From an uncultured Bartonella sp. (GTDB taxonomy: Bacteria; Pseudomonadota; Alphaproteobacteria; Rhizobiales; Rhizobiaceae): DNA of 40,796 nt. Shown one piece after another: positions 1-40,796 of the stretch. Numbering within the stretch: position 1 is the stretch's first letter; each line of letters opens with the position of its first letter. The stretch spans positions 1-40,796 of the forward strand of contig CAMLLT010000005.1 in NCBI GenBank assembly GCA_946480935.1, written 5' to 3'. The notes under the pieces are model-generated. The model was not told where the DNA came from and did not search any database. It saw nothing but the letters and a program-made list of their open reading frames with translations. The position numbers and the translations under genes are program-made.

Positions 1-497
1 TCAATCGTTGCCAGTTCGACAAAACCCGCGCGTTCCGTGGTTGCTTTCGCTTCGATGTATTGATTATTAACACGAATAAACAACCTGCCATCGGGAAGCC
101 CGATGCCATGACCGTCAGGTGCTTCATAGAAATTCCAATTCTGCCCGTTCCACTCGGCCAGTTGTCCGGTCTTGTCTTTCCAGTCGCCCTTTGCGTCTGC
201 CGGAATGACATAGGTATCGCCGAATGTATTATTCTCTGCCGCCGGCGGCGTTGTTAATGTTAGAGATTTTGCAGGAATCCACGATTTTCTTGATGTTTGC
301 CGAATTGCCTTTGAAAGTTGGCCTAAATCACTGTTATCAGGAACCATTCCCGCGTCTGTAATTGCCTTCACAATTTCGCGTTGGGGAAACTCGATAGATT
401 CAGCCGGGGGAATAGAACCGGCAACGCCGATTGATGGATTGCCATTAATGTAAGGCGCGTCCGGATTTGCCGCGCCAAAGGGTGCATTATACTTCAT
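1..497 (-). CDS. Tail fibre protein, N-terminal part (runs off the left edge)
   Basis: ATG at 497 overlaps the stop of the gp48-like gene (ATGA). Open to base 1: MKYNAPFGAANPDAPYINGNPSIGVAGSIPPAESIEFPQREIVKAITDAGMVPDNSDLGQLSKAI...ATTERAGFVELATI. The fibre-repeat-like 'TERAGFVELAT' and the position after gp48 fit. Missing from the ORF track because it is open-ended. Confidence 0.8.
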   Translation of the reverse strand, partial: MKYNAPFGAANPDAPYINGNPSIGVAGSIPPAESIEFPQREIVKAITDAGMVPDNSDLGQLSKAIRQTSRKSWIPAKSLTLTTPPAAENNTFGDTYVIPADAKGDWKDKTGQLAEWNGQNWNFYEAPDGHGIGLPDGRLFIRVNNQYIEAKATTERAGFVELATI

Positions 498-1138
498 TCA
501 TTTTTTTCCTGTGTGTAATAATTAGAATAATCAAAAATTATTTCTGTGTGCGCTGGTTTCCACCTGCGCAACAAACACTCCAAGTCACTAGCAAGACCTA
601 TTCTAACATGCGGGTCAACGCCGGTCTGACCACTACCTGCACGAAACCAAGACAAACGCGTCTTGAATAATTTTACAGCCCAAAAAAAACGGATATCAGG
701 CGTGCCTATTTGATAATCAGTATTACCGACATCGCTTATGCCCACTTGAAACGGAGAAAATTCTTGAATATCAATCTCGTACCCAAGTTGCTTTGCAACA
801 TTGATAAAAAATTGTCGTGATTGGTCACCTATCATCGTCATTTTAACAATAAGCGCATTTATCCGGTCTTCGATTGTCAAAGCTTCGGCGGTACATTCAT
901 CCGGAAGGCCAAACGCCCGTTCCCAATCAGCTAAAAGTTCGCGCGTAGTCCGTGGGTCGCTTTCACGAACAAAAAAATCGATAATTCTCTGATCGATTGT
1001 GCCAAATATTTGGCAAAAACCGGCGAGCAATTGCATCAAATGACTGTCGTAATCTCGCGGCCAGGCGGCACCGACCGGCAATAAATCGGCCAGAACATTT
1101 AAATAATCATCGCCGTTGTGGTGGGTCAGTTTAAGCAT
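494..1138 (-). CDS. Mu gp48-like baseplate/tail protein (DUF2313 type)
   Basis: 214 aa; 'LADLLPVGAAWPRD...LLAGFCQIFGTIDQRI...ESDPRTTRELLADWERAFGLPDEC' is typical of gp48/DUF2313; follows gp47. Confidence 0.85.
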   Translation of the reverse strand: MLKLTHHNGDDYLNVLADLLPVGAAWPRDYDSHLMQLLAGFCQIFGTIDQRIIDFFVRESDPRTTRELLADWERAFGLPDECTAEALTIEDRINALIVKMTMIGDQSRQFFINVAKQLGYEIDIQEFSPFQVGISDVGNTDYQIGTPDIRFFWAVKLFKTRLSWFRAGSGQTGVDPHVRIGLASDLECLLRRWKPAHTEIIFDYSNYYTQEKNE

Positions 1139-2231
1139 ATTTTATTTGCCCCAAAACAGCTATCGCACCGTTGTTTGGCATGACAAAATCAGGCGCAACT
1201 AAGTTAAAATGATTAACAGTGTTCACCGCCGCGATCGCTTCGGAAAGCCAAGAATGATAGATGGTTTGCGCCGATTGCCGTACGCCGTTAATGGTTCGGG
1301 CAGGGGCAGCGCGAGAACGTAACATTGTTCTTACGCTTTCTTCAATTGCTCCTCTTGAATCTGCTGATGCCTCAAGTTCCAAAATCGAAAAACTTAACGG
1401 CTCAAAAATAGGCGCAACGACAAATAAATCTTTGACCGAAACGGGTCGAACTGCATCAAGATGTTGTTTTACCGCATCAATATCATCTGCATTTGGCAGC
1501 CCGCCGGTATCAGCTCGCAAATCATCCATTAAAAATCGAACGGTAACAGTGCCTGGCCCCATTTCACCGGCCGAACACCAAGCACGAGTAACACCGGGGA
1601 CTTGGAGCGTCCAAGCAACATAATCATCTGCATCCCCGCCCATCGGGGGGCGACGAATGCGATCAAGCACGCGTTGGCGTAACTGGTCGTCATCTTCTTC
1701 ATCCGCCCCACCGGTGATTGAAATAACTTCAATAATGCCGTTTATGCCTGTGATCGCTTGGTCCAATGACAAACGTGCAGCATTTGTTAAATTGCCGCCG
1801 CTGCCTGCTTTTATGGCAACAACATTGACAGTGGTTTTTGGTTCATCACCGCAAGTAACTTCTTCAGCCGTACGATATTGTTGAATTTCGCCATTCCCAC
1901 CGTTTCCTGACATAAAAGTCCCTGCTGGTATAAACACGCCTTTTTTGCCGGAAATTAAGACTTGCCCGCTTGCATATGTTGCCTGCTTCCAACCACCTAG
2001 CCAAATTTTTGCATGTCGTTGTCGCAACCATTCAGCCGTTGCAGTATCCGGCAGTAATTGTTTCGATAAATTGTCTATATATTGCAATATTAAATGCGCA
2101 GTGCCTGCATTAGCATCTGACAACGCACGAACTGATGAATTCGGTATTAGCGGTGAGCCGCCTGTTTTGCCACTAATGTAATCGCGATTGTTTTCACGAA
2201 GTTGCTTGAGTGTCGGTATTTGCAGAGCCAT
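1131..2231 (-). CDS. Baseplate J-like protein (Mu gp47 type)
   Basis: 366 aa; 'ITGGADEEDDDQLRQRVLDRIRRPPMGGDADDYVAWTLQVPGVTRAW' is the baseplate J signature. Confidence 0.93.
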   Translation of the reverse strand: MALQIPTLKQLRENNRDYISGKTGGSPLIPNSSVRALSDANAGTAHLILQYIDNLSKQLLPDTATAEWLRQRHAKIWLGGWKQATYASGQVLISGKKGVFIPAGTFMSGNGGNGEIQQYRTAEEVTCGDEPKTTVNVVAIKAGSGGNLTNAARLSLDQAITGINGIIEVISITGGADEEDDDQLRQRVLDRIRRPPMGGDADDYVAWTLQVPGVTRAWCSAGEMGPGTVTVRFLMDDLRADTGGLPNADDIDAVKQHLDAVRPVSVKDLFVVAPIFEPLSFSILELEASADSRGAIEESVRTMLRSRAAPARTINGVRQSAQTIYHSWLSEAIAAVNTVNHFNLVAPDFVMPNNGAIAVLGQIKYA

Positions 2232-2721
2232 CTGATATTTCTTTCCAAATTGAGCCGAAAGCCAATTTTAAAATCGCATTATTGTTGCGCCACAAAACGA
2301 CATCAGCGGCAAACGCACTGTTGCTTGTTTGTCTAGCAGTAACATCTATTTTTGTGACAATGCCGGCGGTTATAAAAGGCTGCAAAGCCTCGTGAATATA
2401 CATTTCGATGCGCGCTTTTAATGATCCTTCAGCCGCTCCGGCTTTTGTGATTTTTGCTCGCCTCAAGAGCCAAAGACGTGATCCAATCGGCCAACCGTTC
2501 CATATTTCGGCCGCATCACAATCACCCCACCAGCCCCTCCGGTCAGTATCGTCAAGGCCAGGCAAAATATCATCATCATGCGCTCGTGCATCTGTCGCCA
2601 AAGCAATGATTACGGCTGTTGCCAATTCTTGAGTTTCGTCGATAACACCATTTTTTAGGCTATTAAGATCAAAGCCGCACCCTTCCAAAACAGGAACATT
2701 AACAATACGTAAATCGCTCAT
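2194..2721 (-). CDS. Mu gp46-like baseplate protein
   Basis: 175 aa; 'TAVIIALATDARAHDDDILPGLDDTDRRGWWGD', typical of the GP46 family; position between gp45 and gp47. Confidence 0.88.
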   Translation of the reverse strand: MSDLRIVNVPVLEGCGFDLNSLKNGVIDETQELATAVIIALATDARAHDDDILPGLDDTDRRGWWGDCDAAEIWNGWPIGSRLWLLRRAKITKAGAAEGSLKARIEMYIHEALQPFITAGIVTKIDVTARQTSNSAFAADVVLWRNNNAILKLAFGSIWKEISDGSANTDTQATS

Positions 2722-3236
2722 TTCGGCGTGCCACTTCTATCGTCACCGGACTTGACGTCTTTATGTGTATGATCGTCACCAATATTGGTCCCGTTGTGCG
2801 TTAATTTCGCGCCGTTGATATTCACCTCTGGAGCCTCTAAATTGATGCCGGTTTCTGATTTTACTGAAATAGATTTGGCAGTCTCAATAACGATGCCATT
2901 TCGCGTCAATTTTACGGCTTGGCCGCTGTCGTCGTGGAAAGCTACATCGCCCTCCTCCAAGCCAGTAAGGCGATACCTTCTGTCGGCAATAGCAATAACA
3001 ATGCCATGCGATCGATTGCCGCCAGGAAACAAGACAATAGCTTCTGCCCCTGGCTTTGGAACGCTTGTGAAACCGAATTGATGAAAAAATTCAATGTCGT
3101 TCTTTGTTTCATCACGCAAAAGTTTTAAGTCGACTTGCTGCAACTTGTAATTGTCGTGTGCTTTTGACAGCGTGCCGCGTGCAATCATGTTCAAGCATCG
3201 CCGTGCAATGCTTGCTTCCGATAGTCGTGTCGTCAT
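2718..3236 (-). CDS. Baseplate assembly protein V / Mu gp45-like spike
   Basis: 172 aa; OB-fold region then 'GINLEAPEVNINGAKLTHNGTNIGDDHTHKDV' with the HxH spike motif. Confidence 0.88.
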   Translation of the reverse strand: MTTRLSEASIARRCLNMIARGTLSKAHDNYKLQQVDLKLLRDETKNDIEFFHQFGFTSVPKPGAEAIVLFPGGNRSHGIVIAIADRRYRLTGLEEGDVAFHDDSGQAVKLTRNGIVIETAKSISVKSETGINLEAPEVNINGAKLTHNGTNIGDDHTHKDVKSGDDRSGTPK

Positions 3237-3240
3237 TATA

Positions 3241-4437
3241 TTAAACCTCGGTAAAATTCGTGGTCGGTGCTGCTGCTACCGGTGCAGCACCTGGCAAATC
3301 ATCTTCATTTGCCTTATTCTTCTCACCGTCTGATGCATTTGGTTCTGTTTGCTCATCAGAACCAGAATCAGCATCATCAATCGAAACTAGCCCGTGATTG
3401 TCGAGTGCTTGCGGGCGGACGAGTGTTAAAGTCGTTGTCGTCCCAGTTGAATTGTTTTGCTCAAATACAACTGTTTGAGCTGCCAATTTTACGCCATGCA
3501 GTAACAACATAGGGGAAACGACAGTGTAATTATTACGGATCCAGAACAATTTACCGCTGCTATCCAACCAGCCCTGCACCCGTATCATACAATTCAGACT
3601 TGTGCCGACACGCATCATCGTTTCCGTGTCTGCCCTGTCGGCAAAATCTTTCGCGGTTCCAGGTTCTTCGGCAAAAACGGTTAAGTTGCGAAAACGCGTT
3701 GCGGCCGGATTTTTTGCGGATGCTGAAGGTTCACTTGATTGTTGGCCGTTGACATCGTCATCACCGCGTTGTTGCCCAATAACATCAATTTGCGAATAAA
3801 TTTGATCATCCCTAATTATACAATTCGCTTCAGATATATTTTTACCCTCAATCAAATCGGCAATTGGTTGCGCATTACTATCGCCACCACCTATCAAATA
3901 GTTTCCGTCCGTATCGGCTGAAATCCAAGCGCCCCTTTGCCGCGCCAGACGTTCAAGCAATTCATAAACGGTTTCGCCTGGCGTGACATTGACATCTTTA
4001 AAGACGCGATCAAAACCTGCTGGCGGATTTTGTAAATTCAAGCCAATGCCGTATGGTTTTAAAAGCGTTTTTGCGATTGAAGAAAACGGATAACCAGCCA
4101 TTTGGCTAGTTTTCAGAGGTGCAGAACATTGCGTTGCGTCAAAATTTTTATGACCAACGACTATCAAAATTCCATGGAAATTGGCATTGTATGACACTTG
4201 CCGTTGCAGCACATAACCGTCTATTACTTTTTGTCCGGCTAAGAAGACCTGCGCGGGGTCGCTTGTCCGTATTTTTACATTTTTCCATTTATTTTCATTA
4301 TTGCTTTCAGTAACTGTTAATGTTGCAATAAAATGCGGATCATCTGCATAAATTTCAACGCGAACAGATTCCCAATTACGAAAGCGAGAACCATTAACCA
4401 CCACTTCCGCTATTTGATTTTCTACATTATTTTCCAT
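3241..4437 (-). CDS. Mu gpP-like tail/baseplate hub protein
   Basis: 398 aa; 'VNGSRFRNWESVRVEIYADDPHF...GYVLQRQVSYNANFHGILIVVGHKNFD...ETVYELLERLARQRGAWISADTDGNYLIGG'. Confidence 0.88.
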   Translation of the reverse strand: MENNVENQIAEVVVNGSRFRNWESVRVEIYADDPHFIATLTVTESNNENKWKNVKIRTSDPAQVFLAGQKVIDGYVLQRQVSYNANFHGILIVVGHKNFDATQCSAPLKTSQMAGYPFSSIAKTLLKPYGIGLNLQNPPAGFDRVFKDVNVTPGETVYELLERLARQRGAWISADTDGNYLIGGGDSNAQPIADLIEGKNISEANCIIRDDQIYSQIDVIGQQRGDDDVNGQQSSEPSASAKNPAATRFRNLTVFAEEPGTAKDFADRADTETMMRVGTSLNCMIRVQGWLDSSGKLFWIRNNYTVVSPMLLLHGVKLAAQTVVFEQNNSTGTTTTLTLVRPQALDNHGLVSIDDADSGSDEQTEPNASDGEKNKANEDDLPGAAPVAAAPTTNFTEV

Positions 4438-4443
4438 GAAAAA

Positions 4444-5118
4444 TTACTGGCTCAAAACGGTGAGTTGCCGGGGTAAAAATGCAGGATGCGTCACTAAATT
4501 TTCGGCTGCTATTTCGTCCGCTTTTTCAATTGCCCCATAAAGCTTATAGCTCAAGGCTAAAGTATTCGACGACGCAGGCGTGTTTAAAGAATATAGTCTT
4601 GGAAGTTGTTTTGCGCGAACAATCAAGTCGTGAATAGTTGCTGACCGTAAAAAAGTCATTTTTGTAAAAAGTTCGGTCAACATCAAGTCGGCAGCAATCT
4701 CTTCAACGTAATCGAACGCGTCGTTTGCAAAAATTAGATATTTGTCAACGTCTTTCGTGCTTTTGAATTCTTTACGGGCCAAACACCGGCATTCGTAAAC
4801 TAAAAGTAAGCAATAATAGCCAATAGCTATTTTTGCTGTGTTATTTGAACTTTCTGTTTGTTGCAAAGAAAGTCTGATTGAGCGGAAATTTTCGGCTTCC
4901 ACCCCAGCGTTAAAAGCCAGTTCAATACAACTTTTCATTGCCGCGCCGACATTAGCCATCGCCGCGATAGGCAAATAATCAACCAACTTTTTGGTGTAAC
5001 TAATTTGCTTGATGACATTGGCGCCGGTTTGTCCGCTGATATTACAACCCACAGACAATCGATCTAAAACAATACCTGTCAATGCGGTAATTTCATTGAG
5101 TTCTGCTTTTTTCAACAT
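4444..5118 (-). CDS. Probable C-terminal portion of a split Mu gpN-like (DNA circularization) protein
   Basis: 224 aa, starts 1 nt after the stop of the N-terminal DNA_circ_N-like ORF; positional equivalent of the gpN C-terminus. Confidence 0.6.
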   Translation of the reverse strand: MLKKAELNEITALTGIVLDRLSVGCNISGQTGANVIKQISYTKKLVDYLPIAAMANVGAAMKSCIELAFNAGVEAENFRSIRLSLQQTESSNNTAKIAIGYYCLLLVYECRCLARKEFKSTKDVDKYLIFANDAFDYVEEIAADLMLTELFTKMTFLRSATIHDLIVRAKQLPRLYSLNTPASSNTLALSYKLYGAIEKADEIAAENLVTHPAFLPRQLTVLSQ

Positions 5119-5119
5119 T

Positions 5120-5569
5120 TTAAAAAAGGCCTAAAATTGGCTTGAGAGCGGCGATTGAGGCTGCGTCAATTCCTGATTTGGTGTCAGTCGAAAAAAATGA
5201 AGGCGATTGGCCGGATTCAAAAAACGACATTTCGACTTCTGCCAGGCCGCCGACCTCGCGTCTTTCATTTGTGTTATAGCTTTCACACTGCACCATGCCT
5301 GAAAAACCGGTCGGCAAAGACAAAAATCCGGGCGTTGGTTCGTCAAGTGCTCGTACGAGAGAATTTCGCAATGAAATAAAATCATCGCCTAAAACATATC
5401 CCATAACGGTAAAACGTTTTAACCGTTGCCCCATGTTTTCGACAAAGCCGTTATCGCTTTTCGGAAATTCATGCAAAACAAGCCGTTTTCCGCCGGATTT
5501 GCTGCCAATTTCGACGTGAAAAACCACGCCACGAAAGGATGCCGGCACTAATTCATCACGCCATGACAT
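5120..5569 (-). CDS. Mu gpN-like DNA circularization protein, N-terminal domain
   Basis: 149 aa; 'ELVPASFRGVVFHVEIGSKSGGKRLVLHEFPKSDNGFVENMGQRLKRFTVMGYVLGDDFISLRNSLVRALDEPTPGFLSLP'. Confidence 0.85.
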   Translation of the reverse strand: MSWRDELVPASFRGVVFHVEIGSKSGGKRLVLHEFPKSDNGFVENMGQRLKRFTVMGYVLGDDFISLRNSLVRALDEPTPGFLSLPTGFSGMVQCESYNTNERREVGGLAEVEMSFFESGQSPSFFSTDTKSGIDAASIAALKPILGLF

Positions 5570-5572
5570 TTC

Positions 5573-7852
5573 TTATATCTCCATCGAACTTTCCACCATG
5601 GGGCGTGCTTTCGTAATTTCGACTTTTCGGAAAAGATCCTTCATGTCAGTTTTCGTTTGTGTCCCTTTCGGAAAGCCCATAAGCCGAATATCCAACGAAC
5701 CATTCACATCTCTATTCGCATTTGCGCCATTGAACGAAGCTTGAATAAAATTACCGGCCGTCGGTGTTTTTTTCTTTTCTGGTGCCGCTTGCCTTAATTG
5801 TTCCTCTTGCCCGTCAACCTTCAGTCCGTTCCGGTGCTGCAACCTTTGCCTAATGGCCTGTTCAGCATTGCCAGGCCGTTCGTAATCGCGAACAATGACC
5901 GACATCTTTTTTTCAGGTGATAGCGATTTGTCGTTAATCGCTGCCCAAGTCTTTTTATACTTGTTCTTGATTTCCCACATCATAGCCCGCACTTGTTCGC
6001 GCACAGACATGAAGCGGGGTTCTTTGCCAAACTGTTTTTTAATATCCGCTGATCGGCGGGTGTCCCATTGCACAATGCCCTGTGCCATATGGCTTTTATC
6101 CCAGTGGTAATCACCCGGATTAGCCAAGCTTTCGCCAGAAATGTTACCAACAAGCGTTTTCGCGTCTTCATGCGACAAACCTTCTTCGCGCAAAGCGGCA
6201 TAAGCTTCCTTTTGATTTTTCGCTAATGAGCCACGAGCAATTGTTTTGCCTGAAACATGCGGCACTTCGGCATCATACATGCCACCATTTCTGCCGGGTG
6301 TATACGAAGCCTTCTGGAACCCGCCGCCATGGCCATAACCGGAACCATTACCGCCCAGATTATTGGCTTCATTTGCCGACACTTCAAGCCATTGTTTAAA
6401 AAGCAACAGTGCTTCAAAAACGCCTTGCTTAATAATGCGTTGGGCACTGCTTTCGCCAGTCGTTGCTGCGCTATTTGCACTGCCAACCCCAATGTTTTTT
6501 AATGCAATATTTTGCAGTAATTTTTGTTGTCCAAAAGGATCCGCATCTTCACCAAAACGATATGCAGAACGATGAAGCAAACCATTATTTTGCTCATCCT
6601 CAAATTGGTACGACCGGCGAATACCACCTGTTTCTTTGTCGTAATTATCCGACCATTTGCCGCCGGGTTGCTGCTGCGATTTAATTATGTCAGATGGGTA
6701 TATAACTTTGGAGGGATCATACCAATAGTCGTTTTCATCCTTAAAACGGTAGCGGGATTCTTTTTTTTGTGTGTCTAACTCCCAAGCTCCGCCAGGATGC
6801 TGTTTCTCAATTGCCTCTCGAATTTTATCAGGAACGCTTTCAAGCGATTTAGTATATTGGCTTTTTTCTGGCAGAAGACCGCCGATGAATTTTACAACAT
6901 CTTTTACTGTCTGGTAAAAGTTCTGGATTGCGCTTCCAAGCTCTTTCCAATTGATATCTTTTACAAAATTTATGACTGCTTCAACGGCTTCCTTAAATTT
7001 CCCCTCTAGAAATTCACGGTTCCCGTTGATAAAATCTTTTAATTTACTCGCAAGTTCAGCGATCGTTGGCATTAAGACACTGCCAAGACCTTCTTTTAAA
7101 GCTTGGAAAGATTCTTTGACGCTGCCGACAGCTTTCGTGAGCACTTCGGCATTTTTTATATCGTCCGGCTTAATTTGCCGGATGTCTTGACCAGTGTTGT
7201 TTAACGTTTTGTCCATTGCGGCTTTGCCGCGTAGGCCAAAATTAGCCATTTCCTCGTTGCCGTATAGAATGGCTGATAACCGGCGTTTCGAAACATTGTC
7301 TTTTGTATTAGCAATCGCATCAAGTGCAATCTGATTAGCTTCATCAACCGTTTTTGCTTTTTTTAAACGGGCTAAAAGTTCGGGACCGCCTTTAACGTTA
7401 TTGAGTGCCGGCAAGGAACCGTAACCATAACTTAAATCCCGCAAGTTTTCCGTCAATTTTTTGATTGACGGCGCAATCGTTTCGCTTGAAACACCAAATT
7501 TCCCTGCTGCTTTTGTGAGCAAATTAAGCTTTTGAATAGAAATGCCAGTTTCGTCAGAAACACGTTTCAAACCGACGATTGTCGAACCGAAAGAAAGCGA
7601 GGATGCAGCAATGGCACTTATGCCGGCTGTAACACTAAAAGCACCGATACCAACGCCCGAAAGAGCGGCTTTAACACCGGTTTCCAAGAAAGACGTTAGG
7701 TTGTGGGCACTTTCTTTTATTTTATCGAAGGTCTGGCTTAGATTTTTGACAGAATCCGGCTGCTTGATATTTTTGAAAGATTCCTGAAGCGCACGAAGTT
7801 GACCGGAATATTCGTCAACAACTTTGATAGGTAAGCGGACAACTTCTTCCAT
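5573..7852 (-). CDS. Tail tape measure protein with embedded phage tail lysozyme domain
   Basis: 759 aa; tape-measure N-terminus with a hydrophobic G/A-rich segment, then 'REEGLSHEDAKTLVGNISGESLANPGDYHWDKSHMAQGIVQWDTRRSADIKKQFG', a phage tail lysozyme signature. Confidence 0.88.
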   Translation of the reverse strand: MEEVVRLPIKVVDEYSGQLRALQESFKNIKQPDSVKNLSQTFDKIKESAHNLTSFLETGVKAALSGVGIGAFSVTAGISAIAASSLSFGSTIVGLKRVSDETGISIQKLNLLTKAAGKFGVSSETIAPSIKKLTENLRDLSYGYGSLPALNNVKGGPELLARLKKAKTVDEANQIALDAIANTKDNVSKRRLSAILYGNEEMANFGLRGKAAMDKTLNNTGQDIRQIKPDDIKNAEVLTKAVGSVKESFQALKEGLGSVLMPTIAELASKLKDFINGNREFLEGKFKEAVEAVINFVKDINWKELGSAIQNFYQTVKDVVKFIGGLLPEKSQYTKSLESVPDKIREAIEKQHPGGAWELDTQKKESRYRFKDENDYWYDPSKVIYPSDIIKSQQQPGGKWSDNYDKETGGIRRSYQFEDEQNNGLLHRSAYRFGEDADPFGQQKLLQNIALKNIGVGSANSAATTGESSAQRIIKQGVFEALLLFKQWLEVSANEANNLGGNGSGYGHGGGFQKASYTPGRNGGMYDAEVPHVSGKTIARGSLAKNQKEAYAALREEGLSHEDAKTLVGNISGESLANPGDYHWDKSHMAQGIVQWDTRRSADIKKQFGKEPRFMSVREQVRAMMWEIKNKYKKTWAAINDKSLSPEKKMSVIVRDYERPGNAEQAIRQRLQHRNGLKVDGQEEQLRQAAPEKKKTPTAGNFIQASFNGANANRDVNGSLDIRLMGFPKGTQTKTDMKDLFRKVEITKARPMVESSMEI

Positions 7853-8086
7853 CTATTCATCTTTCGTATTGTTATTGTCCATGTATGCTGTCGTTCGGTT
7901 ATACAATCGGTTCAACACGGCGCGGGGCAGTGATAAAAAATTCATCGGTGTTGTTTTGTAAATAAAAGCAAGCTCAATAGCCGTATCGAGCATTTCATCA
8001 ACTATGCTTTCGCCCGTTAGACGGGCAGAAAAAAAGGGGCTAAAATCCAAAAAATCGCAATGATGTCTTTTGGTGCCATCTGGCAA
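7853..8086 (-). CDS. Tail assembly chaperone downstream ORF, probably expressed as a -1 frameshift extension of 8017..8370
   Basis: Overlaps the upstream ORF in the -1 frame across a T_TTT_TTT heptamer; lies between tube/chaperone and tape measure. Confidence 0.75.
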   Translation of the reverse strand: MPDGTKRHHCDFLDFSPFFSARLTGESIVDEMLDTAIELAFIYKTTPMNFLSLPRAVLNRLYNRTTAYMDNNNTKDE

Positions 8087-8370
8087 ACACTTGACTTTGG
8101 AATTCCGGCCAAATTTGCAATCTGATCGCCGCCAATTTTTGTGTCAAATTCAATTTTATTGTCAGAATCGAAAGAGACAAAAATACCGTGATTGATAATA
8201 TCAGCGCCCGTCGGCTCGCGAAGTTTCAATTCGCTAAGTTCTTCATTGTAGGCAGTAATTTTCTTTGTCAGCGGAAAGCAATAAAGACCATTATCCCACT
8301 TGCCTTTATTGTCTCCGGTCTGGTCTTCTTGTTTCGCATTGTCATCGACTGTTGTTTTGTCGTCAGCCAT
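8017..8370 (-). CDS. Mu gp41-like tail assembly chaperone
   Basis: 117 aa; 'YCFPLTKKITAYNEELSELKLREPTGADIINHG...IANLAGIPKSSVCQMAPKDIIAI' is typical of gp41/Mu E16 tail proteins. Confidence 0.85.
   Translation of the reverse strand: MADDKTTVDDNAKQEDQTGDNKGKWDNGLYCFPLTKKITAYNEELSELKLREPTGADIINHGIFVSFDSDNKIEFDTKIGGDQIANLAGIPKSSVCQMAPKDIIAIFWILAPFFLPV
8029..8035 (-). promoter_or_regulatory. Candidate -1 ribosomal frameshift slippery site (T TTT TTT in the zero frame)
   Basis: Minus strand reads GCC CCT TTT TTT CTG in the gp41 frame and AGC CCC TTT TTT TCT in the downstream ORF frame. Confidence 0.75.
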
Positions 8371-8388
8371 TTTTTTAATTCTCCAAAA

Positions 8389-8757
8389 TTAATTAATTTC
8401 TTGGCAATCCAAGCCTTCGAAACGCACGCGTATTTGACCATCGCGCGTATTTATTTCAAAAGCCGATTTTGTCCAAGCGTTTCGTAACACGTAGGTTTTT
8501 CCGTTTGCCAACTCTGCTTGAACGGTCGCATCTTTAATATCTTGAAGCGTTTCCAACGACACCTCTGGCGTTGTCGACACATCGCCTTCAATGAATGGAA
8601 CGCGGGGCAATTCGCTATAACCGTGGACGTAATCTTGACCGGCAATACCGGTTCTTTCCGTGGGGGACGGCGACACAGTAAAACCGCCCCGAAGCGGATA
8701 TTGCCGACCATCCACTTTTAACCAAGCAATGCCGGCAATCCGATTTGCTGCTGTCAT
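8389..8757 (-). CDS. Tail tube protein (Mu gpM-like)
   Basis: 122 aa; 'RIAGIAWLKVDGRQYPLRGGFTVSPSPTERTGIAGQDYVHGYSELPRVPFIEGDVS'. Confidence 0.92.
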   Translation of the reverse strand: MTAANRIAGIAWLKVDGRQYPLRGGFTVSPSPTERTGIAGQDYVHGYSELPRVPFIEGDVSTTPEVSLETLQDIKDATVQAELANGKTYVLRNAWTKSAFEINTRDGQIRVRFEGLDCQEIN

Positions 8758-8784
8758 TATTTATTTCCTTTTAATAAATACCCT

Positions 8785-10302
8785 TTAATAAATACCCTGA
8801 AAATCTGTCGCGGCTGCCAGCCTGAACTGCGCCAAGACACTGAACGACCGCAATCCGCCGATCAAGTACGGGTCGTAAAGTATTTCCAAGCGGTTCGGGT
8901 TGGTGTCACTGCGTTGGACGATTAAGTTGTTCTTGAAATCTCGGAGATTTTCAACAAGACCATCGTAAACCATCCTAGAATATTCAGTAACCAGTTCAGC
9001 TTTGGCCGTTGTTGGTGTGATAATCGCCTGACCAGGTGCATAAAAAGTACCATCATCTGCCAACTTATGCCGCGGGTATTTTGATGTTATTGAGTTGGCT
9101 AGTCTGGTTAAGACTTCGTCCAAAGTCGACAAAGTTGTTGCGACTTCATAGCTGTTGTCGGGGCGCCCGTAAGAGTTGAATTGATAAGACGTCTGCTCTC
9201 TGTCGATTTGCGGCGTTTCATTGTTGAAAACGGTTTGGGTCGCAAGGCCATTTGAAGCCAGTCCGTTCCGCTCTGTTTTTGAAAAACGTTCTTCTTTTTT
9301 CGCCGGCAAAATGTTTAACAGCGTCAATGTCTGCAACGGTCTTGCTGGGTCAATCGTAAAAGCAGCAGCAGCTCGAGCGGTATATGCAGCAGTCCATTCC
9401 CAGACCGGCGTCGGACTGTTTTTCTCAATAGCCAAAAACGAAAGCGTTGGATAATTTAATGTTTTGCCAAAAGAAATAAGGTCGGCATAGTTTCCTCGCT
9501 TGGCAGACCAGATTTGCCCGTAGAGCATTCTAATCCAGCCCCAGCGCCCGGTATCATCAAAACCGAATTCTGTAGCCCAAGATTTGATTGTTCCTGTGTC
9601 AGTGTGAGGCAGCGAGACAAACTTATAATTTTCATCACCCAATGCAGCGATAGCCGAGGTCCAATCCGGGACGCCAGTACCACCGGTCAAAAAGTTATCA
9701 AAAGTAAGCGTTAGGCCTGTTGGTCTTTCGTCGAATTCTGTCGAGCGATTTGTCGTGTTTTCAAAAATTGAAATGTCATTGCCCGTTTGACCTTTCCATT
9801 TAGCAGCCAAAGTAACTGCTTCAGCCGATGCGGTTGCGGTCACAGGCAGCGAACCCATGCTGTTGATCTTGTCTGCTATATTTTGCGCAACTGTCGCGGC
9901 TGCATCGTCCAGATTTACACCGATATTTACTTCTTGTCCGGCGATTAGCAGGCTGTAAATGCCGGCATCTGTCGCAGTGCCAGAAATATTTATAGATCCT
10001 TTTGCAACTGTACCTTCCATTGGCTGTTGAATAGCCATGCAGTAGACATTTTGACTTTTGTTATTTGCGTAAAAAGTCGAATAGGCTCGTTCAAGTGGGC
10101 TGCCTAGACCAAACAGAGATGCGGCTTGCGAAGGCGAACCAACGGCGATTGGTTCATTAAGTTTTGCTCCATCAAACGCATAATCGACAAGGAGCGCAGG
10201 TTTATTGCCGGTTGCAGTGTTTGCCTGGGAATTGTCGACTTCGATCGAAACCAACGGCACTTTCCAGTCGGCTGGAATGTTATTAAAACTAACCCCTGTC
10301 AT
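8785..10302 (-). CDS. Contractile tail sheath protein (Mu gpL-like)
   Basis: 505 aa; 'MTGVSFNNIPADWKVPLVSIEVDNSQA...KPALLVDYAFDGAKLNEPIAVGSPSQAASLFGLGSPLERA'. Confidence 0.95.
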   Translation of the reverse strand: MTGVSFNNIPADWKVPLVSIEVDNSQANTATGNKPALLVDYAFDGAKLNEPIAVGSPSQAASLFGLGSPLERAYSTFYANNKSQNVYCMAIQQPMEGTVAKGSINISGTATDAGIYSLLIAGQEVNIGVNLDDAAATVAQNIADKINSMGSLPVTATASAEAVTLAAKWKGQTGNDISIFENTTNRSTEFDERPTGLTLTFDNFLTGGTGVPDWTSAIAALGDENYKFVSLPHTDTGTIKSWATEFGFDDTGRWGWIRMLYGQIWSAKRGNYADLISFGKTLNYPTLSFLAIEKNSPTPVWEWTAAYTARAAAAFTIDPARPLQTLTLLNILPAKKEERFSKTERNGLASNGLATQTVFNNETPQIDREQTSYQFNSYGRPDNSYEVATTLSTLDEVLTRLANSITSKYPRHKLADDGTFYAPGQAIITPTTAKAELVTEYSRMVYDGLVENLRDFKNNLIVQRSDTNPNRLEILYDPYLIGGLRSFSVLAQFRLAAATDFQGIY

Positions 10303-10529
10303 TTTTCATCCTTGTTTTTTTTCATGTTTGCAGCAGAAGCCGCCGTGGGGGAAATAGGTGTCGGCAAAGGGATGTTTTTGTTGACGGCAATGATGTTCCC
10401 ATCCCTAAGTCGACGAGCAGTGAATTGATCGTCCGGCCAATAGCCGCCGGCGTCCGGCAAAACAATGTTTCCAGCCGGATGTGTTAAATTCTGCCCTGCT
10501 GTTGCAGGGCGAACAAAAATTTTATTCAT
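10299..10529 (-). CDS. DUF2635 / Mu gp38-like small tail protein
   Basis: Internal ATG at 10529 gives MNKIFVRPATAGQNLTHPAGNIVLPDAGGYWPDDQFTARRLRDGNI; TGA/ATG overlap with the sheath gene. Confidence 0.85.
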   Translation of the reverse strand: MNKIFVRPATAGQNLTHPAGNIVLPDAGGYWPDDQFTARRLRDGNIIAVNKNIPLPTPISPTAASAANMKKNKDEK

Positions 10530-10547
10530 GTATAAAAAGCTCCATAA

Positions 10548-10579
10548 CAAAAAAGCCCGGACAAACGGGCTAATTTTTT
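10548..10579. terminator. Bidirectional intrinsic terminator-like hairpin inside the late operon
   Basis: AGCCCG-gacaaa-CGGGCT (10554-10571), 6-bp perfect stem, U-tracts on both strands (AAAAAA on one side, AATTTTTT on the other). Confidence 0.7.
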
Positions 10580-11079
10580 CGGCAAAACTTGACTGTCGGC
10601 TGTTCATCGCTCGTCTCCATCGTCGGCGGGTAATCGACGCGCTTTAAAAATGTCATTTCCAGCCGATTTTCGATTAAGAAAACGTCGCCTTGATCGGGAT
10701 AAAAACGGCGTGAATTTGTTCGCAAAACTGCTTCGAACAGCCCATCATTTTTCAGAGGCGAAATGAAAGTTTCGTCGGTCAACAATGCTGTTTCGATTTT
10801 TGTCAAATATTCATCGGCCTGAAGGTCAATCGCCGGTACATCTTTACCACCGCCGACGGTGACAGAAATACCAATGGTGATTTCTGCTTCAAAATGCGGA
10901 TAACCTGCATTCGCGTCTCCGTCTGCATTTTTTGTTTCCGACAACAAAAACACACAACAAAGAGGTACTTCGTTTTGTTGAACGGTCGGTGTTGGCTGGT
11001 TACGAACGTTTTTGAAAAGTTCTGAAGAGATAATTTTTTTTGTTATTGCATCACGAATTTTTAGGCCTTCGCTGCTCAT
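10570..11079 (-). CDS. Mu gp37-like tail completion/terminator protein
   Basis: 169 aa; location and 'EAEITIGISVTVGGGKDVPAIDLQADEYLTKIETALLTD'. Confidence 0.65.
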   Translation of the reverse strand: MSSEGLKIRDAITKKIISSELFKNVRNQPTPTVQQNEVPLCCVFLLSETKNADGDANAGYPHFEAEITIGISVTVGGGKDVPAIDLQADEYLTKIETALLTDETFISPLKNDGLFEAVLRTNSRRFYPDQGDVFLIENRLEMTFLKRVDYPPTMETSDEQPTVKFCRKN

Positions 11080-11092
11080 TTTATCCCCTCGG

Positions 11093-11398
11093 TTATTCTT
11101 TTTTCAAAGTTAAAGAAGCCGCGCCCTGACCGTCGTTTTCGACATTTTCGATCATGTAATATTCGCCGCGCAACAAAACGCGGTTTCCTGCAACCGGCGT
11201 ATTTTTAAAATCCGCCAGTCTAATGCTTAAAGTTGTTTTGAAGACCTGCAAACCGGTATCGCCTTCTAACGAGGCGATCATAGGTGTCATTGTTAGAATA
11301 CCACTGGTCTTGATTGTCTCATTACCGATAACAATGGTAATCGGTTCACCGAAAGCGGCTTGCCCGGCCTTTAAAACAAGTGCATCAAAATCAATCAT
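11093..11398 (-). CDS. Head-tail joining protein
   Basis: 101 aa between the major capsid protein and tail completion; 'FGEPITIVIGNETIKTSGILTM...LSIRLADFKNTPVAGNRVLLRGEYYMIENVENDGQGAASLTLKKE'. Confidence 0.65.
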   Translation of the reverse strand: MIDFDALVLKAGQAAFGEPITIVIGNETIKTSGILTMTPMIASLEGDTGLQVFKTTLSIRLADFKNTPVAGNRVLLRGEYYMIENVENDGQGAASLTLKKE

Positions 11399-12435
11399 TT
11401 TGATTTTTTGCTAGATATTGGTGTAACGCCAGTAAGCAGCATTTCAGGACGTGTGCAAATAAAAAGCGGATAGCTATACAATTCAAATTTTTGCCATGCT
11501 TGCCGTTCAAGATCAGGAATCGACAATGCGTATTTTTCCACGCCGGGCGTGTTGATCCACGGAGAAAATTCTGCTGGTGAATACACCACTTTAAAAACAT
11601 CTTCTCCCTTTACCGGGAAGAATGAAGCTTGGCCTGGTTTGATAGCGACGGTACTATTGTCGCTTGTTCCACGGTAGTTATGCCACCAGATGCCACCAAA
11701 CTTGAAACTACTAAAAACGCTACCGGAATCATTTCGCAACTGCTCTGCTGCATTCCAATTGATAAAAAATTGCTTGACCGACGGATGGGCAATCAACGCA
11801 TCATAAAATTCATCAGAAGCAAGAGCGTGCACTTCCGTCACTGGTGTAAAAGCACTTTCGCCGGCACGCTGCATTTTCCGGACAATATGTTTACATACGT
11901 TGCTGACTTCAGTTGATGGGTCATCCAAGCGAAAATCAATCACATCCGGAACAGCAATGCCAAATTCATCGTACCAATTATTAATGACAGAGCCATCCGC
12001 ATCTGTCACAATACCCTGAACAGCCCCAAGTCGCATATTTTCTTTCGTTAAACGAATATCATTATCAATGCGAACCAGTTGGCGTGCTACCTCTGTTTGA
12101 ACCTGCATTAGTTCGTTTTCAGAGCCAAATTCACGGATTCCTGTCAGTGAATCTGCGTAAATTGTCGTTGATTTCGACAAGCGGACCGTTGGAAAATAAC
12201 GGATATCTCTTTTATCTTTTGCCAGTTCTTCCGGAGCTGTGCCGATAGCGCTAGTTTTAACGAGTGCCAAATGACCTTCGCGTTTTTCGATTGAAGCAAA
12301 ACGTGTCCGGATCGGTTCCGGTTCAAAAATTTGGAGTTCGTCGAGAAGAGAGGGGACAAAAGGTAATTTTTCGATCCCTTTAGTCAACTGTACAGTCGAA
12401 AACGCATCATTGCGAAAAATATTCATAGAAACCAT
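11395..12435 (-). CDS. Major capsid protein (lambda gpE type)
   Basis: 346 aa; 'NDAFSTVQLTKGIEKLPFVPSLLDELQIFEPEPIRTRFASIEKREGHLALVKTSAIGTAP'. Confidence 0.95.
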   Translation of the reverse strand: MVSMNIFRNDAFSTVQLTKGIEKLPFVPSLLDELQIFEPEPIRTRFASIEKREGHLALVKTSAIGTAPEELAKDKRDIRYFPTVRLSKSTTIYADSLTGIREFGSENELMQVQTEVARQLVRIDNDIRLTKENMRLGAVQGIVTDADGSVINNWYDEFGIAVPDVIDFRLDDPSTEVSNVCKHIVRKMQRAGESAFTPVTEVHALASDEFYDALIAHPSVKQFFINWNAAEQLRNDSGSVFSSFKFGGIWWHNYRGTSDNSTVAIKPGQASFFPVKGEDVFKVVYSPAEFSPWINTPGVEKYALSIPDLERQAWQKFELYSYPLFICTRPEMLLTGVTPISSKKSK

Positions 12436-12447
12436 TAGAAAAAATCC

Positions 12448-12825
12448 TTATCGAGCTGAAATACCGACATTTTTTAACTGCAAAAGTTTTTGCGCTACCA
12501 ACTCTTCCGTATCGACCGAAGCGTCAAAAACAAGTTTTGATTTGACGACTTCGGCTGTTCTTGCCAGTGCAGCCGCTTGTTTTTCCCCGGTCGCCGTGTC
12601 AACTTCCGTTAGAAGAACCGCGCAAGCAACTTCTGAACCATCTGTTGCGGTTGCTGTCGATGGTACGTATTTATTTGTTTCGGTGATTTTTCCCAAAACT
12701 GTACCTGGCTTCAAAATTCCCAAATTTGCGGGAATTGTAACGTTATCGCGCGAAATATAGCCGGGGGCTTCGGAAACCATTGCTTCGAATGGTAAGTTAC
12801 CTAATGTGTAAACGGGTGATGTCAT
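12448..12825 (-). CDS. Head decoration protein (lambda gpD-like)
   Basis: Internal start at 12825 (MTSPVYTLGNLPFEAMVSEAPGYISRDNVTIPANLGILKPGTVLGKI); directly upstream of the capsid gene. Confidence 0.85.
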   Translation of the reverse strand: MTSPVYTLGNLPFEAMVSEAPGYISRDNVTIPANLGILKPGTVLGKITETNKYVPSTATATDGSEVACAVLLTEVDTATGEKQAAALARTAEVVKSKLVFDASVDTEELVAQKLLQLKNVGISAR

Positions 12826-12842
12826 TTTACCTATCTTTTTTG

Positions 12843-14042
12843 TTATTTGCTGATTTTTTTGATCGCGGTCGCCCAACTGGCTTCGACCTCTGCATCGGTC
12901 ATTGCGCTGCTTTTGTAAGCTCTAATATTCGTGATGTTTTGGTCTGATTTTTTTTGAGCCAGGAGAGCTTTGCTAACCGACGTTACAGACATACCGTTGC
13001 TCAAATATTTGACGGCTTTTTCAGGACAGCCTGCCAAAGTACAAAGAGCTGTTATTTTTTTCGCACGTTTGAAGCCCCGCATGTATGCCGCTCGAGCACT
13101 CATCTTTTTTGCGCGGGCACGTGCACGAGAAACCGTTTTAGTTCCGTCATCGTCATCATCATCAGCGTCGATTTTATCGTCATCGTCATCATCGGCGTCG
13201 ATTTTATCGTCATCGTCGTCGTCGTCCGCGTCGATTTTTTCGTCATCATCATCGGCGTCGATTTTATCGTCATCGTCGTCATCATCTGCACGACTACGAG
13301 CTTTACCGCGCGCTTTGGGCTTTAAGTCCGGATCATCTTCATCGGCGTCCATACGGGCGGTCAGTTCTTCGATTTTTTTTTCGATATTTTCTAGCCTTTC
13401 ATCGGTATCGGTGTTCTGGTTTTCAGAATTATCGGTATCCATTCTTGTTTTTGCTTTCGTTACCATTTTTGCTTTTTCCATTTTTGCTTTTTTAACTGCG
13501 CGTTGAAGAAAACGCGGAAGGCATTTCATGTTGATTTTTGCTTGTACGTTTTTGATAATTTCATCACAAAAACCCAATGAAAGCGCTTCTTCTGCACTCA
13601 TCAGACGGTCTTCAGCCATCAATTGTTCGACAAAATCTTCACTTTGCCCACTGCGAAGTGCGTAAATTTCGGCAAAAGATTTCGTCATTTTTTCCAAGTC
13701 ACTAGCCAGTGCTGTGAGCTCGGAGGAGGTCCCGATTGTTTCGGCATGTGGTTCGTGTATTAGTAAAAATGTGCCAGTACACATTTCAATCCGATCACCA
13801 GCCATCGCTATGAGTGACGCGGCGGATGCCGCTATGCCTTCAATGCGACAGACAATTTTTGCATCAAAGTTCTTGAGCACATGGAAAATGCCAATACCTT
13901 CACTAACATCTCCACCCGGAGAATTAATGCGGACAAGTAATTCATCTACCTTACCAATTTTCTTCAGTTGCTCCTGAATCGCCAAAGTGGTAACGATGTT
14001 ACTGCCACCGCCAATTTCGTCGAAAATGGTGATTTCGTTCAT
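12843..14042 (-). CDS. ClpP-type (S14) prohead protease with acidic repeat linker and C-terminal extension
   Basis: 'VRINSPGGDVSEGIGIFHVLKNF...EGIAASAASLIAMAGD...LIHEPHAETIG' is the ClpP fold with Ser and His motifs; C-terminal half has tandem DDDDDDKIDA blocks. Confidence 0.93.
   Translation of the reverse strand: MNEITIFDEIGGGSNIVTTLAIQEQLKKIGKVDELLVRINSPGGDVSEGIGIFHVLKNFDAKIVCRIEGIAASAASLIAMAGDRIEMCTGTFLLIHEPHAETIGTSSELTALASDLEKMTKSFAEIYALRSGQSEDFVEQLMAEDRLMSAEEALSLGFCDEIIKNVQAKINMKCLPRFLQRAVKKAKMEKAKMVTKAKTRMDTDNSENQNTDTDERLENIEKKIEELTARMDADEDDPDLKPKARGKARSRADDDDDDDKIDADDDDEKIDADDDDDDDKIDADDDDDDKIDADDDDDDGTKTVSRARARAKKMSARAAYMRGFKRAKKITALCTLAGCPEKAVKYLSNGMSVTSVSKALLAQKKSDQNITNIRAYKSSAMTDAEVEASWATAIKKISK
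13145..13290. repeat. In-frame tandem repeat coding for (D)n-KIDA acidic blocks
   Basis: Plus strand repeats 'gcgtcgattttatcgtcatcgtcatcatcg' and close variants about four times. Confidence 0.9.
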
Positions 14043-14092
14043 TTTGTTTTCATCTCGAATTCTTAATTATTTTCTGGAGGGAAAAGAAAACT

Positions 14093-14431
14093 ATGAAGAT
14101 ATTTGGATTTGCCGCATTGGTTGCAGCGTTATCTTTTTCCCCGTCGATAGCCGCCGCCAATAGTTTTTTTTTAAGCGGTAATGACCTTTACAAGGGTTGC
14201 AAAATCAACAGCCCCGAGGCCGCAGATTACATACTCGGAGTTGTTGACACGTTTGGCGTGTTCGAAAGTGCATTAACAACAAAAATGTTTTGCTTGCCAG
14301 CCAATGCCACAGGCACGCAATTAACTGACATGGTCTGCAAAAATTTAAAAGAAAACCCTGACATCAGGCATCAAAACGCCGCCGAGTTAGTTTCCGGAAC
14401 TTTTTTTACCGCTTTCCCCTGCAAAGACTAA
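14093..14431 (+). CDS. Secreted Rap1a/Tai-like immunity-family protein (moron, opposite strand to the late operon)
   Basis: 112 aa; RBS 'ctggaggg'; signal peptide MKIFGFAALVAALSFSPSIAAA; 'LSGNDLYKGCKI...AADYILGVVDTFG...FCLPANATGTQLTDMVCKNLKENPDIRHQNAAELVSGTFFTAFPC' matches the Cys pattern and C-terminus of Rap1a/Tai proteins. Confidence 0.8.
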   Translation: MKIFGFAALVAALSFSPSIAAANSFFLSGNDLYKGCKINSPEAADYILGVVDTFGVFESALTTKMFCLPANATGTQLTDMVCKNLKENPDIRHQNAAELVSGTFFTAFPCKD

Positions 14432-15982
14432 TTAAGGGCTGTTGTAACCATTTTGTTGATCGTCTTCTTCATCCGTCCCCGGCGGATTACCGTTTTCGGG
14501 TTGTGCTGAAAGGTTCGTCTGTCCGCCGGGGAGACAAGAATTCTCATCATCAAATTTTATGCCTAAATTTTTTGACCTTTCAGCATCTGCGGCAATCCTT
14601 TTATCCGTTTCGACAGGGTCGGAACCACTGGCAACAATCACGTCTGAGCGCGATTTGAACCCGTTGTCGACAGCCAATTTTTCTGCCTGTAAGTCATGCA
14701 ACGGATCTATCCAATCGCGGCGCGGTGGTATCCATTTGACCTTGTTATATAATCTTTGTTTTTCCGGATAATCCGGGAGGTCTATTGCGTCGGCAATAAC
14801 TGCATATTTTATAAAAGTTGCCCAAATCGGTTTACAAAGCTGATGGATGATGCAAGTGTGCTGAAGCTGTTCCAACCGTGCTCTAAACTCGATCATGCCT
14901 TGCCGAGCAGATGAGTAATTCGCCTTTTCATAATCGCCAGTCATGTTCATATACGGAACGCCCATACCGGCGGACGCGGCCAGGATGTTACGATATTGAA
15001 AAGGTTCATAACTATTGCCAACTTCGGCCGGTTCGGCAAATCGTATATCATCGCCTTTATCTAACAACTGAATTGTGCCGGGTTCCAAAACAGGCAAATC
15101 AGTATATCTATTTGGCGCACCTAAGTTATCAATATCATTTTCACCAAAAAACTGTTCAGCAGGCAATGGTGTTGTAATGAATGCAGAAAACATTGATGCC
15201 TTGCGTTTTCTTTCAAGCTCGGCATCATCGAATTGCTCAAGTTGCCAGAGTTTTAAGACAGATGCAACGACCCACGGGGCGCCTCGCATTTGCCCAGGAC
15301 GAAGAGGCCGGAAAATGTGCAAAATCTCGTCGGCCGGGATGCGTTCATAAAGATCACCACTGGTCTTTTCGCTAATAAAATCGCCTGGGTAGTTCCTGAA
15401 AAACCAGTAAGCTATTCGTTTGCCGGTATTGTCTACTTCGATGCCATTGACAATAAAATGACCGTCCGTTGTGCTGCCCGTTTTACTGTAATCCAGCATC
15501 TCACTTTCGAGTAATTGAATTTTTAAAGGCACAACAGAAGAGGCATCTTCTCCAATATGCAACCGGACAAAACACTCTCCGGCTTCAAACATGGCGCGGG
15601 CGATCAGTGCCTGAAGGCCATAAAAATCAGTTAAATTATCAAAGTCTGCTGCTTCGACCCAATCTTCCCAAAGGTCTGTTAGCTCTTGAACAATTTTTTT
15701 GTCATCAATCAGGAGGGACGGCTTAACGCCTTTTCCTATTAGATTTGAAACGAAACTTTCAATAGCCGAAACCGCGTATGGATTGTTACGTACTAAGTCA
15801 CGCGCGCGAGCACGCAAAATTTTCCCATCTGAAAAAAGAATCTGATTGATGCTTTCGCTAGAAGGGAACCAGTTCGACAGGCGTTTTTGTGACCTTGCGG
15901 CCTCATATGGGTTGTTTAAAAACGCTTTCGCCGTTTTTTTCGCTTTACCGGTTATTTTTGATTTTTTATGTTTTTTGCTCAT
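14432..15982 (-). CDS. Portal protein (lambda gpB type)
   Basis: 'ARDLVRNNPYAVSAIESFVSNLIGKGVKPS...EAGECFVRL...ADEILHIFRPLRPGQMRGAPWVVASVLKL...NYSSARQGMIEFRARLEQLQHTCI'. Start at 15982 sits beside the gpW stop. Confidence 0.95.
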   Translation of the reverse strand: MSKKHKKSKITGKAKKTAKAFLNNPYEAARSQKRLSNWFPSSESINQILFSDGKILRARARDLVRNNPYAVSAIESFVSNLIGKGVKPSLLIDDKKIVQELTDLWEDWVEAADFDNLTDFYGLQALIARAMFEAGECFVRLHIGEDASSVVPLKIQLLESEMLDYSKTGSTTDGHFIVNGIEVDNTGKRIAYWFFRNYPGDFISEKTSGDLYERIPADEILHIFRPLRPGQMRGAPWVVASVLKLWQLEQFDDAELERKRKASMFSAFITTPLPAEQFFGENDIDNLGAPNRYTDLPVLEPGTIQLLDKGDDIRFAEPAEVGNSYEPFQYRNILAASAGMGVPYMNMTGDYEKANYSSARQGMIEFRARLEQLQHTCIIHQLCKPIWATFIKYAVIADAIDLPDYPEKQRLYNKVKWIPPRRDWIDPLHDLQAEKLAVDNGFKSRSDVIVASGSDPVETDKRIAADAERSKNLGIKFDDENSCLPGGQTNLSAQPENGNPPGTDEEDDQQNGYNSP

Positions 15983-15983
15983 G

Positions 15984-16184
15984 TTACAAATTTTTGGTGC
16001 ACAATGGCGAAATACGTCTTCTATTCTTCTTCCCCAAAGATAGTTCTTGCTCAATCATTGCAAGCGTTCGTCGCATTTCATCCAAGGAACGATAAGTGAC
16101 GCTTTTTCCTTCGTAAGAAACGCTGGTCGCACCACTCGCTATAGCAGATGCCAAAGCATCACGATCGGCTTGTGTAAATGCCAT
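15984..16184 (-). CDS. gpW-like head-tail joining protein
   Basis: 66 aa; 'MAFTQADRDALASAIASGATSVSYEGKSVTYRSLDEMRRTLAMIEQEL'. Confidence 0.9.
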   Translation of the reverse strand: MAFTQADRDALASAIASGATSVSYEGKSVTYRSLDEMRRTLAMIEQELSLGKKNRRRISPLCTKNL

Positions 16185-16188
16185 TTTT

Positions 16189-18162
16189 TCACCCTAAAAA
16201 TTTTGAATAACTGATCGGCCGTTGGCGCGCATTTTGCGCGTCAATAGTTTTTTGTGAGTGCAAAAAACGAATATCGCCTTCTATTTGCTTGACAGCGCCA
16301 TCAGTTTGTTGACCTTCAGCCTTTTCAGCATCCTTTTTTTGAACACTTTCTGTTTTTTCGGCTGTTTCTTCCTTAGAAACGCTGACGCGATCAAGCAAAA
16401 TCGGCAAAGATTTTAAGGCCGCATATGACAGAACAAAGGTGTCTAGTGCCTCATTGCGCGGGCGGGTTGCTACCCACACGCGGTAGGGACGGCCGTTTTT
16501 ATGCCTGGTTACAACTTTTTCGGCGGTGAGCTGTGCGTAATATTCATCACTAAAAGCATCGCCGGCTGGGAAATGCACATAACCAGCGCCTATCTTTTCT
16601 ATACGCAAGCGCGAATAAACAAGCTCTTTTGCCGTATCGACACCGACAATAAAAACCTTATCATTGTTTTTTGTTTTACTGAACCGGAGCGGCCAAATAG
16701 GTCTTGTGCCGGCTGCACCTTTTGTTGCAAAAACACGCCGTAAATGTCTAGTCCGGCAAAACGAATAAACGGCAGCGGAAAAATGGCCGCCGGAATCAAT
16801 ACAACAAGCCCGGACGTGTAGTTTTCGCCCATCCTCTGTTGTATATGCCGCTAACAGCAGTTTATCTAATTGCTCCCAAACCATTTTTTGTGCGGGATCG
16901 CCAAATATAACATGATAATTAACCACCCACGTTTCTTCGCCTCGCCCATAACCAATTATTTGCAGCTCCAGGCGGTCATCTTGTGTGTCAACGCCGGCTG
17001 TCAACAAAAGTACGCCGGCTGGTATATTGTCGCTATTGTAGACTTCAGCACGCGTCATAAGCGCGTTACTGTTTGCTTGGTAGCCTTCCTCTTCCCACGT
17101 TTCGCCCAACACCAAATTGACAAAGGTTTTTAATTGCGTGGGATCTTTACGTACACGCAAAAATTCCTCGACCAAAAAACGCCATGAAGCATTCGGGAAA
17201 AGGCTGTAAGCCGCCCAAATGTGGAAACCGATATGCCCGTTGAATGGTTTTTCAGCAATCCACCGCCCGCCAGCAATCAGGGCTGATTTGTCTGTTTCGT
17301 CAATCCGGCAACCGTTGCCACTTTCGCAAATGAAATGAGCCGTTTCCGGATGATGCTTTATGGTCTTTCCGTTTTCATCAACTTCTTTATCCCATTGCAA
17401 ATTCTGCCATTTTAAAACTTGCTCAAAACCGCAGTGCGGGCATTTAATGTAATAGTGTCGTTGGTCTGATTGCTCCCAAGCTTTTTCAATACGGCTTTCG
17501 CCTTTAATTGTCGGTGATGATCCCATCACGATCTTTCTGTTCCAAAAACTTTCAGACCGCTTTATGCCAAGCGCTATCTGGTCACCTTCAATACCAGCCC
17601 CTGCAACCGGAAAGCCGTCGACTTCGTCAAAGAGAACAATACGGGCAGAAATACGCCGAAAGCCCCCCGGAGAGTTAGCACCGACAAAAGAAATAGATGA
17701 ACCATTTTTAAACGTGCGTTTTGTGATGGTTTGGCCAGAATCGCGCGATTTTAGTTCACCTGTTAACTTTTCCAGCTCCGGCGTATCACGCAACATCGGC
17801 AAAATTTCTGATTTCGAATAATCTTCGGCATCCTCGACACGTGGTTGAACGAGCAAGATAGGCGAGGGGTCTTGCGACAAATAATAAGCAATGATGTTGT
17901 CAAGGCATTTAGTATAACCAACGCGGGCAGATTTAATAACACAGATTGTTTTCACACCTGCTTCATGAACGGAATCCATAATTCCATTCTGGTAAGCAAA
18001 GGCAGAAAATTTTCCTGGTTCAGCCGAATTTTCGACCGACAATTGCGCGTATTTAGCTGCCCATTGGCTAACTGTCAGTTGCGGCGGTGGCTGCAATGTT
18101 GACCGCCTCGTTTGCAGCAACCTCTTTAGAAAGTTGTCTTTTCCCGTCCATCTCGTCATCAA
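16189..18162 (-). CDS. Terminase large subunit, GpA family
   Basis: 657 aa; 'LQPPPQLTVSQWAAKYAQLSVENSAEPGKFSAFAYQNGIMDSVHEAGVKTICVIKSARVGYTKCLDNIIAYYLSQDPSPILLVQP', 'ISARIVLFDEVDGFP'. Confidence 0.96.
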   Translation of the reverse strand: MMTRWTGKDNFLKRLLQTRRSTLQPPPQLTVSQWAAKYAQLSVENSAEPGKFSAFAYQNGIMDSVHEAGVKTICVIKSARVGYTKCLDNIIAYYLSQDPSPILLVQPRVEDAEDYSKSEILPMLRDTPELEKLTGELKSRDSGQTITKRTFKNGSSISFVGANSPGGFRRISARIVLFDEVDGFPVAGAGIEGDQIALGIKRSESFWNRKIVMGSSPTIKGESRIEKAWEQSDQRHYYIKCPHCGFEQVLKWQNLQWDKEVDENGKTIKHHPETAHFICESGNGCRIDETDKSALIAGGRWIAEKPFNGHIGFHIWAAYSLFPNASWRFLVEEFLRVRKDPTQLKTFVNLVLGETWEEEGYQANSNALMTRAEVYNSDNIPAGVLLLTAGVDTQDDRLELQIIGYGRGEETWVVNYHVIFGDPAQKMVWEQLDKLLLAAYTTEDGRKLHVRACCIDSGGHFSAAVYSFCRTRHLRRVFATKGAAGTRPIWPLRFSKTKNNDKVFIVGVDTAKELVYSRLRIEKIGAGYVHFPAGDAFSDEYYAQLTAEKVVTRHKNGRPYRVWVATRPRNEALDTFVLSYAALKSLPILLDRVSVSKEETAEKTESVQKKDAEKAEGQQTDGAVKQIEGDIRFLHSQKTIDAQNARQRPISYSKFLG

Positions 18163-18697
18163 AAGTTAATTCATTCAGCACTTCGGCTATTTCTGTATCC
18201 AAGTATCTTTTTATTTCAGCCGGATTTTTCATGACCGATAATCTGGTAGCTGTGCGCGTTGGTATAGCCAATATTTTTGAACGTACCTTAGCGTATTCAT
18301 TCGCGACTACTTGTGCAGCCGCGTCGACATCAACCAGTTTGCCAATTTCTTTTTCGTATTTTATTTTCTGGCAACGCGCCAAATAGATTTCTTTACGCCG
18401 TGTGGCTTCTGCATGACTGATGTTATCGTTATCGTCATCGTTTTCTTCCAGCGTGCTATCGTCATCTTCAAAATCATCCTGTTTTGCAAAATCATTATTG
18501 CTATCAGAAAAAGTTTTTGCGGTGCCGCCCCGATATTTTGCCGGCCGGTTTTCTAATTTTTCCTGTGTCGCAGAAACGTTAACTAAATTATTTTCCCCGA
18601 AGACAAGCAAACCTTTCGATTTCCATTTGGTCACAGCGGCCTTTGAAACACCGCAAATCTCGGCAAATTCTTTTTGCGTAACAAATTTTTTTGTCAT
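18068..18697 (-). CDS. Terminase small subunit (Nu1-like)
   Basis: 209 aa; N-terminal HTH 'VTQKEFAEICGVSKAAVTKWKSKGLL', 'RRKEIYLARCQKIKYEKEIGKLVD'; immediately upstream of TerL. Confidence 0.85.
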   Translation of the reverse strand: MTKKFVTQKEFAEICGVSKAAVTKWKSKGLLVFGENNLVNVSATQEKLENRPAKYRGGTAKTFSDSNNDFAKQDDFEDDDSTLEENDDDNDNISHAEATRRKEIYLARCQKIKYEKEIGKLVDVDAAAQVVANEYAKVRSKILAIPTRTATRLSVMKNPAEIKRYLDTEIAEVLNELTFDDEMDGKRQLSKEVAANEAVNIAATAATDS

Positions 18698-18827
18698 GTT
18701 TTTTCGGTTAACTAGTAAACTGGTTTACCGGTTAAAAAAGTTTGTAGCTAGCCATCGTTCGGGGTGGCGCGTTACCCCCGACCGACCGGTTCCGGTAAGT
18801 ACCTTAAAAATGACGGGGGAGAGGGTA

Positions 18828-19433
18828 TTATTTAAGAATGCGGCCATAGCTACCGAACATTGCCTTCAACAATTCTTTTGCAGCGGTTCGTTTAATTGTT
18901 TCTCGTGCGATCTTTTTAAAATCTTCATCGAACGGAACGGATTTTTTTATTTTTGCGCTTTTCCGCAAAACATACATTGGCCGGATTTTTTGACTTTTCC
19001 CATGTCCAACAACTTGGTAAAGAATACCGTTTTTAACAAACGACCGACCAAGATTTGCAGGACGCTGGTTACGGCGTACGCCCTTCGAAGTTCTTGCAAC
19101 AAGAGCTGTCGGAATGGCTATATTTTTCTTTCGTGCATTTTTAGTCCCACCATGAGCATGTGCCCATAGATTGCCACGATGCAATGTATCAACGACAGCG
19201 GCCGTTAAGTTGGTCTTGCTTGCCGTTTCAACATGCAGCGCTTGACGTAAAAAGCCCTTGTTGCGCACAACGACCGAACGCGGCCATGTGTCATTGATTA
19301 AATATTCACGCGCTTTAAAAGCAGCATTATTAATTGTTTTTGACGCCGCGTACGGAACTTGCTTTTCCGCAATATTCATATGCTTTGCCAACAATTGAAA
19401 TTCGGTCAAGTCGAACTTCAGAAAATCCGCCAT
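18828..19433 (-). CDS. Putative minor tail protein Z / gp10-like virion protein
   Basis: 201 aa; basic, 'KQVPYAASKTINNAAFKAREYL...SVVVRNKGFLRQALHVETASKTNLTAAV', resembles gpZ/gp10-type tail proteins; unusual location upstream of terminase. Confidence 0.5.
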   Translation of the reverse strand: MADFLKFDLTEFQLLAKHMNIAEKQVPYAASKTINNAAFKAREYLINDTWPRSVVVRNKGFLRQALHVETASKTNLTAAVVDTLHRGNLWAHAHGGTKNARKKNIAIPTALVARTSKGVRRNQRPANLGRSFVKNGILYQVVGHGKSQKIRPMYVLRKSAKIKKSVPFDEDFKKIARETIKRTAAKELLKAMFGSYGRILK

Positions 19434-19543
19434 TAGCCATTACTTTTTTAAGAAATTGCAGGAAACTTGCCACAACTTTTTTACAAATAATCAAATAGAG
19501 ACTGTTGTCGTGCTTTGCCGTTTTCCTGCAAAATGCTAGATAA

Positions 19544-19571
19544 CAAAAAAAGCCCGGCAAAGACCGAGCTT
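19544..19571 (-). terminator. Intrinsic terminator between the Q-like gene and the late operon
   Basis: Minus strand AAGCTCGG-tctttg-CCGGGCTT followed by TTTTT; one mismatch in the stem. Confidence 0.7.
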
Positions 19572-19656
19572 CTTAAAGACACAATTATCATTATGCTTCA
19601 CGCATACACCTTAACATGAATGTTGTCAACAATAAAAATGATGTTTTTTGAAAAAA

Positions 19657-20085
19657 TTAACGAACGATTGATGGCCTATCAAAAAATGACCAATAACCGG
19701 CAAGGCAATCAAGACATTCGTAAAAACGTTCAGCGAGATAATTTTGGCGTCGTTGATTTTTTGCAATTCGTGAAATCATAATTTCTTTGCAAACAACAGT
19801 TTCGACCAGTTCATATCCATTTACGCCCAATATTTCCTTGATTTTTGACATTTCTTTTTGAATATCCAATCGCGATTGTAATGCTTTTGCGTTAATGCCG
19901 TTAATTTTCCCACCGTCGACAAACGGTCGCGAATAATCCCGCGACACACAACCGGCAGATGCTGTTAAAACAAGCCAGTTTTTTAAAAACTTATCAGCAG
20001 CTTTTTTTTGTGCCGCATCAATCCGTTTTCGCTCAAACATATAATCAATTGGTGTCACATTTCTTTTTTTTATTGTCTTTTCCAT
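19657..20085 (-). CDS. Putative late-gene regulator (DUF6456-like / Q-position protein)
   Basis: 142 aa; 'VTPIDYMFERKRIDAAQKKAADKFLKNW...YELVETVVCKEIMISRIAKNQ...AERFYECLDCLAGYW' resembles DUF6456-type phage regulators; sits directly upstream of a terminator and the late operon. Confidence 0.5.
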   Translation of the reverse strand: MEKTIKKRNVTPIDYMFERKRIDAAQKKAADKFLKNWLVLTASAGCVSRDYSRPFVDGGKINGINAKALQSRLDIQKEMSKIKEILGVNGYELVETVVCKEIMISRIAKNQRRQNYLAERFYECLDCLAGYWSFFDRPSIVR

Positions 20086-20325
20086 TTATTCCCCTTCGAG
20101 ACAATAAACATAAAAATCAACCATTTTTTACTGCAAACGATTATACCTTGTCAACAATCGAGAAAAAAATAAACATAAAACCATCAACTAACCTGTCAAG
20201 TGCCACGTTTTAGCGAAAAAGAACAATAAAATCAAAATGATATAAAACATGTCACCATTTTCCTTGAAATCGCTATATAAACACCCTGAACGTCAAATAT
20301 AGACATCGAAAAACACATTTCACAA

Positions 20326-20422
20326 TTTTTGGTGACAGGTTTATAGTTATTATAATATATTGAAATATATATATAATTTATAGAAAACATGGCACTAAAC
20401 CCGACAAACCTGTCACCAAAAA
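20326..20422. repeat. Perfect 17-bp inverted repeat flanking a 63-bp AT-rich core
   Basis: TTTTTGGTGACAGGTTT (20326-20342) and AAACCTGTCACCAAAAA (20406-20422); related half-sites at 20190-20198 and 20246-20257. Confidence 0.9.
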
Positions 20423-20676
20423 GCGGCGGTGTTAAAATGCGTTCACAAGCGTTCAATTATGTTCAATCGTGTTTAAAGATATAAAGATATTAAGCGCTTG
20501 TTTTAAAAATAAAAAAATAATCGAAAATATTAAAATTGAAACGGTCCATCATGCTAAGTGAAAATGATTACAAGATGAGTAATGATGATAAAATGTGTTT
20601 AAAATTTCAAAAAATGGTTTACAGAATGTAAATAATGTGTTAACCATGATCTCACAAAAAATAAGAGGTCACGAAA

Positions 20677-20976
20677 ATGGCTAGCGATAACAAGGTACCT
20701 GTCCAGATTTTGCCGATAACGTTGAGTAGCGTATTTCAATTGATTGATGCTCAAACCGATTATGAGCTCGATAAATGGCAAAAAGAATTGGAAAAAGAGG
20801 TTGGCACCTTTGCCGCCAAACAACGCATAGAAAAGTGCCGGCCGATTGTTGATGATTGCGTCAAACATGTTGCTGTTGCTTTGTTAAAAGAAATCAATCG
20901 GAGCACAGCGTACGCACATCTTAGAGCGTTACGGCAGATTGAAATAGAAGAGGATGCTTTATTCTCTAAAAGCTGA
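20677..20976 (+). CDS. Hypothetical early protein
   Basis: 99 aa; RBS 'aagaggtc' upstream; first gene of the plus-strand early operon. Confidence 0.7.
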   Translation: MASDNKVPVQILPITLSSVFQLIDAQTDYELDKWQKELEKEVGTFAAKQRIEKCRPIVDDCVKHVAVALLKEINRSTAYAHLRALRQIEIEEDALFSKS

Positions 20977-21029
20977 AAACGCCTTCAGTGTCTCACCCTA
21001 ATCAAAAACTTCCTTTTTAAAACGGTTTT

Positions 21030-21416
21030 ATGACCATGACCACGTGCGCAAAAAAACAGGCTCAAAAAGCAAAATCTGGTGTCTCTCGCAAAAAACGTTT
21101 TTCGATGAAAAAATTCAAAAAGTGGCTTGTCGCTAACGGAGCTGTCCCCGCTGAATTGACAAACCCGTGGGAAATTTTACGCGTTGAGACAAGTCTCGGC
21201 CTTTTGATCGCTTACAAAAATAAAGCCGGAAAACAAACATGGCCGGTAAAGCTTTTGCGGTTAAGGTTCAATTTTTTAAAAGACCGCGCCATACCTTCGC
21301 TTACACCTAATGAAAACCGTCGTTCAGAACGGCTGCCGAACACGTGGTGTCATGATGATTTTATTCATGACATCGGCGGGTGGGCTGCCACCGACCTTGA
21401 AGCATTTGTTTGTTAA
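21030..21416 (+). CDS. Hypothetical basic early protein
   Basis: 128 aa, Lys/Arg-rich N-terminus, same-strand operon context. Confidence 0.65.
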   Translation: MTMTTCAKKQAQKAKSGVSRKKRFSMKKFKKWLVANGAVPAELTNPWEILRVETSLGLLIAYKNKAGKQTWPVKLLRLRFNFLKDRAIPSLTPNENRRSERLPNTWCHDDFIHDIGGWAATDLEAFVC

Positions 21417-21427
21417 AGGCGGAAACA

Positions 21428-21604
21428 ATGAACGAAATAGACCTCTCTCACGCGCTTGGTTTGTTTTTTCGGATAGGTAAAACACTGTCCAAGTTAAAGA
21501 AACACATGCTTGACAACGATCACCAAATGCAAGCCAGCGAGGAAAAAGAGCTGCGCGTTTTGTGGGCTGAATTCACCAAAACCATAAAAGCAGGTGAAAA
21601 ATGA
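21428..21604 (+). CDS. Hypothetical small early protein
   Basis: Likely start ATG at 21428 (MNEIDLSHALGLFFRIGKTLSKL...); ATGA overlap with the next gene. Confidence 0.6.
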   Translation: MNEIDLSHALGLFFRIGKTLSKLKKHMLDNDHQMQASEEKELRVLWAEFTKTIKAGEK

Positions 21605-21954
21605 AAATACTTTCATCTTTATTCTCGCGAAAAAAATCAAAGTACGAATTTTTTGAAACAGCCTTTGGTTATGAAATGACCGGATTGTCGGTCTATCAGG
21701 TGTTTTACAACCTTTACCAAGACCAATCTGGCAACCGGAAATCTAAACGTTTTTGCGGTCAAGAGATGGACGACATCGTGTCAGAAGATGCTGATTTCAG
21801 TGTCACAGCTCAAGTTGACGCGTGGGTAGCTGGTGGCCCGGTTCCTTCATGCCTGTTTGATCCTCTTGGTTCTAAAAAAATAAACAAACACAAAACAAAA
21901 AATCCAAGATTGGTAAAAGGGGAGTGGCATTATGAGTTCAAAAACGGACGTTGA
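21601..21954 (+). CDS. Hypothetical early protein
   Basis: 117 aa; translationally coupled to neighbours. Confidence 0.6.
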   Translation: MKILSSLFSRKKSKYEFFETAFGYEMTGLSVYQVFYNLYQDQSGNRKSKRFCGQEMDDIVSEDADFSVTAQVDAWVAGGPVPSCLFDPLGSKKINKHKTKNPRLVKGEWHYEFKNGR

Positions 21955-22600
21955 TAAAATTATAATTGACAGCAACAATTTCCAAAAGTTTGCACTGTCC
22001 GATAATAAACGAGAAGTTCACGTCGGCCGAAAATTCGGCACAAAACTCGCGATTGCCGGTAGTGACAATACAATCACTTCGGGCGGTGAACAAACACACA
22101 CGGCTGTTTCATGCAATAATTCTAAAATTAATATCCATGCACGTTCGTCCGTTACAGCGGTAGCGGGAAAATTTTTAACTACAACAATAGTCGGCAAATA
22201 CACCCGGGCAGCCATGGCCGGTGAATATGGCAAAATCGGTATCTCGGGGGATTGCAGCGGAACGGCTGTTTGTTCCTATATGGCAGCAGTTCATGTCGAA
22301 GGCAATCATCATTATGTCGCGCTTTGTGAAAGTAACTCTGTTCATATTAAAGGCGATTACAACCAAATAGCAATTGTTGGCGACGGTCCATTCATTAGTT
22401 GTTGTGGAACAGGCAACCGCGTTTCAAGTGTTGGAATAAACGCTACGTTTAAAGGCAAAATCGGAAACTGGTTTTCATTAAGTGATTACGACGACAATGA
22501 CAATTTTGTCGGCTTCGTTACTGGTCGCATCGGACAAAACGGCCTGAAACCTGATGTTCGTTATTGCGCTAGACAAGGGCAATTCTTCGAAATTGTTTGA
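21932..22600 (+). CDS. Beta-solenoid-like protein with about 9-residue repeats (copy A)
   Basis: 222 aa; repeats ARSSVTAVA-GKFLTTTIV-GKYTRAAMA-GEYGKIGIS-GDCSGTAVC; C-terminus 'FVTGRIGQNGLKPDVRY' shared with copy B. Confidence 0.8.
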   Translation: MSSKTDVDKIIIDSNNFQKFALSDNKREVHVGRKFGTKLAIAGSDNTITSGGEQTHTAVSCNNSKINIHARSSVTAVAGKFLTTTIVGKYTRAAMAGEYGKIGISGDCSGTAVCSYMAAVHVEGNHHYVALCESNSVHIKGDYNQIAIVGDGPFISCCGTGNRVSSVGINATFKGKIGNWFSLSDYDDNDNFVGFVTGRIGQNGLKPDVRYCARQGQFFEIV

Positions 22601-22618
22601 TAGGTGAGGATACTGTAA

Positions 22619-23602
22619 ATGATTAAAGAAAATAATTTTGTGACCGGATATCTTGATGTTAATCAATATAAATTTTCTGGCGAATGGGTTGTTGGTGAAA
22701 CATATAACTACGACAAGGTAAAAATCCGTTCTATTAATAAAAAAATTAATGGATTTTTGTTTTTCCCCGAATCTCCTTTAAAATGTCTTCAGTCAGCTCT
22801 TAAAAATAAAGATAATTCTAAAAATATTTCGATTTTTAAAATCGCGAGCAATGAGGAAGATATATTATTTAACCGCGGTAAAGAAAAAGTTTCAAGACGC
22901 GTTAAACTATTAGATCAATTAACGGTCAACGATATTATAGCCACGCAGATAGAATACGCCGAAAAATCTGGCCAATATCAGAAATGCCAAAGACATGATT
23001 CTTCATTGGCTTTTTATAAAAATTCAAAGAAAATATTAGCTAGTGGTTGTTTCCATGAACTCGCCATAAGCGGGTCAGAAAATACAGTTATTTTTAACAA
23101 AGATATTGTTGGAAGTTTAAATTGTTCAGCCTGTGGTCGTCATAACACAATTGTAACGAATGGTGAATTCTCAACTGTATCAACTAGCGGTGAAAACACA
23201 AAAGTAATTAGTAACGGAGAATTTTCTCGACTGTCTTCTAGTGGATATTTGTGTGATCTAATTGCTTCAGCATACGGCGCGTCTGTTGCTGCAAGTGGTG
23301 ATAGAGCATTTCTTAATACTAACGGAAAATATTCACGTTTAGTAGCGAGTGGGGACGGATCACGTTGTTCTGCAACGGGTGAAGATAACATAATTGCAGC
23401 TGTCGGTCGTTTTAGTCACGTTAACGGCGCTATGGGGACATATGTTTGCATTGCCGATTACGATAACGCTGGTACTTGCCGTGGTTTTGTTACCGGTCGC
23501 ATCGGTGAAAATGGTCTCAAACCATACACCACTTATACCGTTAAAAATGGTCGATTTGTCGAAGTAACAGAAGATGAGGTTGTCTGCGCCATCTCGGTTT
23601 AA
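22619..23602 (+). CDS. DUF7666-like N-terminus plus 9-residue-repeat beta-solenoid (copy B)
   Basis: 327 aa; ten consecutive 9-mers GEFSTVSTS-GENTKVISN-GEFSRLSSS-GYLCDLIAS-AYGASVAAS-GDRAFLNTN-GKYSRLVAS-GDGSRCSAT-GEDNIIAAV-GRFSHVNGA; tail 'FVTGRIGENGLKPYTTY'. Confidence 0.8.
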   Translation: MIKENNFVTGYLDVNQYKFSGEWVVGETYNYDKVKIRSINKKINGFLFFPESPLKCLQSALKNKDNSKNISIFKIASNEEDILFNRGKEKVSRRVKLLDQLTVNDIIATQIEYAEKSGQYQKCQRHDSSLAFYKNSKKILASGCFHELAISGSENTVIFNKDIVGSLNCSACGRHNTIVTNGEFSTVSTSGENTKVISNGEFSRLSSSGYLCDLIASAYGASVAASGDRAFLNTNGKYSRLVASGDGSRCSATGEDNIIAAVGRFSHVNGAMGTYVCIADYDNAGTCRGFVTGRIGENGLKPYTTYTVKNGRFVEVTEDEVVCAISV

Positions 23603-23740
23603 TCAATAAGCCACAAAGAATTCCTCCCGGGGTGCGCGCGGACGTCCCACTAAGTAGAAAAGCCTAATGCCGTCTTTGTGGTTTGGAAATCATCGCGGCC
23701 AAATTAGGCTATTTCGCGCAATTCTTCATCTCCTCTCAAT
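23603..23740 (+). ncRNA. Candidate structured RNA/leader with pseudoknot-type pairing
   Basis: CCACAAAGA(23611-23619)/TCTTTGTGG(23673-23681) interleaved with AGCCTAAT(23661-23668)/ATTAGGCT(23703-23710). Confidence 0.4.
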
Positions 23741-23770
23741 ATGCACACCGTGAAAAAGGGCTTTAAAAGA

Positions 23771-24484
23771 ATGGCAAATATGTACGAAGAAAAGCAGGAA
23801 CAAAGGCGTCAACGGCTGTTAGAAAAAGCTGCGGCAGCTCGAAAAAAGTCGGATGAAATATTGGATGATGCACATGAACGGCACCAAGTCCTTTTAGGCT
23901 CGGGTGGTCAGCCGATTTTATATGATCATTATTCGGCAAAGAAACACTTAAACGATCAACGACAACTTAATAATTCCTTCCGGCGATCGGTAAAAGAGCT
24001 TGAAAAAGCTGAATATTACGAAGAAAAAGCTAAATCTGTCGGTACCGGTGGTATTTCTTCCGACGACCCTGAAGCAATTGCAAAACTTGAAGAAAAAATT
24101 GCAGCATTAACGGCAGAAAAGGGCAAAACACCGGCAGAATATGCAGAAATACGTCGCCTAAAAAAACGGGTTGAGAGGCTCAAACAATTTGAAACGCTGG
24201 AAACAAAACGCTTTCCTTCGGTGGGATATGGGTTCGAGATCGAACAAAACGCTGAAGAAAAACGGATAAAGTTCCTTTTTGCCGAAAAGCCTTCCTCTGA
24301 CATTACCAGCCTTTTGAAAAAACGAGGTTTTCATTACTCACCTAAAAAAAATGAGTGGATGAGGAAATGGACAAATAATGCCATTTCCGCTGCGACTGAA
24401 TTGCGTAGCAAAATAAAAAAAATAATCGACGATAAAAAGACTAGCCGAGCTAACGCTTTGAGCAATCAGGATGCGGCAAAATGA
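23771..24484 (+). CDS. DUF3560-domain protein
   Basis: 'MANMYEEKQEQRRQRLLEKAAAARKKSDEILDDAHERHQVLLGSGGQPILYDHYSAKKHLNDQRQL' is typical of DUF3560. The ORF track start at 23741 is probably too long. Confidence 0.8.
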   Translation: MANMYEEKQEQRRQRLLEKAAAARKKSDEILDDAHERHQVLLGSGGQPILYDHYSAKKHLNDQRQLNNSFRRSVKELEKAEYYEEKAKSVGTGGISSDDPEAIAKLEEKIAALTAEKGKTPAEYAEIRRLKKRVERLKQFETLETKRFPSVGYGFEIEQNAEEKRIKFLFAEKPSSDITSLLKKRGFHYSPKKNEWMRKWTNNAISAATELRSKIKKIIDDKKTSRANALSNQDAAK

Positions 24485-24849
24485 ATAATGATTTTATCAT
24501 CGCGCGTCAATGCGAGAAGATCGAAGAATTGGAAGGACAAGTGCGGCAGCTTAAAAAGCTTCTCGTTCCCGTTTTTATCACGCCAATAGAATGGGGCCTC
24601 ACGCGGAAACAGCAGGCTTTGTTTAGTATGTTGCTGACGCGTGATCTGGTTACACGCGACATGTTAGATGCCGCAGCAATTGCGGGTGCAAGTAGTACAC
24701 CAAATTACGGCAATGTCATAATTTATCAGTTGCGTAAAAAACTAAAAAAATTCGGCGTGCAGGTCAAAAATGAATGGGGGCGTGGCTGGCGTTTGGTCGA
24801 TCGAAAAAGTTGGCAAAAGAGGCTTACAGAAGCGGAGGCAGCAGAATAA
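24481..24849 (+). CDS. OmpR-type winged-helix DNA-binding protein
   Basis: 122 aa; 'LTRKQQALFSMLLTRDLVTRDMLDAAAI...VIIYQLRKKLKKFGVQVKNEWGRGWRLVD'; no receiver domain. Confidence 0.7.
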   Translation: MNNDFIIARQCEKIEELEGQVRQLKKLLVPVFITPIEWGLTRKQQALFSMLLTRDLVTRDMLDAAAIAGASSTPNYGNVIIYQLRKKLKKFGVQVKNEWGRGWRLVDRKSWQKRLTEAEAAE

Positions 24850-25232
24850 TGGATAGTGTTATTAAAACATTATATTGGTGCGACGTCGCTAATAATTTTC
24901 ACTATTTTTCCAGTCTCTTATCTTTTGTTTTGGCCTGGATTTTTATAATGGCATTGCTTTACGTTGTAATATTTACGGAAGGCGTGCTAGCTGACGAGAA
25001 ACGGACGGAATACTTTCTTATACGTCTTGCAAAAATAATTGTAATTGTAGCATTTTTTAGCTGGATTGGGATTCAGTCAGTTGCAGTATTTGTGCCGGAA
25101 ACAGTTGCGCAACAGAAAATAATTAAAGCAAAAATCGCAACTGCTCTAAATGACACAAATCTTGCCTTAACAGAACGCACATATCTGCAAAAATTATCAG
25201 AACAATTGAACGCCGGCACACCCCAGCGATGA
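24849..25232 (+). CDS. Two-TM membrane protein, early operon
   Basis: TAATG overlap start; 'FSSLLSFVLAWIFIMALLYVVIF' and 'IIVIVAFFSWIGIQSVAVFV' hydrophobic segments. Confidence 0.7.
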   Translation: MDSVIKTLYWCDVANNFHYFSSLLSFVLAWIFIMALLYVVIFTEGVLADEKRTEYFLIRLAKIIVIVAFFSWIGIQSVAVFVPETVAQQKIIKAKIATALNDTNLALTERTYLQKLSEQLNAGTPQR

Positions 25233-25253
25233 ATAATTCATGGAGAATTCAAA

Positions 25254-26375
25254 ATGATAAATGTAAGAAGAGAAGAGTTATTGCCTGCATTAGCGACATT
25301 CAAAAAGATAACCAGTCCGCGCAACAATGAAATGGAAATTTTGAATAATGTAATTTTCGAAGCGGATGGCAATAAATTAAAACTTTTTGGGACTGATTTA
25401 AATATACAAGCTACTGTAACGCTGCGTTGCAATGGTGATGGAAATATTGTCACAACAGCTAATGCTCGAGCGTTGGAAAAAATTGTTCGGGCAATGCCAA
25501 AAAAATCAATTGTATATTTTAATGATAACGGTACTTCGTTGTCGGTAAAGGATAGTGAAAATACGTTTTCTATACCCACACTTTCGGCAAAAAATATGCC
25601 GGCTTTTGATAACACAAAAGTTTGGAAATGGACGTTTGCAATAGGTGGTGATGAACTCGAACGCATCAATAAAAAGATGTTCTCTGCAATCAGCACAGAT
25701 GAATTTCGCTGTTATCTGAATGGTGTTTGTTGGTGTGTCGATCAAGAACACCCTGAAAAGCTTATATCTGTTGCGACAGATGGAACCAGATTGGCTTATC
25801 TCGCAACAGATGTCGTTACTTCAATCGCGAGCCTCCCTACGATAATTATCCCTAGAAATTTTTGGCAGTTAGCTAAAGGTTTTTTTAATGTGAATGAACA
25901 GGTGATTATTTCTATTAGTGAAAACAAGATTCGCGCGCGCCAGGGGCAAAAAGAGATAATATCAAAATTAATCGACGGTACATATCCTGATTTCAAAGTC
26001 ATAGTGCCACAAAATAACATAAAATTTGGGCTGAAAAGAACAGAATTAATAGCAGCTATCAAAAATGTTTCGACTGCTTTTACGCAAAAAAAGTATATGC
26101 CGATTAATTTTTCTTTTGGGAAAAAGATGCTGCTATTGAGCACCGATAATAATGCAGAAGGCAAAATATCAACCGAAGTTGATGTAATACATAGTAATAC
26201 ATCCAACGCGATTGAAACCGGTTTTAACAGAAAATTGTTGTTGGAAATACTGAATGCTTGCGAAGCAGATGAAGTTGTTTTCGCGCTAGATCCAAAATCA
26301 CCTCGGGGTGCTGTCATAATCAAAGAAGAGTGGGATAATGATGTGTATTACCTTCTTATGCCGCTTCGTAATTAA
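25254..26375 (+). CDS. dnaN: DNA polymerase III beta-subunit-like sliding clamp
   Basis: 373 aa; 'LATFKKITSPRNNEMEILNNVIFEADGNKLKLFGTDLNIQATV', 'SVATDGTRLAYL', 'LIDGTYPDFKVIVP', C-terminal 'YYLLMPLRN' (canonical clamps end near MPMRL). Confidence 0.93.
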   Translation: MINVRREELLPALATFKKITSPRNNEMEILNNVIFEADGNKLKLFGTDLNIQATVTLRCNGDGNIVTTANARALEKIVRAMPKKSIVYFNDNGTSLSVKDSENTFSIPTLSAKNMPAFDNTKVWKWTFAIGGDELERINKKMFSAISTDEFRCYLNGVCWCVDQEHPEKLISVATDGTRLAYLATDVVTSIASLPTIIIPRNFWQLAKGFFNVNEQVIISISENKIRARQGQKEIISKLIDGTYPDFKVIVPQNNIKFGLKRTELIAAIKNVSTAFTQKKYMPINFSFGKKMLLLSTDNNAEGKISTEVDVIHSNTSNAIETGFNRKLLLEILNACEADEVVFALDPKSPRGAVIIKEEWDNDVYYLLMPLRN

Positions 26376-26397
26376 TAATGAAGAGGAGGTGGCTAAG

Positions 26398-26634
26398 ATG
26401 AAAAGTTTTAAAGTTGACGGCATTGGCTATCCGCAACAGGTAATTAAAGCAGGATCCCCCAAAAAAGCCGCTAGAAAATTTGCCGAAAGCAACAACATGT
26501 TAGGCGAACTTTTAAATAACGGGGGGGAAAGAATTTATCGCAGTCGTGACAATGTACTATCAAATGTGGGAATTCATGGTCGAAGTTATCGACAGAAAAT
26601 TAAAGATTACAAAAATTGTGGAGTGGTAAAATGA
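26398..26634 (+). CDS. Hypothetical early protein
   Basis: RBS 'aagaggaggt' before ATG at 26398; MKSFKVDGIGYPQQVIKAGSPKKAARKF. Confidence 0.65.
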   Translation: MKSFKVDGIGYPQQVIKAGSPKKAARKFAESNNMLGELLNNGGERIYRSRDNVLSNVGIHGRSYRQKIKDYKNCGVVK

Positions 26635-26837
26635 CGGAAGACAAAGAAAATAAAGAGCCTGTGGCTTTTTGCGACAACAGTTTTTTTAAAGGCATTGAAG
26701 CTGCAAAAAAACGCATCAAACAGGTCGGGAAAACAAAAACATTGATTGAAGAAATGTCTGATGACGTTTTGGATAATTGGGACCGGCGGAATGAAGATGC
26801 ACTGGTGATTGATAGTTCATTTAACGACGATGAATAA
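26631..26837 (+). CDS. Hypothetical acidic early protein
   Basis: ATGA overlap start at 26631; MTEDKENKEPVAFCDNSFFKGIEAAKKRIKQ. Confidence 0.6.
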   Translation: MTEDKENKEPVAFCDNSFFKGIEAAKKRIKQVGKTKTLIEEMSDDVLDNWDRRNEDALVIDSSFNDDE

Positions 26838-26854
26838 TAAAGTAAGGTAAAACT

Positions 26855-27100
26855 ATGGCTAACACCGGAGTGGGGCGCGGTTCCGACCAAGTAAAATTGC
26901 GCTTACCAGATGGGATGCGTGACAAATTAAAGGAAGCAGCAAAAGTCAACGGACGCTCGTTGAACGCTGAAATAATAGCTCGTCTTGAAAGCTTTAAGGC
27001 ACAGCAAACCAATACCCAATTAGATAGGATGGAAAAGAAAATCGATCGGCTTGTTTTCTATCGTTCAATTGAAAACATCGCCATTTTCCCATCACGATGA
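26855..27100 (+). CDS. Arc-family ribbon-helix-helix DNA-binding protein
   Basis: 'VKLRLPDGMRDKLKEAAKVNGRSLNAEIIARLESF' is an Arc-type RHH motif. Confidence 0.85.
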   Translation: MANTGVGRGSDQVKLRLPDGMRDKLKEAAKVNGRSLNAEIIARLESFKAQQTNTQLDRMEKKIDRLVFYRSIENIAIFPSR

Positions 27101-27125
27101 TGATTGATTGAAGAAAGTTGCAGAT

Positions 27126-27389
27126 ATGAATAAGACAAATGAAAAACAGATAAATATGGTCGTTGCATACATAAAAAAAGGTGATAGTTTACCGACATAC
27201 CATGTTTTCGGTGATAACAATGTACGAATGTTTGTAGTCGATGAAAATGCGCCAAATGATCAGGTTTATGAGATTTTACGTCGGTATAAACCTGAGGAAA
27301 TTGTGCAACTGATACCGAATGGTTCGGAAATTGGTAACGAAAACGATGAACCAACCAATTTTTATTTGACTAAAGAAAGACTTAATTAA
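27126..27389 (+). CDS. Hypothetical early protein
   Basis: Likely ATG at 27126 (MNKTNEKQINMVVAYIKKGDSLPTYHVFGDN...). Confidence 0.55.
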   Translation: MNKTNEKQINMVVAYIKKGDSLPTYHVFGDNNVRMFVVDENAPNDQVYEILRRYKPEEIVQLIPNGSEIGNENDEPTNFYLTKERLN

Positions 27390-27599
27390 ATGGACGAAGC
27401 TTTTATTATTCCGCCTGTTCCAGCAGCGGCTTTAGCTATGAGAAGAATTATTTCGGAAGAGTTTGCCAAAGGTTTAACTTTTAAGCGTATAGCCAAAGAA
27501 ATGCGTGTCGACGTTTCTACCGTTGTAAAATGGTTCAATGGAAGCGAATTTCCAGATAAAAAAACATTGAAAAATATACGTTTTTTGCTGAATAAATAA
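27390..27599 (+). CDS. Small HTH protein
   Basis: 69 aa; 'EEFAKGLTFKRIAKEMRVDVSTVVKWFNGSEFPDKKTLKNI'. Confidence 0.65.
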   Translation: MDEAFIIPPVPAAALAMRRIISEEFAKGLTFKRIAKEMRVDVSTVVKWFNGSEFPDKKTLKNIRFLLNK

Positions 27600-27613
27600 T
27601 ATCTTTTTTATAT

Positions 27614-27635
27614 TCGTTTTTTTACAAACGATTTT
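27614..27635. terminator. Candidate terminator between convergent operons
   Basis: TCGTTT-ttttac-AAACGA with T-rich flanks, between genes ending at 27599 (+) and 27644 (-). Confidence 0.4.
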
Positions 27636-27643
27636 GCGCTTTA

Positions 27644-29863
27644 TCAATCATACAGGTATCTATACCAGATAGCCGATGGGCCACGTGAGCTTTTTACTTC
27701 TTCTTTTTCAATCTGCCCACTATCGCACATTGATGCTATTATATCTTTCAAATCTCGAGCACGAATTGAATTGTGCAACGACCGCACCAGATTGCGATAG
27801 CTCATTCGGCCAGAATGATTTTTGAGCGTTCTAAGTATTTTTTGCGCGTTTGCCTGGTTTTCATTATCCGACATATAATCAGCCGCTCCTGCAAGCATTA
27901 GCTTGGCAGATTGGCTGGCTAGTTTTATACCATATTCCATATCTTTTTTATATATTTGATCGCTTTCAAGCCTACCGATGGCAATAATGGTGGCAATACG
28001 CAAAGCCATCTCTGCCGTTCTGGCGTAAAACGATGCGATCTCTGGCTCCTCTTCTATTTTTTTTGAAATCTCATCTGAAAATTTTTTGTAAGTTTCATGC
28101 GAGCCATCAGGGCACCAGTTCATCAATATGATTTTTTCGGCGGCCGCAGGGTCTATTGTTGCATCATCGCGAAAACTTGTCGCTAATTCGCCTAGCCGAT
28201 TATAAATCTTTTTTAATTTATCAATTATTTCAGATGGAACCTTGGTCGGGTCAACGGCTGGATCAACTTCCCTAACATTGTTTTGACCAGAAAGCATCAA
28301 AAAACGGTTGAGTGTTCCGTTCTCAATATTCGCTGCTTCCATGGAGGAATAAAACTGTTCAGGTGTTGAAGTCCCGTAAATTGTTATGGCTGGACAAAAA
28401 ATAGTAACGCTTTCCTTGCTTGCCCACTCCGGTGTGACGAAAGGTGCAAAGGAAGACGACCATAATGTACGTAGTACTTTTGATATAGCTGCTTCAAAGC
28501 CGGAAGCGCGTTTGGAATTAATACGTTTCATGAAATCGCCGAATTCATCCATCACACAAATGGATAAGGGTTTTCTCGTCAAAAAATTAATAACCGCCGG
28601 CATTGATATAAATTCGGACGGTCCGATATGACGTGTGGCCCCAGCCTGCCCCATGATGCGCATTATTTGCTGAAGCGCATGATCTTTTCCTTTGCCTGTG
28701 CCAGCCAGTCCCAGCACATATAAATGGGTTGCGGATCTGGTCGGTCCTGCAAATAACCTGCCGGCAAAGGTTCCCACAATGCTTATTGCCGCCCCAATAG
28801 CCAATTCCGGCTGTGGAAACCGTGCAGTTGAAACAATCCATTTCGCTATATCACCGACCAATCCCGGTGGATATGGCAAAGACGCTGTTTCCTTTTCTGG
28901 TTCTTTTTTTAAAGAGATTACTTCGCCTGTCTTTGAATCTATTAGAGTTCCGTCAATGTCTTCAAAGATTTTGCGCGTTTCGGATAAGTTTGGCAAAGGT
29001 CTTGGCTTGTTCTTTCCTGCTTTCAAGCCTGAAACAATCGTTTTCTTAGCTTCATCTGAACCAAGTCCTGTTGAAATAGCTGCATCCATTAATTGGTCGA
29101 ATATTTGATTTTCATCTATCCAACGGGAGCCGACAAGCTGACCAAGCGAAAAGGCAGCCTCGTTCAAGGTGTTATTGCGTTCGCCTTTGCCTGCACTTGC
29201 CACTTTGCCAACTTCATTTTCAATGGCGGCTTTGCAATAAGCATCCAATTGCTCATTTTTTGTTTGGACTGTTATATCCACTTTTATTGGAGCCGTTGTT
29301 GTATTTTTATTTTTTTGTGGTTCCTCATTGTCGATTATTGTAACGAGCCAATCCGGGACAATAGGGATATTGTCTAAATCACCAGATAATTCGTAAGCCC
29401 GCCCGTCCGACATGATTGTTCCCGGCGCGATTACGTAACCACCAGCGCCCCGAACATCTATACCAGCAGGCAACCCGCCGCGTTTGTTCCCTCGAGCTTT
29501 ATCGCTTTTTTGTTTAAAATAAACATGCATACCGTCGTTTGGTGTGGCAACAAGTGGCGATTGGTCTATGTCATATTGATGTTCGTTACATAACGAGCCA
29601 AAAAGCGCGACGCCGTCATCAACCGAATGCCGGTCGCAATCAATGACTAGTAAATTTGATTTGGCTAAATCCAAGCCAATTGCAGCGGTTGGCCATTTTT
29701 GCCACCAAATATTGATTTGATTGATATCGGTCGTCGAAACGTCGCGCCATTTAATAAAAGGCATAGGCTGCTTTATTTGTTTTCCGCCTGACTGACAGGG
29801 AAAAACAGAGAAGCCGAGCGATGCTAGCTGTAACGCCGTTTTGATGTTAGTGGCTTTATTCAT
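27644..29863 (-). CDS. Bifunctional primase-polymerase / DUF3987-type helicase replication protein
   Basis: 739 aa; Prim-Pol N-terminus 'LASLGFSVFPCQSGGKQIKQPMPFIKWRDVSTTDINQINIWWQKWPTAAIGLDL...LLVIDCDRHS'; C-terminal ATPase 'VLGLAGTGKGKDHALQQI'. Confidence 0.9.
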   Translation of the reverse strand: MNKATNIKTALQLASLGFSVFPCQSGGKQIKQPMPFIKWRDVSTTDINQINIWWQKWPTAAIGLDLAKSNLLVIDCDRHSVDDGVALFGSLCNEHQYDIDQSPLVATPNDGMHVYFKQKSDKARGNKRGGLPAGIDVRGAGGYVIAPGTIMSDGRAYELSGDLDNIPIVPDWLVTIIDNEEPQKNKNTTTAPIKVDITVQTKNEQLDAYCKAAIENEVGKVASAGKGERNNTLNEAAFSLGQLVGSRWIDENQIFDQLMDAAISTGLGSDEAKKTIVSGLKAGKNKPRPLPNLSETRKIFEDIDGTLIDSKTGEVISLKKEPEKETASLPYPPGLVGDIAKWIVSTARFPQPELAIGAAISIVGTFAGRLFAGPTRSATHLYVLGLAGTGKGKDHALQQIMRIMGQAGATRHIGPSEFISMPAVINFLTRKPLSICVMDEFGDFMKRINSKRASGFEAAISKVLRTLWSSSFAPFVTPEWASKESVTIFCPAITIYGTSTPEQFYSSMEAANIENGTLNRFLMLSGQNNVREVDPAVDPTKVPSEIIDKLKKIYNRLGELATSFRDDATIDPAAAEKIILMNWCPDGSHETYKKFSDEISKKIEEEPEIASFYARTAEMALRIATIIAIGRLESDQIYKKDMEYGIKLASQSAKLMLAGAADYMSDNENQANAQKILRTLKNHSGRMSYRNLVRSLHNSIRARDLKDIIASMCDSGQIEKEEVKSSRGPSAIWYRYLYD

Positions 29864-29897
29864 AATAGATAATTGTTCTTAAAAATTTTCAGCAAAA

Positions 29898-30251
29898 TCA
29901 GAAGGGTGCGCAGTCTTTTAAATCTTCCTTCAACGCACGCCGGTAACCGGCAATAATACGACGCCCGAACTCAAACCATTCGTCTTTCGTCAAATCAGCC
30001 AGGTCTGTTTTTTTGATTTCGTCCAGAAAAGCGCCGCCGGCTTCTAAGCCTTTGCCGCTAGCCAAACTTTCAAGCCGGCTAAAATCATCTTGCTTCATTT
30101 CGTAGGTATCCCTTGCTATTTTTATGCATTCTGCATCGTCACAAATCCAAATTATTTTCGAACCGTGATGTCCTGGGGTGGCACAATAACCAAAGCCAAC
30201 AGCAGACCGACCACAGACACCGCAAATCGCTGTTTCAAAACGATCAATCAT
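29898..30251 (-). CDS. DUF6511-like zinc-binding protein
   Basis: 117 aa; 'CGVCGRSAVGFGYCATPGHHGSKIIWICDDAECIKIARDTYEM...TDLADLTKDEWFEFGRRIIAGYRRAL'. Confidence 0.75.
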   Translation of the reverse strand: MIDRFETAICGVCGRSAVGFGYCATPGHHGSKIIWICDDAECIKIARDTYEMKQDDFSRLESLASGKGLEAGGAFLDEIKKTDLADLTKDEWFEFGRRIIAGYRRALKEDLKDCAPF

Positions 30252-30254
30252 TGT

Positions 30255-30449
30255 TCACCACCGATATTTTGTGTCGCTTTGAGAAACTAAACGTATTTCG
30301 CCTACTCTCTCTGCCATTTTTAAACAAACCGGATTGTCGCAAATCCAAACAGCTTCCATATTATGGGGGTCTGAAGTGTCGCAATAACAAATTCTAGTGG
30401 CCGGTTGACAACAAAAGCCACAAAGGTGTTTTTCAAAACGTCTAATCAT
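30255..30449 (-). CDS. Truncated paralogue of the DUF6511-like zinc-binding N-terminus
   Basis: 64 aa; MIRRFEKHLCGFCCQPATRICYCDTSDPHNMEAVWICDNPVCLKMA aligns with MIDRFETAICGVCGRSAVGFGYCATPGHHGSKIIWICDDAECIKIA. Confidence 0.7.
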   Translation of the reverse strand: MIRRFEKHLCGFCCQPATRICYCDTSDPHNMEAVWICDNPVCLKMAERVGEIRLVSQSDTKYRW

Positions 30450-32067
30450 TTACAGCCTCTTTTATTTCGTTTTGATCTTCATGAGAAAAACCGACCACAT
30501 CGTAGTATTTCCCGTTTTTTTTCACGCTTATTGCCGCCGGTTTTTGAAGCTCGTTTGTGCGCGAAATTGCTTCAGTTATGGTCTTCGGGAAAGGCATTTT
30601 GCCTCCATGCTGCAACCACCATTGGCGCGCGACCAAGCCGGCTTGCCCTTCATGTTCTAAGGCGACCCATTGATAATATTCGCCAATTCCAGCGATATAG
30701 GTGACTTTTAAGCTGTCAGGGCTGTTTTGTTTCTCGTGCCTAGAAAAACGCCAATTTATGACCGGTAAAACCGTTGGTTTGATTTTTTCGGTCGAAAGAA
30801 TTCCATATTTATTTTCGGCGGTTGCATCATAATTGGCTTTTTCAATTTTGGGCCATTCGTAACCACACCATTTACAATGGGTGGCTGCTAATCCGACCAA
30901 TTCGCCGCATTCTGGGCATGTCTTTGCACGCACATCAGTAACGCGAACTTTTCCATCACTTTTCTTGGGCAGTACGAAAACATCGTCGACTGGACCATGC
31001 CGGCGGATATTGCCGGCAAAATCAAGCACCAGACAATTTTCTTTTCCGGGCGACAAACGCGTTCCACGGCCGACAATTTGCAAATAAAGGCTGGTCGATA
31101 ATGTTGGCCGCAACATAGCTATGCAGTCGACATTTGGCGCATCAAAACCGGTCGTTAAAACATTCGCATTGGTAAGCGCACGGAGTTCGCCGCTTTTAAA
31201 GCGTCTAATGATGGAATCTCGAGCGGCCGTGTTTGTCTTACCTGTAACTGCTTCGCATCTTATCCCTTGTTTGCAAAATTCTGCTGCAACGTTTTTTGCA
31301 TGGTCAACACCTGAACAAAAAACAAGCAAAGATTTCCGAAACCGCGCTAAAGAAATTATCTCGCTTACAGCGGCAGCTGTGATCTTATCCGCTTGTGTCG
31401 CAAGCTGTCCTGCAACAAATTCGCCACCTCGACGCTCAACATTTGAGACATCTATTTCTTTTATTGACGCTTTAGAAATCAGAGGAGACAAAAAACCATC
31501 CGCAATGCCAGCGCGTATATCGTACTGAAAAACCGTTTTATCAAACAGCCGATCATCACCAGCATCAAGACGCCCTGAATCCAGCCGAAACGGCGTTGCA
31601 GTAAATCCGGCAACGCGTAAATTTGGTTCTTGTTTTTGCAGGCTTTCAAGGAAGTTACGATACATTCCTGTCGCTTTTTTGGGAACCAAGTGCGCCTCAT
31701 CAATAATGACCAAATGCCGTGGGCCGATTTGTTGCGACCGGCGAAAAACTGATTGGATAGAGGCAAAGATAACGCGTTGATATGTGTCACTTTTGCCAAG
31801 GCCTGCCGAATAAATACCGACGGGCGCTTCAGGCCATATTTTCAAAAGGGCGCTAAAATTTTGAGCAACAAGTTCTTTAACATGAGTTAAAATAACTATT
31901 CGCATTGATGGAAAATTATCAATTATTTTTTTCGCCAAAGCGGCAATTACCAGGCTTTTCCCTGTGCCTGTCGCCATTTCCACTAATGGGTTTCCACTTT
32001 TTGGGCTTGCCCAATAGTTGAAAATGCTATCAAGCGCTTCCTGCTGATAGTGGCGCAAATTTATCAT
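30442..32067 (-). CDS. SF2 DEAD/DEAH-box helicase
   Basis: 541 aa; 'LVEMATGTGKSLVIAAL' Walker A, 'IIDEAHLVP', 'TTGFDAPNVDCIAMLRPTLSTSLYLQIVGRGTRLSPGK'; C-terminal CPECG..CKWCG zinc ribbon. Confidence 0.95.
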   Translation of the reverse strand: MINLRHYQQEALDSIFNYWASPKSGNPLVEMATGTGKSLVIAALAKKIIDNFPSMRIVILTHVKELVAQNFSALLKIWPEAPVGIYSAGLGKSDTYQRVIFASIQSVFRRSQQIGPRHLVIIDEAHLVPKKATGMYRNFLESLQKQEPNLRVAGFTATPFRLDSGRLDAGDDRLFDKTVFQYDIRAGIADGFLSPLISKASIKEIDVSNVERRGGEFVAGQLATQADKITAAAVSEIISLARFRKSLLVFCSGVDHAKNVAAEFCKQGIRCEAVTGKTNTAARDSIIRRFKSGELRALTNANVLTTGFDAPNVDCIAMLRPTLSTSLYLQIVGRGTRLSPGKENCLVLDFAGNIRRHGPVDDVFVLPKKSDGKVRVTDVRAKTCPECGELVGLAATHCKWCGYEWPKIEKANYDATAENKYGILSTEKIKPTVLPVINWRFSRHEKQNSPDSLKVTYIAGIGEYYQWVALEHEGQAGLVARQWWLQHGGKMPFPKTITEAISRTNELQKPAAISVKKNGKYYDVVGFSHEDQNEIKEAVND

Positions 32068-33014
32068 TTTCCACCTCCATCAACCCATTCTTTGTTATCT
32101 TTCAGAAGACGATAAGTGATCGTTTCCTTTTTTTCGTCGGCATCGATTTGTTCACCGGGAACCAAGGACGGTAAAAATAAGTGATGCGGGCAGCCTGCTT
32201 TTTGGTCTTTTGTATCTAATTTTATGTTCAGCCGCTCACACTGCCAACCACCGGCAGCCATTGGTGTAGAGTGTACGCATGTTCGACAATTCCTTATTGC
32301 AAAATCATTCTCGTGGCATATTTTGAACGCCGGACAATTATATGCTTTGCAGATGTAATAGTTGGGATCGTCGGATACACGCGCCGGTTTTTCGTTTGTA
32401 TTGACAATACGTTCCGCTTTGCCAAGCAATGCTAGTGCATGAGCTGCATCATATTTTACGCGTTCTGTGTAAAGTTCGTCGTTATCTTTACACTTCGCAA
32501 AATAAAGCGCGCGTGTAAGACCGAGCAGATGCATATATATTTGCATTTGCGCAACATGATCCGGCTTAGCAACCGCAACGCCGTGTTTTTGTAGTTGCTT
32601 AAACGACGCGAGTGAATGCGTCTTGCACTCCAATAAATGCTTTGTTTTTTCAGCACCGGGGAGCCCTTCTAATATAATGCCGTCGGCAAAGCCTTTTAGA
32701 TGTCCGTCGACGGCAATAACCATCCATTGCCGGCCTGTTGCTGGGTCATTTTCTGCAACATTTACGCCAATGTCCTTCAACCAGCCGATCATGCGGGTTT
32801 CTTCAAGTTTGCCTGTTTCCAATAGCCGTACAAGGCGGCCATTATTTTTTTGAGGTAAACATGCCCATCTGAACCTGTAAAAAATATTTCTTTCGCAAGC
32901 ATGGCCGATCATAGAAGCACCAATCGACACAGAAAAATTCGGCTGATATTCGGCTGCTTTCTTCTCGTCGATCAACATTGGTATAGAATTAGGCAATGCA
33001 GGTATTTCCACCAT
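32064..33014 (-). CDS. PD-(D/E)XK (RecB/Cas4-like) nuclease-family protein
   Basis: 316 aa; 'GHACERNIFYRFRW', 'GFADGIILEGLPGAEKTKHLLECKTHS', 'HVAQMQIYMHLLGL', C-terminal Cys cluster. Confidence 0.8.
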   Translation of the reverse strand: MVEIPALPNSIPMLIDEKKAAEYQPNFSVSIGASMIGHACERNIFYRFRWACLPQKNNGRLVRLLETGKLEETRMIGWLKDIGVNVAENDPATGRQWMVIAVDGHLKGFADGIILEGLPGAEKTKHLLECKTHSLASFKQLQKHGVAVAKPDHVAQMQIYMHLLGLTRALYFAKCKDNDELYTERVKYDAAHALALLGKAERIVNTNEKPARVSDDPNYYICKAYNCPAFKICHENDFAIRNCRTCVHSTPMAAGGWQCERLNIKLDTKDQKAGCPHHLFLPSLVPGEQIDADEKKETITYRLLKDNKEWVDGGGK

Positions 33015-33025
33015 GATTTTTGCCT

Positions 33026-33352
33026 TTACTCAAATGATATTTCGCGCCGTTCTGTACGTAACGTTTTGGTTATCGTTGTCGGGCGGCGATATTTATCAAT
33101 ATCGATGCCATCATTTTTCATTTTATCCGTATCCACCGGACCAGCACGGGTGGCGGTAATCAGGTACGCGATATTTTCGTCACCCCCCACGGAAGTTGAT
33201 TTTTCAGCATCCATTTTTTCCAAGATTTTATTCCGCAAAAAATCTTCTTGTTTTTTTAAACTTTTGATTTTTTCACGAATGTCGGACAGTCTGTCTACAT
33301 CGGAGCGATTAGACATAGATGTATCGTTCATTGAACCGGTTCTCCCTGCCAA
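33026..33352 (-). CDS. Hypothetical protein with predicted coiled coil
   Basis: 108 aa; 'DIREKIKSLKKQEDFLRNKILEKM'; in operon. Confidence 0.6.
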   Translation of the reverse strand: MAGRTGSMNDTSMSNRSDVDRLSDIREKIKSLKKQEDFLRNKILEKMDAEKSTSVGGDENIAYLITATRAGPVDTDKMKNDGIDIDKYRRPTTITKTLRTERREISFE

Positions 33353-33390
33353 TGTGTTGAAATGACTAAAGTTTTTTGATTTTTATTTAA

Positions 33391-33918
33391 TTATTTAGTG
33401 TGCCATGGCAGAGGCTTCGCGCCACCGGTGCTTTTGCTTTGCATGGCGTTGGTAGCAGGCTTTGTTTGCATTCCGGCTGCTGGTGCATGCTGTGTTGGAG
33501 TGTTATCAACTGCATTTAAAGCATAATAGTTTTTAATGTGGTTTGATGCACCGTATTGCGGATCGTTTTTAATATTTACTGACAATCTGCATGGAATTTG
33601 CAGCAATTCATCCGTTTCTGCAACAGCCCCGACGCCCAGCGCTTCGCGAATAGCGGCAAAGCGGGAATTGGCAATCTGGATCACTTTATTAAGATTGTTC
33701 ATGCCTTCAGGCCAGAGATTAATACGATCGAACAAAAGTCGGCCGTTATAATCGTCGTCTTGAATTTCCCATGTCAATTTAAGACAACGACCATAATCAT
33801 TGTTTTTACTAATGTTGACAATTTCCGCGTCAATAATTTTGCCTGTATAATCGCCAGCTGTCAGTGGTTCAAAACCCGCGCTTGGTGTTGCAGCAGTATC
33901 GTATTGTTCAAGTCTCAT
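33391..33918 (-). CDS. DUF669 family phage protein
   Basis: 'GFEPLTAGDYTGKIIDAEIVNISKNNDYGRCLKLTWEIQDDDYNGRLLFDRINLW' matches DUF669. Confidence 0.85.
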   Translation of the reverse strand: MRLEQYDTAATPSAGFEPLTAGDYTGKIIDAEIVNISKNNDYGRCLKLTWEIQDDDYNGRLLFDRINLWPEGMNNLNKVIQIANSRFAAIREALGVGAVAETDELLQIPCRLSVNIKNDPQYGASNHIKNYYALNAVDNTPTQHAPAAGMQTKPATNAMQSKSTGGAKPLPWHTK

Positions 33919-34727
33919 TTTTGCGGTTCCTTGTTTGCTTCAGTTTTGTTTTCGTTGCTTGGAAAGTATTTGGCAAGTTCGGTGTAGCCTTGCCCTTTAA
34001 TGTACCGAATACTGGCCGGCATGTTGTACCGGTTTTTCGCCGTAAAGGCGGGGCGACCGGTGGTATTTATTTCGATCACGTTGCTATTGCCAGAAGCAAC
34101 CGCTCGGGTGTTGGAAAAACCTATGTTCTCTTGTTTAATTGTTACCGGTTGTTTCAAAAGGAAAATTGCATCCATTTCGCGTTCGAGCAGCCCACAGCTT
34201 TTACCGTGCAAGTCAATTTCGTACCGGTCGTAGGAAACCGTTTCTGGATCGTCGAAACGTTCGATTGTCGAGTGTGCGATCAGAACGATTGTCATGCCTT
34301 TGTCGGCTCTCAAAGCGTTAATGCCGTCGAGAAATTCTTGCCACACGCGAAGCGCATATACATAGCCCTTACCGTAGCCGAAGTCTTCAATGTTGGTTTT
34401 CGGGTTACCTTTATCATCTCCACGCGCGCACGTTTCAGCAAAAACCAGTTTTTGCAATTCAGTCACACTGTCTACAACCACTGTCTTATAATCGTGTTCT
34501 TCTGTGTAGAGCACGCCAAGTGCTTCTATGAGCTGTTGAAACGTATCAATTTTGCCGAATGACGTTAGCTCGACACCGGCTGGGGTACCGTCTTCTATTT
34601 GAAGAAAAACGGGTGAAGGGAATTCACTTGCCAATGTTGTTTTGCCAATGCCTGCCGGACCATAAATCAAAATCCGAGGCGGTTTATCGGCATGTACTTT
34701 TTTTAGACTTGCTAAGCTTAAAGCCAT
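33915..34727 (-). CDS. AAA/RecA-like ATPase (Sak4-type recombination protein)
   Basis: 'PPRILIYGPAGIGKTTLASEFPSPVFLQIEDG' Walker A; 'TVVVDSVTELQKLVF' Walker B. Likely start at 34727 (MALSLASLKK). Confidence 0.88.
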   Translation of the reverse strand: MALSLASLKKVHADKPPRILIYGPAGIGKTTLASEFPSPVFLQIEDGTPAGVELTSFGKIDTFQQLIEALGVLYTEEHDYKTVVVDSVTELQKLVFAETCARGDDKGNPKTNIEDFGYGKGYVYALRVWQEFLDGINALRADKGMTIVLIAHSTIERFDDPETVSYDRYEIDLHGKSCGLLEREMDAIFLLKQPVTIKQENIGFSNTRAVASGNSNVIEINTTGRPAFTAKNRYNMPASIRYIKGQGYTELAKYFPSNENKTEANKEPQK

Positions 34728-34732
34728 TTTGT

Positions 34733-35167
34733 TTACCCTTGTTTTAGTTGCGTTTTTTGAAAAATCCATGTGCCCGTCGCTCCGCTGTCGTGGGCTGTTG
34801 GATTAAAAAGTAATTTAATTTGTTCCGAAGCCGGGCAAACACTGATGTGCGCTTGTCCTGAAATATTGGGGAGCCAAGCGACTGCCAGAGCGGTTACATA
34901 GCGGTCGTCGCGAATGATCGCAGCTTTGACGATCACATCCAACAGCGCCTTAATACGGTTGTCGACATCAGAACGTCGAGACGCACGTTCAAGCCCCATA
35001 ACGACAATGACATTTCCATTAATCGCTTTAATCTTTTGACGGTGCAGTTCATTTAGCGCGTTAATAATAAAATCATTATATTTTTTTGATTTTACACGCC
35101 CGCGTCCTGGTACATTACGAAAAAGGCTGTTAGTGCTTGGTGGCACCGGCAAAACAAAATTTATCAT
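34733..35167 (-). CDS. rusA: RusA-family Holliday junction resolvase
   Basis: 144 aa; 'FVLPVPPSTNSLFRNVPGRGRVKSKKYNDF...RSDVDNRIKALLDVIVKAAIIRDDRYV'. Confidence 0.9.
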   Translation of the reverse strand: MINFVLPVPPSTNSLFRNVPGRGRVKSKKYNDFIINALNELHRQKIKAINGNVIVVMGLERASRRSDVDNRIKALLDVIVKAAIIRDDRYVTALAVAWLPNISGQAHISVCPASEQIKLLFNPTAHDSGATGTWIFQKTQLKQG

Positions 35168-35481
35168 TTTGTCACCGCTCTTTCGTGTACCGCTTGAATA
35201 TTTTTCAAGCCAGCATCAATGTAATATCCAGCGCCGGTGCAGAAGCGAATTACAACGTCCGGTACTCTTGCCCGCAGTCGTGAAATTTGGATTTTAATGA
35301 TTGTTTTTTTCTGTGTTGGAGTTTTAACCTTTTTAGAACAATTATTAGGCATCGCGTCGGTGTATAGTTTTTGTGCAGACCATATTTTACCGTCTGACAA
35401 ACAAGCCAAAATTCGCGCTTGTTGCGGCGACAATTTGTAAGCACGTTGTAAATTAATTGAAAACATCGTGGTGTTTGGCAT
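35164..35481 (-). CDS. OmpR-type winged-helix protein
   Basis: 105 aa; 'LSPQQARILACLSDGKIWSAQKLYTDA...KKTIIKIQISRLRARVPDVVIRFCTGAGYYID'. Confidence 0.7.
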   Translation of the reverse strand: MPNTTMFSINLQRAYKLSPQQARILACLSDGKIWSAQKLYTDAMPNNCSKKVKTPTQKKTIIKIQISRLRARVPDVVIRFCTGAGYYIDAGLKNIQAVHERAVTK

Positions 35482-35486
35482 TTTTT

Positions 35487-35690
35487 TTATTTATCTTTTT
35501 TTCGCAAGCAAATCATTCTATGCGTTGGGCAATAACTAACATTTTGGCTGCCTGTTGGCTCTCCGCAGACAAGAGAATTTGGTGTAAAATCTTTTACATT
35601 TTGCCATAGTGGAAATTTACATTGACCAGGCAAAGCAGATAGATATTTTACTCCCCTAATAAAATTTGTATTATTACCAATGTTATTCAT
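35487..35690 (-). CDS. GcrA C-terminal-domain-like mini-protein
   Basis: 67 aa; 'CKFPLW...LVCGEPTGSQNVSYCPTHRMIC' matches the C-x-W/F-P ... CG ... YC-x-x-H pattern of GcrA C-termini; no N-terminal HTH. Confidence 0.7.
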   Translation of the reverse strand: MNNIGNNTNFIRGVKYLSALPGQCKFPLWQNVKDFTPNSLVCGEPTGSQNVSYCPTHRMICLRKKDK

Positions 35691-35956
35691 TTATTCACTC
35701 AAACGGTTTGTAAAAAATAAAAATTAGAAAAAATGTAAACGACTTGATATATTTTTTATTTTGTCGATTTCATTTGTTAATAAAACGTATACATGGTGTT
35801 AACCATATTTGCAACAACTTTTTTCAATTAAAAAAAATTGTGCTACAAAAAAATACAAGCAATGAGAGTGGTAATGTAAATGTAGGTGTTGACGTATTGA
35901 CATAAATGTTTACACATTTTGACAACAATTTTTAAACGCAGACGGGAAGAAAAAAG
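35691..35956. promoter_or_regulatory. Divergent immunity switch region with palindromic operator candidates
   Basis: AAATGT-TTAC-ACATTT (35904-35919) and ATGGT-GTTA-ACCAT (35793-35806) between repressor and leftward early operon. Confidence 0.6.
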
Positions 35957-36607
35957 ATGACAAAAATAATCGATAATGAAGTTGACGTAAAATGGGTCAA
36001 AGAAAAAATGAATGCAGCTGGCATACGCTCGTATGCCGAGCTAGGGCGGAGAAGCGGGATGATGCAACGTACGTTAATTACGCTTGTCCTGCAGGGGCAA
36101 CGAAACATCCAACAGGAAAATTTGATAAAAATGGCAGAAGTGCTGAAAGTTTCGCCTTTTGATCTTGCTGAAAAACTCGGTGGGCGAACTTATAATTTTT
36201 TGTCTGCTTTGAAAGACATGGAAGCGAACGAAAAGTTAGAGGTACGCGGTTCAATTGACGATAACTTTGCTATTCATTTTTATGAAGCTAGGCATTTCAA
36301 AACAATTAATACAGACATAAAAACACCCGCTGGGAGTTATGGGCTGGTTTATGATATAAAAAACAATCCGGAGACTATATTTTCTGATTCCATAGCGATC
36401 GCGTTGGAAAAACGAGAAGCACCGACAACAATGATGTTGAAACGAAACAATATCGTTTGGCTGGCAGATGGGCGCGTTTTATTAAGGCATGTAGTTTCCG
36501 GTCAATTGCGAAATCGTTTCGATATTTTTGGTGCTAATATGCCGCCGTTATACGACGTAGAAATTGTCGCTTTTTCACCTATCCAGTTTTTAGCTGTGAC
36601 ACTATAA
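35957..36607 (+). CDS. XRE-family phage repressor (CI-like)
   Basis: 216 aa; HTH 'SYAELGRRSGMMQRTLITLVLQGQRNIQQENLIKMAEVLKVSPFDLAEKL'; divergent from the leftward operon. Confidence 0.85.
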   Translation: MTKIIDNEVDVKWVKEKMNAAGIRSYAELGRRSGMMQRTLITLVLQGQRNIQQENLIKMAEVLKVSPFDLAEKLGGRTYNFLSALKDMEANEKLEVRGSIDDNFAIHFYEARHFKTINTDIKTPAGSYGLVYDIKNNPETIFSDSIAIALEKREAPTTMMLKRNNIVWLADGRVLLRHVVSGQLRNRFDIFGANMPPLYDVEIVAFSPIQFLAVTL

Positions 36608-36649
36608 AAATCGTTTACAAAAAGTATGCTTTTATTATATATTTTTGCA

Positions 36650-36674
36650 GGCCATAAAATGGCCGGACTTTTTT
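36650..36674 (+). terminator. Terminator downstream of the repressor
   Basis: GGCCAT-AAA-ATGGCC followed by ggacTTTTTT. Confidence 0.6.
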
Positions 36675-36798
36675 CAGCCATGGGGCTTTGTTTCGAAGCT
36701 AACCCCACCGATGCGATAAACAATAACATCGCGGCCTATCATCGTTTATATTTTTTTCAACGATGATGCCTGCATCTATAATTCATAATGTTTAAAAA

Positions 36799-37316
36799 AT
36801 GATAAATGTTAGACCAATTAAAACCGCTGCTGCTTACGTTGGCGGAAAACATAAACTTGCCAATCGTATCGTTAATATGATCAATGAAATCAACCACAAA
36901 TGCTACGCAGAACCTTTGGCGTGTCATGTGATAGAGGCAGTCGTTTTGATATTCAAAAACTCGCCCCTGTTCTTAAAGATATTCAAGCCCGCCTTGCAAG
37001 TGTCGTAATTGAAAACCTTGATTGGATTGATTTTATCGACCGATATGATCAGGCAGAAACACTTTTTTATATAGATCCGCCATATTGGGGCACTGAAAAA
37101 TATTATGGCTCAAACTTGTTTAACCGCGCTCAATTTGCGCTTATGGCCAAACGGCTAAACAATATTGATGGGTATTTTATAATGTCGATCAACGACGTTC
37201 CAGAAATTAGGAAATTGTTTGAAGGATTTAAAATAACTGAAGTAGCCACCACATATTCGCTTGGTACTAATAACGCTCACAAGGCAAGCGAGTTGATCAT
37301 CACAAATGCGTGTTAG
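36799..37316 (+). pseudogene. D12-class DNA N6-adenine methyltransferase, internally deleted and frameshifted
   Basis: Frame 1 'AAAYVGGKHKLANRIVNMINEINHKCYAEP'; frame 2 (from about 36900) 'RTFGVSCDRGSRFDIQKLAPVLKDI...TLFYIDPPYWGTEKYYG...'. The middle part of the enzyme is absent. Confidence 0.8.
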
Positions 37317-37442
37317 GCAGGCGTTTTTTCAAAAACGTTAGAAGTTTTTGCGAACTGCATCAAAAATCATGTAATTCGGTCGCCAAAAACGTAGCGTGCT
37401 ACACAATGATTCTATTTTGAGCAGTGTCTGACATTTTATAAT

Positions 37443-37467
37443 GTTGTCCCCAACGTGTCCCTAAACA
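37443..37467 (+). repeat. 25-bp direct repeat, copy 1 (candidate integrase arm-type site)
   Basis: gttgtccccaacgtgtccctaaaca. Confidence 0.7.
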
Positions 37468-37543
37468 ATCTTTTTAGAAGAACAAAGATTATTCTCTCTG
37501 AGAGACCCGTACTATAATTATTTGATTTTATTGGAAAATTAAG

Positions 37544-37594
37544 TGGTGCCCCCAGAGAGACTCGAACTCCCGACCCCCTGATTACAAATCAGGG
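37544..37594 (-). other. attP core: 3' half of tRNA-Thr(TGT)
   Basis: Minus strand ACCCCTGATTTGTAATCAGGGGGTCGGGAGTTCGAGTCTCTCTGGGGGCACCA: anticodon arm (TTTGTAA loop), T-arm (GTTCGAGT), 3' acceptor strand and CCA; no 5' half upstream. Confidence 0.85.
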
Positions 37595-37720
37595 GTGATC
37601 GCGTTAAACAACATTTAAGCATGTTCACAAAAAGAATAAAAAAATCAATAAAAACAATGTATATAGAAAAAATGATGTTAAAATGTGATTGACTTTATTC
37701 ACCTATCGGCGGCATAAAAA

Positions 37721-37745
37721 GTTGTCCCCAATGTGTCCCTGAACA
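37721..37745 (+). repeat. 25-bp direct repeat, copy 2 (candidate integrase arm-type site)
   Basis: gttgtccccaatgtgtccctgaaca, 23/25 identical to copy 1. Confidence 0.7.
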
Positions 37746-37764
37746 GGTGGAAAAGAGAGAACCG

Positions 37765-38991
37765 ATGCCAAAGCTAACGAACATAATGGTCGCTTCGTTA
37801 AAACCAGCCGAAAAAAGGTATGAGGTAAGCGATATCGTCCCTGGTCTGGTTTTGCGTGTCACACCAAACGGGACGAAAACATATGTTGTTCGCTATCGTT
37901 TTGGTTCGAAAGTATGTAGGCTAACAATCGGTCGTGCGGATGATATAAGCCTATCCGAAGCCCGAGATATGGCACGAGAGGCGTTGAAAAGTGTTCGTTC
38001 TGGTATTAATCCAGCCGACGAAAAAAAAGAAAACAATCGTGAAAAAACGAATAATACTATTTTTTTTAAAGATGCTGCATCAGCCTTTTTAAATGGGCAT
38101 GTAAAATTTTTAAAATCGAAGCACGAACTAGAGCGAATGCTCAATAAAGACATCATTCCGGCTCTTGGTGACATTGATTTTAAAACGATCACTCGGCATG
38201 ACGTTTTGAATTTAACGCGAAAAATAAAGAATGAAGGGCATGATATATATGCCAATCGTGTCTTTGCGTGCTTGAGAAGTCTTTTCCGGTTTTGCGTTGA
38301 AAATGAAATCGGAAATATGAAAATATCCCCGTTAGCTGACTTGCGGTTGCCAGCGAAGGAACATAAACGCGAACGGGTTCTTTTAAACGACGAACTAGCT
38401 TTAATCTGGCTAGCAAGTGAAAAGCTATCTAAAATTTGGGGAACATTTTTTAAGATGTTGATATTGACCGGGGCGCGTCGAGCCGAAGTGGCAGAGGCAA
38501 AATGGGGTGAATTCGATTTCAACCAAGAAAAGCCAACTTGGACACTTTCTGAAAAAAGAACAAAAAATGGTCGTGTTTTTGTACTACCCGTCAGTCCATT
38601 TATCATTGATATTCTTAACGGAATACCGAAATTATCAGGCTGTGATTATGTGTTCACAGTGACCGGCAAAACGCCGATTATAGGTTTTTCGGATGCGAAA
38701 GAGCGTCTGGAAGAACAAGTCAAAATACTTGTTGAAAAAATGGGTATTCAAGACAATCATCTTTTTTCGGAAAATTGGCGAATACACGACATCCGCCGTA
38801 CTGTAGCAACAGGAATGGCAAGAATTGGTATTCAACCACATATTATCGAGGCAGCTTTGAACCATGTTTCGGGCGCGAAAGCCGGCGTTGCAGGCATTTA
38901 TAATCGATATTCATATTTTAATGAAAAAACGGAAGCTTTTACCAAGTGGCAAGAACACGTTGTCAACATTTGTAATGCCATGAAAAAATAA
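37765..38991 (+). CDS. int: Tyrosine integrase (Arm DNA-binding DUF4102 type)
   Basis: Start MPKLTNIMVASLKPAEKRYEVSD; catalytic 'TGARRAEVAEAKW', 'HDIRRTVATGMARIG...ALNHVSG...IYNRYSY'. Track start is a GTG at 37747. Confidence 0.96.
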   Translation: MPKLTNIMVASLKPAEKRYEVSDIVPGLVLRVTPNGTKTYVVRYRFGSKVCRLTIGRADDISLSEARDMAREALKSVRSGINPADEKKENNREKTNNTIFFKDAASAFLNGHVKFLKSKHELERMLNKDIIPALGDIDFKTITRHDVLNLTRKIKNEGHDIYANRVFACLRSLFRFCVENEIGNMKISPLADLRLPAKEHKRERVLLNDELALIWLASEKLSKIWGTFFKMLILTGARRAEVAEAKWGEFDFNQEKPTWTLSEKRTKNGRVFVLPVSPFIIDILNGIPKLSGCDYVFTVTGKTPIIGFSDAKERLEEQVKILVEKMGIQDNHLFSENWRIHDIRRTVATGMARIGIQPHIIEAALNHVSGAKAGVAGIYNRYSYFNEKTEAFTKWQEHVVNICNAMKK

Positions 38992-39094
38992 AGTGATTTT
39001 ATTCTACTCTGTGATTTTTTAAAATATGGTTTACAAAAAGTAAATTGTATGGTTAATTATGTTAACAAAAAACAGAAAACCAGAGGAAATAAAA

Positions 39095-39361
39095 ATGGCT
39101 TATATGGTCGCTAGGCAAATACTAAATAGATTTGGCATCTCGCGTACCACATTGTGGAGCTGGTTAAAAAAGAAAGATTTTAATTTCCCACGCCCTATTA
39201 TAATCAATGGGATAAGGTATTTTGACGAAAACGAAGTCTATAAATATGAAAAAGAATTAAAGGCCAACTACGAAAAAAAAATGGAAGAGGGAAAAAAAAG
39301 ATATGTACGAATGGTACATGGAAAAATGCTAAAAATGGCGAAAACAAAAACAATATGTTAA
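39095..39361 (+). CDS. AlpA/MerR-type excisionase-like HTH protein
   Basis: RBS 'agagg' before ATG 39095; 'ILNRFGISRTTLWSWLKKKDFNFPRPIIINGIRYFDENEVYKYEKEL'. Confidence 0.75.
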   Translation: MAYMVARQILNRFGISRTTLWSWLKKKDFNFPRPIIINGIRYFDENEVYKYEKELKANYEKKMEEGKKRYVRMVHGKMLKMAKTKTIC

Positions 39362-39475
39362 CGCAACAGCCGAGCGATACAAAATTAGCCGATTAACTAA
39401 TATTTATTTTTCAACTATGAATGTTTTTTTTGTTGTGCAAAAATTTAAATGTTTATTTTTGAAGGAGCGGGAAAA

Positions 39476-39760
39476 ATGAACAAAGCCAAAATTTTTTGGG
39501 TATGCGAAAATTATGACAAGACGACGGAGAAAACGCGGGAGGAAGGCGAAAAATTAGGCAAAAAATTAGCACATAATTTTTTTGAATCTTTAGCAAAAGG
39601 CGAGCAAAAATCAAAAAATAATATATATGATTTATTTGTCAGTTTGATAGATGTCCATATTGATAGTACTTATCTAGACGGACAAATAGCTGGTTTTTCA
39701 TCCGAAATAACAAAAATGTTGGCTGCCAACATTTTTTTGAATGGAACTTCTGAGCAATAA
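39476..39760 (+). CDS. Hypothetical protein
   Basis: Strong RBS 'gaaggagcgggaaaa' before ATG 39476; MNKAKIFWVCENYDKTTEKTREEGEKLGKKLA. Confidence 0.65.
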   Translation: MNKAKIFWVCENYDKTTEKTREEGEKLGKKLAHNFFESLAKGEQKSKNNIYDLFVSLIDVHIDSTYLDGQIAGFSSEITKMLAANIFLNGTSEQ

Positions 39761-39784
39761 ACCAAAGCCAGAAGAGGGGGAAAG

Positions 39785-39808
39785 AGAGGGGCTTTCCCCT
39801 GATTTTTG
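39785..39808 (+). terminator. Candidate terminator at convergent gene ends
   Basis: AGGGG-CTTT-CCCCT then gaTTTTTgtt. Confidence 0.45.
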
Positions 39809-40219
39809 TTATTTAGTTTTATAAAAATATTTAACGGTATTCAGACACCGCATTATTATTTTTACACCCAAAACACCGCATAAAAAACCGGAAAAGCCAA
39901 AGATTTTTTCCGGCATAATATACGTCTTGTCAATCAGGTCGAATTTATCGAGCAGATGATAAATGGTATTTGCGACAATTTCTGTTCCGTAAATTGAACA
40001 AAGCGCGCCACCTACCCATTCCATTACACGTTGCGGAAAATTTAAATGTGAATTCTTTCGATAGAGTTGGCTTACAAAACTTCCACATGCGCCGGCAAAT
40101 GCAATGGATGCCCATTTTATTAAAAAATCTAACCAATCTGGCGGGGGGTTTTGATCAGGCTGTATCATTTTCCCCAGCATTTCTGTTTCTGTCCGAAACG
40201 ATCGGTCGAAATTATCCAT
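39809..40219 (-). CDS. Membrane protein of the lysis cluster, holin candidate
   Basis: 136 aa; several hydrophobic segments ('FLIKWASIAFAGACGSFVSQL', 'IFGFSGFLCGVLGVKIIM'). Confidence 0.5.
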   Translation of the reverse strand: MDNFDRSFRTETEMLGKMIQPDQNPPPDWLDFLIKWASIAFAGACGSFVSQLYRKNSHLNFPQRVMEWVGGALCSIYGTEIVANTIYHLLDKFDLIDKTYIMPEKIFGFSGFLCGVLGVKIIMRCLNTVKYFYKTK

Positions 40220-40368
40220 TTTGTAATTGCAGGCTCTGTTTCGACGAGCCTTGCGGCATCATTTGCCTTCGGTGGTTTTGTCCAGCCCGCGCAGGAGAAT
40301 TTTGCATTGGTCTGGCAACCTGCCAAGAGCAAGGCAGCGCTGATAAGGAGTAAGAGTTTCAACTTCAT
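40165..40368 (-). CDS. Candidate o-spanin (Rz1-like lipoprotein)
   Basis: Internal start at 40368: MKLKLLLLISAALLLAGC lipobox, 67 aa, overlapping the upstream gene in another frame. Confidence 0.65.
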   Translation of the reverse strand: MKLKLLLLISAALLLAGCQTNAKFSCAGWTKPPKANDAARLVETEPAITKWIISTDRFGQKQKCWGK

Positions 40369-40525
40369 TTTCGACCTCGTGAGAATTTTCAAAGGCCGCA
40401 TTGGCGGCCTCGAGTGTTTTTTGCTTTCCCCAGTGTTGCCCCATAAAAAATCCGCCAGAAGCGGCGGCAAGAATGACAACAATGATTATGGCAATGGCGA
40501 TTGACAGACGTTCGAATGTGCTCAT
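40259..40525 (-). CDS. Candidate i-spanin (Rz-like)
   Basis: 88 aa; N-terminal TM 'LSIAIAIIIVVILAAASGGFFMG' then soluble tail; directly downstream of endolysin. Confidence 0.55.
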   Translation of the reverse strand: MSTFERLSIAIAIIIVVILAAASGGFFMGQHWGKQKTLEAANAAFENSHEVENEVETLTPYQRCLALGRLPDQCKILLRGLDKTTEGK

Positions 40526-40796
40526 GCTTCTGCCTCCCGCATCCCTTTAACGAGATAATAGAGGCCAATTGCAACGCAGATCACCATAACGGCCGCAAGT
40601 GCCCATTGGACAGGTCCTGCACCGGTGGCAATGGCGCTAGTGCCAGACAATACGCTGCCAACTGGACCGAGCACTTCCGGTTTTAACAGCAGATTTTCTT
40701 TTTTGGGTTCCGGAACGACATCTTTGGAGGTCACAAAAGCACCTTCCATCCACAGATACCCTTCGGCCCGACGCCGGTTGACAAGGCCTTGAAGCT
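40522..40796 (-). CDS. Endolysin C-terminus fused to a transmembrane tail (N-terminus beyond the right edge)
   Basis: Frame is open to the edge: 'LQGLVNRRRAEGYLWMEGAFVTSKDVVPEPKKENLLLKPEVLGPVGSVLSGTSAIATGAGPVQWALAAVMVICVAIGLYYLVKGMREAEA'. 'LxGLVNRRRAE' is typical of GH24 lysozyme C-termini. Confidence 0.7.
   Translation of the reverse strand, partial: LQGLVNRRRAEGYLWMEGAFVTSKDVVPEPKKENLLLKPEVLGPVGSVLSGTSAIATGAGPVQWALAAVMVICVAIGLYYLVKGMREAEA

Follow-up and report, generated by a model that had tools for sequence, protein, structure and literature searches.

A stand-alone protein resembling the sigma-interacting domain of GcrA is encoded by the first gene of a prophage early operon

Introduction

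GcrA of Caulobacter crescentus (PF07750; PDB 5YIX, 7YE1 and 7YE2) uses its C-terminal sigma-interacting domain (SID, residues 108-173) to bind sigma2, and it promotes the formation of open complexes at methylated promoters (PMC7403470). Homologues are found in phages, among them phiCbK, RHph_X2_24 and Atu_ph08, and an action on host transcription has been proposed for those of the phiCbK type (PMC3556154). In the literature that we searched, phage GcrA homologues figure solely as copies of a cell-cycle regulator of the host, and we found in it no description of what the small phage proteins named 'GcrA cell cycle regulator' do.

Other proteins act on sigma factors as well. Crl, an activator of sigmaS, is a stand-alone protein that binds sigma2 and makes no contact with DNA, while the phage sigma repressors AsiA, Gp39 and P7 take over the host sigma/RNA polymerase at sigma4, not sigma2 (PMC7403470).

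Here we describe P0001, the product of ORF 35487-35690 (minus strand) of a prophage. Like the phage proteins above, it is a phage-borne SID homologous to host GcrA, but the phiCbK-type GcrAs are full length and carry a helix-turn-helix (HTH), whereas P0001 does not.

A prophage early operon starting with a SID gene

The window analysed is a whole contig of 40.8 kb, which carries a prophage of the contractile-tailed type, with genes for tail sheath, portal, terminase and integrase. The first gene of its leftward early operon (35487..35690, minus strand) encodes P0001, a 67-aa stand-alone GcrA-SID-like, probable zinc protein of sequence MNNIGNNTNFIRGVKYLSALPGQCKFPLWQNVKDFTPNSLVCGEPTGSQNVSYCPTHRMICLRKKDK. 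Five bp further on lies the gene for P0002 (35164..35481, minus strand), 105 aa long, with a weak match to the OmpR/Trans_reg_C-type winged helix (wHTH) and a candidate partner of P0001. It overlaps by 4 bp the next gene, which encodes a RusA-like Holliday junction resolvase (34733..35167, minus strand). The remainder of this replication/recombination operon (27644..34769, minus strand) encodes a Sak4-like annealing ATPase, an SSB-like protein, a Cas4-type exonuclease, a helicase, a primase and small unknowns. On the other side of the P0001 gene, an AT-rich intergenic gap of 266 bp (35691..35956), assigned as the early promoter/operator region and devoid of GANTC sites, separates it from a divergent gene for an HTH_3 (CI-like) repressor of 216 aa (35957..36607, plus strand). 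An earlier reading of the sequence only had taken the two ORFs for the first two genes of a leftward early operon; the coordinates and the minus strand are as it gave them, and the operon is borne out by the close-set minus-strand genes that follow and by the diverging repressor.

P0001 is homologous to the C-terminal domain of GcrA

Residues 24-57 of P0001 (35520..35621, minus strand) form, as read from the sequence, a zinc core C24-x17-C42-x11-C54-x2-H57 (CKFPLW...CGEP...SYCPTH). This is the Cys/Cys/Cys/His core of the GcrA SID: the CxWP...C...YCxxH pattern of the C-terminal zinc/sigma-interacting domain of PF07750 is present, with CxFP in place of CxWP. A profile was built from 11 full-length GcrA and phage-GcrA SIDs, in an alignment redone with P0001 and its homologue left out, and was run against every stop-to-stop ORF in the window that reached 30 aa. 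P0001 scored 23.0 bits (E=1.6e-6 within this set of window ORFs), compared with 7.8 bits for the second-best ORF and 13.2 bits for the highest of 20,000 composition-preserving shuffles. Adding other stand-alone SIDs to the profile, with P0001 still left out, raised the score to 33.7 bits (E=7.4e-10); a score of 66 bits was discounted, as P0001 itself was in that profile. The Pfam GcrA model aligned to P0001 over its C-terminal part (profile positions 109-148 of 155) with 13 bits and E=0.13, which is under the gathering cut-off of 26.9 bits.

In an alignment of 58 phage and cellular SIDs, C24, C42, Y53, C54 and H57 were invariant, but the viral rows had been gathered with a pattern demanding those same residues, so that the unbiased support for the invariant ligands comes from a separate alignment, in which these residues are invariant too. 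Two motifs of cellular GcrA, GDP after CxWP and A-x-x-P after the zinc core, are absent from P0001, and its contact residues may therefore differ. Loss of GDP is common in phages: C.WP.GD was kept in 41 of 182 phage SIDs among the matches listed, and phage GcrAs with a DNA-binding domain (DBD) are likewise mostly without it. The closest SID among the matches listed is that of L230, a 123-aa phage GcrA with an N-terminal DBD/HTH, which shares GQCKFPLW with P0001 and is 44% identical over 36 aa.

The AlphaFold2 model of P0001, made with an input alignment of 57 viral SIDs, was confident, with a pLDDT of 82.7 and a pTM of 0.66. Searched with Foldseek against 350,542 PDB chains, its top match was chain B of 5YIX, the SID chain in a complex of Caulobacter GcrA with sigma70 domain 2; the scores were modest (prob 0.82, TM 0.67 normalised to target length, E=0.41). 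GcrA accounted for three of the five PDB matches in all (5YIX, 7YE2 and 7YE1); Crl was not among them, and no match of AsiA, Gp39 or P7 to P0001 was seen. The top matches among viral models (BFVD) were phage proteins named 'GcrA cell cycle regulator' (prob 0.99), the first of them 77 aa long. Since the alignment given to AlphaFold2 was made of SIDs, the fold agrees with homology but is no independent proof of it. The homology of P0001 to the GcrA SID is supported, and the Cys/His pattern on which the sequence-only reading had founded its assignment to the GcrA C-terminal domain thus stands up to a leave-one-out profile and to comparison of a predicted fold with GcrA-SID structures, the best PDB match being a GcrA SID, at the modest scores given above.

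P0001 lacks the DNA-binding domain and its gene is under selection

P0001 has only 23 residues ahead of its first Cys, and the N-terminal HTH of GcrA (WTdErv...R-N-A-V-I-G-K) is absent. With a profile of this N-terminal domain, no remnant was found beside the SID gene in any frame, which agrees with the earlier remark that the ORF has no room for an HTH. The SID is thus the whole short protein, with no HTH in the ORF or in an overlapping frame, as in stand-alone phage SID proteins. The sole weak match to the GcrA N-terminus in the window is a small HTH ORF of 69 aa at 27390-27599, 8 kb off and on the plus strand (E=0.011), a marginal likeness in a protein that is probably of the Cro/XRE type.

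A homologue of P0001, 78% identical, is encoded in prophage DNA of another genome, G073, next to the same neighbour (89% identical). Between the two copies dN/dS was 0.114/0.631 = 0.18 for the SID gene, with the zinc core unchanged, and 0.07 for the P0002 gene. We conclude that the SID gene is real and under purifying selection in the sister prophage. Direct searches of phage records and viral contigs with P0001 or P0002 gave no match. In a sample of the genus (71 species, genomes of 1.4-2.9 Mb), the weak matches (E 0.02-0.7) were not CxxP...YCxxH proteins, and the only match of a genome-contig search, in an Archaeoglobus MAG, is without YCxxH and was put down to chance.

P0001 therefore resembles Caulobacter GcrA in its core (CxWP...CG...YCxxH type), in its predicted fold and in the near-identical sigma70 region 2 of its host; it differs in having neither the N-terminal methyl-DNA-binding domain nor the linker, GDP and A-x-x-P, and in scoring under the Pfam cut-off. 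With no DBD and a sub-threshold score it is not a GcrA but a protein of the stand-alone SID type, which may act on sigma in the way of the GcrA C-terminus.

Stand-alone SIDs in other phages and genomes

Two pattern scans of viral contigs, which amount to a sample, yielded at least 229 SID-pattern ORFs. Among the matches listed, the start could be resolved in 213; at least 60 residues preceded the first Cys in 200 of these (a GcrA-type HTH being present in 191), and 13 had a shorter N-terminus. L217 and L227 were rejected as stand-alone SIDs, being frameshifted full-length gcrA genes, as was the off-family L095, and L144 and L281 were set aside as doubtful ORFs. Eight stand-alone SIDs were left among the matches listed (L092, L103, L127, L136, L142, L181, L187 and L313), one of which, L103, exceeds the Pfam GcrA cut-off with 35.1 bits, over the C-terminal part only. 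Further cases are WWT39834.1 of Mwe-JY07 and a 56-aa gene in genome G028, and some stand-alone SIDs are already databased as 'GcrA cell cycle regulator'. In the viral contigs sampled, stand-alone SIDs are a minority yet recurring form. P0001 is like A0A6J5LHS5 (UniProt, 77 aa), WWT39834.1 (75 aa, annotated hypothetical) and L103 (IMG/VR) in being a SID without a DBD, but the neighbours of their genes differ from those at the P0001 locus.

Several other arrangements were seen. At L077:5474-6132 (IMGVR_UViG_3300050175_000026), a gene for a GcrA-like HTH (Pfam GcrA 4-66, E=0.004) and a separate gene for a SID share an ATGA overlap, apparently a naturally split GcrA. The L192 ORF has a Rrf2/GntR/MarR-like winged helix instead of the GcrA DBD, with the SID near its C-terminus (Pfam GcrA 28.8 bits, C-terminal part). 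At L092:2727-3854, the stand-alone SID gene is flanked by a GapR-like gene and a gene with a DnaA_C domain; the one of Mwe-JY07 adjoins a gene for replication protein O. In Agrobacterium phage 7-7-1, a DUF2312 (GapR-like) gene lies directly 5′ of a GcrA-like gene. Finally, a bacterial contig (L074:3028-3621 and 5124-5432; G570:C22) carries a second, N-terminally truncated gcrA copy of 102 aa, 97.7% identical in DNA to the complete copy 2 kb away, which indicates that a SID gene without DBD can arise by duplication.

The neighbouring gene and alternative readings

The sequence-only reading described the neighbour as a small OmpR-type wHTH protein. A match of P0002 to Trans_reg_C (PF00486) exists (16.8 bits, E=0.007; 14.4 bits for the G073 homologue), which leaves the assignment standing as a weak likeness, but it is below the cut-off of 26.2 bits, and the AlphaFold2 model from this one sequence was poor (pLDDT 43.7). 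A profile of the two P0002 sequences found no convincing relative in the PDB.

That reading also proposed that the two genes are one regulator split in two, and we considered a two-chain GcrA-like activator in which the wHTH would pick phage promoters and the SID protein would hold sigma70. The 5 bp spacing, the joint presence in two prophages and the dN/dS values of 0.18 and 0.07 are what such a pair should display; the apparent split at L077 and the winged-helix fusion of L192 lend it indirect support, the SID gene of L092 has a GapR-like and a DnaA_C gene on either side, which speaks for partnering in general, and a BFVD match, the 'DnaA C-terminal' protein A0A6J5R6V5, has a model resembling the SID. 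Nevertheless, the pairing was found only in the window and in G073, two closely related prophages with 88% DNA identity over 9.8 kb. Since they share this region by descent, the common adjacency counts as a single event and the linkage is not independent. Among 149 further genomes from the same order none had a P0002 relative, the stand-alone SID loci examined elsewhere had no OmpR-type neighbour, and the winged helix of L192 is not similar to P0002. The wHTH assignment is itself sub-threshold, and in these samples conserved adjacency did not extend beyond the sister prophage; the split is not supported, and we regard the two-chain activator as unlikely.

P0001 could also descend from GcrA as a zinc protein that no longer binds sigma and has taken another partner, such as DNA, RNA or a replication protein of host or phage. 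The loss of GDP and A-x-x-P would fit, as would the stand-alone SIDs lying among replication genes in L092 and Mwe-JY07; on the other hand, core motif and predicted fold are kept, and DBD-bearing phage GcrAs mostly lack GDP too, so we give this reading only a small share of our belief, on a par with the preceding one. Much less credible still is that the gene is what decay has left of a once full-length gcrA in the prophage, with no function. Frameshifted phage gcrA genes such as L217 and L227 do exist and the Pfam score of P0001 is low, but the N-terminal half has left no trace in any frame near the gene, the operon spacing is clean, and the copy in the sister prophage has an intact zinc core at a dN/dS of 0.18.

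A proposed role at region 2 of sigma70

The reading that we favour, with confidence slightly above even, is that P0001 is an early phage protein docking on region 2 of RpoD, where it would compete with host GcrA or tune RNA polymerase. It builds on the homology, the predicted fold, the missing DBD, the operon position, the selection and the conserved target. P0001 would be a GcrA SID freed from its DNA-binding domain and the first product of the prophage early promoter once this becomes active. Its fold is most likely organised round one zinc ion, held by Cys24, Cys42, Cys54 and His57, and, like the GcrA C-terminus, it may dock on RpoD, the housekeeping sigma of the host, at region 2. The host has a full GcrA of its own, and its RpoD region 2 is almost identical to that of Caulobacter RpoD in 5YIX and 7YE1, so the presumed target exists. 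Without a DNA-binding domain P0001 cannot select promoters that carry m6A-methylated GANTC, and its simplest action would consequently be a global one on the pool of polymerase. By filling the sigma2 site it could displace host GcrA, releasing polymerase from GcrA/CcrM cell-cycle promoters; it might also, or instead, ease the opening of phage promoters in the manner of the stand-alone sigma2 activator Crl, an analogy of working only, as Crl targets sigmaS. Activation and competition are indistinguishable from sequence. The chief doubt on sigma binding comes from the missing GDP and A-x-x-P motifs, and it is softened by the loss of GDP in most phage SIDs.

If P0001 does bind sigma, the phage would possess, in a SID half placed first in its early operon, a takeover factor directed against sigma region 2, as opposed to the sigma4 targets of AsiA, Gp39 and P7. 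A broader and tentative idea, which we hold clearly less likely than not, is that the SID serves phages as a portable sigma70 clamp, alone, fused to a DBD or beside a DBD gene, redirecting host polymerase, and that here it might form a two-chain early activator with P0002. P0001 is also a minimal probe, 67 residues long, for asking if the SID of GcrA can by itself activate or inhibit transcription, a question that bears on the mechanism of GcrA itself.

Other features of the window

GANTC sites number 31 in the window, against about 125 expected. This observed/expected ratio of 0.25 compares with a mean of 0.39 in 16 segments of this genome and G073, where GANTC is about 2.5- to 4-fold under-represented genome-wide, in prophage and host segments alike; the idea of a phage-specific depletion was dropped for that reason. 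The host pieces sampled had a G+C content of 40-50%. Downstream of the repressor gene, 36799-37316 holds what appears to be a broken gene for an adenine methyltransferase of the Dam family (39 bits against TIGR00571, far under the cut-off), the putative frame of which seems interrupted. Finally, two adjacent small early genes (30255-30449 and 29898-30251, minus strand) are alike, with cross-matches of 40-43% identity to the sister prophage copies, and are likely a duplication.
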